Positions 1 to 64,000 of a stretch of 64,000 bases of DNA are shown piece by piece. The notes under the pieces are model-generated. The model had not been told where the DNA came from. It saw nothing but the letters and a program-made list of their open reading frames with translations, and searched no databases. Each line of letters starts with the position of its first letter. The stretch's first letter is position 1. The position numbers and the translations under genes are program-made. The DNA comes from Pseudomonas syringae (GTDB lineage: Bacteria; Pseudomonadota; Gammaproteobacteria; Pseudomonadales; Pseudomonadaceae): positions 36,100 to 100,099 of the forward strand of contig NZ_LGSI01000038.1 in NCBI RefSeq assembly GCF_001698815.1, written 5' to 3'.

Positions 1-35
1 CGCCGACTCGCTGAGCCTTGATTAAAATCCGACCC

Positions 36-123
36 GTTGGAGCGAGGCTTGCCCGCGAATCAGGCGCCTCGGTGGCCCAGACACTCCGCGTTATCGTTCT
101 TCGCGGGCAAGTCTCGCTCCAAC
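36..123. repeat. REP pair, family A
   Basis: Two inverted copies of the P. fluorescens-type REP palindrome (GTTGGAGCGAGGCTTGCCCG type) enclose about 40 bases of unrelated sequence. It lies just beyond the 3' end of the minus-strand OmpA-like gene, the usual position for such elements. The same family recurs at 23339, 33971, 60318 and 62833. Confidence 0.9.
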
Positions 124-138
124 AGATCTCATGCAGGC

Positions 139-843
139 TTACTGCTGAGGCTGATCATATTGCTGACCAGGAATCGGCTTGAGGTTGACCTCTACCCGAC
201 GGTTCTGGGCGCGGCCGTTGACGTCGGCGTTGCTGGCAATCGGTTGATCGGGCCCGGCGCCGCGTACGGTCAAGTGCCCGGCGTCCACGCCCTGGGACGT
301 CAGGTACGTGCTGACGCTTTGTGCCCGTTGCAACGAAAGGTCCATGTTGTGCTGGCGGCTCCCGGTGCTGTCGGTGTAGCCGATGATTTCGATGATGTTC
401 TGGTTGTACTGCTTCAAGGAGCCCGCCAGATTGTTCAGCGGTGAGTAGAAGCTGCTGGCGATGGCGGCCGAGTCCGTGGCGAAGGTGATATTGCCCGGCA
501 TGATCAACTTGATCTGATCGCCCTGACGCTGAACCTCGACGCCCGTGTTAGCCATGCTCGCGCGCAACGCAGCTTCCTGCTTGTCGGCGTAATAACCGTA
601 ACCAGCCGCACCGACGCCCGCAACGGCCGCGCCGATCAGGGCACCTTTGCCACGGTTGTTGTGATCGATTGCCGCACCGGCGATGGCGCCGGCCAAAGCG
701 CCAATGCCGCCATATTTCGCTGTTTTGCTGAGGCCGCCAGAACTCTCTGCCTGGCCCTGGTTGTCATAAGGATTCTGCGATGCACAACCAGACAGCATGG
801 CCACGGCAGTAGCGACAATGATCAAACGACGCGAGGTAAACAT
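139..843 (-). CDS. OmpA-family outer-membrane lipoprotein (YiaD-like)
   Basis: Predicted outer-membrane lipoprotein of 234 residues that anchors the envelope to peptidoglycan. A type II signal peptide ends in the lipobox LSGC, with the acylated cysteine at residue 20. A glycine-rich segment follows at about residues 45-85 (GGIGALAGAIAGAA and GALIGAAVAGVGAAG), the glycine-zipper type. The C-terminal half is an OmpA-like domain containing GYTDSTGS, LSLQRAQSV and the NRRVEV end; the Asp and Arg of these motifs bind diaminopimelate in the family. Domain order and length match E. coli YiaD. It is a single gene flanked by a REP element and by a divergently unrelated hydrolase region. The family call is secure; the specific role is not. 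Confidence 0.9.
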   Translation of the reverse strand: MFTSRRLIIVATAVAMLSGCASQNPYDNQGQAESSGGLSKTAKYGGIGALAGAIAGAAIDHNNRGKGALIGAAVAGVGAAGYGYYADKQEAALRASMANTGVEVQRQGDQIKLIMPGNITFATDSAAIASSFYSPLNNLAGSLKQYNQNIIEIIGYTDSTGSRQHNMDLSLQRAQSVSTYLTSQGVDAGHLTVRGAGPDQPIASNADVNGRAQNRRVEVNLKPIPGQQYDQPQQ

Positions 844-941
844 GGAAAAGCTCCTGATTCTATGAACGTCAAGGCTGGCGCCTAATGCGGGAATTAGAGC
901 ACGCCAAGCGTCAAAAATTCCTTAACGCTGCCTGAATGGCC

Positions 942-1586
942 TTACGCGCGGACGAAGGGATTCTCACGCATCTCGTCACCCAGACGCGTCTGCGGACCAT
1001 GGCCAGTGATAACCGTCGCGTCTTCATCCAACGTATAAAGCCGCTGCTGGATCGAGCGCACGATGGTCGCCTGATCACCGCCCCACAAGTCCGTGCGACC
1101 AATCCCACGTCGAAACAAAGTATCGCCGGCAATCAGCAACTGGGCGTCGGCAAACCAGAAACTCATCGAACCCGGCGTATGCCCGGGTGTGTGCAAGGCA
1201 ACCCCACAACCGCAGGCCAGCTCTTCCTCATCCTCCAGCCAACGATCCGGCGACGGCACCGGCGTATACGGCACGCGAAACATCTGGCACTGCATTTCCA
1301 GGTTGTCCCACAGAAACTGATCTTCCTTATGCAGATGCAGCGTCGCGCCGGTTTTTTCCTTCAACTGCCCGGACGCCAGGAAGTGATCCAGATGTGCGTG
1401 GGTGTGAATGATGCTGACCAGCTTCAAACCCAACGCTTCAAGGCGAGCAATGATCATTTCATGGTTGCCGCCCGGATCGACCACGATGGCCTGCTTGCTG
1501 ATCGGGTCACCAATGATCGTGCAGTTGCACTGTAAAGGGCCGACGGGGAAAGTTTCGCGGATGAGCGCGGGTTTTGCGGGGTTCAT
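942..1586 (-). CDS. MBL-fold hydrolase, glyoxalase II-like (YcbL type)
   Basis: Metallo-beta-lactamase fold hydrolase of 214 residues. The metal-binding signature HTHAHLDH is near residue 62. Further metal ligands are visible in HTPGHTPGS, in AGDTLF and in the final TGHGP. The protein is shorter than classical glyoxalase II (about 255 residues) because it lacks the C-terminal helical domain, as in the YcbL group, which hydrolyses S-lactoylglutathione-type thioesters in some bacteria. The N-terminal stretch PVGPLQCNCTIIGD is typical of this subgroup. No operon partner is evident. Its physiological substrate cannot be told from sequence; persulfide dioxygenases share the fold but have a different motif context. 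Confidence 0.88.
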   Translation of the reverse strand: MNPAKPALIRETFPVGPLQCNCTIIGDPISKQAIVVDPGGNHEMIIARLEALGLKLVSIIHTHAHLDHFLASGQLKEKTGATLHLHKEDQFLWDNLEMQCQMFRVPYTPVPSPDRWLEDEEELACGCGVALHTPGHTPGSMSFWFADAQLLIAGDTLFRRGIGRTDLWGGDQATIVRSIQQRLYTLDEDATVITGHGPQTRLGDEMRENPFVRA

Positions 1587-1644
1587 GGGGGTTCCTGGAA
1601 AACGATGGCCGTAAGTTGAAATGCGTTTCGTTGCAGCGAGGCGA

Positions 1645-2571
1645 TCAGTCGTAGAACGGTTCCACCCGTTCGCGGCTGCCGACGAAGAAGCTGTCCGCCA
1701 CGAGACGCAACGGTTGCAGGTCCAGATCGCTGGTTTTATTGCGAATCAGCGTTTCGAAGTGCCGATAGACCGCTGGATATTCTCCCTCTTCACTGACCTG
1801 ATGGGCAACGCCATCAATGCTCAGGTGGGCGCCGCCGTTATCCAGGCGCAGCGTCCCTTCCTCGCAGCGCACTTCGATGCTCCACAACTCATCATGGCCG
1901 TGATCGAAATCGAACTCGGCGCGAACATCCAGATGATTGGAATCCGATAGCCGCAGGGACGCAGCAATCGGCGACTGGCAGTTGCTCGGCACGCGCAGCT
2001 CGGCGGATTGCACGAACAACGCTAACGGCAGCAAGTGGGTGGCGATGGACAGCGCGTTGATGCCTGGATCGAAGACCCCAAGTCCACCCGGCTGCCAAAT
2101 CCACGCCTGACCTGGATGCCACTTGCGCACGTCTTCCTTCCAGTCGATCTGCACCGACTCCAGGGCTCGGCTCGCCAGCCAGTCCCGTGCAACCTCGACC
2201 CCCGGGGCAAACCGGGAATGCCAGGCAAACAAGCCACTGATCCCTTGCGCCTTAGCCTGATCAATCAAGGCCATGGCTTCGCCGAGCGTCGCGCATGGCG
2301 GCTTCTCCACCAACACGTGTTTACCGGCAGCAATGGCCTCACTGACCAGAGCGAAGCGGCCTTGGGGCGGCGTGCAGAAGACAATGGCGTCCACTTCCGG
2401 GCCTTTGGCAAGCATTTCGCCGAGAGAGCTGAAGTTCTCTGCGCCTGGGCATGGTTGCCCGAGACTGGCTACAGCCAATAGCCGGAACGCAGGATTGGCG
2501 AGTATCGCCGGTACGTGCTGATCCTGGGCTATCTTGCCGTAGCCGATTAAACCGAGACGAATCGGCTGCAT
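1645..2571 (-). CDS. gal: D-galactose 1-dehydrogenase (Gfo/Idh/MocA family)
   Basis: NAD(P)-dependent oxidoreductase of 308 residues. The N-terminal Rossmann motif is GLIGYGKIA and the family signature EKPPCATLGEA is present. The start MQPIRLGLIGYGKIAQDQHV matches, from memory, P. fluorescens galactose dehydrogenase, which oxidises D-galactose (and L-arabinose or fucose) at C1 to the lactone in the De Ley-Doudoroff route. The start is placed at 2571 because the 50 residues upstream in frame are unrelated to the family and a purine-rich segment precedes this ATG. The other galactose pathway genes (dehydratase, aldolase, transporter) are not in the window, so the gene stands alone here. Substrate assignment rests on remembered sequence similarity. 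Confidence 0.82.
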   Translation of the reverse strand: MQPIRLGLIGYGKIAQDQHVPAILANPAFRLLAVASLGQPCPGAENFSSLGEMLAKGPEVDAIVFCTPPQGRFALVSEAIAAGKHVLVEKPPCATLGEAMALIDQAKAQGISGLFAWHSRFAPGVEVARDWLASRALESVQIDWKEDVRKWHPGQAWIWQPGGLGVFDPGINALSIATHLLPLALFVQSAELRVPSNCQSPIAASLRLSDSNHLDVRAEFDFDHGHDELWSIEVRCEEGTLRLDNGGAHLSIDGVAHQVSEEGEYPAVYRHFETLIRNKTSDLDLQPLRLVADSFFVGSRERVEPFYD

Positions 2572-2975
2572 GGTAGGTTCCTTTTTTTGTGCTTGTTGGA
2601 TGCAGCAAACTAGACGCAAATCAGTGCGCCGACAACCGGTTCGCAGCACGCTGCAGCGAATGTGCGGCAGTGCGCCCGAGCAAAAATCCTGGCGCCGCAA
2701 ATAGCGTGCGTTTACGAACAATAATGAACATTGATAGGGAACTAACGGCCGACAAACAACTGTTTGATAATTGGCGGAATTGTAAAATCACCAGAACGCA
2801 AATAAATTTATTTGCCCAGTGTTTATGGCACTTGAATATTTATCATTTTAACTCTTTGAATCCATTGAATAATTCATAATTACTCAATGTATTAAAAGTT
2901 ATCTACCGGACTGGTTATTTTTAAATATTTTTTCATATACTGGCGTAACGCAATCAGTACCTCAAGGCGGCAGTC
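2572..2975. other. AT-rich intergenic region between galactose dehydrogenase and HD-GYP gene
   Basis: This 404-base stretch holds no credible gene. Its right half (about 2720-2945) is strikingly AT-rich compared with the surrounding 60% GC DNA. A possible -10 element TATACT lies at 2936-2941, 35 bases before the HD-GYP start, without a clear -35. The AT-rich tract could bind H-NS-like MvaT/MvaU; that is inference from composition only. Confidence 0.5.
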
Positions 2976-4178
2976 ATGCTGAAAAAAATCCTTGTAACCG
3001 ATCTTGAACTGGGTATGCATATCCATGAATTCTGCCGCACGCCGGGCAACGAGATACCTTGGATAAACCACATCGAGGTGCCGCTCAATGACATTGAAGA
3101 GCTGCACAGGATTCAACAATCAACTGTGAGGGAAGTCTGGATCGATACCCATCTGGGCAAACCTGGCTCCGGCCAGTGCCAGCCTCGACCTTCAGCACTG
3201 CTTGATGACACTGAACCTGCCAGCCTGGAAAAGGAACTGGCCCGCGCCAGGCTGATCTGCGGCCGGGCGAAGTTGGCCGTGATGACGATATTTACCGAGG
3301 CCAAGATGGGCAGAGCGATGAATGTCGCGGATGTCGATCTGCTGGTCGAAGAGATTTCCGATTCAATACTGCGTCATCCCCATGCCCTGATCAGTTTGTC
3401 GCGTCTGAAAACCTCAGACGAATACACCTATATGCATTCGGTGGCGGTCTGCGCCTTGATGATCGCCCTTGCGCGGCGCATGGGACTGAGCAGTGACCAG
3501 GTTCGTCACGCGGGAGTCGCGGGCCTGATGCACGACGTGGGCAAGATGATGATCGACCCGGAAATCCTCAACAAACCCGACCGGCTCACCCCTGAAGAAT
3601 TCGCGGTCATGAAGTACCACCCGGAAGCTGGCTTGAAAATCCTCGAGGACAATCAGCAGGTCAACGCCATGGTGCTGGACGTCTGTGTTCACCATCACGA
3701 AAAAATCGACGGCAGTGGCTACCCGCATGGACTGGTCGGCGATGAAATCAGCATGTACGCCAAGATGGGTGCGATCTGCGACGTCTATGACGCGGTAACC
3801 TCGGAACGGCCTTACAAAAAAGGCTGGGGCGCGGCGCAGTCGATTCGGGAGATGGCCACCTGGAAAGGTCATTTCGACGAAAAAGTGTTTCAGGTCTTTG
3901 TCAAGACATTGGGCATTTACCCGGTCGGGGCGCTGGTCAGGCTGGCAAGCGGTCGGTTGGGCATCGTCGTCGAACAGAATGAAAAATCACTGTTGTTGCC
4001 CAAGGTCAAAGTGTTCATGTCCACCCGCACCAAACGCCCCATCGAACACCGCGTGGTCAACCTCGCCAATCCCCAGGACCACGACACAATTCTGAAAGTC
4101 GAATGCCCGGAAGACTGGGGAATCACCGATGTGGAAGAATTGTGGTCGGGGATGAAATCCGGGTCGTTGACGCAATGA
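2976..4178 (+). CDS. HD-GYP domain protein, putative cyclic-di-GMP phosphodiesterase
   Basis: Soluble protein of 400 residues. The N-terminal 120 residues match the DUF3391 region found before many HD-GYP domains. The HD-GYP domain follows, with the HD pair in GLMHDVGK (His at residue 186), the HHHEKIDGSGYP block near residues 235-246, and MGAICDVYDAV. These are the metal and cyclic-di-GMP ligands, so an active phosphodiesterase lowering cyclic-di-GMP is expected. No receiver or membrane segment is present, so the input signal is unknown. AAGGCGG about ten bases upstream supports the ATG at 2976. The promoter lies in the AT-rich region before it. The gene is monocistronic and is followed by a REP element. 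Confidence 0.9.
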   Translation: MLKKILVTDLELGMHIHEFCRTPGNEIPWINHIEVPLNDIEELHRIQQSTVREVWIDTHLGKPGSGQCQPRPSALLDDTEPASLEKELARARLICGRAKLAVMTIFTEAKMGRAMNVADVDLLVEEISDSILRHPHALISLSRLKTSDEYTYMHSVAVCALMIALARRMGLSSDQVRHAGVAGLMHDVGKMMIDPEILNKPDRLTPEEFAVMKYHPEAGLKILEDNQQVNAMVLDVCVHHHEKIDGSGYPHGLVGDEISMYAKMGAICDVYDAVTSERPYKKGWGAAQSIREMATWKGHFDEKVFQVFVKTLGIYPVGALVRLASGRLGIVVEQNEKSLLLPKVKVFMSTRTKRPIEHRVVNLANPQDHDTILKVECPEDWGITDVEELWSGMKSGSLTQ

Positions 4179-4195
4179 TGAAACTCAAAAACGCC

Positions 4196-4274
4196 TGTTG
4201 GCGAGGCTTGCTGTAGGACCGGCTTTAGCCGGGAGGGCAATTGAGGCCTTCGCGACTAAAGTCGCTCCTACGAA
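4196..4274. repeat. Composite REP: family A remnant joined to family B element
   Basis: A truncated family A half (TGTTGGCGAGGCTTG at 4196-4210) runs directly into a family B REP (GTAGGACCGGCTTTAGCCGG type, from 4213). A diverged inverse copy ends with GTCGCTCCTAC. It sits between the convergent HD-GYP and LuxR genes. Confidence 0.75.
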
Positions 4275-4300
4275 ATCAGTTGATTCAACACACCAACCCC

Positions 4301-7036
4301 TCACCCCAATAAACCCAACTCCTTCGCCCGCGCCACCGCCTGAGTGCGACGCTCGACGCCGAGCTTGCTGTTGATGTGGCTGGCGTGGGTCTTCACCGTA
4401 TGCAGCGAAATGAACAGCTGATCGCTGATTTCCTGATTAGAACAACCTTGGGCGATGAGCTGAAGCACGCTGAACTCCCGGACGCTGAGGGTATCGGTCG
4501 TATGCATCGGCTCGACGGGTTCACGCACACGGATCTCAATGGGCAGTTTGCTCATTAGGGTATCGCGTAGCTGGCAAGGCTCGGATTGCAGCAACTGCTC
4601 ACGCAACCAACACGGATGGCGCTGGATCAATTCGTGGAATGGCAGCACAGCGCCTCCGGAAGCGGCGTGCAGGCAGCGACTGAACAAGAGCCGCGCTCGT
4701 CCTTCTTCCGCAGTGCCCAGCAGCAAAAGTATTTGCTGAATCAACGCCGTCAGCACCAGCAGTTGGCCATCGACCTTCTGCGCATAGCTTTCCAGCGCCT
4801 GCAACCGCTGGGTACACGCTGCGACATTGCCCTGAATCCGCTCCAGCGCGGCGCGTTGCAACTCGACTTGCTGCGGCAATTGCGGATGACACTCCGGCGC
4901 CGCGGCGGGTGCGTCCCCGCTGTAGGTCTGCGTCAGCCGCAAGAGCCAGGCTTCGGCCAGATCGACGCGCCCTTGCGCCAGCCACAGCTCACATTTGACC
5001 AACGTGATCATCGCCAGGTAATACACCGGCGGCACGTCCCAGATATGCATCAGCCGTTCGGCTTCACCCAGTTCAGCAAATGCTTCGGCGTAGCGGCCTT
5101 CGCGCCCTTCCAGCCCGGCAATCACACAGTGGCCGATCAACACGCTGATGTCGCGACAGGCACGGGCTTCGGCCAGACCGGCAAGCAATTGCACCCGGCC
5201 ATCTTCGGCCTGCATGCGCAGCGTCAACAGGTAGCCTTCATAAAGCGTCAATCGCGCACGGATCGCATACAAACGTTGCGACGATAGTCCCTTGAGCCGT
5301 TGCATGCCCTGATGAACTTCATCGAGGGATCGGTTGATTTCGCCACGCGCTTGCAGCACTCGCGCACGATCGTAATGCGCGAGCGCTTCGAACAGAGGAT
5401 TGGCAACGCGCTGCGCCAACTCCAGCGCATCACGGTTCAGCGCACGGGCTCGCCACAGATCGCCATCGACAATGGCCAGGCCGGACAAGGTCGACAAGCA
5501 CAATAACCGCTGGCCGTAGCGTTTTTGCGGCAGGCTGAGCAAAGCCTCGGAGCAATAAAGCTGGGCCCGGGCGCTGTCGCCTCGGCCTCTGGCAATGATG
5601 CCGCTGAGCGCCAGCCATTGGGCAAGCATGGAGTTTTGCGCCGTAGACGACGGCGCGGGCAGAAATCGACTCAGGTTGCTGGCCAACTCTTCGGCGGCAT
5701 CCAGCTGACACGCCAGACCCAAAGCCCAGGCGTACAAGACAATCAGCCGCGGCGTGCTGATCAGCAAGCTATCGGGCAGGTCCATTTTCCAGCGCAACAG
5801 CATGCCGACGTTCTGTTCGGCCAGCAATTGCTCTTCGGACAGGCTCTGCACCAGATTGGCGGCGACGTCCAGATGGCCCGCGCGCAAGGCCTGCTCGACC
5901 GCTTCGTCCAGCAATCCCTGATCACTGAACCAGCGGCATGCATTCAGGTGCAGCCGGGTTTGCCGCAGCTCGGCATCGGGTCGGGCCCGCAGCAGATCGG
6001 AAAACAAATGGTGATAACGAAACCAGCGGCCATGCTCGTCCAGCGGCACGAGAAACACCTGATGGGATTGCAGGAAACGCAGCATTTCCGCGCTGTCGTG
6101 GCTGTCGCGAGCGGCATTGCACAACTCACTGCAGAAACGCTCCAGGCACGCGGTCTCGTACAAAAACGCTTGAACTTCAGCGGGCAGGCAATCGATGACT
6201 TCTTCGAGCAAGTAGTCGCGGATCAACCCTTCGCCACCGTGCAGCGCCTGAGGCAGCGCGTTGTCACCACCCGCTTCAGACGCGGCCAGCAACCAGAAGC
6301 GCAGCCCGGCGACCCAGCCTTCACTGCGCAGAATCAGGCTTTGCAACGCCTCGCTGTCCAGCGAACTGCTGTGCTGATCGAGCAGCGCCCGCGACTCGCA
6401 ATGGGTCAGGCGCAAATCCTGTTCGGTGAGTTCGAGTAATTGTCGCGAAAGGCGCAAGCGCGCCAGATGCCAGTCCGGTCGTTGCCGGCTGGTGACCATG
6501 ATGATCAGGCCGGCAGGCAAATGATTGAGGAAAAATTGCAGACAGCGATCCAGCACCGGCCCTTGCGCCAGATGGTAATCATCAAGGACTAACAACAGCG
6601 GCTTGCTCAGTAATAGATGCACGGCCAGTTCATCGAGCAGGCCGTCCAGCCATTCTTCAAAGGCAAATGGCTGATGGCGCTGGCGCATCTTCAACAAACC
6701 AAGCGCCTGGGCGCCCAGTTGGGGAAAAAACTGCTGCAACCCGGCCATCAAGCGTTCGAGAAAACGCCCTGGATCGCTGTCACGCTGACTGAGTCCAACC
6801 CAAACGCTCTGCCATTGAGCCGGAAGACTCTGGCAGAACTCTACCGCCAGTGAACTCTTGCCGAATCCGGCCGGCGCGCTGACCAGCAGCAGCCGTCCAG
6901 ACAAGCCAGCCGCCAGCCGCTCGCACAAGCGAGGACGGGATATGTATCCGTCAGGTAACGGGGGTCGAAAAAATCGCCCTTCCAGCGCGGGTACCGCGCT
7001 GTCTGCGAATCCTTGCATACGGGACAGATCAGTCAT
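4301..7036 (-). CDS. MalT-type LuxR-family transcriptional regulator
   Basis: Large STAND-type regulator of 911 residues. The N-terminal NTPase has Walker A APAGFGKSS (residues 54-62) and a Walker B-like LLLVLDDYH. A long helical TPR-like middle fits MalT. The C-terminal LuxR helix-turn-helix runs over the last 60 residues (LSVREFSVLQLIAQGCSNQE, then HTVKTHASHINSKLGVERRTQ). Such proteins bind ATP and an inducer, oligomerise and activate sigma70 promoters. It lies just downstream of the DUF1302-DUF1329 pair and close to an acyl-CoA ligase, in the same order as I recall for P. putida. Control of that lipid-uptake set is therefore the best guess. No inducer can be named. Confidence 0.9.
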   Translation of the reverse strand: MTDLSRMQGFADSAVPALEGRFFRPPLPDGYISRPRLCERLAAGLSGRLLLVSAPAGFGKSSLAVEFCQSLPAQWQSVWVGLSQRDSDPGRFLERLMAGLQQFFPQLGAQALGLLKMRQRHQPFAFEEWLDGLLDELAVHLLLSKPLLLVLDDYHLAQGPVLDRCLQFFLNHLPAGLIIMVTSRQRPDWHLARLRLSRQLLELTEQDLRLTHCESRALLDQHSSSLDSEALQSLILRSEGWVAGLRFWLLAASEAGGDNALPQALHGGEGLIRDYLLEEVIDCLPAEVQAFLYETACLERFCSELCNAARDSHDSAEMLRFLQSHQVFLVPLDEHGRWFRYHHLFSDLLRARPDAELRQTRLHLNACRWFSDQGLLDEAVEQALRAGHLDVAANLVQSLSEEQLLAEQNVGMLLRWKMDLPDSLLISTPRLIVLYAWALGLACQLDAAEELASNLSRFLPAPSSTAQNSMLAQWLALSGIIARGRGDSARAQLYCSEALLSLPQKRYGQRLLCLSTLSGLAIVDGDLWRARALNRDALELAQRVANPLFEALAHYDRARVLQARGEINRSLDEVHQGMQRLKGLSSQRLYAIRARLTLYEGYLLTLRMQAEDGRVQLLAGLAEARACRDISVLIGHCVIAGLEGREGRYAEAFAELGEAERLMHIWDVPPVYYLAMITLVKCELWLAQGRVDLAEAWLLRLTQTYSGDAPAAAPECHPQLPQQVELQRAALERIQGNVAACTQRLQALESYAQKVDGQLLVLTALIQQILLLLGTAEEGRARLLFSRCLHAASGGAVLPFHELIQRHPCWLREQLLQSEPCQLRDTLMSKLPIEIRVREPVEPMHTTDTLSVREFSVLQLIAQGCSNQEISDQLFISLHTVKTHASHINSKLGVERRTQAVARAKELGLLG

Positions 7037-7179
7037 GGCCGGCTCTTGTTGTTGAAGCGCTATTAGCGGCTAAGCAGATAGTCCCGAGACTAGCGGTTAA
7101 GCGGCGCCTTTTGAAGGCGGTTGCCGAAAAGACTGTAACAAAATTCCTACAATCACCATTGCGAATGCCTGGACATAGA

Positions 7180-7201
7180 AAAGCCCCGGTTAAGGGGCTT
7201 T
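7180..7201 (-). terminator. Rho-independent terminator after the DUF1329 gene
   Basis: Inverted repeat AAAGCCCC/GGGGCTTT with a six-base loop, followed on the minus strand by TTTTCT. It lies 110 bases beyond the DUF1329 stop and separates that operon from the LuxR gene. Confidence 0.75.
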
Positions 7202-7237
7202 CAGGTCTATCGATTATCCTACTGGTGCACCAGACCT

Positions 7238-7289
7238 GTAGGACCGGCTTCAGCCGGGAGAACGTCCTCCCGGCTGAAGCCGGTCCTAC
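7238..7289. repeat. REP pair, family B
   Basis: Two perfect inverted copies of the 23-base GTAGGACCGGCTTCAGCCGG-type palindrome, separated by six bases. Located just past the DUF1329 stop codon. Confidence 0.92.
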
Positions 7290-7314
7290 AGTTTTCACGC
7301 CTGATCAAGCCAGA

Positions 7315-8685
7315 TCAACGCACCCCTTCCTGACGCAGCGCATTCGGGGTGAACTCGCTGGTGGTAGCGGTGAAGCCGAAGTCGTACGCGCTTTTCTCTT
7401 CGTTCTTCATACCCAGTGCCAGATAACGGCCCGATTGCAGGTCATACAGGGTTTCCAGGGCGTACCACGGCACTTGCTTGTCGTAGTAGTTCTCGGCGTG
7501 AGCTTCCGCCACGCGCCACAGTTGGCCGCGACCGTCGTAGTGGTCGATCACCGCTGCCTGCCAGGTGTCTTCGTCGATGAAGAAATCACGCTTGGCGTAG
7601 ATATGGCGCTGGCCTTCCTTCAAGGTCGCCGTCACATGCCAGACACGACGCAGCTCGTAGCGCGCCAGGTCCTGATTGATGTGACCGGCCTTGATGATGT
7701 CGGCGTACTTGAGCTTCGGATCGTCCAGCTTGTGGCTGTTGGAGGCGATGTACAGTTCCTGCTTGCCGATCAATTTCCAGTCGTAACGATCCGGCGCACC
7801 GTTGTACATGTCGAGGTTGTCGGAGGTGCGCAGGCCATCGGCCGCAGTACCTGGACCGTCATAGGACACTTGCGGCGCGCGGCGCACACGACGTTGACCG
7901 GCGTTGTAAACCCACGCCGAACGCGGCTCCTTCACCTGATCAAGAGTTTCGTGAACCAGCAGCACGCCACCGGCCAGACGTGCCGGCGCGGTCACTTCCT
8001 GCTTGAAGTAGAACAGGATATTTCCAGGGTTCTTCGGATCGAAGTCTTTCATCTTGTCGCGAAATACAAACTGATCGCGGAAATACACCAGGCTGAACGA
8101 GCCGTTGGGCTGCGGAGTGGCCTGGGTGACCAGACGCGTCACGCTGCCGCCGCGATAGCGTGTGATGTGGTTCCAGATCACTTCAACGCCCGTTGCCGGA
8201 ATCGGAAACGGCACCGCGGTCTCGAAGTTTTCCAGACCGTTGCCGCCGCCCACCGACTTGGTGTTGGTGGCGTTTCTCTTGATGGCGGCGAATACGTCAT
8301 CCGGCACGGTCGCGCCGCGATGGGACGGGTAGACCGGCATCTTGAAGGTTTCCGGGTAGCGCTTGAACATTGCGTACTGCCCAGGAGCAAGCTTGTCCTT
8401 GTACTGCTCGACGTTGGCAGCGGTGATCGTGAACAGCGGTTTTTCGCTGGCATACGGGTTGGCCAGGAAACCCTTGCTGTCCACCGCGCCTGCATTTTTC
8501 GGCATCGGACTCCAGGCTGGAATCGTATTGGCGGCGTTGCCGGCTTTTTCCGCGCCCATGGGTGTCAATGTGGTTCCAAGCTTCGCGGCTTCCGATTCAG
8601 ACACTGCGGCCATGACACCGGTTGCCAGCAATGACAGGCTCAAGACACCGATTTGCAACAGACCTTTTGTTATTTTCATTTTCAT
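7315..8685 (-). CDS. DUF1329 outer-membrane-associated protein
   Basis: Exported protein of 456 residues with a Sec signal peptide ending around ATGVMA at residue 27. DUF1329 has an outer-membrane lipoprotein-sorting (LolA/LolB-like) fold and is nearly always encoded next to a DUF1302 protein, as here: it starts 21 bases after the DUF1302 gene ends, on the same strand. In Pseudomonas such pairs have been linked to growth on fatty acids or esters and to lipid traffic across the outer membrane, which agrees with the acyl-CoA ligase gene next door. The ATG at 8685 gives MKMKITK; the second ATG at 8679 is equally possible. The exact ligand is unknown. Confidence 0.85.
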   Translation of the reverse strand: MKMKITKGLLQIGVLSLSLLATGVMAAVSESEAAKLGTTLTPMGAEKAGNAANTIPAWSPMPKNAGAVDSKGFLANPYASEKPLFTITAANVEQYKDKLAPGQYAMFKRYPETFKMPVYPSHRGATVPDDVFAAIKRNATNTKSVGGGNGLENFETAVPFPIPATGVEVIWNHITRYRGGSVTRLVTQATPQPNGSFSLVYFRDQFVFRDKMKDFDPKNPGNILFYFKQEVTAPARLAGGVLLVHETLDQVKEPRSAWVYNAGQRRVRRAPQVSYDGPGTAADGLRTSDNLDMYNGAPDRYDWKLIGKQELYIASNSHKLDDPKLKYADIIKAGHINQDLARYELRRVWHVTATLKEGQRHIYAKRDFFIDEDTWQAAVIDHYDGRGQLWRVAEAHAENYYDKQVPWYALETLYDLQSGRYLALGMKNEEKSAYDFGFTATTSEFTPNALRQEGVR

Positions 8686-8706
8686 ATTCGTCCTGAAACC
8701 GTGTTC

Positions 8707-10644
8707 TTAGAAATTCATGCCGAAGCTGAGCGCAACGAAATCGCGATCATCAACAGTCGTGTACTTGCCATCGAAGAAGTTGGTGTAAGAGAGGTTCGCC
8801 GTGTAGGTGTTCTGGTATTCGGCGTCCAGGCCGAGGCTGACAGCCTTGCGACCTTCCTCGAAGTTACCGCCGGGGCCCGGTGAGTAACCTTCGACGTCAT
8901 GCGACCAGGCAACGCTCGGACGCAGGTTCACGCCAGCGAATACGCTGTTGTAGTCCCAGATGGCTCGGGCGCGATATCCCCAGGAGTTGGCCGTGGTGAA
9001 ACCGTCGTCTTCGCAGTAGCGGCTCAGGTTGTTTTGCGCAGCGCCGGTCAAGGTGCTGGCGTTGAGCGTGGTGCATTGACCACCCGGCAGCGGGCCGGGG
9101 CCGTAGCTTGGGTCGCGGCCATAACGAACCTTCGAGGTATTTTCCAGACCGCCAACGTGGGTCCAGCCAACTTCACCGACCACGGTCAGACGTTCTGCGC
9201 CCATCACCTGATCGAAGAACTGGGTGAAGGTGGTTTGCATCTGGGTGATTTCTTTACGGCGATAGCCCGGCTGATCGGTGTTCGGGCGACCGGTGAGCAC
9301 CGAAACGTTCGGGTTGAGCGGCGACAGACCCGAATACAGGATGTCCGTGGTATTGACCTGCACCGGAGCGTTTGGACGATAGCTGACCTCGCCGCTCCAC
9401 GCCGTGCCTGTAGGCAAGGTGGTGGAGAAACTCAGGCCATACAGGTGAATGTCTTCCGGGTATTCGACGTAGTAGCTGGAGTTGCCGGCAACCACGACTG
9501 GCAGCAGTGTCGGCGCCAACGCAGTAGCCGTGGCGACCGGAATACCATTACGCGCCAATGAACCCACCAGACCCGCCGCGCTGTAGGCACTGGCCGGGCC
9601 GCCCTTGCCGCTGAAGATCGGCGCACGGCTGTGGTAGTTCATGAAATACGCGCCGAACTCGGTGTCCAGCGGTTCGAAGTTGTAGTGCATTGCCACACCG
9701 AACTGACCGCTGTCACGGGCGTCACGGTCCGGGCCGCGACGCACGATGGCGCCTTCATCCGGATTGCCGAAGCGCACGCCTTGCTGGCTCAGGGAGTTGA
9801 GCACGGCAGCGCGGGCACCGGCAGGCAGACCAGCAGCGGTCAGCGAGCTGTTCAGGCCGTTACGGCTGCGCAATACGGCCAGGTTGTTGTCGCAGCCGTC
9901 GGAAATCACGTCCGGCTGGGAGAAGAATGTGCCGCAGTTGTCGGTGACGGTCTGGTCCCATTCCAGCTGGTAGAAGCCTTCAGCCGAGAGGTTTTCGGTA
10001 ATGCTTTGCGACAGGTAGAACATGTTGACCGGAATCAAGCCTTCCTTGATTTCCGCGCCGGGACGCCGGAATGCCGAAACATCGATCGGGTTGATGCTGT
10101 TGATGCCGTTCTGGATGAAGGTACTTTCACCCCAGCTGACCACTTGTTTACCCAGACGTACCGAACCTGGCTCATCGCCAATGCTGTAGTTGTGGTAGAC
10201 GAACGCATCGAGAATCTGGCCGCCGGAGGATTTGGCGCCCTCTTTGCGGTTGGAGTCGCTGATGTCCTTGAACTGACGCCCTTCGTCCTTGAGCTCGAAG
10301 TCATACCAGTACTTGCCACGCACGAACACGCCGGTGTCGCCGTATTTCAGTTCCAGATCGTGGATGCCCTTGAAGATCTTCGAAAACGTCTCCCCACGTT
10401 TGAAGTTCAAGTGGCCGTCATCGGACGTTTGCGACAGGCCGTGCCCGCCGTTGTTGGAGCCGATGAGGTTCTTGTTGGCTTTTTCAGTCGACCAACTGGC
10501 GCCCACAGAGAGCGACGAGTCGAACTTACCTTCGATTTCGCCGATGTTGAAACTGACGCCGAATGCAGGACCGGCGAGCGTAGAAGCGAGGCTGACGGCC
10601 AGGGGCAATCTCGCCCGGCGCCAGAACTGGTTTGCTGATGTCAT
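8707..10644 (-). CDS. DUF1302 outer-membrane beta-barrel protein
   Basis: Exported protein of 645 residues. A signal peptide ends near GPAFG (residue 29). The mature part is rich in alternating hydrophobic/aromatic strands typical of a porin-like barrel. The last residues, FVALSFGMNF, end in the C-terminal phenylalanine recognised by the BAM complex. DUF1302 proteins are presumed outer-membrane channels for hydrophobic substrates and pair with DUF1329. This is the first gene of the two-gene operon, with GGAG seven bases before the ATG at 10644. The neighbouring acyl-CoA ligase suggests fatty acids or their esters as cargo; this is inference from context. Confidence 0.85.
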   Translation of the reverse strand: MTSANQFWRRARLPLAVSLASTLAGPAFGVSFNIGEIEGKFDSSLSVGASWSTEKANKNLIGSNNGGHGLSQTSDDGHLNFKRGETFSKIFKGIHDLELKYGDTGVFVRGKYWYDFELKDEGRQFKDISDSNRKEGAKSSGGQILDAFVYHNYSIGDEPGSVRLGKQVVSWGESTFIQNGINSINPIDVSAFRRPGAEIKEGLIPVNMFYLSQSITENLSAEGFYQLEWDQTVTDNCGTFFSQPDVISDGCDNNLAVLRSRNGLNSSLTAAGLPAGARAAVLNSLSQQGVRFGNPDEGAIVRRGPDRDARDSGQFGVAMHYNFEPLDTEFGAYFMNYHSRAPIFSGKGGPASAYSAAGLVGSLARNGIPVATATALAPTLLPVVVAGNSSYYVEYPEDIHLYGLSFSTTLPTGTAWSGEVSYRPNAPVQVNTTDILYSGLSPLNPNVSVLTGRPNTDQPGYRRKEITQMQTTFTQFFDQVMGAERLTVVGEVGWTHVGGLENTSKVRYGRDPSYGPGPLPGGQCTTLNASTLTGAAQNNLSRYCEDDGFTTANSWGYRARAIWDYNSVFAGVNLRPSVAWSHDVEGYSPGPGGNFEEGRKAVSLGLDAEYQNTYTANLSYTNFFDGKYTTVDDRDFVALSFGMNF

Positions 10645-11005
10645 CGACGCTACTCCATGTGCTTTTATTTTTTTTGGCAGTGGGTACTGCTAAAAACGAC
10701 CGGACTTCTCGTCGAAATTCCGATTTTGACACTAATCGGGTAACCCAGAGGATTACGACACGACATTGCATCTTTTTGCGCTCTTACCCAGCCCCTGGTG
10801 CCGACTATATCCAGCCGGTTGCAGCGCTAGATCCCTCTAAAGTGTGATTTGCAGCATCAAACCCTCTGGCACGCGTATTTCCCCGCGACCGCTGCGGCGA
10901 GCCCGGTGAGGAGAGTGGTGTGAAATCGGTTTTTGACAAACCAGGCGCTTGTCTGGGGGCTATCGGCCGGACCTGCCGCACTCGGGGAGCGCGGCAGGTT
11001 GGGTA
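10645..11005. other. Intergenic region upstream of the DUF1302-DUF1329 operon
   Basis: These 361 bases contain no gene. They must carry the promoter of the DUF1302-DUF1329 operon (minus strand) and the 3' flank of the acyl-CoA ligase gene. No convincing sigma70 or sigma54 promoter could be read. A GC-rich inverted repeat at 10972-10998 is listed separately. Confidence 0.5.
10972..10998 (-). terminator. GC-rich hairpin after the acyl-CoA ligase gene
   Basis: Perfect 8-bp inverted repeat CCTGCCGC/GCGGCAGG with an 11-base loop, eight bases past the stop of the minus-strand ligase gene. No T-run follows on the minus strand, so an intrinsic terminator is only probable. Confidence 0.45.
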
Positions 11006-12682
11006 TCAGAGAGTCGAGAGGAAGGTACTGTTACTGTTTTGCCATTCGACGATGTCCACCCGCATGCGCTTCTTGTCGAGTTTGCCGACGCTGGTCTTGG
11101 GAATTTCAGTAACAAGCGCGATCTGATGCGGAATCGCCCACTTGTTGATGTGCCCCAGTTCCACGAATGGCTTGAGGTGTTCCTTCAAATCCCGCGCGTC
11201 AATGCTATGCCCATCGCGGATCACCAGCAGCGCGAACGGCCGCTCGCCCCATTGCGGATCGGCGATACCCACCACGGCCACTTCGCGCACCGCCGGATGG
11301 CGACTGCACAGGTCTTCGAGGTCCAGCGACGAGATCCACTCGCCACCGGTCTTGATGACGTCCTTGATGCGATCACGAATATCGATGACGCCCATGCTGT
11401 CCAGCGTCGCCACGTCACCGGTATGCATCCAGCCGCCAGCCCAGAGCTCGGCGCCTTTCTGCGGCTCACGGTAATACCCTTCGCTCAGCCAGGGAGCGCG
11501 CAACACCAGTTCGCCCTGGGACTCGCCATCGGCGGGCAGAAAATTGCCGTCTTCGTCGACAATTGCCGCGTCCACCAGAATCCCCGGCACTCCGGCCTTG
11601 ATCCGGTAGGTGATGCGCTCGTCTTCGCTGCCTGCGCGCAGTTCGTCATTCAAGTGAGCAACGGAAATCAGCGGCCCGGTTTCCGACATGCCATAAGCGG
11701 CAGTTAGTTGAATGCCACGGGCCTTGGCCGACTCGTACAAGGTGCGATTGAGCGAACTGCCGCCAATGATGATCTTCCAGCCACCAAAATCCATGCCTTG
11801 CGCGGCCTTGGCGTTGAGCACCATTTGCATGATGGTCGGCACGCAATGGGAGAACGTGACCTTCTCCTTGCGCCACAACTCGACAAGGAATTCAGGGTCG
11901 TAACGTCCCGGATACACCTGCTTGATGCCGAGCATGGTGGCCGCATACGGCATGCCCCACGCATGCACGTGAAACATCGGCGTGATCGGCATGTACACGT
12001 CATCGGTGCCCAGCAAGCGTTCGGCACTGCCGACAATGGTTGCCACACCCATGGTGTGCAGGACCAGTTGCCGATGGCTGAAATACACGCCCTTCGGATT
12101 ACCCGTCGTGCCGGTGGTGTAGAACGTGGTGGCGATGGAGTTTTCGTCGAAGTCTTCGAATTCGTACTGGTTGCTCGCTTGCGCCAGCAGGGTTTCGTAT
12201 TCGCCGACCAGACCAGGCAAATCAGCGGTCTTTTCCGGCAGATCGGTGAGCAGCAAAGTTTTCTCGACCGTGGTCAGATGCCCGGCAAGTGCCTGATACA
12301 GGCCGACAAACTCACTGTTGACCAGCACGAACTTATCTTCGGCGTGGTTCATGGTGTAGAGGATTTGCTCGGGTGACAGGCGCACATTAACGGTGTGGAT
12401 CACCGCGCCAATCATTGGAATGGCAAACATGCATTCCAGATAGCGATGGCTGTCCCAATCCATGACCGCGACGGTATCGCCAGCCTTGACGCCTGCGGCC
12501 GTCAGGACATTGGCCAGCCGACAGACCCGTTCGGAAAGCTCGGGATAGGTATAGCGAACAGTGTCGCGGTAGACGATTTCACGCGTTTTTTCATAGCGAC
12601 TGCCGGACATCAATAGCCGCTTGATCAACAGGGGGTACTGATAGGCGCCATCGGCTGGTGGAATAACGCGGGTCTGCAGCAT
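11006..12682 (-). CDS. Medium/long-chain fatty acyl-CoA ligase
   Basis: AMP-forming acyl-CoA synthetase of 558 residues. The AMP-binding signature is TFYTTGTTGNPKGV, the later adenylate motifs are AAYGMSE and GWMHTGDVA, and the C-terminal catalytic lysine lies in IPKTSVGKLDKK. It activates fatty acids to CoA thioesters for beta-oxidation. The sequence resembles the AlkK group, and the equivalent P. putida gene (PP_0763, from memory) handles medium-chain acids. The start is placed at 12682 because AAGGA lies upstream and homologues start MLQTR; the 15 residues before it do not belong. Its neighbours are the DUF1302/DUF1329 pair and the MalT-type regulator, suggesting one fatty-acid acquisition module. 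Confidence 0.9.
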   Translation of the reverse strand: MLQTRVIPPADGAYQYPLLIKRLLMSGSRYEKTREIVYRDTVRYTYPELSERVCRLANVLTAAGVKAGDTVAVMDWDSHRYLECMFAIPMIGAVIHTVNVRLSPEQILYTMNHAEDKFVLVNSEFVGLYQALAGHLTTVEKTLLLTDLPEKTADLPGLVGEYETLLAQASNQYEFEDFDENSIATTFYTTGTTGNPKGVYFSHRQLVLHTMGVATIVGSAERLLGTDDVYMPITPMFHVHAWGMPYAATMLGIKQVYPGRYDPEFLVELWRKEKVTFSHCVPTIMQMVLNAKAAQGMDFGGWKIIIGGSSLNRTLYESAKARGIQLTAAYGMSETGPLISVAHLNDELRAGSEDERITYRIKAGVPGILVDAAIVDEDGNFLPADGESQGELVLRAPWLSEGYYREPQKGAELWAGGWMHTGDVATLDSMGVIDIRDRIKDVIKTGGEWISSLDLEDLCSRHPAVREVAVVGIADPQWGERPFALLVIRDGHSIDARDLKEHLKPFVELGHINKWAIPHQIALVTEIPKTSVGKLDKKRMRVDIVEWQNSNSTFLSTL

Positions 12683-12998
12683 AGGAGTTCCTTTTCGAGT
12701 GCAAAGTCGAGGCTTGAAAATATGCACTCTAGAGGCCCGGCCCGCCAGCCAAATCAGCCGAAGGGATGATTTGCTGGATGAGCGTCAGGGGAGGCGAATT
12801 GCCAGCTTTCTCTCAAAGCCATGGAGGATTCAACCCTGAAGCTGACACCGCGCTATACCGCAGCCGACAAGAGATCCGTAGGACCGGCTTCAGCCGGGAG
12901 GGCGAGAGTTCTAACGACGTGGCTGCTGCGCGTGGAATGGCCTCCTCCCGGCTAAAGCCAGTCCTACGCAATGCATTCCAGGTGGTGTGATGGCTTTA
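12683..12998. other. Intergenic region between acyl-CoA ligase and LysE genes
   Basis: No gene is seen. The right half is occupied by a family B REP pair (12878-12967). The remainder must include the ligase promoter, reading leftward; no clear -35/-10 pair was recognised. Confidence 0.5.
12878..12967. repeat. REP pair, family B
   Basis: Two inverted GTAGGACCGGCTTCAGCCGG-type palindromes with a 43-base spacer, just beyond the 3' end of the LysE-family gene. The second copy carries one substitution (AGCCAGTCC). Confidence 0.9.
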
Positions 12999-13628
12999 TC
13001 AGCGAATCTCGGTAAACGCCAGTTTCAAGCCCAATGCCACCAGCACGGCGCCCATGGCCCGATCAAACCAGTGGCCCATACGCGCGAAGCCTGCGCGGAC
13101 ACGCTCCTGGCTGAACAGGCGCGCCACCATGCAGAACCACAGGCCGGTTGCCACTGCCAGGTAAACGCCGTAGCCCGCTTGCACCCACAATGGCGTGTGC
13201 GGATTGATCACCACGGTGAACAGCGACAGAAAGAACAGCGTCGCCTTGGGGTTCAGACCGTTGGTAACAAAGCCGCTGGTAAAGGCGCCGCGCGCCGTGC
13301 GCTCACCCACCGCAACCTTGACCGGAGCATCGCTGGCGTTGGCCGGTTTGGCGCGCAAGGCCTTGAAGCCGATGTACAGCAGATAAGCCGCAGCAGCCCA
13401 TTTCAAGGCGTTGAACAGCACGATGGACTGGGAAACGATCAGACCGATCCCCAACAACGAATAGCCCACATGCACAAAAATCGCGGTGCCCACGCCCATG
13501 GCCGTATACGTCCCGGCTTTGCGGCCGTGGGTCACGCTTTCACGCACCACCACGGCGAAATCCGGGCCGGGACTGGCGACGGCGAGCAGGTGAATCAAGG
13601 CAACGGTCAGAAATTCCGCCCAATACAT
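12999..13628 (-). CDS. LysE/RhtB-family amino-acid exporter
   Basis: Inner-membrane protein of 209 residues with about six hydrophobic segments. The family signature near the N terminus is ASPGPDFAVVVRES, followed by GRKAGTYTAMGVGTAIFVHV and the conserved NPKATLFFLSLF. LysE/RhtB proteins export amino acids such as lysine, threonine or homoserine lactone. The start at 13628 is preferred because GGAG stands seven bases upstream; an in-frame TTG at 13652 has no such site. It is divergently arranged with the hydroxypyruvate reductase gene, whose start lies 88 bases away. The transported amino acid is not predictable. Confidence 0.88.
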   Translation of the reverse strand: MYWAEFLTVALIHLLAVASPGPDFAVVVRESVTHGRKAGTYTAMGVGTAIFVHVGYSLLGIGLIVSQSIVLFNALKWAAAAYLLYIGFKALRAKPANASDAPVKVAVGERTARGAFTSGFVTNGLNPKATLFFLSLFTVVINPHTPLWVQAGYGVYLAVATGLWFCMVARLFSQERVRAGFARMGHWFDRAMGAVLVALGLKLAFTEIR

Positions 13629-13715
13629 GCGTTTCTCCAAAAATGTAAGCAAGCGTTTCGCTCTGTTAGGCTGACCACATTAAGCCTTCGAAACTTCCAA
13701 TAACAGGTACAGCTG

Positions 13716-14678
13716 ATGAGCAATCACGGTAAGGCAGTTTTTCTCGACCACACTTCCCTGGATCTGGGTGATCTGGACTTCAGCACGTTGCGCGAATGTT
13801 TTACCGATTTGGTGCTGCATGCCAGCACCACGCCCGATCAGGTGATTGAACGTCTGCAAGGCGCAACCGTGGCGATCAGTAACAAGATCATGATTGATGC
13901 GGCCACCTTCGCCGCATGTCCCGACTTGAAGCTGGTACTGGTCACTGCGACCGGCACCAACAACGTCGACCTGGAGGCCGCCCGCCAGCACGGCGTCACC
14001 GTCTGTAATTGCCAGGGTTACGGCACGCCGTCGGTGGCCCAACACACGCTGATGTTGTTGCTCGCCCTCGCTACCCGGCTGCCGGACTACCAGAACGCCG
14101 TGCAACACGGCCAGTGGCAGAAGTCGAAACAGTTTTGCCTGCTGGACTTCCCGATTTTCGAACTGGAAGGCAAAACCCTCGGTTTGTTGGGTCATGGCGA
14201 ACTCGGCGGCGCGGTGGCCAAGCTGGCTGAAGCCTTTGGCATGCGCGTCCTGCTCGGACAAATCCCCGGCCGCCCGGCCCGCGCTGATCGCTTGCCGCTG
14301 GCAGAACTGCTGCCGCAGATCGATGCCTTGACCTTGCACTGCCCGCTCAATGAGCACACGCGCGACATGATCGGCGCGCATGAGTTGAGCCTGCTCAAGC
14401 CCCATGCGTATGTGATCAACACCGCGCGCGGCGGGCTTATCAATGAACAGGCGCTGGCTGATGCGTTGCGCAACGGTCATCTGGGCGGCGCTGCATCGGA
14501 TGTCTTGACCGTGGAGCCGCCAGTTGCTGGCAATCCGCTGCTGGCCGGCGATATTCCGCGCCTGATCATCACCCCGCACAGCGCTTGGGGTGCTCGTGAG
14601 GCACGGCAACGGATCGTTACCCAGGTTACGGAAAATGCGCTGGCGTTCTTTGCCGGTAAACCGATGCGGGTGGTGTAG
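13716..14678 (+). CDS. hprA: Hydroxypyruvate/glycerate dehydrogenase (D-2-hydroxyacid dehydrogenase)
   Basis: NADH-dependent D-isomer-specific 2-hydroxyacid dehydrogenase of 320 residues. The nucleotide motif is LGLLGHGELGGAV near residue 155. The catalytic Arg lies in NTARGGLINE and the catalytic His in ITPHSAWGA. It probably reduces hydroxypyruvate or glyoxylate in the serine/glyoxylate pathways of the cytosol. The active-site and substrate loops match glycerate dehydrogenase (HprA) rather than phosphoglycerate or lactate dehydrogenases. The stop codon TAG lies inside the first bases of a family B REP element. It is monocistronic. Confidence 0.88.
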   Translation: MSNHGKAVFLDHTSLDLGDLDFSTLRECFTDLVLHASTTPDQVIERLQGATVAISNKIMIDAATFAACPDLKLVLVTATGTNNVDLEAARQHGVTVCNCQGYGTPSVAQHTLMLLLALATRLPDYQNAVQHGQWQKSKQFCLLDFPIFELEGKTLGLLGHGELGGAVAKLAEAFGMRVLLGQIPGRPARADRLPLAELLPQIDALTLHCPLNEHTRDMIGAHELSLLKPHAYVINTARGGLINEQALADALRNGHLGGAASDVLTVEPPVAGNPLLAGDIPRLIITPHSAWGAREARQRIVTQVTENALAFFAGKPMRVV

Positions 14679-14749
14679 GACCGGCTCGTAGGACCGGCTT
14701 CAGCCGGGAGAAAGTTTTACATTAGGCTCCCGGCTAAAGCCGCTCCTAC
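14675..14749. repeat. REP pair, family B, overlapping the hprA stop codon
   Basis: Begins with GTAG, of which TAG is the hprA stop. A partial first unit (GTAGGACCGGCTC) is followed by a full unit and an inverted unit ending CGCTCCTAC. The insertion therefore defines the end of the reading frame. Confidence 0.88.
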
Positions 14750-14822
14750 GGACTCGTGCCTCGGCGTAACCGGCTATGACCCAAGCTCTGCTAGACTGCG
14801 CCCCTTTTCAAGGAGCCCTTCA

Positions 14823-15821
14823 ATGGACCCGCGCAGTGAAGTGTTACTCCGTCAGGCCGAGCTGTTTCAGGGCTCGTTGCTGCTGGCCGGCTTGCCAGCC
14901 GATGATCTGCTTGGCCGTTTGCCAGAGGCACGCGGCTGGTGCTGGCATGCGGGCGATCAGACGGCTCTGGATGCGCGCTTTGAGGGCCGCACGCACTTTG
15001 GTGTCGACGCGCCGCACGAAGCTTTCGACACTGCCGTGGTGTTTCTGCCCAAATCCCGTGATCTGACCGATTACATCCTCAATGCCCTGGCCTCCCGCCT
15101 GGCCGGCCGCGAGTTGTTTCTGGTCGGAGAGAAACGCAGCGGCATCGAAGCGGCGGCCCGCCAGTTGAGCCCGTTCGGTCGTGCGCGCAAGCTGGACAGC
15201 GCGCGGCATTGCCAACTGTGGCAAGTCACCGTCGAGGAAGCTCCGCAAGCGGTAACCCTGGAAAGCCTCGCCCAGCATTACGACGTGGAAATGGATGATG
15301 GCCCGCTGAAAGTCGTCAGCCTGCCGGGCGTCTTCAGCCACGGTCGTCTGGATCGCGGTTCGGCGCTTTTGTTGCAGAATATCGACAAGCTGCCCAGCGG
15401 CAACCTGCTGGATTTCGGCTGTGGTGCCGGCGTCCTCGGGGCTGCGGTAAAACGTCGCTACCCGCACAACAACGTGATCATGCTCGACGTGGACGCCTTC
15501 GCCACGGCCAGCAGCCGTCTGACCCTGGCCGCCAATGGCCTGGAAGCCGAGGTGTTGACCGGCGACGGGATCGACGCAGCGCCCATGGGTTTGAGCACGA
15601 TTCTGAGCAACCCACCGTTCCATGTCGGCGTCCATACCGATTATCAGGCAACGGAAAACTTGCTGCGAAAAGCACGCCAACATCTGAAATCAGGTGGCGA
15701 ACTGCGCTTGGTAGCGAATGCCTTCCTCAAGTATCAGCCGCTGATCGAAGAGCATCTGGGCGTGTGCGCAATCAAGGCTCAGGGCAACGGTTTCCGGATC
15801 TATCGCGCCAAGCGCGCCTGA
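14823..15821 (+). CDS. rsmC: 16S rRNA m2G1207 methyltransferase RsmC
   Basis: SAM-dependent methyltransferase of 332 residues with the RsmC arrangement. A degenerate N-terminal methyltransferase-like domain spans about residues 1-160. The catalytic domain has the SAM motif [14 protein letters not shown] near residue 197 and the base-flipping motif SNPPFHVG near residue 262. It methylates G1207 of 16S rRNA in the 30S subunit. Length and domain order match E. coli RsmC (343 residues). The gene stands alone; AGGAGC lies before the ATG. RlmG shares the architecture, but the N-terminal start [11 protein letters not shown] and the size favour RsmC. Confidence 0.88.
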
Positions 15822-15864
15822 AAATAAGCGCTTGCCGAATGCGGTCTGCGTAGGCAGAATCCGC

Positions 15865-16062
15865 TCCGTCCTAGGGGAGTAGTCTCCCACGAGCGCCATG
15901 CTCGTCCGGTACGCATCAACATACTTGGTCCTCAGACCATGGTGCGTACGACCCCGAATCCGCTCAGACGGATTGGTGGTTTGACCAGACCTATGACACG
16001 AACACCTTACCCGGGGCGGGGAGGCTGTACGTGTCATAGCCGTGTCGACCCGCCCCTTAGGA
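15865..16062 (+). promoter_or_regulatory. yybP-ykoY manganese riboswitch
   Basis: The aptamer is closed by TCCGTC/GACGGA (15865-15870 with 15967-15972). It contains the conserved AGGGGAGTAG loop (15873-15882) and the GCATCAACATACTTGG segment within the stem GTACGCA/TGCGTAC. The expression platform has two perfect helices that exclude each other: CTATGACACG (15991-16000) with CGTGTCATAG (16030-16039), and GGGGCGGG (16013-16020) with CCCGCCCC (16049-16056). The second ends two bases before the ribosome binding site AGGA (16059-16062) of the GDT1-type exporter. Control of translation initiation by Mn2+ is the natural reading. Confidence 0.92.
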
Positions 16063-16070
16063 AAACCCTG

Positions 16071-16655
16071 ATGCTGGAATCCCTGTTGGTCCCCACCGCT
16101 GTCGTGGCACTTGCCGAAATCGGTGACAAGACCCAACTGCTCGCCCTCATTCTCGCCGCGCGCTTTCGCAAGCCCTGGCCGATCATCGCCGGTATTGTCG
16201 CGGCCACCCTGGCCAATCACGCTGCGGCAGGTGCAGTCGGTGCCTGGTTTGGCAGTTTCTTCTCTGATGCCACGTTGCACTGGATTCTGGCCGCGAGCTT
16301 CACCGCCACCGCGTTGTGGACGCTGGTCCCCGACAAGATGGACGACGACGAAGCCGGCAATGGCCGAAAATTCGGGCCGTTCCTGACCACGCTGATTGCG
16401 TTCTTCATCGCGGAAATCGGCGACAAGACGCAAATCGCCACGGTGATGCTGGCGGCGCAATATTCCTACCTTTGGCTAGTGATTATCGGCACGACGCTGG
16501 GTATGTTGATCGCCAACGTTCCGGTTGTCCTGGCGGGCAACTTCGCCGCCGACAAGCTGCCATTGACCTTGATCCGGCGCCTGGCGGCCTGCGCCTTCTT
16601 CGTGCTGGCGCTGGTCGCGGTGTACAAGGCGATGCAGGTGAGCGGCTGGGTTTGA
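16071..16655 (+). CDS. TMEM165/GDT1 (UPF0016) family Mn2+ exporter
   Basis: Inner-membrane protein of 194 residues with about six transmembrane segments in two homologous halves. Each half carries the family motif E-x-G-D-K-T (EIGDKTQ at residues 16-22 and again at 115-121). These acidic motifs line the cation path. The family exports Mn2+ (MneA/MntX type) in bacteria and carries Mn2+/Ca2+ in eukaryotes. Placement directly behind a yybP-ykoY riboswitch strongly supports manganese detoxification. The start at 16071 is fixed by AGGA nine bases upstream and by family alignment; the 44 in-frame residues before it lie inside the riboswitch and are not protein. Confidence 0.92.
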   Translation: MLESLLVPTAVVALAEIGDKTQLLALILAARFRKPWPIIAGIVAATLANHAAAGAVGAWFGSFFSDATLHWILAASFTATALWTLVPDKMDDDEAGNGRKFGPFLTTLIAFFIAEIGDKTQIATVMLAAQYSYLWLVIIGTTLGMLIANVPVVLAGNFAADKLPLTLIRRLAACAFFVLALVAVYKAMQVSGWV

Positions 16656-16687
16656 TCAACCTTGACCTCTAGGCAAGGAATGGACCC

Positions 16688-16777
16688 GTAGGACCGGCCT
16701 TAGCCGGGAGGGCAAGCGTTCCGGCAACAGAGCTGCTGCGAATGGACTGGCCTCCTCCCGGCTAAAGCCGGTCCTAC
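16688..16777. repeat. REP pair, family B
   Basis: Inverted GTAGGACCGGCCTTAGCCGG-type palindromes with a 44-base spacer, lying between the convergent GDT1-type exporter and M48 protease genes. Confidence 0.9.
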
Positions 16778-16810
16778 GCGATACGCTCCCAAAGTTCCGG
16801 GTTTGCTTGA

Positions 16811-17629
16811 TCAGGACTTCTTCGCGGCCTGATACAACGGCATCACCTTGGGAATCGCCGCCTGCAACGAAGCGACCCGAGTGGCCGAGGCCGGGTGAGT
16901 GCTCATGAATTCCGGCTGAGAACCACCGGAGTTCTGGCTCATCTTCTCCCACAGCGTGATGGCGGCGTTCGGGTTGTAGCCGGCGCGAGCCGCCAGCTCC
17001 AGGCCAAGCAGATCGGCTTCGTTTTCATTGCCGCGACTGTTCGGCAAGGTCAGGCTGTAATTGACCACTGTGTCGGCCAGCGCGAGGCTGTCCTGCCCCA
17101 ATCCGAGCAAGGCACCCGCGCCTTGCTTGGCCATCGCTACGCCATACGCCTTGGACATCGCTTCGCGGCCGTGTTCGCGCAATGCGTGGGCGATTTCGTG
17201 GCCCATGACTGCGGCGATTTCATCGTCGGTCAGTTTGAGTGTGTCGATCAGCCCGCTGTAAACAATGATCTTGCCGCCGGGACCGCAATTGGCATTCAGG
17301 TCATCGCTCTTGATCAGATTGACTTCCCACTGCCACTGCGCGGAATCCGGACGCAGCTTCGGCGCCTGGGCAATCAGCCGGTCGGCAATCGCATGCACGC
17401 GTTTAGCATTGGCGCTGCTGGTATCGAGCACACCTTTGCCGGACGCTTCGCTCACCGTTTCCTGATAGGACTGGGCGTACATCTTGTTCACTTCGTCAGT
17501 CGAAAGCATGCTGAACATGTATTGCTTGCGCTCGACCCCCACCGCATCCCCGCTGGTGGTGTTTACAGACTGGCAACCGCTGAGCAACAGGCTGGTACTC
17601 AAGGCACATAAGGCAACTGAACGACGCAT
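16811..17629 (-). CDS. M48-family metalloprotease lipoprotein (LoiP/YggG-like)
   Basis: Predicted envelope lipoprotein protease of 272 residues. The lipobox LLSGC puts the acylated cysteine at residue 19. The zinc motif is HEIAH (His144, Glu145, His148), and the third ligand lies in the downstream ENEADLLGLELAARAGY block. A conserved THPASATRVASL motif is near the C terminus. M48C lipoproteins of this type (LoiP) degrade misfolded outer-membrane or periplasmic proteins. The ATG at 17629 is preferred to the upstream in-frame start at 17650 because it begins the signal peptide MRRSVALC. It is monocistronic. Substrates are unknown. Confidence 0.9.
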   Translation of the reverse strand: MRRSVALCALSTSLLLSGCQSVNTTSGDAVGVERKQYMFSMLSTDEVNKMYAQSYQETVSEASGKGVLDTSSANAKRVHAIADRLIAQAPKLRPDSAQWQWEVNLIKSDDLNANCGPGGKIIVYSGLIDTLKLTDDEIAAVMGHEIAHALREHGREAMSKAYGVAMAKQGAGALLGLGQDSLALADTVVNYSLTLPNSRGNENEADLLGLELAARAGYNPNAAITLWEKMSQNSGGSQPEFMSTHPASATRVASLQAAIPKVMPLYQAAKKS

Positions 17630-17861
17630 GGTGAATCTCCCTGGAAACATGCTGGTGATTCTGGACGGCGAACAGTTTATGCGCCAGAGATCATCCGATA
17701 GCCCTTTTGGTCAGCTGATCCGGCTGATGGTTCCCAACAAACGGACATATCCAATAACGACGTACTGGTACGATTTACGTCCATTTGAGGGGATGTAGTT
17801 CATGCTTCTGTAGAGCTTAGCCGATAGACAGTTCAGACGTAATGTCACGTCCGGAGCCTCT

Positions 17862-20003
17862 ATGAAGTTCAAATCGATCCAGTCTTCAATCGCTGCACTG
17901 GCGGGCGCCATTGTGCTCAGCGTTGTTGTCGCGTTAGTGCTGTATGCGTTGTTTTCTGGAGCGCGGACCCAGGCGATGGTCGAACAACGAACCCTGGCGC
18001 AATTCGAACAATCAGTGGAATCGCGTTTAGGTGCACTTGCCCGAACCCAGGCCAGCGATATCAAGCGCGAGCTGGAAACGCCGCTGTTGATCACCGCCGG
18101 CCTGGCCAGGACCAACGCCTTGCTGGGGATCAATGACAGTAAGGGCGAAGCGCAGCTGAAAATCAGCCGCGAGCAGATGCTCAATCTGCTGCGCAATACC
18201 GTGGAGCAGAATCCGAAGATTCTCGGCGCTTACATTGGTTGGGAGCCGAACGCTGTGGATCATAACGACGCCGCATATGTGGATTCCACCACTGCCGGTG
18301 CCGATCCAAAAGATGGCCGCTTCATGCCTTGGTGGTACCGCAAGACTGACGGCAGCCTGGCACTGGAAAAGCTCGCCAGCCTTGAGGACACCAAGCTGTT
18401 GTCCACTGGCGTGCGTTCAAGTGAGTATTACTTGTGCTCCCGGGAAACCAGGAAAGCCTGCGTCATCGACCCCGCGCCTTACAGCGTCGGCGGCAAAATG
18501 GTCATGCTCTCGTCGTTCATCGAGCCCGTCATGATCAACGGCACCTTCCAGGGCATCGTTGGCGCGGACCTGTCGGTGAACTTCATTCAGGACATGCTTG
18601 AAGCCGCTGACAAAAAGCTCTACGACGGCGCGGGCGAAATGGCCTTGATCTCCAGCAACGGCGCACTGGTCGCCTACACCAAAGACCCGTCCAAGCTCGG
18701 CGAAAAAGCCACCACCATCCTGGACGCCAGCGAAGTCGCCAACCTTGCCAAAATCAACATTGGCGAGGTGCGCTACGAAACTGACAAGGAACACGGGCAC
18801 ATCGAGGTGTACATGCCGTTTGGCATTGGCGCGACCGATGCGCGCTGGACGTTGATGATTCAGCTGCCTCTCAGCGCCGTCATGGCCGACCTGAACACGC
18901 TGCAAAGCGATTTAAGCAAGCAGCACGACACCGACATTCTCGGCATGGCCATGGTCGGTTTGCTGATCGCGGGCGTCGGCTTGCTGGTGATCTGGCTGGT
19001 AGGACGCGGGATCGCGCACCCACTCAAACAGATGGTCAGCATGCTCAACGACATCGCCCAGGGCGAAGGCGACCTGACCAAACGCCTGCACAGCGACCGG
19101 GCCGATGAAACCGGGCAGATTGCCGAGGGTTTCAACACCTTCCTCGGCAAGTTGCAGGTCATGATCAGCCAGGTGGTGACGTCGGTGCAGAAGGTCAGCG
19201 ACTCCTCGGAGCACACCGCCGATATCGCCATCCGGACCAATCTGGGCGTGCAGAAGCAGATGTCGGAAATCGATCTGGTCGCCACGGCGGTGCATCAAAT
19301 GACCGCCACCGCTCAGGACGTCGCCCGCAACGCCACACAGGCAGCGCAAGCGGCAAGCCATGCGGACAGCGCTGCCCATGAAGGCATGCAGATTGTGCAG
19401 AACACCTCGAATTCAATCAGCAACCTGGCTGTGGAAATCGGCCGCGCGGTGACTGTCGTGCAGACGCTGGCCAAGGACAGCGAGAACATCAACGCGATCC
19501 TGACCACCATTCGCGGGATTGCCGAACAGACCAATCTGCTGGCCTTGAACGCCGCAATCGAAGCCGCCCGCGCCGGCGAGCAAGGGCGCGGCTTTGCGGT
19601 GGTTGCCGATGAAGTGCGCAACCTGGCGCAGAAGACGCAGCAGGCGACCCAGGAAATCCAGAGCATGATCCAGCAACTGCAGAGCGGCACCCGCGAAGTG
19701 GTTCAGGTCATGGAAGGCAGCCAGAGCAAGACCGCCGAAAGCGTCAGCCATGCCGCCGACGCTGCGCAGGCGCTGGACACCATTACCAAGGCAGTGTCGG
19801 TGATCAACGACATGAACACCCAGATCGCCAGCGCCGCCGAAGAGCAAAGCGCGGTCGCCGACGACATCAACCGCAACGTGATCAACATTGGCCAGGTCGC
19901 CAATGAAGTCGCCGGCGGCGCCGACGAGTCCAGCCAGGCCAGCGCCGAATTGACCAAGTTGGCCGAGCAGCAGCGGCGGTTGATCAATCAGTTCAAGGTG
20001 TAA
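17862..20003 (+). CDS. Methyl-accepting chemotaxis protein with dCache sensor domain
   Basis: Transmembrane chemoreceptor of 713 residues. TM1 is at about residues 12-34. A periplasmic double-Cache domain of roughly 320 residues follows, with IGWEPNA, RPWWY-like MPWWYRKT and [11 protein letters not shown] motifs. TM2 is near residue 365, then a HAMP domain ([20 protein letters not shown]) and the signalling domain with the highly conserved hairpin tip [20 protein letters not shown]. No C-terminal CheR pentapeptide is present. The dCache type binds amino acids, polyamines or histamine in Pseudomonas (PctA, McpU, TlpQ). Length and the WEPNA region recall McpU/TlpQ, but the ligand is not certain. 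Confidence 0.92.
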
Positions 20004-20014
20004 TTCTGGTAGAA

Positions 20015-20211
20015 CCGGCCTCTTCGGGGACAAGTCCCCTCCTACCGGGTTTCACGGATTCGGTAGGACCGGACTTGTCCGGGAAGGCGTCCGTTTGGGC
20101 AATGGAGAACTGCCAGCTGAATTGAGTTTGGCTGGCCCGGCCTCTTCGGGGACAAGTCCCCTCCTACCGAGTTTCACGGATTCGGTAGGACCGGACTTGT
20201 CCGGGAAGACG
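20015..20211. repeat. Tandem duplication of a third REP family
   Basis: Two copies of a 75-base block (20015-20089 and 20137-20211) with a 122-base period differ at about one or two bases. Each block contains TCTTCGGGGACAAGTCCCCT and, 30 bases on, GGTAGGACCGGACTTGTCCG, palindromes unlike families A and B. They lie between the convergent chemoreceptor and SRAP genes. Confidence 0.9.
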
Positions 20212-20226
20212 GCAGTGCGGACACCA

Positions 20227-20856
20227 CTACAAAGGCGTCAAACACTCCGGCGCATTGAGCTTTGGATCATTCACCAGATTGGCCAGCGGCCGTTCGCGCA
20301 GGGCGGTTTGCGGGCTGGCGAGCAGTGCTTGCAGAGTGGGCAACGGCGTGTCGGCGGCCAGCCAGTCTTTCTGTCCCTGGGCATCAAGAATCAACGGGCG
20401 GCGCTGGCTGGCGGCAAGTTGGGTCACGACCGCAACACTCAAATAGGTATGCCCTTGCACCGGATACGCTTCCCAGATCGCGGCGAAAAACAGTGCCGAG
20501 CCCTCTCCCGGCGTCAGCCAGAACGGCCGTTTGCGGGTCGTGCCGCGCCATTCGTAGAAACCATTGGCGGGCAGCAGACAGCGCCGTGAACGAAACGCAT
20601 CGCGAAACATCGGTTGTTCGACCAGGGTTTCGGCGCGGGCATGAGCCGGCGTGCGCGACAGGTCGGTCAGCCAGGCTGGGGTCAAACCCCAGCGCGCGCG
20701 GGCCAGTTCAAGATCGCCTTCGGTTTCGCTGCTGGCGCGCAGCATCAATACCGAGTCGGCCGGGGAAATATTCCACTGCGCCTGTTGGTCAGCCGGGAAA
20801 CCGGGCAAGGCCGCAAAAGCGGGCGTCCAACGAAACAGGGCATAACGTCCACACAT
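20227..20856 (-). CDS. SOS response-associated peptidase, SRAP family (YedK/HMCES)
   Basis: Protein of 209 residues beginning MCGRYALF. After removal of Met1, Cys2 forms a thiazolidine crosslink with abasic sites in single-stranded DNA, shielding them from cleavage. Further family motifs are visible: WNISPADSVLML (the catalytic Asn region), NARAET-like AHARAETL, RRCLLPANGFYEW with the catalytic Glu, and the late histidine segment. Length is typical of YedK. It is a single gene upstream of the DUF2007/CPXCG pair on the same strand, with a 51-base gap. A LexA box was not recognised. Confidence 0.92.
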   Translation of the reverse strand: MCGRYALFRWTPAFAALPGFPADQQAQWNISPADSVLMLRASSETEGDLELARARWGLTPAWLTDLSRTPAHARAETLVEQPMFRDAFRSRRCLLPANGFYEWRGTTRKRPFWLTPGEGSALFFAAIWEAYPVQGHTYLSVAVVTQLAASQRRPLILDAQGQKDWLAADTPLPTLQALLASPQTALRERPLANLVNDPKLNAPECLTPL

Positions 20857-20907
20857 GAGGGCAACAAGACTCTTCAGGCAGCTAAAAAAACGGAATCGGG
20901 CAGCGCG

Positions 20908-21168
20908 TCAGCACACCAGCACGTCGGGAAAATTGTCCGGCTCGTCTCCGGACACAGGCAGCGCTGCATTGTACGCAGTGATCAACTCCCGTGCGTGTTC
21001 GGCCTGATCGTTATCCACCGACAGACCCAGCACACCAAAAATCGGCAGATCGCCCACCCCGCCCAGCAGATCCCTGCCGGTCAGATGCGCCTGCACGCCT
21101 TCACTGGCAAGCATGCCTTGTAGCAACTCGCCTTCCAGCAGGTTTTCCGGCTCGTAGATTTTCTGCAT
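20908..21168 (-). CDS. DUF2007 domain protein
   Basis: Small cytosolic protein of 86 residues ([20 protein letters not shown]). The DUF2007 domain resembles the ACT-like or PII-like small signalling folds and is often annotated as putative signal-transducing protein. The characteristic pattern is a first helix that positions two variable loops (EGVQAHLTGRDLLGG) followed by GLSVDNDQAEHARELI. It overlaps the stop of the upstream CPXCG gene by one base (TAATG), implying translational coupling. Function unknown. Confidence 0.85.
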   Translation of the reverse strand: MQKIYEPENLLEGELLQGMLASEGVQAHLTGRDLLGGVGDLPIFGVLGLSVDNDQAEHARELITAYNAALPVSGDEPDNFPDVLVC

Positions 21169-21350
21169 TACTCATTCTCGCTGCGCACGTCCAGATTCCA
21201 GTCTTCGCCGTCGGTCTGCAGATCGAAAACGATCGGTCGACAGCAGACCGGGCAATCTTCGATGTACTGCTGATCGCCGCCGGAAAGATCCAGCACCGCT
21301 TCGACCGGTTCGCCGCAGTAAGGGCAGTCGTAACTCTGTAATTCCTGCAT
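21168..21350 (-). CDS. CPXCG-motif zinc-ribbon protein
   Basis: Protein of 60 residues with two knuckles, CPYCGEP near residue 9 and CPVCCRP near residue 33, a likely zinc ribbon. The family name is CPXCG motif-containing cysteine-rich protein; its role is not established. The start at 21350 gives the family start [13 protein letters not shown] and excludes 19 unrelated in-frame residues. It is the first gene of a pair with the DUF2007 gene, with TAATG overlap. The divergent acyltransferase gene starts 122 bases away. Confidence 0.87.
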
Positions 21351-21375
21351 CAAGGTCTCCAGGACTAGTTGTGCG

Positions 21376-21381
21376 TATAAT
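21376..21381 (+). promoter_or_regulatory. Possible -10 element of the acyltransferase gene
   Basis: A perfect TATAAT stands 91 bases upstream of the acyltransferase start in the divergent intergenic region. No good -35 lies 16-18 bases before it, so this is a tentative promoter. Confidence 0.35.
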
Positions 21382-21472
21382 CGCGCTCTATTTGAAGGCT
21401 GATGCACTAGAGTCTGAACGTTATTTTCAGACCCAGCCTCCCTTTTCCTGCCATTCCCTACAAGAGAGCATG

Positions 21473-22636
21473 ATGGGCGAATTCGATGCCATCCGACCTT
21501 ACGACGACGCCGAAGTCCCAGCTGTACTCGCGCGCCTGCTCAGCGACAAAGCATTCCTGGCGATCCTGACTCATTTCCGCTTCCCGCGCCTGGCCGGCGC
21601 GTTTGGCTGGGTGCTGCAACCGGTTCTGGCGCGCAAGCTGCGTCGCGAGTTTGCCGGTATCGATTCAGTGGCCACGCTTCAGGACAAGGTCGAGTATTAC
21701 GTCGACCACACCATTGAGCGCGCCACTGACGGTGTGACCTATACCGGAGTCGAGCAGTTCAAGTCCGGCAGCGCCTATCTGTTTCTGGCCAACCATCGGG
21801 ACATCGTGATGGACCCGGCCTTCGTCAATTACGCAATTTATCACGCAGGCTTGCCGACCCCGCGCATTGCCATCGGCGACAATCTGCTGCAAAAGCCCTT
21901 CGTCAGCGACCTGATGCGTCTGAACAAGAGTTTCATCGTGCACCGCTCCATCATCGGACGCCGGGAAAGGATGGCGGCGTATCAGCTGCTGTCAGCGTAC
22001 ATCAATCACTCGATTCGCAACGATTGCCAGTCGATCTGGATCGCCCAGGCCGAGGGTCGGGCCAAGGACGGCGACGACCGAACCGAATCGGCGATCCTGA
22101 AAATGTTCCACATGAGCCGCAAGGACGAGCCGTTTGCCGAGGTGATCCACTCGCTGAACCTGACGCCCGTGTCGATCAGCTACGAATACGATCCGTGCGA
22201 CCACGCCAAGGCACGCGAACTGTACATCCGCGCGACCACCGGGAGTTACACCAAAGTGCCGGGCGAGGATGACGTCAGCATCGCGCTGGGGATTACCGGC
22301 TACAAAGGCCGGGTGCATGTGAACTTCGCGCCGCCGATCACCGAGCTGTTCGAGGACACCAAAGCGCTGGCCATCGAAATGGATCGGCAGATCCTCGGCG
22401 GCTATCGCCTGTTCCCGGTGCATTACCTGGCTTACGCGCAATGGGCCGATGCGGATCCAGCACTCGGCGTGCCATTGGCGGCGGATGTGTTTGCGCCCGA
22501 GGAACTGGCCAAAGCCCAGGAAGAGTGGCAGCGCCGCCTCGAAGGGTGCCCGGAAGAACATCGTCCGTTTCTGGTCCAGCAATACGCGACGCCGGTACGT
22601 AATCAGTATCGGGTCAAAGCCGGAATCGCGCTGTAA
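21473..22636 (+). CDS. PlsC-like glycerolipid acyltransferase
   Basis: Acyltransferase of 387 residues. The active-site block is [15 protein letters not shown], followed by a substrate-binding [11 protein letters not shown] segment about 100 residues later. Proteins of this type are annotated as 1-acyl-sn-glycerol-3-phosphate acyltransferases acting at the inner membrane. In the block as written, His and the second Asp are separated by five residues (HRDIVMD), not the four of the classical HX4D motif, so catalysis may use a variant geometry. ATGs occur at 21470 and 21473; the second gives [12 protein letters not shown], which I recall from homologues. An intrinsic terminator follows. Lipid substrate uncertain. 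Confidence 0.82.
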
Positions 22637-22651
22637 CCCGCGGACGGCTGC

Positions 22652-22688
22652 AAAGAACAAGGCGCTCTTGAGGAGCGCCTTGTTCTTT
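22652..22688 (+). terminator. Rho-independent terminator after the acyltransferase gene
   Basis: Perfect 16-bp stem AAAGAACAAGGCGCTC/GAGCGCCTTGTTCTTT with a five-base loop, 15 bases past the stop. Its symmetry lets it also serve the convergent small membrane protein gene. Confidence 0.9.
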
Positions 22689-22705
22689 ATGGGTTACAGC
22701 ATGGG

Positions 22706-22975
22706 TTACAGCCCGGTACTGACCCACGACAGCAGCAACGCAAACCCCAGACAAGCCGCACCCACGCGATAACACAAACGGTTCATGCGCAATAACGAGA
22801 CGTCCATCAAATGCATGGGTTCGTCGATCTGCGACAAGGCGCTTAGCACTGCGAGCTGCCTGAGTTCGCGCTGTTCCCGGTTTCGCGTCACGTACAGCAG
22901 GCCGATTCCGGGGCAAGCCGCCAGCAATGCGAGCAGGTTGAGGGTAAAGGCAGGCGTAAGGGGTAACAGCGACAT
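22706..22975 (-). CDS. Small membrane protein of unknown function
   Basis: Protein of 89 residues with two hydrophobic segments, about residues 9-29 (FTLNLLALLAACPGIGLLYV) and 69-86 (VGAACLGFALLLSWVS). They are separated by a charged, helical stretch that includes RNREQRELRQLAVLSALSQIDEP. I do not recognise a named family. Codon use fits the genome, and a terminator lies just past its end on the opposite gene. Probably a conserved Pseudomonas inner-membrane protein. Confidence 0.65.
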   Translation of the reverse strand: MSLLPLTPAFTLNLLALLAACPGIGLLYVTRNREQRELRQLAVLSALSQIDEPMHLMDVSLLRMNRLCYRVGAACLGFALLLSWVSTGL

Positions 22976-23119
22976 TGCAGCCTCGATGGCGTGTTCAAAG
23001 CGCGCCGTGGGGTTCAGAGTTGATAGAACTCTAATCTAGCCACCGTCACCTTAACGTAACCTGAACCGGGCACTGTATGGCACCTCGAGGGATAACCTCG
23101 ATCCCTTCTGGAGCCATTC

Positions 23120-23326
23120 ATGCTGCACGCCAAGAATCAGGACCGCCTGTATCTGATCGCCCCGAGCGACGAACAGGAAGCATTGATCGACGCTTTGTCC
23201 TTCAACGTCCAGGACCGCCACTGGCTGGTGTACTGCGCCCTCGGCGGCCATCAACACCATGATCTGCCGGACATGGATCAACAGACCGGTTTCAGTTTTC
23301 TGGATTTTTATCAGCAGGCTGCATGA
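23120..23326 (+). CDS. Conserved small hypothetical protein
   Basis: Protein of 68 residues (MLHAKNQDRLYLIAPSDEQ...) with no signal or membrane segment; it is acidic and rich in His/Asp in the middle (GGHQHHDLPDMDQQTG). TCTGGAGCC stands nine bases before the ATG, a good ribosome binding site. Not assigned to a named family by me. It is followed by a family A REP pair and a shared terminator. Confidence 0.65.
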   Translation: MLHAKNQDRLYLIAPSDEQEALIDALSFNVQDRHWLVYCALGGHQHHDLPDMDQQTGFSFLDFYQQAA

Positions 23327-23338
23327 TGTAAGCAGCCT

Positions 23339-23431
23339 GTTGGAGCGAGGCTTGCCCGCGAAGCCTTTTGTTTCATCCCCGGAAAAATGGGTACATGCAC
23401 CGACCTCTTCGCGGGCAAGCCTCGCTCCAAC
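23339..23431. repeat. REP pair, family A
   Basis: Inverted GTTGGAGCGAGGCTTGCCCG-type palindromes with a 45-base spacer, between the small hypothetical gene and the convergent YajG gene. Confidence 0.92.
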
Positions 23432-23450
23432 GGAAGTCCCGCGCACCAAC

Positions 23451-23487
23451 AAAAAACCCGGCCTCTTCACAGAGGGCCGGGTTTTTT
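23451..23487. terminator. Bidirectional Rho-independent terminator
   Basis: AAAAAACCCGGCCTC pairs with GAGGGCCGGGTTTTTT (one bulged G). The A-run on one side and T-run on the other let it stop both the plus-strand small gene and the minus-strand YajG gene. Confidence 0.88.
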
Positions 23488-23505
23488 GATCCCGCGGTAA
23501 CGCTA

Positions 23506-24087
23506 TTACTGCGCCAGCGTGCGGCCAATCGTCTGATCCTGGAACAGACGCGTCAGCGCATCGCTCAACACGTCGCTGACCAGCTTGGTGTTGGTTTCCT
23601 GGTTCGGCGCCATGCCGAAGCGCTGGTCCAGGGATGCGGCGTAACGACCGCTGTAGCTTTTACCGTTGTTCTGCACGTCAGCGCGGAACGTCGAGCTGAT
23701 GGTCGCCTCGGTTACATACAGGCCTTCTTTAGGCGACTGATACTTCAGGTCGGCGAGGGTCACGGTCAGTTGCGGACCGCTGCCACTGGCACTCGGCGTG
23801 AAGCCCAGCAAACGTACAGCCGCTTCGGCCTGAGCTTGCAGCTTGGGCAGCAGATCGGCACCGGATACGCTGATCGCGCTGGTTTCCGGGTACATGCCGC
23901 CACGGGTGCCGAGTGTCGGGCCAGGACGACCATCAACCACACGCACGACAACCGGCTGGCCACGGCCGACAGGCGCAAGCTGGGCGTTCAGCTTGGGCTG
24001 CGGACTAAGTTGTTGCGGGCTGTGGGCACAGCCGACCAGCGTAAGACTGCTAACAGCAAGCAAACCAAACAAAATGCGACGCAGCAT
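23506..24087 (-). CDS. yajG: YajG-family lipoprotein
   Basis: Predicted envelope lipoprotein of 193 residues with lipobox TLVGC (Cys20). The mature part has the YajG features: PVVVRVVDGRPGPTLGTRGG near residue 45, then SAISVSGADLLPKLQAQAEAAVRLLGF and two-stranded segments ending SDALTRLFQD. YajG proteins are of unknown function, located at the outer membrane. The ATG at 24087 is chosen over the one at 24093 because GGAGAG lies eight bases before it and only one or two bases before the other. Monocistronic. Confidence 0.85.
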   Translation of the reverse strand: MLRRILFGLLAVSSLTLVGCAHSPQQLSPQPKLNAQLAPVGRGQPVVVRVVDGRPGPTLGTRGGMYPETSAISVSGADLLPKLQAQAEAAVRLLGFTPSASGSGPQLTVTLADLKYQSPKEGLYVTEATISSTFRADVQNNGKSYSGRYAASLDQRFGMAPNQETNTKLVSDVLSDALTRLFQDQTIGRTLAQ

Positions 24088-24260
24088 GCTCATCTCTCCA
24101 TGGGCAGGGCACTAAATGTGCCGCAGTATAGCGGCGCTCACGGCACGCTAACCAGTTGAAAATCGGACTGCAAACAGACCGCAATGGTTCAGCAACACAG
24201 GTGTCACCGTCATGTCACGTCCAGCGTGCAACCTATGCTCAATCCAACAGGAGCATCGTC

Positions 24261-24494
24261 ATGGACTTTCTCTGGTCAATGTTCAGCCTGCGTCGTCAAT
24301 ATCGCCACTACGCCCGCGTCGACCAATCCGGCATTTGCCAGGCATTCAAACGCTGCCGTCAGGCTCCGGCAGGCAGCGAATGGGTCGAAATCGTCGAAGA
24401 AAATCTCTCCTGGCTCGGCGCTCCACTGCCCGCCAACGCCCGCAGACAGCGAGCTGCACGCCGGTCCGCTGCGCACCGGCTGCTCACCGTCTGA
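24261..24494 (+). CDS. Small conserved hypothetical protein
   Basis: Protein of 77 residues (MDFLWSMFSLRRQYRHYARVDQSG...) with no signal peptide; the N terminus is aromatic and basic and the C terminus strongly basic. The ATG at 24261 has AGGAG eight bases upstream, whereas the longer in-frame opening from 24156 lacks one. I recall similar short proteins in other Pseudomonas but no function. It precedes the long leader region of mqo. Confidence 0.65.
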   Translation: MDFLWSMFSLRRQYRHYARVDQSGICQAFKRCRQAPAGSEWVEIVEENLSWLGAPLPANARRQRAARRSAAHRLLTV

Positions 24495-25225
24495 CCGCAC
24501 GACGAATAAAAGTCACTTAATCAGATCAATTCCCGTCGTTTCATCGCTATAATCTCCCCCCGATTATAAGGACGTCTCCTGATCGGGCCTCGCAGCATTG
24601 CTAATCACTGGATTAGCGCCTTCGTATTGCCCACAGAGAGCCGCCCACACAGATCATGTGCAGGCATCTGTACTCGCTGGCTGGTGAATCGTTTCGAACC
24701 TTTCCTGCCATAAAGCGCCTTACTCTTGCCTGCCTTCGATCTGCCAGAGCTGCCATCGCGCAGCCCTTTTTGAGGTTTGAGGTTCACGTTTCCAAAAGAG
24801 CGTGAAAAAAACGGGTTTCACAACTTCACAAGAGTGTGGCGAGCAAATGAATAGGTACGCGTTTGTAAATGCACCATTATTAGCGTCTGACCCAGCCCCT
24901 TTGAACAGGATTGATCGCTGCTGCGCAGTCTCCATGACCGGAGCCTGAAGCCTGTCCCCTACGGATTTGGTTGCATTACCGGAGGCCTTGACGATAGTCG
25001 AATGGCCGCTCGGCCTGAAAAATGCGTTCATGCAAGCTTTATGAACCGCTTATTCAGGTCCGCTTGGTGACCTCCGTTGACGATGCGAAAAATTGCGAAG
25101 AACCGGACATGCCGATCCTGGCCAGCGTTACCTGGGGACTACTTTGATCCATGCCCCGCGACCTGGCGACCGACCTCGGGATCGTATGCCGTCAATTTGG
25201 TGCTGCAGATTTTGGAGACGCGTTA
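24495..25225. other. Long intergenic leader region upstream of mqo
   Basis: 731 bases without a supported gene. A TATAAT at 24548-24553 is followed by two clean stem-loops: CCCGAT/ATCGGG (24559-24564 with 24582-24587, containing a nested AGGA/TCCT) and GCTAATC/GATTAGC (24600-24617, loop ACTG). A further GTGAAA/TTTCAC hairpin lies near 24802-24821. This looks like a structured RNA leader or a small RNA. Short minus-strand reading frames here (for example 24605-24787) have no ribosome binding site that I can see. Confidence 0.5.
24548..24553 (+). promoter_or_regulatory. Possible -10 element before structured leader
   Basis: Perfect TATAAT six bases upstream of the first stem-loop of the mqo leader region. 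The expected -35 position reads ATCAAT, a poor match. Confidence 0.4.
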
Positions 25226-26734
25226 ATGGCGCATAACGAAGCAGTTGATGTGGTATTGGTCGGGGCAGGCATCATGAGTGCCACCCTTGCCGTACTGCTC
25301 AAAGAGCTCGACCCCAGCCTGAAGCTGGAAGTCGTTGAGCTGATGGATTCTGGCGCTGCGGAGAGTTCCAACCCGTGGAATAACGCCGGTACCGGCCACG
25401 CCGGGCTTTGCGAACTGAACTACACGCCGCCTGCGGCCGACGGTTCCATCGACATCAAAAAAGCCGTACACATCAACACCCAGTTCGAAGTCTCGAAGCA
25501 GTTCTGGGCGTATCTCACGCAAAAAGGCACTTTCGGTTCCTCGAAGTCGTTTATCGCCTCGGTGCCTCACCTGAGCTTTGTCCAGGGTGCGGAAGGCGTT
25601 TCGTTCCTCAAGACTCGCTATGAAGCCATGCGCAAGCATCACGCGTTTGCGTCCATGGAATACACCGAAGACAAGGCCACTCTCGCCGAGTGGATGCCGT
25701 TGATGATGCCCGGCCGCCCAGCCGATGAACAGATCGCCGCGACCCGTGTGATGCACGGCACCGACGTCAACTTCGGCAACCTGACCAACCAGCTGCTCAA
25801 GCACCTGACCAGCGCCCCGGATTCACAGGTCAAGTACTGCAAGCGCGTGACCGGCCTGAGCCGCAAAGGTGCGGGCTGGAGCGTCAGCATCAAGGACGTG
25901 AACAGCGGCAGTACTCGCGAAATCGACGCCAGGTTCGTCTTCCTCGGCGCAGGCGGCGCGGCCTTGCCGTTGCTGCAGATGTCGGGCATCGAAGAAAGCA
26001 AAGGTTTTGGCGGCTTCCCGGTCAGCGGCCAGTGGCTGCGTTGCGACAACCCGGAAGTGGTCAAGCGTCACCAGGCCAAGGTCTACAGTCAGGCAGCCGT
26101 CGGTTCGCCGCCGATGTCCGTACCGCACCTGGATACCCGCGTGGTGGACGGCAAGAAATCCCTGCTGTTCGGACCCTACGCCGGTTTCACTACCAAGTTC
26201 CTCAAGCACGGCTCGTTCCTGGATCTGCCATTGTCGGTTCGCGCCGCCAATATCGGACCGATGCTGGCCGTGGCCCGGGACAACATGGATCTGACCAAGT
26301 ATCTGGTCAGTGAAGTCATGCAGTCCATGGAGCAGCGTCTTGACTCCCTGCGCCGCTTCTACCCCGAAGCCAAGGCTGAAGACTGGCGCCTGGAAGTGGC
26401 CGGGCAACGGGTGCAGATCATCAAGAAAGACCCCAAGAAAGGCGGCGTGCTGCAATTTGGCACCGAACTGGTGTCGGCGAAGGATGGCTCTCTCGCAGCC
26501 CTGCTGGGCGCTTCACCCGGCGCTTCGGTAACAGTGTCGATCATGCTGGAACTGATCGACCGTTGCTTCCCGGAAAAAGCCCGTGGCGAGTGGGCTGCCA
26601 AGCTCAACGAGATCTTCCCGGCGCGGGAAAAGATTCTCGAAACCGATGCGCAGCTCTATGAGCGCGTCAGTACCGAGAACAACGAGCGCCTGGAACTGAT
26701 CGAGAAACGCAGCCCTGTACAGAGCATCGCGTGA
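25226..26734 (+). CDS. mqo: Malate:quinone oxidoreductase
   Basis: FAD-dependent peripheral membrane enzyme of 502 residues that oxidises L-malate to oxaloacetate and passes electrons to the quinone pool, replacing NAD malate dehydrogenase in pseudomonads. The FAD motif is [20 protein letters not shown] near residue 8. The Mqo signatures [21 protein letters not shown] and [17 protein letters not shown] are present. The start at 25226 has GGAG ten bases upstream and gives the family start [15 protein letters not shown]. Neighbours match the P. aeruginosa mqoB locus. A strong terminator follows the stop. Confidence 0.95.
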
Positions 26735-26746
26735 TCGTTCGGCCAT

Positions 26747-26774
26747 AAAAAAACGCCCTTCGGGGCGTTTTTTT
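26747..26774. terminator. Bidirectional terminator after mqo
   Basis: AAAAAACGCCC-TTCG-GGGCGTTTTTT, a tetraloop hairpin with A- and T-runs, placed between convergent mqo and the PA4642-family gene. Confidence 0.95.
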
Positions 26775-26790
26775 TGCTCTGAGGTTTCAA

Positions 26791-27078
26791 TCAGCCGCGA
26801 GCTTTTTCGATCAACTCGATGTATTCCTCGGCATTGCGCTGATCCTTGATCAAGGCGATGAAATCGTTGCCATGCTCGTCCTTGCCGTCAAAGTCGTAAC
26901 CGGCTTCGCGGAAGAACACCAGGAACCGTTCGAAATCATTGACCCGCAGGCCACGGTAAGCCTTGATCAGCTTGTGCAGCGACGGCGCTGTGGCGTCGAC
27001 CGGCTCGAAATTGAGAAACAACTTGATCTGCGCATCGCCGATCTCGTCTCCGATCAACTGTTTCTTATCTTTACGCAT
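26791..27078 (-). CDS. PA4642-family protein
   Basis: Cytosolic protein of 95 residues (MRKDKKQLIGDEIGDAQIKLFLNFEP...). It is acidic and helical, with conserved LHKLIKAYRGLRVNDFERFLVFF and a charged C terminus. It belongs to the Pseudomonas PA4642 family, for which I know no function. The start at 27078 is the family start; nine further in-frame residues upstream are not expected. Its location beside mqo agrees with P. aeruginosa gene order. Confidence 0.82.
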   Translation of the reverse strand: MRKDKKQLIGDEIGDAQIKLFLNFEPVDATAPSLHKLIKAYRGLRVNDFERFLVFFREAGYDFDGKDEHGNDFIALIKDQRNAEEYIELIEKARG

Positions 27079-27145
27079 TGCTGACTCCAACTGAATCGCG
27101 GACATGTTAACCGGCGGGCAGTTTACCCCCCGCCCGGCTCAAGGC

Positions 27146-27634
27146 TCAACGCATACGCGCAGGTGTGGTGTGCAAATCGGCCCAGACGTGGCCGTTGGCA
27201 TAGGTCAGGAACTGGCAGTAGACCTTCTCGCTGCGCAGCAGATCGACCATCATCCGATATTGGTTAACCGGGTAATACAGGGTCAACACGCGGCTTTTTT
27301 CGTCGTAAGCGGGCTTTTTCAGGCTTTTGCTTTCGCCGTCAAAATGGATCAGCACTTCGGAAATGCTCGCGCCCTTGTTCAGCGGCTTGCCCTTGAGGCG
27401 CAGCAGGATCGGCGAGGTCACCGGAATCGGCTGCTGATTGGACTGCCGCTGGCTGCCGATCACCACGGAATATTCAGTGATCTGCAACAACTGCTGCTGC
27501 TCGGGCTCGCCTTCCCGGACGTTCAGGTCGTCGGGCGGCAGATACTGGGCATGCATTGGCTCGGCTGAAACGCTTGCCACGACAGGCAAACTGCACAAAA
27601 GCGCCAACGCCGCGCTACGGATCAAAAACTTCAT
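27146..27634 (-). CDS. Exported hypothetical protein
   Basis: Protein of 162 residues with a Sec signal peptide (MKFLIRSAALALLCSLPVVASVSA, cleavage near residue 24). The mature part is probably beta-rich, with VVIGSQRQSNQQPIPVTSPILLRLKG and RVLTLYYPVNQYRMMVDLL. No lipobox is present, so it is likely periplasmic. The in-frame codons before the ATG at 27634 lack a signal-like pattern. Not assigned to a named family; the position beside hpt and the PA4642-family gene is shared with other Pseudomonas from memory. Confidence 0.75.
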   Translation of the reverse strand: MKFLIRSAALALLCSLPVVASVSAEPMHAQYLPPDDLNVREGEPEQQQLLQITEYSVVIGSQRQSNQQPIPVTSPILLRLKGKPLNKGASISEVLIHFDGESKSLKKPAYDEKSRVLTLYYPVNQYRMMVDLLRSEKVYCQFLTYANGHVWADLHTTPARMR

Positions 27635-27691
27635 TTCGACTTCCCGCAAGGACTGGGCTGGCACTTTAGCATGGAGGCTGAGGAGAACTCC

Positions 27692-27743
27692 GTAGGACCG
27701 GCTTCAGCCGGGAGAAAGCTCTCCCGGCTGAAGCCGGTCCTAC
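27692..27743. repeat. REP pair, family B
   Basis: Two perfect inverted GTAGGACCGGCTTCAGCCGG-type palindromes six bases apart, immediately past the hpt stop codon. Confidence 0.92.
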
Positions 27744-27749
27744 GGAAAA

Positions 27750-28307
27750 TTACATCCCCTTAACTGCATAGATGCCGGCCGCGTTGCGCCAGTAGCCTTT
27801 GTAATCCATGCCATAACCGAAGATGTAACGGTCGATGCACGGCAGGCCGACGAAATCGGCTTTCAGGTCTGGGCGGGCTTTGCGGTCGTGGTCTTTGTCG
27901 ATCAGCACTGCGGTGTGGACCGCGCTGGCACCGGCATGTTTGCAGAAGTCGACGATCGCGCCCAAGGTGTGACCTTCATCAAGAATGTCGTCGATGATCA
28001 ACACATCGCGGTCGATGAACGAGACTTCCGGCTTGGCTTTCCAGAACAGATCGCCACCACTGGTTTCGTTGCGGTAACGGGTCGCGTGCAAGTACGACGC
28101 TTCCAGCGGAAAATTCAGATGAGTCAGCAGTTTGCCAGCGAAGATCAGCCCGCCGTTCATCACGCAAAACACCACCGGGTTGCGGTCGGCCAGTTCGGCA
28201 TTGATCTGCGCACCGACCTTGGCGATAGACGCTTCGACTTCGGCTTCAGTGTAAAGGCAGTCAGCCTCGCGCATGATTTGACGGATATGCTCGAGATCAG
28301 CAGACAT
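27750..28307 (-). CDS. hpt: Hypoxanthine-guanine phosphoribosyltransferase
   Basis: Type I phosphoribosyltransferase of 185 residues that salvages hypoxanthine and guanine to IMP and GMP using PRPP. The PRPP loop is VLIIDDILDEGHTLGA near residue 100. The flexible-loop segment lies around YLHATRYRNETSGG, and the purine-binding end is DFVGLPCIDRYIFGYGMDYKGYWRN. The start at 28307 follows the family start MSADLEHIRQI. It is divergent from the upp-uraA operon, so purine and pyrimidine salvage genes share an intergenic region of 184 bases. Confidence 0.93.
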   Translation of the reverse strand: MSADLEHIRQIMREADCLYTEAEVEASIAKVGAQINAELADRNPVVFCVMNGGLIFAGKLLTHLNFPLEASYLHATRYRNETSGGDLFWKAKPEVSFIDRDVLIIDDILDEGHTLGAIVDFCKHAGASAVHTAVLIDKDHDRKARPDLKADFVGLPCIDRYIFGYGMDYKGYWRNAAGIYAVKGM

Positions 28308-28491
28308 GACGCTCTCCAATGGGGGCAATGTAAGAAAAGCGGGCAAAGGTACGCATCCGCTTGGGTCAGGGCAAGCAATTCTGGACTAACGTGTCAGGAT
28401 TCGTATGAAAACGCCGTATCACCCGTAGGACAGTAACAGCTGAATAGATTAACCTAGGCCGTTTTTTTGCCCCCCGCCGGAGCCTTTCCTT

Positions 28492-29130
28492 ATGCCTGTC
28501 CGTGAAATCCGTCATCCGCTGATCCAGCACAAGCTCGGCCTGATGCGCCGTGCCGACATCAGCACCAAAAATTTCCGTGAGCTGGCCCAGGAAGTCGGCG
28601 CCCTGCTCACTTACGAAGCCACCGCTGACCTGCCGCTGGAAACCTACGATATCCAGGGTTGGGCCGGCACCGTGCAGGTCGAGAAGATCGCTGGCAAGAA
28701 GATCACCGTAGTGCCAATCCTGCGCGCCGGCATCGGCATGCTCGACGGCGTGCTCACCCTGATTCCGGGTGCCAAGGTCAGCGCTGTGGGCGTGGCCCGC
28801 AATGAAGAAACCCTCGAAGCGCACACCTATCTGGAAAAACTGGTCCCGGAAATCGACGAACGTTTGGCGATGATCATCGACCCGATGCTCGCCACGGGCG
28901 GCTCGATGGTTGCCACGATTGACCTGCTGAAAAAAGCCGGTTGCAAGGAAATCCGCGCCATGGTGCTGGTCGCCGCGCCGGAAGGCATTGCCGCCGTCGA
29001 GCTTGCGCACCCTGACGTGACGATCTACACCGCGTCCATCGATGAGCGCCTTAACGAACACGGTTACATCATTCCGGGCCTGGGCGATGCCGGTGACAAG
29101 ATTTTCGGCACCAAGCAAAAGGACGCGTAA
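28492..29130 (+). CDS. upp: Uracil phosphoribosyltransferase
   Basis: Protein of 212 residues converting uracil and PRPP to UMP. The PRPP-binding loop [20 protein letters not shown] is near residue 125. Typical UPRTase segments [32 protein letters not shown] and the uracil-binding C-terminal [18 protein letters not shown] are present. GGAG precedes the ATG. The stop TAA overlaps the ATG of uraA by one base (TAATG), so uptake and phosphoribosylation of uracil are translationally coupled. Confidence 0.96.
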
Positions 29131-30407
29131 TGAAGCAGGACGAGTTCAACGATCCACTGTGGCGCACGGTTTTATCTGGCGCACAGATGCTCTTCGTGGC
29201 GTTCGGCGCGCTGGTCTTGATGCCGCTGATAACCGGGCTGGATCCTAACGTCGCACTGTTTACCGCAGGCCTGGGCACATTGCTGTTCCAGTTGGTGACG
29301 GGACGGCAAGTGCCGGTTTTCCTGGCATCGAGCTTTGCGTTCATCACGCCGATCATTCTCGCCAAGGGCCAGTTCGGCCTGGCCGCGACTATGGGCGGGA
29401 TCATGGCGGCGGGCTTCGTCTACACCTTCCTCGGCCTGGCGGTGAAAATCAAAGGCACCGGTTTCATCGACCGCCTGCTGCCACCGGTGGTGATCGGCCC
29501 GGTGATCATTTCCATCGGCCTGGCCATGGCACCAATTGCCGCCAATATGGCGATGGGCAAGGCTGGCGACGGCGCGGAGCTGATTCCTTACAAAATCGCC
29601 ATGTGGATTTCCATGCCTGCGCTGCTGACCACGTTGATCGTGGCGGTGTTCGGCAAAGGGATTTTCCGTCTGGTGCCGATCATTTCCGGCGTACTGGTGG
29701 GTTTTGCCCTGGCGTTTTATTTCGGCGTGGTCGACACCGCAAAAATCGCCGCCGCACCCTGGCTGGCGCTGCCTGCGTTCACGGCTCCGGAATTCAACTG
29801 GCAGGCGATTCTGTTCATCGTGCCGGTGGCGCTGGCTCCGGCTATCGAGCATATCGGCGGGGTGATCGCAGTCGGTAGCGTGACCGGACGTGACTATCTG
29901 AAGAAACCTGGCTTGCACCGCACCTTGCTGGGCGACGGCATCGCCACCACGGCAGCCGGTCTGTTCGGCGGGCCGCCCAACACCACCTATGCCGAAGTGA
30001 CTGGCGCGGTAATGCTGACCAAGAACTACAACCCGAAGATCATGACCTGGGCGGCGATCTTTGCCATCAGCCTGGCGTTTATCGGCAAATTCGGCGCGCT
30101 GCTACAGAGCATTCCGGTGCCGGTGATGGGCGGGATTCTCTGCTTGTTGTTCGGTTCGATTGCGGCGGTGGGCATGAACACGCTGATTCGCCACAAGGTC
30201 GATCTGGCCGAAGCGCGCAATCTGGTGATTGTCTCGGTGACGTTGGTGTTCGGTATCGGCGGCGTGTTGATCGGCACCGGCAACGGCCCCGACGACTTCG
30301 GCCTCAAGGGGATTTCCCTGTGCGCCGTAACCGCGATAGCGCTGAACCTGCTGCTGCCGGGCAATGACAGCTGGAAGAACAAGCATCTGGATGATCAATT
30401 GCCGTAG
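29130..30407 (+). CDS. uraA: Uracil permease (NCS2 family)
   Basis: Inner-membrane uracil:H+ symporter of 425 residues with about 14 hydrophobic segments. NCS2 signatures include LFQLVTGRQVPVFLASSFAF in TM3, the AIEHIGGVIAVG substrate-binding helix with its conserved Glu and His, and GDGIATTAAGLFGGPPNTTYAE. Coupled to upp by TAATG overlap; together they import and trap uracil. It converges with hemH, a REP element lying between the two. Specificity for uracil rather than xanthine rests on the upp linkage and the motif. Confidence 0.94.
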   Translation: MKQDEFNDPLWRTVLSGAQMLFVAFGALVLMPLITGLDPNVALFTAGLGTLLFQLVTGRQVPVFLASSFAFITPIILAKGQFGLAATMGGIMAAGFVYTFLGLAVKIKGTGFIDRLLPPVVIGPVIISIGLAMAPIAANMAMGKAGDGAELIPYKIAMWISMPALLTTLIVAVFGKGIFRLVPIISGVLVGFALAFYFGVVDTAKIAAAPWLALPAFTAPEFNWQAILFIVPVALAPAIEHIGGVIAVGSVTGRDYLKKPGLHRTLLGDGIATTAAGLFGGPPNTTYAEVTGAVMLTKNYNPKIMTWAAIFAISLAFIGKFGALLQSIPVPVMGGILCLLFGSIAAVGMNTLIRHKVDLAEARNLVIVSVTLVFGIGGVLIGTGNGPDDFGLKGISLCAVTAIALNLLLPGNDSWKNKHLDDQLP

Positions 30408-30443
30408 GGCACGGCATTGATCCGTCGGACGTGGCATTGAACC

Positions 30444-30515
30444 GTAGGACCGGCCGTAGGACCGGCTTTAGCCGGGAGAATGTCCTCCCGGCTAAAGCCG
30501 GTCCTACGGTCCTAC
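30444..30515. repeat. REP pair, family B, with partial extra units
   Basis: A short GTAGGACCGG fragment precedes a full pair of inverted palindromes, and another GGTCCTAC fragment follows. Placed between convergent uraA and hemH. The end fragments show repeated partial duplication of the element. Confidence 0.9.
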
Positions 30516-30527
30516 GACAACAACGTC

Positions 30528-31553
30528 CTACAACATCAGCGGCGCCCGCTCGCACAGGCGGTTCAGCGCCGCCGCCCAGTTCGGATCGTCGTTCAGGCAT
30601 GGAATCAATACCAGCTCCTCGCCCCCCGCCGCCTTGAACTGCTCAGCGCCCCGATCACCGATCTCTTCCAGGGTTTCGATGCAGTCGGCGACGAACGCCG
30701 GGCACATCACCAGCAACTTCTTCACGCCCTGCGCGGCCAGTTCTTCGAGATGGGCCTCGGTGTAGGGTTCGATCCATTTCGCCCGGCCAAGCCTTGACTG
30801 GAACGACACCGACCATTTGCCATCGGCGATGCCCATCCGTTTGGCGAACGCTGCGGCCGACTGAATGCACTGGGCGCGATAACAGGTCGCCAGCACTTCC
30901 GGTGGCGCGGTCATGCAGCAATCCGGACCCTTCAGGCAATGACTGCGCGTCGGGTCGAGCTTGAGCAAGTGACGCTCCGGCAATCCATGAAAGCTCAATA
31001 ACAGGTGATCATGCGGCTGCTGCAAATGCGGGCGGACGTTTTCCACCAATGCGTCGAGGTATTCCGGCTGGTCGTAAAACGCCTGCAGGACCGAGAACTG
31101 CATCTTCATGCCTTTGCTGCGCACTACCCGCTTGGCTTCCTCGATAACCGTGGTCACCGTGCTGTCGGCAAACTGCGGATACAGCGGTGCCAGCGTGACC
31201 TTTTTGATGCCTTGACCGGCCAGGCGCGTCAGCACCGTTTCGATGGAAGGCTCGCCATAACGCATGGCCAGTTCCACCGGGCCATGCGTCCATTCCTTGG
31301 TCATCGCCTGATGCAAGCGCTTGCTCAGCACCACCAACGGCGAACCTTCGTCCCACCAGATCGAGGCGTAAGCGTGAGCGGACTGCTCGGGGCGCTTGAT
31401 CAGGATCAGCGACACCAGCAACCGACGGACCGGCCATGGCAGGTCGATAACGTAAGGGTCCATGAGAAATTGATTGAGGTAACTGCGCACGTCAGCCACC
31501 GAAGTGGAGGCCGGAGAACCCAGATTGACCAGCAACAACGCGTGATCGGTCAT
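30528..31553 (-). CDS. hemH: Ferrochelatase
   Basis: Enzyme of 341 residues that inserts Fe2+ into protoporphyrin IX, the last step of protoheme synthesis. The class I features seen are the start [25 protein letters not shown] with the catalytic His near residue 190, and the late [15 protein letters not shown] with the acidic catalytic pair. The start at 31553 begins [12 protein letters not shown]; the 39 upstream in-frame residues are not part of the family. hemA, the first committed heme gene, lies 16 kb away in the same window. The TIGR01777 gene lies 13 bases upstream of the start on the same strand, so co-transcription is likely. Confidence 0.94.
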
Positions 31554-31566
31554 GCAACATCCTATT

Positions 31567-32469
31567 TCAGTGGCGGCCCAGCAAATCGTCGAGGGCTGCG
31601 TGCAGTTCGGTAAATCGAAAGGTAAAACCAGCCGCTTCAAGCCGCGTCGGGTGAGCCCGCTGCCCGCCAAGCAACAACACCGACAACTCGCCCATCAATA
31701 CTTTCAGGGCAAGGCCAGGCAGCGGCATGAACGCCGGGCGATGCAGCACGCCAGCGAGGATCTTGGCGAATTCACGATTGCGCACCGGTGATGGCGCGCA
31801 GACATTATACGGACCCTGAGCGTCATCTTTTGTTAACAGAAAATCTATCGCGGCAATCTGGTCCTGAATGTGAATCCACGGCATCCACTGCCGACCGCCG
31901 CCAATCGGCCCGCCCATACCCAACTTGAAGGGCAACAATAATCGCTGTAAAAAACCACCTTCATTGGACAACACCAAGCCGGTGCGAATAATCACCACGC
32001 GAACGCCCAAGGCCTCGGCACGCTGCGCGGTTTCTTCCCACGCGCCGCACAGCTTGCTGGCGAAATCTTCATTGACCGGTTGCGAGGTCTCATCCAGTTC
32101 GCGCTCGCCGCCGTCGCCATACCAGCCCACGGCGGAGCCACTGATCATCAGCCGAGGTTTTTGCTCGCGGCGCTCAAGCCACGCGAGCAATTGTTCGGTC
32201 AGCCCGATACGGCTGTCCCACAACAGCACCTTGCGCTTGCGGGTCCAGGGTCGGTCGGCAATCGGTGCGCCAGCGAGGTTGATCACCGCGTCCACTGGCT
32301 CTTCGCCCAGATCGTTGAGATGTGCAATGCCCCGCACCGAATCGCCACACAAACGCGTGACTTCCCTGGGGCGTCGACTCCAGACGGTCAGTTGGTGACC
32401 TTGTTTTTGCCAGAGTCGGCATAGCTGACGTCCTAGCAAACCAGTACCGCCGGTCAGCAATATGTGCAT
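31567..32469 (-). CDS. TIGR01777-family NAD-dependent epimerase-like protein
   Basis: Extended SDR-type protein of 300 residues. The Rossmann motif [17 protein letters not shown] is at the N terminus. [25 protein letters not shown] and the DUF1731 C-terminal tail ([21 protein letters not shown]) are the marks of the YfcH/TIGR01777 family. Its reaction is unknown. The start at 32469 places the nucleotide motif at the very N terminus as in the family. It precedes hemH by 13 bases. A divergent region of 292 bases with a light-type operator separates it from renalase. Confidence 0.88.
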
Positions 32470-32690
32470 GGCAGGTTTCCTTGCGTGGCGTTCGGGACTG
32501 TTGCGTAGTCTATTTTTCAGGACCCATGAATTCATAAGCCAAGGCTGTGTTTGAACGATAGGCCAAACCTGAGGAGCGTAAAGCGGGACTATCCGTTCGC
32601 ATCGTCGCAAAAGGCTTCAGAGACACCCGACCTCAAGCTCGAGCCGTACGAGCAAGGTCAGCAGCCTGCGAACAGCAGATGGCTGCAAGT

Positions 32691-32714
32691 TATACCAAAA
32701 AACAATATTGTACA
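32691..32714 (+). promoter_or_regulatory. PplR1/LitR-type operator upstream of renalase
   Basis: TATACC (32691-32696), 12 bases, TGTACA (32709-32714). This matches the published P. putida PplR1 direct repeat T(G/A)TACA-N12-TGTACA with one mismatch. It lies 48 bases before the renalase ATG. TTGTAC (32708-32713) with a 17-base spacer to TAGTCT (32731-32736) could be the overlapping promoter. Confidence 0.7.
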
Positions 32715-32722
32715 GGTTTTAA

Positions 32723-33960
<1,238 letters not shown>

Positions 33961-33970
33961 ATCCAGCTTC

Positions 33971-34060
33971 GGTCCGGAGCGAGGCTTGCCCGCGAATAAA
34001 TAGGTCAGTCGGCACACCATTGCCTGACCCGCCGCCTTCGCGGGCAAGCCTCGCTCCAAC
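33971..34060. repeat. REP pair, family A
   Basis: Inverted GGAGCGAGGCTTGCCCGCGAA-type palindromes with a 41-base spacer, between the TIGR02450 gene and the rudS promoter. Confidence 0.9.
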
Positions 34061-34076
34061 ACCCCACTACAAAACC

Positions 34077-34100
34077 TGTACAAATAATTTGACTTGTACA
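34077..34100 (+). promoter_or_regulatory. PplR1/LitR-type operator, perfect match
   Basis: TGTACA (34077-34082), 12 bases, TGTACA (34095-34100): an exact fit to the PplR1 direct repeat. The left half precedes and the right half follows the -35 TTGACT, so the repeat covers the -35 and the start of the spacer of the rudS promoter. Confidence 0.85.
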
Positions 34101-34116
34101 AATGCGAACCTATGAT
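34089..34116 (+). promoter_or_regulatory. Sigma70 promoter of the rudS operon
   Basis: -35 TTGACT (34089-34094), 16-base spacer, -10 TATGAT (34111-34116), placing transcription start near 34123 and a leader of about 50 bases. A LitR-type operator is embedded in it. Confidence 0.72.
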
Positions 34117-34126
34117 GGACTGAAGT

Positions 34127-34150
34127 TGTACAGAGACTTAAATCTGTATA
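34127..34150 (+). promoter_or_regulatory. Second PplR1/LitR-type operator in the rudS leader
   Basis: TGTACA (34127-34132), 12 bases, TGTATA (34145-34150), one mismatch from consensus. It starts 50 bases after the first operator, just past the predicted transcription start, and could act as a roadblock or accessory site. Alternatively, TTGTAC with 17 bases to TAAGTC could be a second promoter. Confidence 0.6.
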
Positions 34151-34172
34151 AGTCCTGATCAGAGGTTTCGCC

Positions 34173-35135
34173 ATGACCACGCCTGCAGTTCATAAACCGA
34201 AGCTCGGCATCAGCGCTTGTCTGCTGGGCGCCGAGGTGCGTTTCAATGGCGGTCACAAAGAATCCCATCTGTGCACTCGTGCGCTGACCGAATACTTCGA
34301 GTTCGTTCCGGCCTGTCCCGAAGTCGCCATCGGCATGGGCATTCCCCGTGAACCGATCCGGCTGGTGGGCGACGCGGAAAATCCTCAGGCGCTGGGCAGC
34401 GTCAATCGCGAACTGAACGTCACGCAGGCGTTGGCCGATTACGGTGTGCAGATGGCCACCGAACTGGGCGACATCAGCGGCTATATCTTCATGCAAAAGT
34501 CGCCGTCATGCGGGCTGGAGCGAGTCAAGGTCTACCGGGAAAACGGCGCACCGGTTGATGGCGGCGGGCGCGGCATCTATGCCCAGGCGTTTTGTGCGCG
34601 TCATCCCAACCTGCCAGTGGAAGAAGACGGTCGCCTTAATGATCCGGTGCTGCGGGAAAACTTTATTACCCGAGTGTTCGCCTATGCCGCCTGGCACGAA
34701 TTGCTCAACGCTGGCCTGACCCGACGCAGCCTGACCGAATTTCACTCGCGTTATAAATATCAGCTGATGGCCAACGACCCGGTGCAGTACAAGGCGCTGG
34801 GCAAACTGCTCGGCAACATGGGCCGCAGCGACCCGAACGACATCGCGGCGCAGTATTTCAGCGACCTGATGAGCGCCCTGAAAAAATGCGCCACCCGCCG
34901 CACCCACACCAATGTTCTGCAGCACTTGACCGGCTACCTGAAACAGACCATCGGCGCCGCCGACAAGCAGGAAATCCAGCAGCTGATCACTCAATACCAT
35001 CAAGGCATCGTGCCACTGATCGTACCGCTGACCTTACTCAAGCATCACTTCCGCCAACACCCCGATCCGTATGTGGCGCTGCAGGTGTACATGCAGCCCC
35101 ATCCGGAAAACCTCAGCCTGCGGAATGCGATCTGA
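34173..35135 (+). CDS. rudS: RudS-type tRNA 4-thiouridine desulfidase (TudS/DUF523-DUF1722)
   Basis: Two-domain protein of 320 residues. The N-terminal TudS (DUF523) domain has three cysteines expected to hold a [4Fe-4S] cluster: Cys16 in SACLLG, Cys48 in PACPEV and Cys113 in SPSCG. The C-terminal DUF1722 domain (about residues 185-310) has FHSRYKYQLMANDP and YKALGKLLGN. TudS-DUF1722 fusions (RudS) remove sulfur from s4U in tRNA, and DUF1722 binds the tRNA. s4U is the chromophore for near-UV growth arrest, so light control makes sense. This is the first gene of a long operon; a strong promoter with LitR-type repeats lies upstream, and AGAGG precedes the ATG. Confidence 0.88.
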   Translation: MTTPAVHKPKLGISACLLGAEVRFNGGHKESHLCTRALTEYFEFVPACPEVAIGMGIPREPIRLVGDAENPQALGSVNRELNVTQALADYGVQMATELGDISGYIFMQKSPSCGLERVKVYRENGAPVDGGGRGIYAQAFCARHPNLPVEEDGRLNDPVLRENFITRVFAYAAWHELLNAGLTRRSLTEFHSRYKYQLMANDPVQYKALGKLLGNMGRSDPNDIAAQYFSDLMSALKKCATRRTHTNVLQHLTGYLKQTIGAADKQEIQQLITQYHQGIVPLIVPLTLLKHHFRQHPDPYVALQVYMQPHPENLSLRNAI

Positions 35136-35138
35136 ACC

Positions 35139-36068
35139 ATGAATGAAATCCCTCCTCCCGATCACGAAAGTGACGCCGAGCCCGAGCTTGAAAGCGGCTG
35201 GCTGCCGATTCGTGAGGTTGCCCGGCAAACCGGCGTCAACGCCGTCACGCTTCGCGCCTGGGAACGCCGCTATGGGTTGATCGTCCCGCACCGTACGCCC
35301 AAGGGACATCGCCTGTATTCCAATTACCACGTGCTGCGGGTCATGAACATTCTGACCTGGCTCAACCGTGGCGTTTCGGTAAGCCAGGTCAAGCATCTGA
35401 TCGACAGTCGCCAGCCAGACGCCAGCGTGCCGGGCAACGATTGGGAAGCATTGCGGCGAACCCTGGTAACCCACATCGATGAACTGGCCGAACGGCGCGT
35501 GGACGACGTGTTCAATCAGGCGATGTCGCTTTATCCGCCGCGCACGCTGTGCCAACAGCTGCTGCTTCCGTTACTGGCCGAGCTGGAATGTCGCTGGCAA
35601 GGGCAGTTCGGCGGGCAGATGGAGCGCGTGTTCTTTTATTCCTGGCTGCGCAGCAAGCTCGGAGCGCGGATCTACCACAACAATCGCCAACTGAGCGGCG
35701 CACCGGTGTTGTTGGTCAATCATTCCGATCTGCCATTGGAACCCCATCTGTGGCTGACGGCCTGGCTGGTGAGCAGCAGCGACTGCGCGGTGGAAGTATT
35801 CGACTGGCCGCTCCCGGTCGGCGAGCTGGCCCTGGCCAGTGATCTGCTCGAACCGCGCGCGGTGCTGCTGTATTCGAGCAAGGCCCTGAATATCAGCCTG
35901 CTACCCAAGCTGCTGGCCAATATCACCTGCCCCACGCTGCTCGCCGGATCGGCCGTGCGCATTCATTACAACGAACTCAATGTGGCGCCGACCCGCATCG
36001 AAGGCATGGCCCTCGCGGAAGGTCCGCTTGGCGCGCAAACCGCATTGCAAGAGCTGGGGCTTATCTAA
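35139..36068 (+). CDS. pplR1: MerR-family light regulator, class II LitR/PplR1 type
   Basis: Transcription factor of 309 residues. The MerR winged helix spans about residues 21-90 (LPIREVARQTGVNAVTLRAWERRYGL). A helical segment and a Rossmann-like C-terminal domain follow, as in CarH/LitR. The cobalamin signature D-x-H-x-x-G of CarH is absent, so it should not bind adenosyl-B12. That is the mark of class II LitR (P. putida PplR1), which relies on LOV photoreceptor partners. It starts three bases after rudS and ends two bases before phr, so it sits inside the operon it probably represses. The gene symbol is by analogy. Confidence 0.85.
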   Translation: MNEIPPPDHESDAEPELESGWLPIREVARQTGVNAVTLRAWERRYGLIVPHRTPKGHRLYSNYHVLRVMNILTWLNRGVSVSQVKHLIDSRQPDASVPGNDWEALRRTLVTHIDELAERRVDDVFNQAMSLYPPRTLCQQLLLPLLAELECRWQGQFGGQMERVFFYSWLRSKLGARIYHNNRQLSGAPVLLVNHSDLPLEPHLWLTAWLVSSSDCAVEVFDWPLPVGELALASDLLEPRAVLLYSSKALNISLLPKLLANITCPTLLAGSAVRIHYNELNVAPTRIEGMALAEGPLGAQTALQELGLI

Positions 36069-36070
36069 AA

Positions 36071-37525
36071 ATGACTATGCAACTGCTTTGGCTGCGCAGC
36101 GATTTGCGCATTCACGACAACACTGCACTGACCGCTGCCATGGAACAGGGTCCGACAGTGGCCGTCTACCTGATCAGCCCGGAGCAATGGCGGCGCCATG
36201 ACGATGCGCCGTGCAAAGTTGATTTCTGGCTGCGCAACCTGGTGCAACTGGAAAAAGCCCTGGGCGGGTTGAACGTGCCTTTGTTGATTCGCCACGCTGA
36301 CACCTGGGATCAGGCGCCGGACGTGTTGCTCACGCTGTGCCGCGAACTGCACATCGCGAGCGTGCACGCCAACGAGGAATACGGCATCAACGAAACCCGC
36401 CGCGATGAGGCGGTGGCGAACGCCCTTGAGCAAGACGGCATCCACTGGCGCAGCTATCTGGATCAGCTGTTGTTCAAGCCCGGCACTGTGCTGACCAAGA
36501 CCGGCAATTATTTCCAGGTGTTCAGCCAGTTCCGCAAGGTCTGCTATGCGCGCATGCATCAGGCCATGCCACGCCTGATCCGCGCGCCGCACAAACAGCA
36601 GGCGCTGAGCATTGTCAGTGATTCGGTACCGAACCAGGCACAAGGTTTTGCGACTCCAAGTGCCGCGCTGCAAGCCTTGTGGCCTGCCGGTGAAGACGAA
36701 GCACAACGCCGACTGGAAGCGTTCAGCGACGAACAGATCAACTACTACCGCAGCGAACGCGACTTCCCGGCCAAGCCTGGCACCAGCCAGCTATCGGCGT
36801 ATCTCGCGGCCGGGGTGATTTCACCGCGCCAGTGTCTGCATGCCGCATTGATCAGCAACCATGGCGAGTTCGAAACCGGCAGCGTCGGCGCAGTCACCTG
36901 GATCAACGAGTTGCTGTGGCGCGAGTTCTACAAACACATTCTGGTCGGCTACCCGCGCGTCTCGCGGCATCGGGCATTTCGTCCCGAGACCGAAGCGCTG
37001 AAATGGCGCGACGCCCCGCAAGAGTTGGCCGCCTGGCAACAAGCCCGCACCGGCCTGCCGATCATTGATGCCGCCATGCGCCAATTGCTGGAAACCGGCT
37101 GGATGCACAACCGGCTGCGCATGGTGGTGGCGATGTTCCTGACCAAGAACCTGCTGATCGACTGGCGTGAAGGCGAGCGCTTCTTCATGCAGCACCTGAT
37201 CGATGGCGATCTGGCCGCGAACAATGGTGGCTGGCAGTGGAGCTCTTCCACCGGCACCGATTCGTCGCCTTATTTCCGGATTTTCAACCCGCTGGCCCAG
37301 TCGGAAAAATTCGACGCCGAAGGTCGCTTTCTCAAGCAATGGCTGCCGGAACTGGCCGGGCTGAACAAAAAAGAAGTGCACAACCCGGCAGCGGCTGGCG
37401 GACTGTTTGGTGTGGCTGACTACCCGAAACCCATCGTCGATCTGAGCAGCAGCCGCGCCCGTGCCCTGGCCGCGTTCAAAGCGCTGCCCCATCGTCAACC
37501 TGCTGCCGAGCCAAGCCATGAGTGA
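36071..37525 (+). CDS. phrB: Deoxyribodipyrimidine photolyase
   Basis: Photolyase/cryptochrome protein of 484 residues that repairs UV-induced cyclobutane pyrimidine dimers with blue light. The N-terminal antenna domain begins LLWLRSDLRIHDNTAL. The FAD domain has LLWREFYKHIL, GLPIIDAAMRQLLETGWMHNR and the core NNGGWQWSSSTGTDSSPYFRIFNP, all typical of class I CPD photolyases. Only two bases separate it from the LitR gene, and its stop overlaps the next start by eight bases. A cryptochrome without repair activity cannot be fully excluded, but all repair motifs are present. Confidence 0.94.
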   Translation: MTMQLLWLRSDLRIHDNTALTAAMEQGPTVAVYLISPEQWRRHDDAPCKVDFWLRNLVQLEKALGGLNVPLLIRHADTWDQAPDVLLTLCRELHIASVHANEEYGINETRRDEAVANALEQDGIHWRSYLDQLLFKPGTVLTKTGNYFQVFSQFRKVCYARMHQAMPRLIRAPHKQQALSIVSDSVPNQAQGFATPSAALQALWPAGEDEAQRRLEAFSDEQINYYRSERDFPAKPGTSQLSAYLAAGVISPRQCLHAALISNHGEFETGSVGAVTWINELLWREFYKHILVGYPRVSRHRAFRPETEALKWRDAPQELAAWQQARTGLPIIDAAMRQLLETGWMHNRLRMVVAMFLTKNLLIDWREGERFFMQHLIDGDLAANNGGWQWSSSTGTDSSPYFRIFNPLAQSEKFDAEGRFLKQWLPELAGLNKKEVHNPAAAGGLFGVADYPKPIVDLSSSRARALAAFKALPHRQPAAEPSHE

Positions 37526-37940
37526 TTTCCTGCGGCGCTTCGCCCATGACTTTGCCGCGCTGGACAAAACCAGCCTGCATCGACTCGGCACCTTGTACAG
37601 CGACGACGCGGTGTTCACCGATCCGCTGCACAAGATCCGGGGCCTTGCGAACATGCAGGACTACTTCGCCCAGTTGTACGCCAATGTCACCCAGCTGCAT
37701 TTCGATTTTTACGGTTTCGATGAAGTGGCAACGGGCAGCGGTTACCTGCGCTGGACGATGAGTTACGCGCATCCGCGTCTGGCCAAGGGCCGCCTGATCC
37801 GCGTCGATGGCTGCTCGCACCTGCTCTGGCGAGACAAGGTTTATCAACACCGCGACTACTTCGATGCTGGCGCTTTGCTGTACGAGCACCTGCCAATCAT
37901 GGGTCGGGGCATTTCGTGGCTCAAAGGGAGACTGGCATGA
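37518..37940 (+). CDS. NTF2/SnoaL-like family protein
   Basis: Protein of 140 residues with the NTF2-like cone fold signature: the LHRLGTLYSDDAVFTDPLHKIRGLANMQDYFAQLY helix-strand start, then LRWTMSYAHPRLAKGRLIRVDG and a HRDYFDAGALLYEHLP end. Such folds bind small hydrophobic molecules or act as isomerases or cyclases. The start at 37518 overlaps the phr stop by eight bases. Its own stop overlaps the next start (ATGA). In related light or singlet-oxygen clusters a similar gene accompanies the furan-fatty-acid genes; its job there is unknown. Confidence 0.83.
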   Translation: MSDFLRRFAHDFAALDKTSLHRLGTLYSDDAVFTDPLHKIRGLANMQDYFAQLYANVTQLHFDFYGFDEVATGSGYLRWTMSYAHPRLAKGRLIRVDGCSHLLWRDKVYQHRDYFDAGALLYEHLPIMGRGISWLKGRLA

Positions 37941-38719
37941 CCCATCCGAACGCGCGTCGCATCTGGCTGACTGGCGCCAGCAGCGGCATTGGCCTGGCAC
38001 TGGCCGAGCAACTGCTCAAGGACGGTCATTTTCTGGCGCTGACCGCCCGGACCATCAAGCCCCTTGAAGACCTGGGAAACCTGTATCCCGGACAAGTGCT
38101 GCTGGCCCCGGGCGATGTCACCGACGGCGAGCAAGTCACGGCAATCGGCGACCGGATCAACCAGATCTGGGGTTCGCTGGATACTGCGATACTCAACGCC
38201 GGCACCTGCGAATACATCGACAGTAGCCACTACGATGCGGCGCTGTTCGAACGTGTGGTGCGCACCAATCTGCTGGCCAGTTCCTATTGCGTGCAGGAAG
38301 CGCTGCTGTTGCTGCGCCATGGCCGAGAGCCTCACCTGGTTGGCGTTTGCAGTTCGGTCACCTTCCTGCCGTTGACCCGCAGCGAAGCTTACGGTGCGTC
38401 CAAGGCCGGATTGCGTTACCTGTTCGAGTCGTTGCGCGTTGATCTGGCCCAGGAAAACATCGATGTCACCGTGGTCAGTCCAGGGTTTGTCGATACGCCG
38501 CTGACTGCCAAAAACGACTTTGCCATGCCCATGCGGTGGTCGGCGCAAAGGGCCGGCAAGCACATCGCCGAACGCCTGCAGCGTAGTCGCCGTCCACTGG
38601 AAATCGCCTTTCCCCTCCCCTTCATTTTGATGCTGCGCCTGTTGTCGCTGTTGCCGACGCGCCTGCAACTGGCGCTGGGCAAACGCATGGCACGCGCTCC
38701 GGCCAAGGACGCGCGATGA
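37937..38719 (+). CDS. Short-chain dehydrogenase/reductase
   Basis: Classical SDR of 260 residues. The nucleotide motif is TGASSGIG near residue 13 and LNAGTCEY stands for the NNAG motif. Catalytic Ser is in the GVCSSVTFLP segment, and Tyr/Lys are in YGASKAGL. The C-terminal 30 residues are hydrophobic and basic (LPFILMLRLLSLLPTRLQLALGK), suggesting membrane association. NAD(P)-dependent oxidoreduction is expected, perhaps of a lipid-derived substrate. ATGA overlaps on both sides bind it into the operon. The substrate is not known. Confidence 0.88.
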   Translation: MTHPNARRIWLTGASSGIGLALAEQLLKDGHFLALTARTIKPLEDLGNLYPGQVLLAPGDVTDGEQVTAIGDRINQIWGSLDTAILNAGTCEYIDSSHYDAALFERVVRTNLLASSYCVQEALLLLRHGREPHLVGVCSSVTFLPLTRSEAYGASKAGLRYLFESLRVDLAQENIDVTVVSPGFVDTPLTAKNDFAMPMRWSAQRAGKHIAERLQRSRRPLEIAFPLPFILMLRLLSLLPTRLQLALGKRMARAPAKDAR

Positions 38720-39963
38720 AAATCGCCATCATTGGCAGCGGCATTGCTGGCCTGACCAGTGCTTATCTGCTCAACCGCTCACATGACATCACGGTGTTCG
38801 AGGCGGCGGACTGGATCGGCGGTCACACCCATACGGTGGATGTACAGGTCAACGGTCGCGAGTACGCCATCGATACCGGCTTCATCGTGTTCAATGACTG
38901 GACGTATCCGAACTTCATTCGCCTGCTGGAAACGCTCGGCGTCGGGTTCAAGCCCACCGAAATGAGTTTTTCAGTCCGCGATCCAAAAAGCCGCACCGAA
39001 TACAACGGTAACAACCTCAATAGCCTGTTCGCCCAGCGCAGCAATCTGTTGTCGCCCAGTTTCTGGGGCATGCTGCGCGATATCCTGCGCTTCAATCGCG
39101 AAGCGCTGGATGACCTGCAAAGCCAGCGTATCGCCGCCGACACCACCTTGGGTGCCTACCTGAAAAGTGCCGGCTATGGGCAACGCTTTACCGAGCATTA
39201 CATCGTGCCCATGGGCGCGGCGATCTGGTCGATGTCCCTGGCGGACATGCTGGCCTTCCCATTGCAGTTCTTCGTACGGTTTTTCAAGAATCACGGGCTG
39301 CTGTCAGTCAACCATCGTCCGCAGTGGTGCGTCGTCGAAGGCGGTTCCAGCCGATATATCGAGCCGCTGACCGCATCGTTTCGCCAGCACATTCGTCTGG
39401 CCTGTCCGGTTCACAGCGTTCACCGTGGCGCGCAATGCGTGACGGTCAACAGTACGGCAGGTAGCGAGCGCTTCGATAAGGTGATTTTCGCCTGCCACAG
39501 CGATCAAGCCCTGAAGCTGCTGGCGGAACCGACCGCCACCGAGCAGGAAATTCTGGGCGCCCTGCCCTATGCCGAAAACGACGTGGTGCTGCATACCGAC
39601 ATCGGCCTGCTGCCCAAACGGCCGTTGGCATGGGCCAGCTGGAATTATCGACTGGGTGGCGATGCGCAGCAGATGGCCGCCGTCACTTACGACATGAACA
39701 TCCTGCAGGGCATCGAAAGCGACACTACGTTCTGCGTCAGCCTGAACCAGACCGCCGCCATCGATCCGCAGAAAATCCTCGCTCGCTACAGCTATTCCCA
39801 TCCGCAATACAGCCTGGCGGGCGTTGCGGCCCAGGCGCGCTGGCAAGAACTCAACGGCGCCAACCACACCTGGTTCTGCGGCGCGTACTGGGCCAATGGC
39901 TTCCACGAAGACGGCGTGGTCAGCGCTCTGCGCGTGGCCGCCGAGTTCGGAGAATCCCTGTGA
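38716..39963 (+). CDS. FAD-dependent oxidoreductase, UfaD-like candidate
   Basis: Flavoprotein of 415 residues with the N-terminal FAD motif IIGSGIAG (residues 5-12) and IGGHTHTVDVQ. The amine-oxidase-like body includes MGAAIWSMSLADMLAFP, and the C terminus has FCGAYWANGFHEDGVVSALRVA. Genes of this type sit directly before a CFA-synthase-like methyltransferase in furan-fatty-acid clusters. In Rhodobacter the flavoprotein UfaD desaturates the methylated fatty acyl chain. The same role is proposed here from the adjacency to the DUF1365 and UfaM-like genes. Starts overlap: ATGA with the SDR and GTGA with DUF1365. Confidence 0.85.
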   Translation: MKIAIIGSGIAGLTSAYLLNRSHDITVFEAADWIGGHTHTVDVQVNGREYAIDTGFIVFNDWTYPNFIRLLETLGVGFKPTEMSFSVRDPKSRTEYNGNNLNSLFAQRSNLLSPSFWGMLRDILRFNREALDDLQSQRIAADTTLGAYLKSAGYGQRFTEHYIVPMGAAIWSMSLADMLAFPLQFFVRFFKNHGLLSVNHRPQWCVVEGGSSRYIEPLTASFRQHIRLACPVHSVHRGAQCVTVNSTAGSERFDKVIFACHSDQALKLLAEPTATEQEILGALPYAENDVVLHTDIGLLPKRPLAWASWNYRLGGDAQQMAAVTYDMNILQGIESDTTFCVSLNQTAAIDPQKILARYSYSHPQYSLAGVAAQARWQELNGANHTWFCGAYWANGFHEDGVVSALRVAAEFGESL

Positions 39964-40760
39964 ACAGCGCCTTGTACAACGGCTGGATCAGCCACCGGCG
40001 ATTCGCGCCGAAGGCCCATGACTTCCGTTATCGGATCGGCCTGCTGTATCTGGATCTGGACGAACAAGCGTCGGTCTTCGGTTTATCGCCGCTGGCAGGG
40101 GAGCGACGATTTGCGGCGTTTTCCTTTCGTGAGAAGGACTATCTGCACGCGTTGACCGGACGCGGCGTGCCGCTGATCGAAGCCGTTCGCGAACGCGTCG
40201 GCGCGGCGCTCGGCCGTATGCCCCTGGGCAAGGTCTGCCTGCTGACCCAGGCGCGCAGCTGGGGTCTGGCGTTCAATCCGGTCAGTTTCTTTTATTGCCA
40301 TGAGCTGGACGGCACGCTCGCGGCGATCCTCTGCGAAGTCACCAATACGCCCTGGGGCGAGCGTTATCACTACGTGCTGCCCGCCAACGGCGAAGGTCAT
40401 CAGCATTTCGCGGTGGCCAAGGCGTTTCACGTGTCGCCGTTCCTGCCACGAGATCTTGAATACCGCATGAGTTTCAGCCAGCCCGCCGCCCGTCTTGGTG
40501 TGCACATGGCCGACTGGCAGGGCGAGCTAAAGATGTTCGACGCCACGCTGAACCTCGAACGCCAGGACTTGAATCGCCAGACGCTGCATCGTTATTTGCT
40601 GACGTTCCCCTGGATGACCGCCAAGACCTGTCTGGCCATTTATTGGCAGGCCGTGCGTCTGTTCATCAAACGTATCCCGATTTTTCCGCATCAGGCCGCA
40701 GAAGGCGACTATCGCACCGCCGCCGCGCAACCCAAGGACCAGCACCATGAAAAGCAGTAG
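39960..40760 (+). CDS. DUF1365 family protein
   Basis: Protein of 266 residues beginning NSALYNGWISHRRFAPKAHDFRYRIGLLYLDL, the standard DUF1365 opening. LLTQARSWGLAFNPVSFFYC and YVLPANGEGHQHFAVAKAFHVSPFL follow. No ATG fits. The GTG at 39960 overlaps the previous stop as GTGA and begins exactly at the family N terminus. Its 3' end overlaps the methyltransferase start by 14 bases. DUF1365 genes regularly stand between a flavin oxidoreductase and a CFA-synthase-like gene, implying work on the same lipid product, but the activity is unknown. Confidence 0.86.
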   Translation: MNSALYNGWISHRRFAPKAHDFRYRIGLLYLDLDEQASVFGLSPLAGERRFAAFSFREKDYLHALTGRGVPLIEAVRERVGAALGRMPLGKVCLLTQARSWGLAFNPVSFFYCHELDGTLAAILCEVTNTPWGERYHYVLPANGEGHQHFAVAKAFHVSPFLPRDLEYRMSFSQPAARLGVHMADWQGELKMFDATLNLERQDLNRQTLHRYLLTFPWMTAKTCLAIYWQAVRLFIKRIPIFPHQAAEGDYRTAAAQPKDQHHEKQ

Positions 40761-42015
40761 CAGTGGGTTTTCTGCCAATCTGGGTACCAACAGCCTGACC
40801 GCCAACCTCCTGCGTCGCGGGGTGCTGCGCCAGTTGGAGAAGTTACGCGCCGGGCAACTGATCGTCGTCGAAGGCGACGAGCGTCATGTGTTCGGCAGGG
40901 CTGGCGCGCTGTTGCAGGGTGAAATTCATGTGCAGGACTCGGCCACCTGGGGCATGGTCGCCAGCTCGGGTTCGATTGGTGCGGGAGAAGCCTTTATTCA
41001 TGGTTACTGGACTTCGCCGGACCTGACCGCAGTGATCCGGGTTTTCGTCAGCAATCTGGATGTGCTCGATGGCATGGAAGGCGGCATGGCGCGTCTTGGG
41101 CGGCCGTTCATTCAGAGCCTGCACTGGCTCAATCGCAACACGCGGGAAGGCTCGCAGAAAAACATCGCGGCACACTACGATCTGGGCAACGAGCTGTTCG
41201 AGCAATTCCTCGACCCGACCATGATGTATTCCGCCGCACAGTTCCTCACCCCCGATGACACGCTGGAGCAGGCGCAGCTGAACAAGCTGGAGCGCATCTG
41301 TCAGAAACTGGTGCTCAAACCGGATGACCACTTGCTGGAAATCGGCACCGGCTGGGGCAGCATGGCGATCTATGCGGCCCAGAATTACGGTTGCCAAGTC
41401 ACCACCACGACCCTGTCGAAAGAGCAATTCGCCTACACCGAAAAGCGCATCAGCCAACTGGGTCTGCAGGATCGAATCACCTTGCTGCTCAAGGACTACC
41501 GCGACCTGACCGGGCAGTTCGACAAGCTGGTTTCCATCGAGATGATCGAAGCAGTCGGCCATCGGTTCCTGCCGACCTATTTCAAGCAGTGTTCGCATCT
41601 GCTCAAGGACAACGGCTTGATGCTGCTGCAAGCCATCACCATTCGTGAGCAGCGCTACGAGCAAGCCAAGCGCAGTGTCGACTTCATTCAGCGCTATATA
41701 TTCCCCGGCGGCGCGTTGCCGTCTGTGCATAAAATGATCGAAATCGTCGGCCGTGATACCGACATGAACCTGCTGCATATGGAAGATTTCGGCCTGCACT
41801 ACGCGCGCACCTTGCGCTTGTGGCACGAGAACTTCAGCCACGCTCATGGCTATTTGATGGAACTGGGTTACGACGACTACTTCCTGCGCCTGTGGGAGTT
41901 TTACCTGTGTTATTGCGAAGGTGGTTTCCTGGAACGCACCATCGGCACGGCGCAACTGCTGTTGGCCAAACCGGCCGCCTTGCCGCAACCGCTGCTCGGT
42001 CGCTTCGATGCTTAA
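40747..42015 (+). CDS. ufaM: CFA-synthase-like SAM methyltransferase, UfaM-like
   Basis: Protein of 422 residues of the cyclopropane-fatty-acid-synthase family. The SAM motif LEIGTGWGSMAIYAA starts with Glu198. The family blocks AHYDLGNELFEQFLDPTMMYSAAQF, LLKDYRDL and SIEMIEAVGHRFLPTYF are present, with FLERTIGTAQLLLAKP at the end. It probably methylates an unsaturated phospholipid acyl chain. In P. putida the light-induced homologue is named ufaM for furan-containing fatty acid synthesis. The N terminus is longer than in E. coli Cfa-type catalytic cores. True cyclopropane synthase activity is the alternative, but the context favours UfaM. Confidence 0.85.
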   Translation: MKSSSSGFSANLGTNSLTANLLRRGVLRQLEKLRAGQLIVVEGDERHVFGRAGALLQGEIHVQDSATWGMVASSGSIGAGEAFIHGYWTSPDLTAVIRVFVSNLDVLDGMEGGMARLGRPFIQSLHWLNRNTREGSQKNIAAHYDLGNELFEQFLDPTMMYSAAQFLTPDDTLEQAQLNKLERICQKLVLKPDDHLLEIGTGWGSMAIYAAQNYGCQVTTTTLSKEQFAYTEKRISQLGLQDRITLLLKDYRDLTGQFDKLVSIEMIEAVGHRFLPTYFKQCSHLLKDNGLMLLQAITIREQRYEQAKRSVDFIQRYIFPGGALPSVHKMIEIVGRDTDMNLLHMEDFGLHYARTLRLWHENFSHAHGYLMELGYDDYFLRLWEFYLCYCEGGFLERTIGTAQLLLAKPAALPQPLLGRFDA

Positions 42016-42547
42016 GCAAATCGCCAACGCCGTGCTGTTCCAGACGGGCTGGTTCGCCTGTGTCATCGGTGGCGACAGTTATTGGTTGCTGATCCCGATC
42101 AGCGTACTGATCGTGCATCTGCTGTGGATAAGTTCCTGGGCAGCAGAAGGCAAGCTGCTGCTGTGGATAACCGGGCTGGGCACCCTTCTCGACAGCGTGT
42201 TGTTGATGCTGGGTGTGTTTGATTTTGATGCGGGCGGCCCGTTGATTCCGCTATGGCTGATGCTGCTGTGGGCGGTACTGGCGACGACCTTGAATCACTG
42301 CCTGAGCTGGACCGCCAAACCCTGGTGGCGCGCCAGCCTGCTGGGCGCGGTCGGCGGGCCGATGTCGTATTACGCCGGTGCGCAATTGGCAGGCGTGCAT
42401 CTGCCGCTTGGCTTGTGGCCGAGCATGCTGGTTCTGGCGTTGATCTGGGCGGTGGTTTTCCCATGCCTGCAATGGCTGGCCGGGTATTTTCGGGCGCTGC
42501 GGCCCGATCAACTGCGCGGGCACCGGTCAGGCATTCCACACGAGTGA
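42008..42547 (+). CDS. DUF2878 membrane protein
   Basis: Inner-membrane protein of 179 residues with about five hydrophobic segments (for example ANAVLFQTGWFACVIGG, LLIPISVLIVHLLWISS and MLVLALIWAVVFPCLQWLAG). It matches DUF2878, of unknown function. The ATG at 42008 overlaps the methyltransferase stop by eight bases, and this is the last tightly coupled gene of the operon. Its regular place after UfaM-like genes suggests a link to the modified membrane lipid, for instance as a partner or carrier. Confidence 0.85.
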   Translation: MLKQIANAVLFQTGWFACVIGGDSYWLLIPISVLIVHLLWISSWAAEGKLLLWITGLGTLLDSVLLMLGVFDFDAGGPLIPLWLMLLWAVLATTLNHCLSWTAKPWWRASLLGAVGGPMSYYAGAQLAGVHLPLGLWPSMLVLALIWAVVFPCLQWLAGYFRALRPDQLRGHRSGIPHE

Positions 42548-42573
42548 CCTGTGCTGGCATACACTGCGCGCCT

Positions 42574-42888
42574 ATGACGCTGACCCTGATCCCGACCAAT
42601 CAAATCCCCACAGAAACCGCAGTTACCTGCTCGACCTGTGCGGCCTGCTGCTGCCAGCTGGAAGTGATGCTGATCACCGACACCGGCGTGCCTGAACGCT
42701 ACATCGACAATGACGATTGGGGCGGCGAAGTCATGCTGCGCCTGGATGATGGCTGGTGTGCAGCACTGGATCGCAACACCATGATGTGCACGATCTATGA
42801 AAAGCGACCGCTGATCTGCCGCGAGTTCGAGACGGGCTCGGAAGATTGCATGAATGAGCGGCGAGGGATTGAGACCGCTTATTTATAA
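42574..42888 (+). CDS. YkgJ-family cysteine-cluster protein
   Basis: Protein of 104 residues with the YkgJ cysteine pattern: CSTCAACCC near residue 20, then C in GWCAAL, C in MMCTIYEKRPLICREF and C near the end. The family probably binds an iron-sulfur cluster or zinc; function unknown. The ATG at 42574 gives MTLTLIPTNQ; the longer in-frame opening from 42253 lies inside the DUF2878 gene. It begins 26 bases after that gene and may be the last gene of the light operon or independent. Confidence 0.82.
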   Translation: MTLTLIPTNQIPTETAVTCSTCAACCCQLEVMLITDTGVPERYIDNDDWGGEVMLRLDDGWCAALDRNTMMCTIYEKRPLICREFETGSEDCMNERRGIETAYL

Positions 42889-42898
42889 GCCCGGCACC

Positions 42899-42950
42899 GT
42901 AGGACCGGCTTTAGCCGGGAGAATGCCCTCCCGGCTAAAGCCGGTCCTAC
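42899..42950. repeat. REP pair, family B
   Basis: Two perfect inverted GTAGGACCGGCTTTAGCCGG-type palindromes six bases apart, between the convergent YkgJ-family and pagL genes. Confidence 0.92.
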
Positions 42951-42969
42951 AGACAAATGCAGTAATAGC

Positions 42970-43488
42970 TTACAGCGGCATCGTGTAATGCAACGCGTAG
43001 CTTTCAATACCATCGTTTGGCTCTTTGAGCCCCGCGTTTGAATAGTGAGTTGCACGGATACCGACTTCATGTCCGCCGGCAAAGCGTAGACCGAAGCCGA
43101 TGCGATCTTCAAAGTTGAAGGCCGAACCCAGTTTGTTGTTTTCTACTTGCGTGTGGGAAAAAACCGCTACACCGATGCCAGCTTCTATGTAGGGCTTGAC
43201 CGTTTCGCCGGAAAACTCATAAACGAACACCGGGGAAAACGACAGGCTGTTGTTGCTTGAGCGTTTGTCGCCATCCCAGTACGTGTAGGCCCCGTCCCAA
43301 TAGCCCGTCAGGCGGCCTACATCGCTCTGCAGCCAGCTCTTGTCCCAATCAAACTTCATACCCAGCCGATAGGTTTGTGTTTCTTCGCCGGTTTGACCCA
43401 CCGAGAACTCGACACCTGCGGCTTGAGCGGTTGTATTGACCCCCGCGAGTGCGGCCGCAATCGCGGCCAAACAAAGAAGACGCTTCAT
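42970..43488 (-). CDS. pagL: Lipid A 3-O-deacylase PagL
   Basis: Outer-membrane beta-barrel enzyme of 172 residues with a signal peptide ending at about residue 23 (TTAQA). The active-site triad is visible: His148 and Ser150 in ATHYSNAG and Glu162 in NDGIESYAL. The spacing of 2 and 12 residues is the same as His126-Ser128-Glu140 of P. aeruginosa PagL. Other PagL segments are RLGMKFDWDKSW, RLTGYWDGAYTYWDGD and NFEDRIGFGLRF. It removes the 3-linked hydroxyacyl chain of lipid A, moderating endotoxicity and permeability. Single gene; the position before murI agrees with P. aeruginosa PA4661. Confidence 0.93.
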   Translation of the reverse strand: MKRLLCLAAIAAALAGVNTTAQAAGVEFSVGQTGEETQTYRLGMKFDWDKSWLQSDVGRLTGYWDGAYTYWDGDKRSSNNSLSFSPVFVYEFSGETVKPYIEAGIGVAVFSHTQVENNKLGSAFNFEDRIGFGLRFAGGHEVGIRATHYSNAGLKEPNDGIESYALHYTMPL

Positions 43489-43601
43489 CAGAAACTTCCT
43501 ACTCGATTGCAGTTATAAGGATTTTTTACTTCACCAGATTCGCTATAGAAATCCGGAGCCGCACGATAGTTCAGTGCAAAACAATGCATTTCACGATTTT
43601 T

Positions 43602-44402
43602 TTACAAATCGAAGCTTCTCACACTGTCAGATTTTTTCCAGAGTACAGGTAGGATGTTTCTGAATTTATTTGGATTCGCACTTGTCCAGAACAGCGTTTC
43701 CCGAGCAGGAATATTGGCCAACAAGTCGCTCTGGGTCAGCAGTCGCTGGAGTTGCCGGGCAACTGCGCTGCCCGTGTCGATCAGGCTGATCGATTCCGGG
43801 ATCATTTCGCGCAGCAATGGCTTGAGGAAGGGATAGTGGGTGCAGCCGAGGATGATGGTGTCGCAGCCTTCGGCCAGCAGCGGATCAACGTAGCTTTGCA
43901 GCAATGCGCGGATGGTCGGGCTGAACAGATCGCCGGTCTCGATCAACTCCACCAGGCCAGGGCATGGTTGAGTGACGACACGCACATCGCCAGCAAAACG
44001 ATCAAGCAAAGCAGCAAATTTGGCGCTTTGCAGGGTGCCGGTGGTGGCCAATACGCCGACCACGCCGCTGCGAGTGGCAGCAGCCGCTGGCTTTACCGCA
44101 GGCTCCATGCCGACGATTGGCCAGTCCGGGTAACGCTCGCGCAATTGGGCTGCGGCGGCAGCGGTCGCCGTATTGCACGCCAGGACCAGCGCCTTGGCGC
44201 CTTGCTGGCGAAAAAAATCGGCAATGATCAGGCAGCGCTGACGAATGAATTCCGGGGTTTTCTCGCCATACGGGATATGCCCGCAATCGGCGACGTACAG
44301 CAGCGACTCATTCGGCAGCAGGCTGCGGATTTCACCCAGCACTGACAACCCGCCGACACCGGAATCGAAAACACCTACCGGTGCATCACTCGCTCTACTC
44401 AT
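43602..44402 (-). CDS. murI: Glutamate racemase
   Basis: Cytosolic racemase of 266 residues giving D-glutamate for peptidoglycan. It has the start [17 protein letters not shown] and the two catalytic cysteines Cys76 (VLACNTATA) and Cys187 ([10 protein letters not shown]). The start at 44402 overlaps the moeB stop by eight bases. The gene ends the minus-strand series hemA-prfA-prmC-moeB-murI. A 113-base AT-rich gap separates it from pagL. Length is normal for the family. Confidence 0.95.
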
Positions 44403-45165
44403 GCTTGCCCTGTTCGTTGGCTGCTCCACAGACACTGCATCCCGGATCACGCTTGACCTTCAATTCGCGAAAACGGGTGGTCAACGCATCGATCAATAAC
44501 AGGCGTCCCACCAACGGTTCGCCGAATCCAGCCAGCAGCTTCAGCGCCTCAAGGGCTTGCAGACTGCCCACCAATCCGACCAGCGGGCCGATCACCCCGG
44601 CTTCGCTGCAGGTCAGTTCGGCTTCGCTACCGTGGCCGTATAAACAGTGGTAGCACGGGCTCTCAGGACGGCGTGGATCGAACACCGACAACTGCCCTTC
44701 CAGACGAATCGCGGCGCCGCTGACCAAGGGTTTGCGACCCGCAACACAGGCCGCGTTGACTGCGCCACGGGTGGCAAAGTTATCCGAGCAGTCGAGTACC
44801 AGATCCACGGCATCAACGGCCACAGCGAGGGAATCATCGTCCAGGGCGCGGCGATGAGCGACCAGCTTGATTTCGGGATTGATCGCCGTCAGCCGGGCAA
44901 TGGCCGAATCGACCTTGCTCAACCCGACGCTGGAAGTGTCATGAATGATCTGGCGTTGCAGGTTGGTCAGGTCGACCGTGTCGAAATCCGCCAGATGGAG
45001 CTCGCCAACGCCCGCCGCTGCCAGGTACAACGCCACGGGCGAACCCAGGCCACCGAGGCCGACGATCAATACCCGGCTTTGCTTGAGGCGCAACTGGCCG
45101 TCGATGTCGACATGCTGCAACAGAATCTGTCGGCTATAGCGCAACAGCTCCGCGTCAGTCAGCAC
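44395..45165 (-). CDS. moeB: Molybdopterin-synthase adenylyltransferase MoeB
   Basis: E1-like enzyme of 256 residues that adenylates the C terminus of MoaD in molybdopterin synthesis (or ThiS-like proteins). The ATP motif is [18 protein letters not shown] (residues 35-52). The adenylate region is [14 protein letters not shown] and DCSDNFATR holds the essential Asp. Zinc-binding pairs are CYHC near residue 170 and CSVC near the end. No rhodanese domain is attached. It overlaps prmC by seven bases and murI by eight, so all are probably cotranscribed. Confidence 0.93.
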
Positions 45166-45992
45166 GGCATGCGCCCGAAGGTGATGCGTTCGTGCTCGCC
45201 CAGATCGCGGCGGGTCTGGATTTTTTCGAAACCATGGCTGCTCAACAGATCGCGCACGGCTACACCCTGATCGTAACCATGCTCCAGCAGCAACCAGCCA
45301 CCGGCGTTCAGGTGTGCCGGAGCCTGATCGACGATCAAGCGCAGATCATCCAGACCATCGGCACCGGCGACCAGCGCGCTGCTGGGCTCGAAACGCACGT
45401 CCCCGGCGACCAGGTGCGGATCTTCCGAAGCGATATAAGGCGGGTTGCTGATGATCACGTCGAACTGCTGGCCTTCGATGGCACTGAACCAATGGCTGTT
45501 CAGGACCTTGGCGTTGTCCAGGTGCAGACGCTGGCGATTGCGCTCGGCAAGGGCAACGGCTTCGATCACCCGATCCACCGCCGTCACCTGCCAGAGCGGA
45601 CGCTCGCTGGCCAGTGCCAGGGCGATTGCGCCAGTGCCGGTGCCCAGATCCAGAACTTTGGTCGGGGCAAAGCCCGGTACCAGTTCCAGTGTCGCCTCGA
45701 CCAGCATTTCGGTTTCCGGACGAGGGATCAGCGTGTGTGGCGCCACTTCCAGGTCGAGCTTCCAGAAACCCTGCTGGCCAAGAATGTAGGCCACCGGTTC
45801 GCCGGTCCGGCGCCGTTGCAGATACGACGCGAAGGTCAGCGCGGCTTCGCTGCTGACGATGCGCTCCGGCCACGTGTGCAGAAAACTGCGCGGTTTACCC
45901 AGCGCGGCGGCCAGTAACAATTCGACATCCAGACGCGCGGTCGGCGAATCGGGAAGCTCTGCGCTTCTTAACAAGCTGGCGATGATGGTCAT
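45159..45992 (-). CDS. prmC: Release-factor glutamine methyltransferase PrmC
   Basis: SAM methyltransferase of 277 residues modifying the GGQ glutamine of RF1 and RF2. The N-terminal helical RF-binding domain is followed by the SAM motif VLDLGTGTGAIALALA (near residue 115) and the catalytic IISNPPYIAS. It is adjacent to its substrate gene prfA, with no gap, and overlaps moeB. Also called HemK. Length and motif order are normal. Confidence 0.95.
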   Translation of the reverse strand: MTIIASLLRSAELPDSPTARLDVELLLAAALGKPRSFLHTWPERIVSSEAALTFASYLQRRRTGEPVAYILGQQGFWKLDLEVAPHTLIPRPETEMLVEATLELVPGFAPTKVLDLGTGTGAIALALASERPLWQVTAVDRVIEAVALAERNRQRLHLDNAKVLNSHWFSAIEGQQFDVIISNPPYIASEDPHLVAGDVRFEPSSALVAGADGLDDLRLIVDQAPAHLNAGGWLLLEHGYDQGVAVRDLLSSHGFEKIQTRRDLGEHERITFGRMPC

Positions 45993-47075
45993 TTACTCAC
46001 CCAATGCCGCAAGTTGATCTGCCTGATATTCGGCGAGCAGCGGCTCTATCACTGCATCGACTCCGCCGGCCAAAACTTCATCCAGCGAATACAAGGTCAG
46101 ATTGATGCGGTGGTCCGTTACTCGCCCCTGAGGGAAATTGTAGGTCCGAATGCGTTCGGATCGATCACCCGAACCCACCAGCAGTTTACGCTCGCTGGCG
46201 ATTGCGTTGGCGGCTGCGCTGGTTTGCTGATCGTTGAGTTTGGCAGATAACCAGGACATCGCGCGGGCGCGGTTCTTGTGCTGCGAACGCTCTTCCTGAC
46301 ATTCGACGACGATACCCGACGGAAGATGGGTAATGCGCACTGCCGAGTCGGTCTTGTTCACGTGCTGACCGCCGGCACCGGAAGATTTGTAGGTATCGAC
46401 ACGCAAGTCCGACGGGTTGATCTCAATGACTTGATGCTCATCGGGCTCCGGCAACACCGCGACGGTACATGCCGAGGTGTGGATACGACCCTGGGATTCG
46501 GTCTCGGGGACACGCTGCACACGGTGCGCGCCGGATTCGAACTTGAGCTTGCCGTAAACGTTCTCGCCTTCGACCCGGGCAATCACTTCTTTATAGCCGC
46601 CATGCTCGCCGATGTTTTCCGAGAGGATCTCCACCCGCCAGCCACGCCGCTCGGCGTAACGCGAATACATGCGGAACAGGTCGCCGGAGAAAATCGCCGC
46701 CTCGTCGCCACCGGTACCGGCACGAATTTCGAGGAACACGTTGCGTCCGTCGTTGGGGTCCTTGGGCAACAACATGCGTTGCAGCTGGCTTTCCAGTTCG
46801 ACCAGCAATTGCCTGGTCTCGCGGACTTCCTCGACGGCCATTTCACGCATGTCCGGATCGCTGTCCTTGAGCAGCGCCTGCGCGCCGTCCAGGTCAGCCA
46901 AGGCCTTGAGCAACTGTTTATAGGCCTCGACGATCGGCTCGACCTCGGCGTATTCCCGGGAATAGGCGCGAAATTTGTTCTGGTCGGAAATGACTTCCGC
47001 ATCGCCAAGCAACGCAGTCAATTCCTCGAAACGGTCGCTGAGGATATCCAGCTTATTGAGCAGTGACGCTTTCAT
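45993..47075 (-). CDS. prfA: Peptide chain release factor 1
   Basis: RF1 of 360 residues, terminating translation at UAA and UAG. The GGQ catalytic tripeptide is at residues 235-237 ([15 protein letters not shown]). The stop-codon-reading P-x-T element appears as PET in [15 protein letters not shown], where E. coli has PAT; both fit RF1, not the SPF of RF2. Its stop abuts prmC, and its start overlaps the hemA stop by four bases (ATGA). Confidence 0.97.
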
Positions 47076-48349
47076 TGCGGGGGTTTATCCGTCGAGCCCT
47101 CGTTAAGGGCAAAAAGTTCCTGGGCCATGGCCAGCGCATCGAGGCGACCTTCAGCAGACAGTTTTTTCAGTTGCACGCTGGGCGCATGCATCAATTTGTT
47201 GGTCAGGCCGCGCGCCAGTTGCACCAGCACCTCTTCGGCATTGGCACCGTTGGCCAGCATGCGTTGCGCCTTGAGCAGCTCTTCGTCACGCAGGCGTTCG
47301 CTCTGCTGGCGATAAGCCCGGAGCACATCGACCGCAGCCAGTTCGCGCAGACGGAACATGAATTCGTCGGCGCCAATGGTCACCAGCTGCTCGGCAGCCA
47401 TCGCGGCGCCCTGACGGCTTTTCAGGTTTTCGGCGACCACTTCGTGCAGGTCGTCGACGGTATACAGGTAAACGTCGTCCAGTTCGCCGACTTCCGGCTC
47501 GATATCCCGAGGTACGGCAATATCGACCATAAAGATTGGTTTGTGCTTGCGCAGCTTGAGCGCGCTTTCCACCGCGCCCTTGCCCAGAATCGGCAACTGG
47601 CTGGCGGTGGAGCTGATCACGATGTCGCTGTTGACCAGTTCGGCCGGGATATCCGCCAGCAAAACCGCGTGCGCGCCAAACTCAGCGGCCAGGATGCTGG
47701 CGCGTTCCAGAGTCCGGTTGGCGACCACGATGCGCTTGACGCCCAGCTCGTGCAAATGGCGGGCGACCAGAGTGATGGTCTCCCCGGCGCCAATCAGCAA
47801 AGCCTGACTGCGCTGCAAATCACTGAAGATCTGCTTGGCCAGGCTGACGGCGGCAAAAGCGACGGAAACCGGGTTTTCGCCGATGGCCGTGTCCGTGCGC
47901 ACCTGTTTGGCGGCGCTGAACGTGGCCTGGAACAGCCGGCCCAGCAACGGACCGATGGTTCCGGCTTCCCGGGCCACGGCATAGGCTGATTTCATCTGGC
48001 CCAGGATCTGCGGTTCACCCAACACCAGAGAGTCGAGGCCTGATGCGACGCGCATCATGTGGCGCACGGCGGCATCGTCCTCGTGCACATAGGCACTGGC
48101 ACGCAATTCTTCAAGGCTCAGCTGGTGATAGTCGGCCAGCCAGGCCAGGATGGATTCGGACGCGAGTTCATCGTGTTCGATGTACAACTCACTACGGTTG
48201 CAGGTCGAGAGGATCGCAGCTTCGCGGCTGTTGGTCAGGCGGCAGAGCTGCTGCAAGGCCTCAACCAACTGTTCAGGCGTAAATGCCACGCGCTCGCGGA
48301 CGTCTACCGAGGCAGTCTTATGGTTAATACCAAGTGCAAGGAAGGCCAT
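47072..48349 (-). CDS. hemA: Glutamyl-tRNA reductase
   Basis: NADPH-dependent enzyme of 425 residues reducing glutamyl-tRNA to glutamate-1-semialdehyde, the first step of C5-route tetrapyrrole synthesis. The catalytic Cys50 is in [11 protein letters not shown]. The nucleotide motif is [16 protein letters not shown] near residue 185, and the dimerisation helices fill the C terminus. First gene of the prfA-prmC-moeB-murI series on the minus strand. It is divergent from the TPR lipoprotein gene across 226 bases. Together with hemH in this window it brackets heme synthesis. Confidence 0.96.
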
Positions 48350-48575
48350 TCAAGGTCGCTGATGGTGACGTGAAGCCGGCAATTGTCCTACTTCAATAGA
48401 TTCAGAACAACCACCGCAGACTATTGTCCTAGTACAGCCACTGCATAAACGCCTCAAAACGGGACCTGCAGCCTGCAAAAAAACGCACACCCAGCAGTTT
48501 TCCAACCGGCTGTGGGTTTGCTTCCAGCCTTGTGTCATGATGCCCAGACCGCAGGTAAGTCGTCCCTTCTTATAT

Positions 48576-50303
48576 ATGAATAGATCCTCCGCGTTATTCC
48601 TCGCCCTTGTCTTTCTGAGCGGCTGCCAGTCGATGGCCCCCGTTGAACCACAGGCAACGCCTGTGCCGAAGGACACGACTCCAGCGCCTGACGCCAAGCC
48701 TCAGGTCTATGGATCGTTCACTCAGGAAACCTTTGTCAGCCTGCTGAGCGCCGAGCTCGCGGGCCAGCGCAATCGCTTCGATATCGCGCTGGACAACTAC
48801 GTGACCCAGGCGATCAACACTCAGGATCCGGGTGTGTCCGAGCGCGCGTTCCGTATTGCCGAGTACCTGGGCGCCGATCAGGCTGCGCTGGACACCTCGC
48901 TGATCTGGGCCAGGAATGATCGAACCAATCTTGAAGCCCAGCGCGCCGCCGCGATTCAGTTGGCTCGCGCCGGTCGCTATGACGACTCCATGGTCTACAT
49001 GGAAAAAGTTCTTCAGGGTCAGGGCGATACACATTTCGATTTTCTTGCGCTGTCCGCTTCGGAAACCGATCCCGAGACGCGCAATGCGCTGCTTAAAAGC
49101 TTTGACCGGCTGCTCGCCAAATACCCGAACAACGGCCAGCTGATTTTCGGCAAGGCGCTGCTGCTGCAACAGAACGGCGACGCCGAGAGTTCCCTGAAAC
49201 TGCTTGAAGATAATCCGCCGAAAGAAGGTGAAGTTGCGCCGATCCTGCTGCGCGCCCGCCTCCTGCAAGGCATGGATCGCGGCAAGGAAGCGTTGCCGAT
49301 CCTCGAAAAAAGCATCAAGAAATACCCGGACGACAAACGCCTGCGCCTGACTTACGCACGCATGCTGGTTGAACAGAACCGCATGGCGGACGCCAAGGTG
49401 CAGTTCTCCAGCCTGGTTCAGCAGTTTCCCGAAGACGACGATCTGCGCTACTCCCTGGCGCTGGTGTGCCTGGAAGCCAAGGCCTGGGACGAAGCGGCTG
49501 GCTATCTGGAAGACTTGATCGCCCGTGGCGCGCACGTCGACTCGGCGCACCTGAACCTTGGGCGCATCCACGAAGAACGCAACGATCCACAAAGCGCTCT
49601 GGCTGAATACGTTCAAGTTGGCCCCGGCTCCGATTTCCTTCCCGCGCAGCTGCGTCAGGCCGACATCCTGATGAACAACGGCAGCGCCGCCGAAGCCTCG
49701 AAGCGTCTTGCCGAAGCCCGCGAGGCACAACCCGATTATGCCATTCAGCTGTACCTGATCGAAGCCGAAACCCTGGCCAACAACAACCAGGCCGAACGCG
49801 GCTGGCAAGTGTTGAACCAGGCACTCAAGCAATACCCGGACGATCTGAACCTGCTGTACACCCGAGCGATGCTGGCTGAAAAGCGCAACGATCTGGCGCA
49901 GATGGAAAAAGACCTGCGCACGATTCTCAAGCGCGAGCCGGAAAACGTCATGGCCCTGAATGCCTTGGGTTACACCTTGTCGGATCGCACGACACGTTAT
50001 GCCGAGGCCAAGGATCTGATCGAAAAAGCTCACACCCTGAACCCGGATGACCCGGCCGTTCTCGACAGCCTCGGCTGGGTGAACTACCGCCTGGGCAACC
50101 TGGACGAAGCTGAACGCCTGCTGCGCCTGGCCCTGGAACGCTTCCCGGACCACGAAGTGGCCGCCCACCTCGGTGAAGTGCTGTGGGCCAAAGGCGAGCA
50201 GCGTGAAGCCCGTAAAATCTGGGGAAAAGCCCTGGAACAGCAACCCGACAGCCCTATATTGCGCAGCACTTTGCGGCGCCTGACCGGATCCGAGACTCTT
50301 TAA
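48576..50303 (+). CDS. TPR-repeat outer-membrane lipoprotein
   Basis: Protein of 575 residues with lipobox FLSGC (Cys17) and a long array of tetratricopeptide repeats. Clear units include [25 protein letters not shown] and [32 protein letters not shown]. It is the PA4667 counterpart, a probable envelope scaffold; function not established. The start at 48576 is chosen because it begins the signal peptide [12 protein letters not shown]; 13 in-frame codons upstream are not part of it. lolB begins four bases after its stop, so both may concern outer-membrane assembly. Confidence 0.9.
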
Positions 50304-50307
50304 TTCT

Positions 50308-50925
50308 ATGTTTTTGCGCCACGTAATTGTATTCAGCCTCATCGCCCTGCTCGCCGGCTGCGCCGGTATTTCTTCCCGTGAAGCCCTGGAGGGCAAGGGA
50401 GATCCGGCGCAATGGCGCCAGCACAAACAGCAGTTGAGCAGCCTCGATGGCTGGCAGATCAACGGCAAGGTCGGCATCCGCGCGCCCAAGGATTCGGGCA
50501 GCGGTACGCTGTTCTGGCTGCAACGTCAGGATTACTACGACATTCGCCTGTCCGGCCCACTGGGACGTGGCGCGGCTCGCCTGACCGGCCGCCCCGGCGC
50601 CGTCAGCCTGGAAGTCGCCAACCAGGGCCGCTACGAATCGCCGGACCCGGAAACACTCTTGCAGGATCAACTGGGCTGGAAACTGCCGGTCTCGCATCTG
50701 GTCTGGTGGGTACGCGGCCTTCCCGCACCGGACAGCAAAAGCCGTCTGCAGCTGGACGGCGACAGCCGCCTGGCAAGCCTCGAACAGGACGGCTGGCAGG
50801 TTGAATACCTAAGCTACGTCGAGCAGAACGGCTACTGGCTGCCCGAACGCGTCAAACTGCATGGTCAGGACCTCGATGTCACGCTGGTGATCAAGGACTG
50901 GCAACCGCGCAAACTGGGGCAATAG
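50308..50925 (+). CDS. lolB: Outer-membrane lipoprotein receptor LolB
   Basis: Lipoprotein of 205 residues with lipobox LLAGC (Cys18). It accepts lipoproteins from periplasmic LolA and inserts them into the outer membrane. The LolB start of the mature domain [12 protein letters not shown], the hydrophobic loop region near [19 protein letters not shown], and WWVRGLP are visible. It lies between the TPR lipoprotein gene and ispE (2-base gap), the usual gammaproteobacterial order lolB-ispE-prs. The start at 50308 follows the preceding stop by four bases. Confidence 0.95.
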
Positions 50926-50927
50926 CC

Positions 50928-51779
50928 ATGAGCGCACCTCGCCTGACCTTGCCTGCCCCGGCAAAACTGAACCTGATGCTGCACATTCTTGGCCGTCGCC
51001 CTGACGGCTACCATGAATTGCAAACCATCTTTCAGTTTCTCGATTACGGCGACGAACTCAGTTTCGCTGTTCGGGAAGATGGCGAGATTCGCCTGCAAAC
51101 CGACGTTCCCGGTGTTCCGCACGACAGCAATCTGATCGTCAAGGCAGCCCGCGCGCTGCAAAAACAATCCGACTGCACCCTCGGCATGGACATCTGGCTG
51201 GAAAAACGGCTGCCCATGGGCGGCGGAATCGGCGGCGGAAGCTCCGATGCCGCCACGACGCTGCTCGGTTTGAATCATTTGTGGAAGCTGGACTGGGACG
51301 AAGACCGACTCGCAGCACTGGGCCTGACGCTAGGCGCGGACGTGCCGGTTTTCGTGCGTGGACACGCCGCATTTGCTGAGGGTGTGGGCGAAAAACTCAC
51401 CCCCGTAGACCCCGAAGAACCGTGGTATCTGGTGCTCGTGCCGCAAGTATCTGTAAGTACAGCAGAAATTTTTTCAGATCCGCTGTTGACACGTAACACT
51501 CCTCCCATTAAAGTGCGCCCCGTTCCCAAGGGAAACAGTCGAAATGACTGCTTACCGGTTGTAGCGAGGCGTTACCCAGATGTACGTAACGCTTTGAATT
51601 TGTTAGGTAATTTTACCGAAGCAAAATTAACCGGAACTGGAAGTTGTGTGTTTGGGGCCTTCCCAAACAAAGCTGAAGCTGATAAAGTCTCGGCCCTTCT
51701 GACAGAGACCCTTACAGGGTTTGTAGCAAAGGGAAGCAACGTGTCAATGTTGCATCGCAAGCTGCAAGACTTGCTCTAA
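50928..51779 (+). CDS. ispE: 4-diphosphocytidyl-2-C-methyl-D-erythritol kinase
   Basis: GHMP kinase of 283 residues phosphorylating CDP-ME in the MEP isoprenoid pathway. The start [26 protein letters not shown] is conserved. The ATP loop is [17 protein letters not shown] near residue 95, and GSGSCVF-like [10 protein letters not shown] is near residue 240. The last third (about 51470-51779) is less GC-rich and uses rarer codons than the rest, a local feature also seen into prs. lolB precedes it; tRNA-Gln and prs follow. Confidence 0.95.
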
Positions 51780-51816
51780 AAGGAACCGAGTACTGGGTAC
51801 TCGATGCAACAAATAC

Positions 51817-51891
51817 AGGGGCGTCGCCAAGCGGTAAGGCAGCAGGTTTTGATCCTGCCATGCGTTGGTTCGAATCCAGCCGCCCCTGCCA
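51817..51891 (+). tRNA. tRNA-Gln (anticodon UUG)
   Basis: 75 bases including an encoded CCA. The acceptor stem AGGGGCG/CGCCCCT is followed by G-CCA. The anticodon stem GCAGG/CCTGC encloses the loop with TTG. The T arm carries GGTTCGAATCC. Its place between ispE and prs is the classical gammaproteobacterial location. Confidence 0.97.
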
Positions 51892-51936
51892 TTTTCTATA
51901 CTCATCCAGGTTACCCTCAGCCTCTAGGTACTGCGC

Positions 51937-52878
51937 GTGTCCAAGATGATGGTCTTTACGGGGAATGCAAACCCCGATCTGGCTCGACGTGTCGTACGTC
52001 AGCTGCATATCCCACTAGGTGATGTCTCCGTCGGCAAGTTTTCCGATGGCGAAATCAGCACTGAGATAAATGAAAACGTCCGCGGTAAAGACGTCTTCAT
52101 CATTCAGCCGACTTGCGCACCGACCAACGATAACCTGATGGAACTCGTCGTGATGGCTGATGCCTTCCGCCGCTCCTCAGCGTCCCGAATCACTGCGGTG
52201 ATTCCTTACTTTGGTTATGCCCGTCAGGATCGCCGTCCGCGTTCCGCACGTGTGGCTATCAGCGCGAAAGTCGTTGCTGACATGCTTACTGTGGTGGGGA
52301 TCGATCGTGTTCTCACGGTTGATCTGCATGCTGACCAAATCCAGGGTTTCTTCGATATTCCGGTAGACAACATCTACGGCTCCCCCGTTCTGGTGGATGA
52401 CATTGAAGACCAACGCTTCGAAAACCTGATGATCGTTTCCCCGGATATCGGTGGCGTCGTGCGTGCACGTGCCGTTGCCAAATCCCTGGGTGTTGATCTC
52501 GGGATCATCGACAAGCGCCGTGAGAAAGCCAATCACTCTGAAGTGATGCATATCATCGGTGATGTCGAAGGGCGTACCTGTATTCTGGTCGATGACATGG
52601 TCGATACCGCCGGCACCTTGTGCCACGCGGCTAAAGCCTTGAAAGAGCATGGCGCTGCCAAGGTCTTTGCCTACTGCACACACCCTGTGCTGTCGGGTCG
52701 GGCGATCGAAAACATTGAAAATTCCGTGCTGGACGAACTGGTGGTTACCAATACCATTCCGTTGTCCGCTGCAGCACAGGCCTGTAGCCGTATCCGTCAA
52801 CTGGATATTGCTCCGGTAGTCGCCGAGGCGGTCCGCCGCATCAGCAACGAAGAATCGATCAGCGCGATGTTCCGCTAG
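51937..52878 (+). CDS. prs: Ribose-phosphate pyrophosphokinase
   Basis: PRPP synthetase of 313 residues ([20 protein letters not shown]...). The ATP-binding region is [14 protein letters not shown] and the PRPP loop is [18 protein letters not shown] near residue 212. The histidine metal site is [12 protein letters not shown]. It supplies PRPP for the hpt and upp enzymes also encoded here, and for nucleotide, His and Trp synthesis. The start is GTG at 51937, consistent with the family N terminus. A strong terminator follows. Confidence 0.96.
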
Positions 52879-52907
52879 GGTTTAGCCCGGCAGATATCTC
52901 GTTGACG

Positions 52908-52950
52908 AAAAGCGCCCCGCCCTGACATTCGGTCAGGGCGGGGCTTTTTT
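52908..52950 (+). terminator. Rho-independent terminator after prs
   Basis: Long GC-rich hairpin with CCCCGCCCTGAC pairing GTCAGGGCGGGG across an ATTCG-type loop, followed by CTTTTTT. Confidence 0.95.
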
Positions 52951-53014
52951 GCCCATACCGTCTTAGCGCTGGTCGCAAACGCGAAGACGAATGTGGTTAA
53001 TTTGGAGAAACAAC

Positions 53015-53623
53015 ATGAACGATTTTACTTTGAATGCTGAACTGCGTTCCGACCTGGGGAAAGGTGCGAGCCGCCGCCTGCGTCGTCTCGCAAGCCTGGT
53101 TCCAGCTGTAGTCTACGGTGGCGAAAAAGCCCCTGAGTCCATCAGCATGCTGGCCAAAGAAGTTGCCAAGCTGCTGGAAAACGAAGCTTCGTACAGCCAC
53201 ATCATCGAGCTGAACATTGCTGGCAAAAAGCAAAACGTCATCATCAAAGCTCTGCAACGTCACCCGGCCAAAGGCCACGTGATGCACGCTGACTTCGTAC
53301 GCGTTGTAGCTGGCCAGAAACTGACCGCTATCGTGCCTGTACACTTTGTTGGTGAAGAAGCTCCGGTCAAGAAAGGCGGCGAAGTTTCGCACGTAACTTC
53401 CGAACTGGAAGTAACCTGCCTGCCGAAAGATCTGCCTGAGTTCATCGAAGTAGACGTGTCTGCTCTGGAAATCGGTTCGATCCTGCACTTGTCCGACCTG
53501 AAAGCGCCTAAAGGCGTTGAGTTCGTGGCACTGGCTCACGGTAACGACCTGGCTGTTGCCAACGTTCACGCTCCACGCGTTGCACCGACCGAAGACGCAG
53601 CAGAAGAAGGCACCGCCGAGTAA
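53015..53623 (+). CDS. rplY: 50S ribosomal protein L25/general stress protein Ctc
   Basis: 5S rRNA-binding ribosomal protein of 202 residues in the long (Ctc/TL5) form. The N-terminal L25 domain is [33 protein letters not shown]. The C-terminal Ctc beta domain (about 95-190) has [36 protein letters not shown] stands eight bases before the ATG at 53015. Codons are biased to those of highly expressed genes. Its own transcript begins after the prs terminator and leads towards pth. Confidence 0.96.
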
Positions 53624-53787
53624 TTCATTACTTGGTAACGCCGGAGTTGCTCGGGAAGCACCGTGAAAAACAGCAGGCAAATAGGGCAGGATCGCGGAGT
53701 TTACATCATGGTAAATGAGCAGTTTTTGTCCCACTTTGCCGCTGTCAGCAGCGGTGTTATCCACAGCTCAAAAGAAGGGCCCCTGTC

Positions 53788-54372
53788 GTGACTGCCATAC
53801 AACTGATCGTTGGCCTGGGAAATCCAGGCGCTGAATACGAACAGACCCGGCATAACGCAGGGGCTCTTTTTGTTGAACGTATCGCCGACGCGCAACGAGT
53901 CAGTCTCGTCGCCGAGCGCAAATTTTTTGGCCTGACCGGGCGCTTCAGTCACCAGGGTCAGGATGTTCGTCTGTTGATCCCCACCACGTTCATGAACCGC
54001 AGCGGCCAATCCGTCGCGGCACTCGCCGGTTTCTATCGTATTCCGGTCGAGGCGATCCTGGTGGCCCACGACGAACTTGATCTGCCTCCGGGCGTTGCCA
54101 AGCTCAAGCAGGGCGGCGGCCATGGCGGTCACAATGGGCTGCGCGACATCATCGCGCAGCTCGGTAACCAGAACACCTTTCACCGCTTGCGGCTTGGCAT
54201 CGGCCACCCGGGCGACGCCAGCAAGGTCTCCGGTTTTGTCCTGGGTCGAGCGCCTCGCGCCGAACAGGAAAAACTGGACGCCAGTATCGACTTTGCCCTC
54301 GGCGTGCTGCCGGATATCTTCGCCGGGGAATGGAACCGAGCGATGAAAAACCTGCACAGCCAGAAGGCCTGA
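53788..54372 (+). CDS. pth: Peptidyl-tRNA hydrolase
   Basis: Protein of 194 residues recycling peptidyl-tRNAs. It has [20 protein letters not shown] with the catalytic His22, [21 protein letters not shown] and [13 protein letters not shown]. It starts with GTG at 53788; AGAAGG lies nine bases before. It follows rplY by 164 bases and precedes ychF by 21. This is the conserved order prs-rplY-pth-ychF. Confidence 0.96.
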
Positions 54373-54393
54373 CATCACTCGAGGGGAAACATC

Positions 54394-55494
54394 ATGGGCT
54401 TCAATTGCGGCATCGTCGGCCTGCCCAACGTCGGCAAATCCACTCTGTTCAACGCCCTGACCAAGTCCGGGATTGCAGCGGAGAACTTCCCCTTCTGCAC
54501 CATCGAACCGAACACCGGAATCGTGCCTATGCCGGATCCGCGCCTTGCGGCATTGGCGGCCATCGTCAATCCCAAGCGCATCCTGCCGACCACCATGGAA
54601 TTCGTCGACATCGCTGGTCTGGTTGCCGGTGCGTCCAAGGGCGAAGGCCTGGGCAACAAGTTCCTGGCCAACATCCGCGAGACCGATGCGATCGCTCACG
54701 TCGTGCGCTGCTTTGAAGACGAAAACGTGATCCACGTTTCCAACAGCGTCGACCCAAAGCGCGACATCGAAATCATCGACCTTGAACTGATCTTCGCCGA
54801 CCTCGACAGCTGCGAAAAACAGCTGCAGAAAGTCACCCGTAATGCCAAGGGCGGCGACAAGGATGCAGTGGTCCAGAAAGGCCTGCTGGAGCAATTGATC
54901 GCGCACTTCACCGAAGGCAAGCCAGCGCGCACCTTGATGAAGAACATGAATGCTGACGACAAGGCAGTGGTTCGTGGCTTCCATCTGCTGACCACCAAGC
55001 CGGTCATGTACATTGCCAACGTTGCCGAAGACGGCTTCGAGAACAACCCGCTGCTGGACGTAGTCCGCGCCATCGCCGAAGAAGAAGGCGCAATGCTGGT
55101 GCCGGTCTGCAACAAGATCGAAGCCGAAATCGCCGAGCTTGATGACGGCGAAGAGAAGGACATGTTCCTCGAAGCCCTGGGCCTCGAAGAGCCAGGCCTG
55201 AATCGCGTAATCCGCGCAGGCTACGAAATGCTGCACTTGCAGACTTACTTCACCGCTGGCGTCGAAGAAGTCCGCGCCTGGACCGTCCGCGTCGGTGCCA
55301 CCGCACCACAAGCCGCTGGCGTGATTCACACCGACTTCGAAAAAGGCTTCATCCGCGCCGAATGCATCGCCTACAACGACTTCATCCAGTACAAGGGCGA
55401 AGCCGGTGCCAAGGAAGCAGGCAAATGGCGTCTGGAAGGTAAAGACTACATCGTCAAAGATGGCGACGTGCTGCACTTCCGTTTCAACGTCTGA
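54394..55494 (+). CDS. ychF: Ribosome-binding ATPase YchF
   Basis: OBG-type P-loop protein of 366 residues. The Walker A motif is [14 protein letters not shown] (residues 8-21), and the switch is [20 protein letters not shown]. The altered base-specificity motif NKIE ([11 protein letters not shown]) replaces NKxD, which explains the preference for ATP over GTP. The C-terminal TGS-type domain ends [17 protein letters not shown]. It binds the ribosome and is linked to stress and redox responses. Last gene of the prs-rplY-pth-ychF series; a terminator follows. Confidence 0.97.
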
Positions 55495-55531
55495 TCGATT
55501 GCGTGCCCCCGCACGCAGCTTGATCAACCTC

Positions 55532-55567
55532 AAAACCCCCGTAATCGCCCCGCGATACGGGGGTTTT
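55532..55567. terminator. Bidirectional terminator after ychF
   Basis: AAAACCCCCGTA/TACGGGGGTTTT with a 12-base loop, placed between convergent ychF and the LysR gene. Confidence 0.92.
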
Positions 55568-55584
55568 GCGTTTGGGGCCGCTGC

Positions 55585-56493
55585 TCAGCGCCCCTGAAAC
55601 GCAGTCATTTCCTGCATCAGCTGATTCAACAGACGACTCGATCCCACGCTCAGCTGCCTGCCCAGGCGACTGATGAGATGCACCTGAGAATTGCTGAACA
55701 CCTCGGATTCCAGGGGCAGCGCCAGCAGCTTGCCACTTTCCAGCTCATCGACCATGACGAAGGTCGGCAGCAAGGTGACGCCGCCTTGCATGGCGAAGCG
55801 TTTGAGCATGGCGAAGGTGTTGCAGGTCAGGGTTGGAATCAGCGAAACCCCGGACTGCTGCTCGGCCTGAGTCAGGATCTGGCGAATACCGTAAGACACG
55901 CCAAGCAATCCCAGGCGATAAGTGTCCAGCCCCTTGAGCGGCAGTGGGCCCTGCGCCTGCGCGAGCGGATGATCGGGGCTGACCGCCACGCAGACCGGCT
56001 GCTTCTGATGGGCGTGTGAACGGATTTTCGGATCGGTCGGCGGATTGAAGACCAAGCCGATATGCGCCTCGTCTTCCACGACCTGACGAATCACTTCGTT
56101 GGTGCCGCAGACATTTACTTGCAGTTCGACCTTGGGGTAAAGCGTCGAGAATTTGGCCAGCGGTTCGGCCAGCCCATCGATGAAACCCTCGCCGATTGCC
56201 AGGATCACGGAGCCGCTTTGCAACCCGCGCAAGGCTTGCAGCGATTCGAGCAAAACTTCCTGCTGCGACAGGCGCTGGCGGTAATAACCCAGCACCTTTT
56301 CCCCCGCCTCCGTCGGCTTCACGCCGCGTCGATGCCGCTCCAGCAGCGGCGTGCCCAGCTCGTGTTCGAGTTGGGCGATCTGTCGGCTGACCGCTGAAGG
56401 CGCCACGTCGAGAAAGTCCGCAGCGCCGCGCACGCTGCCCAAACGCACAGCTTCGAAGAAATACAGGATGCGTCGATCTTGAACCAGACTCAT
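55585..56493 (-). CDS. LysR-family transcriptional regulator
   Basis: LysR regulator of 302 residues. The N-terminal winged helix is RRILYFFEAVRLGSVRGAADFLDVAPSAVSRQIAQLE. The effector domain (residues about 90-295) starts GSVILAIGEGFIDGLAEPLA. The ATG at 56493 is preferred; a GTG two codons earlier is in frame. It is divergent from the hydroxyacid dehydrogenase-aldehyde dehydrogenase-amidohydrolase series, and a perfect 17-base dyad sits between them, so it probably controls that operon. The inducer is unknown. Confidence 0.9.
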   Translation of the reverse strand: MSLVQDRRILYFFEAVRLGSVRGAADFLDVAPSAVSRQIAQLEHELGTPLLERHRRGVKPTEAGEKVLGYYRQRLSQQEVLLESLQALRGLQSGSVILAIGEGFIDGLAEPLAKFSTLYPKVELQVNVCGTNEVIRQVVEDEAHIGLVFNPPTDPKIRSHAHQKQPVCVAVSPDHPLAQAQGPLPLKGLDTYRLGLLGVSYGIRQILTQAEQQSGVSLIPTLTCNTFAMLKRFAMQGGVTLLPTFVMVDELESGKLLALPLESEVFSNSQVHLISRLGRQLSVGSSRLLNQLMQEMTAFQGR

Positions 56494-56503
56494 AACCACC
56501 TGC

Positions 56504-56520
56504 GTTGCGCTGAACGCAAC
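56504..56520. promoter_or_regulatory. Inverted repeat, likely LysR operator
   Basis: GTTGCG-CTGAA-CGCAAC, a perfect 6-bp dyad with a five-base centre, 11 bases upstream of the LysR start and 118 before the dehydrogenase start. Size and symmetry suit a LysR recognition site (T-N11-A form). Confidence 0.6.
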
Positions 56521-56637
56521 AAAAATGAATTTAGCGATTATTGCTGCGTGGGCAGACCGATGTCCATACTCGAGCCATCCGCAATTAAAACTGAACGTGC
56601 GGCCTTGCGTGCCAAACAGCTAAGCGAGCATTTCGAG

Positions 56638-57528
56638 ATGACTATAAAAGTAGGTGTGATTGGGTTGGGCAACATGGGTGGCGGCATGGCTGCGACCCTG
56701 GCGAGCAAAGGCTTTGACGTCAGCGGCTTCGATTTGTCGTCGGCAGCGCTGATCGCGGCCGAGAGCAAGGGCGTCAAGCCGGTCACCAACAGAACAGCAT
56801 TGATCAAACAGGTCGACGTGCTGATTCTGTCGCTGCCCAAGGCCGAACACGTCGAAGCGGTATGCCTTGGCGCTGACGGCATCCTCGCACAAGGCAACCG
56901 TGGCCTGATCGTCGTCGACACCACGACTTCCACACCTGAGGCCAGCCGCAAGGTCGCCGCTGCCCTGGCTGAAAAAGGCATCGGCTTTATCGACGCCCCG
57001 GTTTCCGGCGGCCCTAAAGGCGCAGCCACCGGCACCATGTCGATGGTGATCGGCGCTGAAGACGATGACCTGGCCAAAGTGTTGCCAGTCCTCGAAGGCA
57101 TGAGTGGCACCCGCGTACACGTCGGCAAATGCGGCGCAGGCAACGTGGCGAAAATCGCTAACAACATGCTCGCTGCCTGCCACCTGATCAGCACTGCCGA
57201 AGCGGTGAGCATGGCGGTCAAGGCTGGCGTCGATCCGGAAAAACTCATGCTCGGCCTCAACGCCGGCTCCGGCCGCAGCGGCGCGACCCAAGTGATGTTT
57301 CCGACCTGGGTGCTGAACAAAACCTACAACTCTGGCTTCACCATGGGCCTGATGCGCAAAGACGTCGGCCTGGCGACCGATCTGGCTGCGAGCCTGGATC
57401 TTGACTTGCCGCTGGCGCGCATCGTCGCGCAACTGTGGGCCGCCAGCAGCGAAACGCTGCCTGATGGCGAAGACTTCAACTGCATCGTGCAACGCACCGA
57501 TGCCCAGCTGTTCGGCAAAGGGGAATAA
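56638..57528 (+). CDS. 3-hydroxyisobutyrate dehydrogenase-like NAD(P) oxidoreductase
   Basis: Beta-hydroxyacid dehydrogenase of 296 residues. The N-terminal nucleotide motif is VGVIGLGNMGGGMA, the substrate motif FIDAPVSGGPKGAATGTM is near residue 120, and the catalytic Lys is in GNVAKIANNM near residue 170. The family includes 3-hydroxyisobutyrate, tartronate-semialdehyde and L-threonate dehydrogenases (LtnD). The start at 56638 matches the family; 53 in-frame residues upstream are not coding. It leads a three-gene series (gaps of three and five bases) with an aldehyde dehydrogenase and an M20 hydrolase, which suggests catabolism of an N-acylated hydroxyacid-type compound. Confidence 0.88.
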   Translation: MTIKVGVIGLGNMGGGMAATLASKGFDVSGFDLSSAALIAAESKGVKPVTNRTALIKQVDVLILSLPKAEHVEAVCLGADGILAQGNRGLIVVDTTTSTPEASRKVAAALAEKGIGFIDAPVSGGPKGAATGTMSMVIGAEDDDLAKVLPVLEGMSGTRVHVGKCGAGNVAKIANNMLAACHLISTAEAVSMAVKAGVDPEKLMLGLNAGSGRSGATQVMFPTWVLNKTYNSGFTMGLMRKDVGLATDLAASLDLDLPLARIVAQLWAASSETLPDGEDFNCIVQRTDAQLFGKGE

Positions 57529-57531
57529 CCC

Positions 57532-59049
57532 ATGAGCACGCAAAAAATTCTCGAACTGATGCGCCCGTATTGGGGCGACCGCAGCACCGTCGGCAGCTAT
57601 GTCGGCGGCGAATTCGTCGCAGGCCATGGCGCACCGGTTGAAGTGCGCAACGCCCACGATGACAGCCTGATGCTGAGCTACGCCGACGCTGATGACTCAT
57701 TGGTCGAAGTGACCGACAAGGCGGCGAAAACCGCTCAAATCCAGTGGGCCGGATTGACCGCTCAGGCGCGTGGCCGCTTGATGTATCAGGTCGGCGCGCT
57801 GATTCGCCAGGAAGCCGCCAACCTGGCGCAGATAGAATCCCTGACCGCCAATAAGCCGATCCGCGACGCGACGGTCGAGGTGGCGAAAGTCGCCGAGATG
57901 TTCGAATACTACGCAGGCTGGGCCGACAAGCTGCACGGCGAAGTGATTCCGGTGCCGACCTCGCACCTCAATTACGTGACTTACGAACCATTGGGCACAG
58001 TCCTGCAGATCACCCCATGGAACGCGCCGATTTTCACCTGCGGCTGGCAGATCGCTCCGGCCATCGCTGCCGGTAACGCGGTGATTCTTAAGCCGTCCGA
58101 GCTGACCGCACTGTCTTCCCTGGCCGTCGCTGTTTTGATCGAACGTGCTGGCGTGCCCAAAGGGCTGGTCAACGTGATTGCCGGATTCGGCCACACCATC
58201 GGCCAGTCGCTGATCGCCAAGGCCGATATCCGCAAAGTGGTATTCGTCGGTTCGCCAGCCACTGGCCGCCACATCGCCATCGCCGCTGCGCAACGCTGCA
58301 TTCCGTGCGTCATGGAGCTGGGTGGCAAGTCCGCCAATATCGTCTTCGAAGACGCCGATCTGGAAGTCGCCCTGCGCGGCGCTCAGGCAGCGATTTTCTC
58401 CGGTGCCGGGCAAAGCTGCGTTTCCGGTTCGCGACTGCTGGTTCAGGAATCGATTTTCGAGCGCTTCACCACCGCCCTTGCGGCTGCGGGTAAGCAATTC
58501 AAGGTCGGCGATCCGAGCAATCCAGACACCCAGATCGGCCCGATCAACAACGCCAAACAGTACGCCCACGTCAAAACCATGGTCGAAGGCGCGCTGAAAG
58601 ACGGCGCCAAACTGGTCGGCGTCGATGCCGATCCGTTGCCAAAGGGTCCGGGTTACTACGTAAACCCAACGGTTCTTGCCGGGAATAACGCGCTGTATTG
58701 CGCCCAGGAAGAAATCTTCGGTCCAGTGGTCGTGGCCATTCCGTTCAAGGATGAAGCCGACGCGATCCGCATCGCCAACGACAGCCGCTTTGGCCTTGCA
58801 GGAGGCGTATGGACCCGTGATGTCGGGCGCGCCCACCGCGTCGCCAAGCAAGTGCGGGCCGGGACCTTCTGGGTCAACGGCTACAAGACTATCCACGTCA
58901 GTTCGCCATTCGGCGGCTATGGGGAGAGCGGTTATGGCCGTTCGTCTGGCCTTGATGCATTGCGCGAGTACAGCGAAGTCAAAAGCGTCTGGGTCGAAAC
59001 CGCAGCGGTGCCTGCGGTCAGTTTTGGCTACGGCGCGAGCCTGGAGTAA
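57532..59049 (+). CDS. Aldehyde dehydrogenase
   Basis: NAD(P)-dependent ALDH of 505 residues. The catalytic Cys296 is in FSGAGQSCVSGSRLL and the general base Glu262 in VMELGGKSANIVF. Cofactor-binding NAPIFTCGWQIAPAIAAGNAVILKPSE and the end GYKTIHVSSPFGGYGESGYGR are typical. It oxidises an aldehyde to the acid. Its place between a hydroxyacid dehydrogenase and an amidohydrolase suggests the aldehyde is made by one of these. It starts three bases after the preceding stop. The actual substrate cannot be told from sequence. Confidence 0.92.
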   Translation: MSTQKILELMRPYWGDRSTVGSYVGGEFVAGHGAPVEVRNAHDDSLMLSYADADDSLVEVTDKAAKTAQIQWAGLTAQARGRLMYQVGALIRQEAANLAQIESLTANKPIRDATVEVAKVAEMFEYYAGWADKLHGEVIPVPTSHLNYVTYEPLGTVLQITPWNAPIFTCGWQIAPAIAAGNAVILKPSELTALSSLAVAVLIERAGVPKGLVNVIAGFGHTIGQSLIAKADIRKVVFVGSPATGRHIAIAAAQRCIPCVMELGGKSANIVFEDADLEVALRGAQAAIFSGAGQSCVSGSRLLVQESIFERFTTALAAAGKQFKVGDPSNPDTQIGPINNAKQYAHVKTMVEGALKDGAKLVGVDADPLPKGPGYYVNPTVLAGNNALYCAQEEIFGPVVVAIPFKDEADAIRIANDSRFGLAGGVWTRDVGRAHRVAKQVRAGTFWVNGYKTIHVSSPFGGYGESGYGRSSGLDALREYSEVKSVWVETAAVPAVSFGYGASLE

Positions 59050-59054
59050 ATCTG

Positions 59055-60212
59055 ATGACTGTTTCCAAGAATCTGATCGAGGATGCCATCGCCTGGCGTC
59101 GCGATTTTCACTCGGCACCTGAGCTGGGTTTTGAAGAGCTGCGCACCTCTGAACGGGTTGCGCAGTTGCTGGAAAGCTTCGGCATCGAGGTCCATCGCGG
59201 CCTCGGCGGCACTGGTGTGGTCGGTACGCTGCGCACCGGCGATGGCCCGACCATCGGCATTCGTGCCGACATGGACGCGCTGCCGATTCAAGAGTTGGCG
59301 AAACATTCCCACAGTTCGAATCACAAGGGCTGCATGCACGCGTGCGGTCACGACGGGCATACCGCCATTTTGCTCGCCACCGCTCGCCATCTGAGCGAGA
59401 CGCGCAATTTCAGCGGCACCGTGCATTTCGTGTTTCAGCCTGCCGAGGAGAATCTCGGCGGTGCCGGCAAGATGATCGAAGACGGTTTATTCAAGCGCTT
59501 CCCGATGCAGGCGATTTACGGCCTGCATAACTGGCCGGGCGTGCCAGCCGGGCACGTAGTGATCAATCCGGGACCGATGATGGCGTCGCTGGATACGTTC
59601 GAAATCGTCCTGACCGGCAAAGGCAGCCACGCCGCCATGCCGGACAAAGGTGCCGATCCGATTGTTGCCGCAGCGGAACTGGTGCTGGGCTTGCAGACCA
59701 TTACTTCGCGGCGCCTCTCGCCGCTGGACTCAGCAGTGATCAGCATCACCCAGTTCAATGCCGGTGAAGCGATCAATGTGATTCCGGAAACCGCTGTGTT
59801 GCGCGGCACGGTGCGCTGCCTGCAATCGCCGGTTCGCGACAAGGTCGAAAAGCTGATCGGCGAATTCGTCGAGCAACTGCCGACGGCGTTCGGTGTCAGC
59901 GGCAAGCTGGCTTACACAGTCGGTTACCCGGTCACGGAAAATAATGTCGATGCGGCCGCGACGATTCGTCGTGCGGCGATTGCGGCGGTGGGCGAAGACA
60001 AGGTTCAGTGGGGCTGCAATCCGTCCATGGCGTCCGAGGATTTCGCGTTCATGCTCAATGAATGTCCGGGTGCTTATGTCTGGCTCGGCGTGGATGGCGA
60101 AAAACCTTCGGCGGCGCTGCACAACCCGTACTACGACTTCAACGACCAGGCCATCGAGCCGGGTGTTGCCGTGTGGACGAGTCTGGTGGAGCAGGAATTG
60201 CCGCGGGATTAA
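59055..60212 (+). CDS. M20D amidohydrolase (hippurate hydrolase-like)
   Basis: Metal-dependent amidohydrolase of 385 residues. Metal-site motifs are IGIRADMDALPIQE, HACGHDGHTAILLATARHL, FVFQPAEENLGGAGKM and the late LHNPYYDFND. The lid-domain motif is GKGSHAAMPDKGADPIVAAAELVLGLQTI, and MASEDFAFML closes the site. The M20D group cleaves N-acyl amino acids such as hippurate or indole-acetyl conjugates. Third gene of the LysR-linked operon, five bases after the aldehyde dehydrogenase. A typical substrate would be an N-acylated amino compound; which one is unknown. Confidence 0.9.
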   Translation: MTVSKNLIEDAIAWRRDFHSAPELGFEELRTSERVAQLLESFGIEVHRGLGGTGVVGTLRTGDGPTIGIRADMDALPIQELAKHSHSSNHKGCMHACGHDGHTAILLATARHLSETRNFSGTVHFVFQPAEENLGGAGKMIEDGLFKRFPMQAIYGLHNWPGVPAGHVVINPGPMMASLDTFEIVLTGKGSHAAMPDKGADPIVAAAELVLGLQTITSRRLSPLDSAVISITQFNAGEAINVIPETAVLRGTVRCLQSPVRDKVEKLIGEFVEQLPTAFGVSGKLAYTVGYPVTENNVDAAATIRRAAIAAVGEDKVQWGCNPSMASEDFAFMLNECPGAYVWLGVDGEKPSAALHNPYYDFNDQAIEPGVAVWTSLVEQELPRD

Positions 60213-60260
60213 CAAATCCGCTCCCACAGGAATGAGCCAATTTCAACGTCGCATTATCAG

Positions 60261-60287
60261 CATTTCACCGCCAACCCGCCGCGTGAT
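60261..60287 (-). pseudogene. Fossil 3' end of an L-serine dehydratase gene
   Basis: These 27 bases match 60424-60450, inside the sdaA 3' end, at 25 positions. On the minus strand they read SRGGLAVKC and then stop, against [12 protein letters not shown] in the intact gene. Only the tail is present, 137 bases beyond the real stop and on the other side of a REP pair. It is a remnant duplication or a trace of a rearranged paralogue. Confidence 0.6.
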
Positions 60288-60317
60288 AAATCCGGTCCCA
60301 CGGATCGCGGTGTATCT

Positions 60318-60406
60318 GTTGGAGCGAGGCTTGCCCGCGAAGGCTTCAGGTCAGGCGATAAAGGTGTCGCCGGATTGATCCCTTCGCGGGCAAGCCTCGC
60401 TCCAAC
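60318..60406. repeat. REP pair, family A
   Basis: Inverted GTTGGAGCGAGGCTTGCCCG-type palindromes with a 41-base spacer, between the convergent amidohydrolase and L-serine dehydratase genes. The sdaA stop lies four bases beyond it. Confidence 0.92.
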
Positions 60407-60410
60407 GGGT

Positions 60411-61787
60411 TCAGCACTCCACCCATTTCACCGCCAGCCCGCCGCGAGATGTTTCCTTGTATTTGTCGAGCATGTCGGCGCCGGTGTCGCGCATGGTGCG
60501 GATGGCTTGATCGAGGGAGATGAAGTGTTCGCCGTCGCCGCGCATGGCCATTTGCGCGGCATTGATGGCTTTTACCGCCGCGATGGCATTGCGCTCGATG
60601 CACGGCACTTGCACCAGACCGCCCACCGGATCGCAGGTCAGCCCCAGGTTATGTTCCAGCCCGATTTCGGCTGCGTTTTCCACTTGTTCCGGAGTCGCGC
60701 CGAGAATCTCTGCCAGGCCCGCCGCCGCCATGGCGCACGCCGAACCGACTTCGCCCTGACAACCGACTTCCGCGCCGGAAATCGACGCATTCTTTTTGCA
60801 CAAAATCCCCACCGCTGCTGCGCTCAGGAAGAACCGCACGACGTCGTCTTCGTTGGCATCAGGGTTGAACTTCATGAAGTAATGCAGGACCGCCGGGATA
60901 ATTCCCGCCGCGCCGTTGGTGGGCGCAGTGACCATTCGCCCGCCTGCTGCGTTCTCTTCGTTGACCGCCAGGGCAAACAGGTTGACCCATTCCATGGCGC
61001 TCAAGGTCGAGCTGATCACGTTCGGCTTGCCCAGCTCCTGCAGGCTGCGATGCAGACGGAACGCACGACGCCGCACATTCAGGCCACCAGGCAGAATACC
61101 TTCCTCGCTCAAGCCTTTGTTCACGCAAGCCTGCATGGCGCTCCAGATATGCATGACCTTCGCGCGGATTTCTGTCTCGGTGCGCCAGACTTTTTCGTTT
61201 TCCAGCATCAAACCGGAGATGCTCAACCCGTGTTTTTTGCACAGACGCAACAATTGCGCGCCGCTGGAAAAATCGTAAGGCAGTTCCGTGGTATCACTGT
61301 CCAGGACGCCGCTGGCCGCCTGTTCGGCATCGATGACAAAACCGCCGCCCACCGAATAATAAGTCTGCTCATACAGCTCGCCAGTGGCACCATAGGCGCA
61401 GAGCGTCATGCCGTTGGGGTGATAAGGCAGGCTTTCTTCCAGCAAGCGCATGTCGCGCTGCCAGTCGAACGTGATCTGATGGTCGCCCGCCAGCAGCAAT
61501 ACCTGCGCCTCAAGCACCGCTTGCACACGCGGGGCGACTTGAGCCGGGTCAACCTGATCGGGCCATTCGCCCATCAAGCCGATAACCACGGCCCGGTCGC
61601 TGCCATGACCAATTCCCGTTGCGGACAACGAACCGTACAAACGCACTTCGACTCGCTCGACCTTGTCCAGCAGCTCCATTTCACGCAATTGGGTGCTGAA
61701 GATCGCCGCAGCCCGCATCGGTCCCACGGTATGAGAACTGGAAGGGCCGATGCCGATTTTGAACATGTCGAAGACGCTGATAGCCAT
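60411..61787 (-). CDS. sdaA: L-serine ammonia-lyase (iron-sulfur, SdaA type)
   Basis: Single-chain L-serine dehydratase of 458 residues forming pyruvate and ammonia. The beta part begins [27 protein letters not shown]. The alpha part carries the [4Fe-4S] cysteines in [30 protein letters not shown] and in [19 protein letters not shown]. The start at 61787 is the family start; 27 codons upstream are not coding. It is divergent from a LysR gene 119 bases away that may regulate it. A copy of its last codons lies at 60261-60287. Confidence 0.94.
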
Positions 61788-61906
61788 ACAGATTTCTCGA
61801 TTCGTGAGAGGCTTGAAGAACCACTTTTCTATGCTTGGCATTCTTGGCATTGCCCGGCTGATCGACAAACGAAACTTCCTAAGCCACGGTTAAGCAGAAC
61901 TGATCA

Positions 61907-62821
61907 ATGAGCAAAATCCTCAACGCGCAAATGCACGCCTGGCTTCAAGTCTTCGCCTGCGCTGCCCGGCACCTGTCGTTCACTCGTTGCGCGGATGAGC
62001 TGCATGTCACGCCCGGCGCCATCAGCCAGCAGATGCGCCAGTTGGAAGAACGCCTGGGTTTCGCGCTGTTTCATCGGGTCGGGCGCGGGCTGGAACTGAC
62101 CGCCGAAGGTCAGCGCCTGGCGGTGGTGGCCAACGAAGTGCACAGCCGCATCGATGACGAACTGCGCCTGCTACACTCCGGCCGAATCGGCGGAGTGTTC
62201 AAGCTGCGCTGCATTCCGTCGTTCCTCAGCAAGTGGCTGATGCCGCGCCTGCCGCTGCTGGAACAGGCGTTCCCGGACATTCAATTGCGTATCGTCGCCG
62301 AAGACAGCAGCGGCTCGTTGCGCGACGACGACTTCGATCTGGCCATCGACCTCAACGACGGCAGTTATCCGGGCCTGATGACCACGTCATTGCTGGAGGA
62401 GGAGTTGTTTCCGGTCTGCTCCCCAGCCCTGCAGCAAGGCAAGCCGCCGCTGGATACGCCCAGCCAACTGGTGCATTACCCGTTGCTGCACGACATCACG
62501 GCCTGGCGCGGCAGCTATGAATACGCAGAGTGGGAGTTTTACCTGAACGCCATTGGCGCATCCGGCATCGATGTGCGGCGCGGCCACACGTTCAATCGCA
62601 ATCACCTGACCATCGAGGCAGCGATCATGGGCATGGGCGTGGCCATCGCGCGCAAGGCGCTGATCACCAACGAGTTGGAAGAAGGCTCATTGATCGTGCC
62701 GTTCGGCCATCCTATTGCAGCGCGAAAAAAATATGTTCTGGTTTACCGCGAAGGCGCGCTCAACACTCCGGCGCGCCGCGCGGTGCACGACTGGTTGGTG
62801 GAACAGGCGCTGATGCGTTGA
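61907..62821 (+). CDS. LysR-family regulator (GcvA-like)
   Basis: Regulator of 304 residues. The winged helix is WLQVFACAARHLSFTRCADELHVTPGAISQQMRQLEERLG, and the effector domain has FKLRCIPSFLSKWLMPRLPLLEQAFPDIQLRI. The N-terminal helix type is that of GcvA/AmpR/DsdC regulators. It is divergent from sdaA, which suggests control of serine breakdown by serine or glycine. The ATG at 61907 is the family start. A REP element follows, then the convergent DUF3100 gene. Confidence 0.9.
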   Translation: MSKILNAQMHAWLQVFACAARHLSFTRCADELHVTPGAISQQMRQLEERLGFALFHRVGRGLELTAEGQRLAVVANEVHSRIDDELRLLHSGRIGGVFKLRCIPSFLSKWLMPRLPLLEQAFPDIQLRIVAEDSSGSLRDDDFDLAIDLNDGSYPGLMTTSLLEEELFPVCSPALQQGKPPLDTPSQLVHYPLLHDITAWRGSYEYAEWEFYLNAIGASGIDVRRGHTFNRNHLTIEAAIMGMGVAIARKALITNELEEGSLIVPFGHPIAARKKYVLVYREGALNTPARRAVHDWLVEQALMR

Positions 62822-62832
62822 TGCCAACTACT

Positions 62833-62893
62833 GTTGGAACGAGGCTTGCCCGCGAAGCCGTAGGTCCGGTTCGCGGGCAAGCCACGCTCCAAC
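62833..62893. repeat. REP pair, family A
   Basis: Inverted GTTGGAACGAGGCTTGCCCG-type palindromes separated by about 13 bases, between the convergent LysR and DUF3100 genes. Confidence 0.9.
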
Positions 62894-62903
62894 AGTCCGT
62901 GGT

Positions 62904-63992
62904 CTAGTGGAAGAACTCGGCAATCATCACAGCACCGATAAACGTGCCGAAGTTCGCCAGGAACGACACCAGCACGATGCGCCAGCCCAGCAGGCGGAAG
63001 GCCGGCAAATCCTTGGCAATCGACAGGCCCGCGAAGGCCAGCATCGGGGTGATCACCGCCAGCATGTTCACCGCGCCAACCATCTGTGAAATCTGCGCCG
63101 CCCAAGGGCACAGCGGCGAAGTCATGAACATCGCGACCACCGAGACAGTGCACACCGCCGGGATCTTGCGCCGCAAGGCAACACACAGCATCTCGCCGAT
63201 GAATACGGCCAGGATCATGATCGCCACGCCACCGAAGGCTGCCGATGAAAGCGTCTTATAGCCCACATAGTTGGCAATCAAGGCCAAAGCGCCCGCTGCC
63301 AGCCACGCGCTGATCTTGCCAGGCCAGCCGAGTTCGCGAACTTCCAGCTGCACGTCGTCGTGCTTCGGCCCGGAGGTCAAAACCGAAGCTTTGGTGGTGC
63401 GGCCGATGATCGGCTCAAGGACGCGATAGCCCCAGACTGCCAGCGGCAACGAGATGAACAGCGTGAAGTACGTGCCGATGGTGGTCGTGATCAAGTTGGA
63501 CGCGGCAGCGAGCGCCATGACTTCCTTGGCCACTTCCGGCGTCTGCTGGGCCGCGATGGCGCCAGCGGCGGCGGCCATCATGCTGCCCGAACCGATGCCG
63601 GAACCCATTGCCAGCGAGTTGGGATGGAAGATCCCAAGGCTGGCAATAAAGCCGGCGACGATGGCAATGAACAGCGCGCCGAACAAAGTGCCGGTCAGGT
63701 ATTCGGCCAATACGCCGCGTCCTTCGGGAGAGTCCATGCCGTAGCGCTCGCCGATGATCGCCAGGCTAGGCTCGCGACCCACCGAGAAGGTCGCGCCAAT
63801 CGCTTCGCGCTTGATCCCCAGCATCAAGGCGACCGGCAGACCAAGGATAACCGTGCCGACAAAGTGGCCGAACTCTTGAAACACCAACGCCCAGCCAGAA
63901 GCAAACACCACTGGCAAGGAGCCGCCCACCACCATGCCCAGCTTGGCGATGAACACCAGCAGCGCAGGTTGCAGAATCGAAGCGGAACGCAT
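62904..63992 (-). CDS. DUF3100 membrane protein, 5' end probably outside the window
   Basis: Inner-membrane protein with about nine hydrophobic segments over the 362 visible residues. Conserved features include FHPNSLAMGSGIGSGSMMAAAAGAIAAQQTPE, ASNLITTTIGTYFTLFISLPLAVWGYRVL and VGAVNMLAVITPMLAFAGLSIAKDLPAFR. This matches DUF3100, a presumed transporter family. The first visible ATG (63992) may be internal: the frame stays open to the window edge (Asp-Gln precede Met), and the sequence begins within a hydrophobic region, so the gene is probably truncated here. Substrate unknown; neighbours suggest amino acid or related traffic. Confidence 0.78.
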   Translation of the reverse strand: MRSASILQPALLVFIAKLGMVVGGSLPVVFASGWALVFQEFGHFVGTVILGLPVALMLGIKREAIGATFSVGREPSLAIIGERYGMDSPEGRGVLAEYLTGTLFGALFIAIVAGFIASLGIFHPNSLAMGSGIGSGSMMAAAAGAIAAQQTPEVAKEVMALAAASNLITTTIGTYFTLFISLPLAVWGYRVLEPIIGRTTKASVLTSGPKHDDVQLEVRELGWPGKISAWLAAGALALIANYVGYKTLSSAAFGGVAIMILAVFIGEMLCVALRRKIPAVCTVSVVAMFMTSPLCPWAAQISQMVGAVNMLAVITPMLAFAGLSIAKDLPAFRLLGWRIVLVSFLANFGTFIGAVMIAEFFH

Positions 63993-64000
63993 TTGATCGC

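Follow-up and report, generated by a model that had tools for sequence, protein, structure and literature searches.

rudS, a probable light-controlled tRNA 4-thiouridine eraser gene, heads a LitR-photolyase operon in Pseudomonas syringae

The gene rudS stands at the head of a run of genes that includes a LitR-type regulator and a DNA photolyase, and the locus raises the question of whether its product is an eraser of tRNA 4-thiouridine (s4U) that is induced by light. An intact open reading frame of 320 amino acids (ATG to TGA), rudS occupies positions 34173-35135 (+) of the window, which is the whole stretch of 64,000 nucleotides analysed. A preliminary description of this DNA had proposed a TudS-DUF1722 fusion with the three cluster cysteines Cys16, Cys48 and Cys113, encoded by the promoter-proximal gene of a photoregulated operon and induced by visible light, before UV damage, as an anticipatory response. 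Taken as a whole, the data are best explained by rudS being a tRNA s4U eraser made mainly in the light under LitR/LOV control, a reading in which we place high confidence.

Pfam assigned residues 12-152 of RudS to the 2-thiouracil desulfurase family (PF04463, E 1.3e-35) and residues 195-311 to DUF1722 (PF08349, E 1.3e-41), which is the fusion of a TudS [4Fe-4S] desulfidase to DUF1722 by which membership of the RudS family was judged. The Fe-S cluster cysteines Cys16, Cys48 and Cys113 and the catalytic Glu, Ser, Ser and Arg (E50, S110, S112 and R59) are all present, as compared with the residues named in the available text of the RudS study (PMC11417400). RudS was aligned with 80 Pseudomonas relatives and with 54 fused homologues from a class-wide sample, the evener of the two samples used here, for which 60 of 63 listed matches were fetched (those omitted were the gene itself and matches in genomes G170 and G116) and in which a fused RudS was detectable at 54 of the 60 fetched loci. 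All seven residues, the three cysteines included, are invariant in 80/80 Pseudomonas relatives, and each is kept in 51 to 54 of the 54 class-sample homologues (Cys16 and Cys48 in 54, Cys113 in 53). The domain fusion and its cysteines, as first described, were thus confirmed by Pfam, by the residue check and by all 80 relatives. Asn25 is likewise Asn in 80/80 Pseudomonas relatives, but is Asp in 47 of the 54 class-sample homologues. The only solved relative of RudS found by sequence was TudS (6z92), which covers the TudS half.

The orthologue of Pseudomonas putida KT2440, RudS_KT (PP_0741), brought about a 26-fold decrease in tRNA s4U in E. coli and shortened the UVA growth delay from approximately 105 to approximately 60 min, and RudS overexpression slowed E. 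coli growth in the dark after 3 h (PMC11417400). By analogy with this protein, RudS of the window would be an orthologue-type tRNA s4U desulfidase, and a role in s4U erasure is well supported. The s4U writer ThiI, a usual rather than strictly defining accompaniment, is also encoded in the genome (PF02568, E 1.1e-59).

The sole sigma-70-like match in the region 33700-36200, TTGACT-N16-TATGAT at 34089-34116 (+; -35 at 34089-34094, -10 at 34111-34116, spacer 16 nt), ends 56 nt before the rudS ATG, with approximately 0.9 such matches expected by chance. Its hexamers and spacing are those of promoter P6650 of Pseudomonas mendocina, and by analogy with P6650 transcription is predicted to start at 34125 (+), 48 bp before the ATG. 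Two sites matching the LitR operator consensus T(G/A)TACA-N12-TGTA(C/T)A exactly are located at this promoter: site 1 (TGTACA-N12-TGTACA, 34077-34100, +) overlaps the -35 hexamer, and site 2 (TGTACA-N12-TGTATA, 34127-34150, +) lies between the predicted start and the ATG. The 6.6-Mb genome contains three exact operators, two of them at rudS, versus none for a reversed-pattern control; when up to one mismatch is allowed, the excess is weaker (22 matches versus 7 for the control). Four matches with at most one mismatch are present in the window, versus 0.04 expected from 100 shuffles, and comprise the two exact sites at rudS, a site at 32691 and a site at 37594 that falls within the SnoaL coding sequence and is probably of no significance. 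On the genome and window counts, chance was rejected as the source of the operators at rudS. Exact operators occur in 24 of 29 genomes (the organism's own and those of relatives), with 65 sites in total versus 5 for the control, and at least one operator was found upstream of rudS in 80/80 relatives (two in 52, one in 28), these being the best 80 of 274 and so the closest part of the family. An inverted repeat (33976-33994 and 34039-34057), REP-like in appearance when read by eye, also lies between the upstream genes and the promoter.

The gene order is rudS-litR-phrB-SnoaL-SDR-FAD-DUF1365-CFA, all on the forward strand, with gaps of 3 nt between rudS and litR and 2 nt between litR and phrB. 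The product of litR1 (35139-36068) is a class II LitR of PplR1-like type, in which the domain search found a MerR HTH and B12-binding_2 and did not find the other B12-binding domain. The CPD photolyase gene phrB (36071-37525) matches NCBIfam PRK10674 above its cut-off, together with PF03441 and PF00875. Probable further members, identified by Pfam, encode a SnoaL_2-like small protein (37509-37940), a short-chain dehydrogenase (37916-38719; the true start may be later), an FAD-dependent oxidoreductase (38716-39963), a DUF1365 protein (39966-40760; 5′ limit provisional) and a member of the cyclopropane/furan fatty-acid synthase family (40747-42015; PF02353), which is called UfaM-like from the gene order shared with P. 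mendocina. Both litR and phrB are present at 80/80 rudS loci among the best 80 of 274 relatives. It is highly improbable that rudS is instead transcribed mainly from the genes upstream, with the operators serving litR and phrB only. The upstream FAD and DUF2389 genes do share the strand of rudS, with 116 nt from their end to the first operator, and no terminator-like site was found on that strand between DUF2389 and the operator; against this, both operators precede rudS, the stretch from rudS to the start of phrB has no match at up to one mismatch, and the rudS-litR-phrB gaps are 2-3 nt. To judge from this arrangement, read-through is unlikely to be the main source of rudS transcription, and the placing of rudS as the promoter-proximal gene of the operon holds at the level of sequence, given the 3-nt and 2-nt gaps and the single sigma-70-like match before its ATG.

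On the same contig, 17-19 kb before the window begins, a short PAS/LOV protein is encoded that has the motif DCRFLQG with its Cys at position 53. Beside this gene, near folM-folE-folX, are a companion gene and a gene for a second LitR (LitR2), which is 35% identical to the first and has a Pfam match to the MerR domain only, B12-binding_2 not being matched. The short LOV photoreceptor and LitR2 are therefore both present in the genome, and because the LOV gene, the companion gene, LitR2 and a folM operator (TGTACA-N12-GGTATA) were all found, this genome has the components of the LOV-LitR switch described in print; LOV-LitR binding and anti-repression have been seen in vitro for orthologues (PMC9758184). 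LitR control of thiI was rejected, as no operator with up to one mismatch is present on its contig (C16). The third exact operator of the genome is on contig C15 (3387-3410 of L090), approximately 105-130 bp before a PAS-PAS-MCP gene and with a TATGAT box downstream, and is weakly kept in relatives. Leaving aside the PAS-MCP gene itself, none of the other 24 among the 25 fetched MCP matches has a site with fewer than two mismatches, and two-mismatch matches are found at a similar upstream place in relatives L206 and L208; the operator being poorly kept among the fetched matches, the gene was not added to the regulon.

Sequence alone cannot display photoregulation, which we infer for this operon from the operators and the orthologues. 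In P. mendocina, the nine genes PME6650-PME6610 were predicted from RNA-seq and qRT-PCR to form a single light-induced transcription unit, light induction of pmlR1, phrB and ufaM was seen by qRT-PCR, and phrB was induced approximately 27-33-fold (PMC9758184). The RudS study reports that rudS often occurs in light-responsive operons and names a LitR-controlled operon of PhrB, LitR and RudS (PMC11417400). Orthology, promoter anatomy and the published P. putida and P. mendocina work accordingly lend good support to light regulation and s4U erasure, the two central elements of the preliminary description. Its phrase of visible light preceding UV damage simplifies matters in part, as blue light and UVA arrive together in sunlight and UVA is absorbed by flavin photoreceptors too.

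A third LitR-type site, TATACC-N12-TGTACA at 32691-32714 (+), is located before the gene for an FAD-dependent amine-oxidase-like protein (32762-33748, +; PF01593), which is followed by a gene for a tryptophan-rich small DUF2389 protein (33745-33960, +; PF09493). The half-sites are fixed in 78/78 examinable relatives and always lie 71-73 bp upstream of the matched start, and the spacer occurs as 27 different sequences with 10 of its 12 positions variable. A binding site would be expected to show such a pattern, although the sequence departs from the published consensus at one position, and the FAD gene is a possible further member of the light regulon. The divergent yfcH-hemH genes could share this site.

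The reach of the light link beyond the genus was assessed in the class-wide sample and in a second, hand-picked sample, made up of 60 full-length loci from beyond the genus that had not previously been fetched, from which several further full-length matches were omitted and in which genome-rich, well-sequenced families weigh more. Within approximately 4 kb of the 54 fused RudS genes of the class sample, a photolyase was found at 12 loci, a LitR-like HTH at 11, either at 14 and neither at 40; by tblastn, at least one of nine light-type genes was present at 27/56 loci and none at 29/56. In the second sample, phr was within approximately 4 kb at 40/60 rudS loci (5 of them in the same family) and LitR at 17/60, and at least one of eight light-type genes was present at 44/60, comprising 44/48 loci inside the class and 0/12 outside it. 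The two gene sets differ, the eight lacking yfcH and the upstream FAD gene and including the LitR-type HTH, and missing neighbours are partly undercounted at contig ends, stretches of at least 8300 bases being available for 42/60 loci of the first sample and 56/60 of the second. One tally of the class sample relied on a gene caller that dropped nine loci, with loci lacking a DUF1722 profile match skipped; the counts given here are independent of that caller.

The coupling of rudS to light is genuine and common in part of the class, but does not extend to the RudS family as a whole; because none of the 12 loci outside the class and only 27 of 56 in the class sample have a light-type neighbour, the family is not solely one of light-response enzymes. 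These same loci without light-type neighbours (12/12 and 29/56, respectively) would fit a RudS that mainly recycles sulfur or strips thiolated marks from tRNA under general stress, with light as one of several inducers, as would the induction of the PP_0738-PP_0742 cluster in P. putida co-culture under unchanged illumination, for which the authors suggest another stress (PMC11014904). We consider this improbable, since an operator precedes rudS at 80/80 Pseudomonas loci and, according to the available text of PMC11417400, P. putida rudS has no part in the use of exogenous 4-thiouracil or 4-thiouridine.

Two further neighbours were noted in the class sample. A ferrochelatase gene, hemH, lies within approximately 4 kb of rudS at 9/60 loci, being just upstream on the same strand at seven of these (L165, L166, L187, L190, L192, L197 and L203) and also near rudS at L150 and L198. 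Neither photolyase nor LitR was matched by tblastn at any of these nine loci (a weak match to the photolyase profile is present at L187), and the unrelated window genes upp, uraA, hpt and murI, included in that search, have no match in the 60 class-sample loci. A hemH-rudS fusion was considered at L197 because a long open frame overlaps the hemH match, and was ruled out as the start coordinates 2297 and 2313 are in different frames. The second sample has hemH close to rudS at 5/60 loci, all of them in the window's own family, so that the lead was not repeated outside the family. Protoporphyrin, a known photosensitizer, is consumed by ferrochelatase. The proximity of ferrochelatase to rudS may reflect another light link or, just as well, a link to iron or haem; no link between ferrochelatase and DUF1722 was found in the literature searched, and the RudS paper does not mention one in the available main text (PMC11417400). 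A glutathione peroxidase gene is near rudS at 10/60 class-sample loci (L148, L161, L178, L179, L180, L181, L183, L184, L185 and L194), and none was listed among the 60 second-sample loci.

In the mechanism that we propose, class II LitR proteins would occupy the two TGTACA-type operators across the rudS promoter in the dark and keep the operon off. Blue light would activate the short LOV protein, which would bind LitR2 and so lift repression. The [4Fe-4S] cluster of RudS would then take the sulfur off s4U8 of tRNA, PhrB would repair DNA, and the downstream enzymes would probably modify membrane lipids. The most likely effect would be fewer s4U8-C13 cross-links and less growth arrest under the near-UV of sunlight. 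Light would, by analogy with the orthologues, lower s4U in the window organism; no report of such lowering in a native Pseudomonas host was found in the literature searched, and a drop in s4U after UVA has been described in Enterobacter cloacae (cited in PMC11417400). The lowering may be protective or anticipatory, and the anticipatory role is plausible and has already been proposed in similar form. Erasure could also carry a cost, because near-UV resistance of Salmonella is reported to need s4U (cited in PMC11417400).

The purpose of light-induced RudS may differ from protection of tRNA: it could silence the s4U near-UV alarm, with its growth delay and ppGpp, once the cell has photolyase, the gain being faster regrowth. 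Cross-linking of s4U is reported to trigger both growth delay and ppGpp, RudS overexpression shortens the delay (PMC11417400), and at 40/60 loci outside the genus the genes for the eraser and the repair enzyme are close together. The predictions overlap with those of plain protection, however, and photolyase is within approximately 4 kb at only 12/54 fused RudS loci of the class sample, so that we regard alarm silencing as a genuine contender that falls somewhat short of being the favoured account.

A light-inducible eraser of tRNA s4U, our preferred reading, restates a published hypothesis and is not a new concept, light-inducible s4U de-modification having been put forward as speculation in the available text of the 2024 RudS paper (PMC11417400). 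What is added here is one more orthologue, a single genome in which all the parts are found, and data on conservation. If confirmed in vivo, an environmental signal would alter tRNA modification through induced erasure, and the near-UV growth delay would gain a genetic off-switch.

Compared with known systems, the closest counterpart is RudS_KT, which has the same domain fusion, cluster cysteines and catalytic Glu, Ser, Ser and Arg, and whose gene is likewise in an operon with litR and phrB; the comparison was made by the residues named in PMC11417400. With an offset of one, Cys17, Cys49 and Cys114 of RudS_KT correspond to Cys16, Cys48 and Cys113 of the window protein, and Glu51, Arg60, Ser111 and Ser113 to E50, R59, S110 and S112. 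Arg24, Asn26 and Arg244 correspond to R23, N25 and R242, with R242 placed by local motif, as is T241, the counterpart of Ser243. Tyr25 is replaced by Phe24, and the Y25F substitution was neutral in P. putida RudS (PMC11417400).

The PmlR1/phrB operon of P. mendocina NBRC 14162 (PME6650-PME6610) matches the window in gene order by annotation, and PME6650 is identified as rudS by inference from this order and from the citation in PMC11417400 for the PhrB, LitR and RudS operon. P6650, which was footprinted with PmlR2 and whose start was mapped 48 bp upstream of the ATG (PMC9758184), has the same -35 and -10 hexamers separated by N16 and two operators at corresponding places; the start-to-ATG distance is the same if the window start is indeed 48 bp before the ATG. 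The second half of site 2 is TGTATA in the window, unlike in P6650, and is still within the PplR1 consensus. As in the PmSB-LOV/PmlR2 switch, a short LOV gene (Cys53), a companion gene and LitR2 occur together in the window genome, whose folM operator has the form reported for P. mendocina folM; B12-binding_2 is reported for PmlR2, whereas LitR2 of the window genome has no Pfam match to it.

In E. coli K-12, a stand-alone DUF1722 gene, ybgA, overlaps the phr start by 4 nt (L229, 2502-4426), and unlike in the rudS-phr pair the TudS half is missing, a remnant-like arrangement; YbgA did not lower s4U (PMC11417400). It is conceivable, and we suggest it tentatively, that blue light shifts cells carrying the rudS operon from an s4U/ppGpp response of stopping and waiting to one of repairing and continuing to grow, the tRNA photosensor being erased while photolyase is built, and that E. 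coli, with the DUF1722-photolyase pair alone, has lost this switch and kept the classical growth delay.
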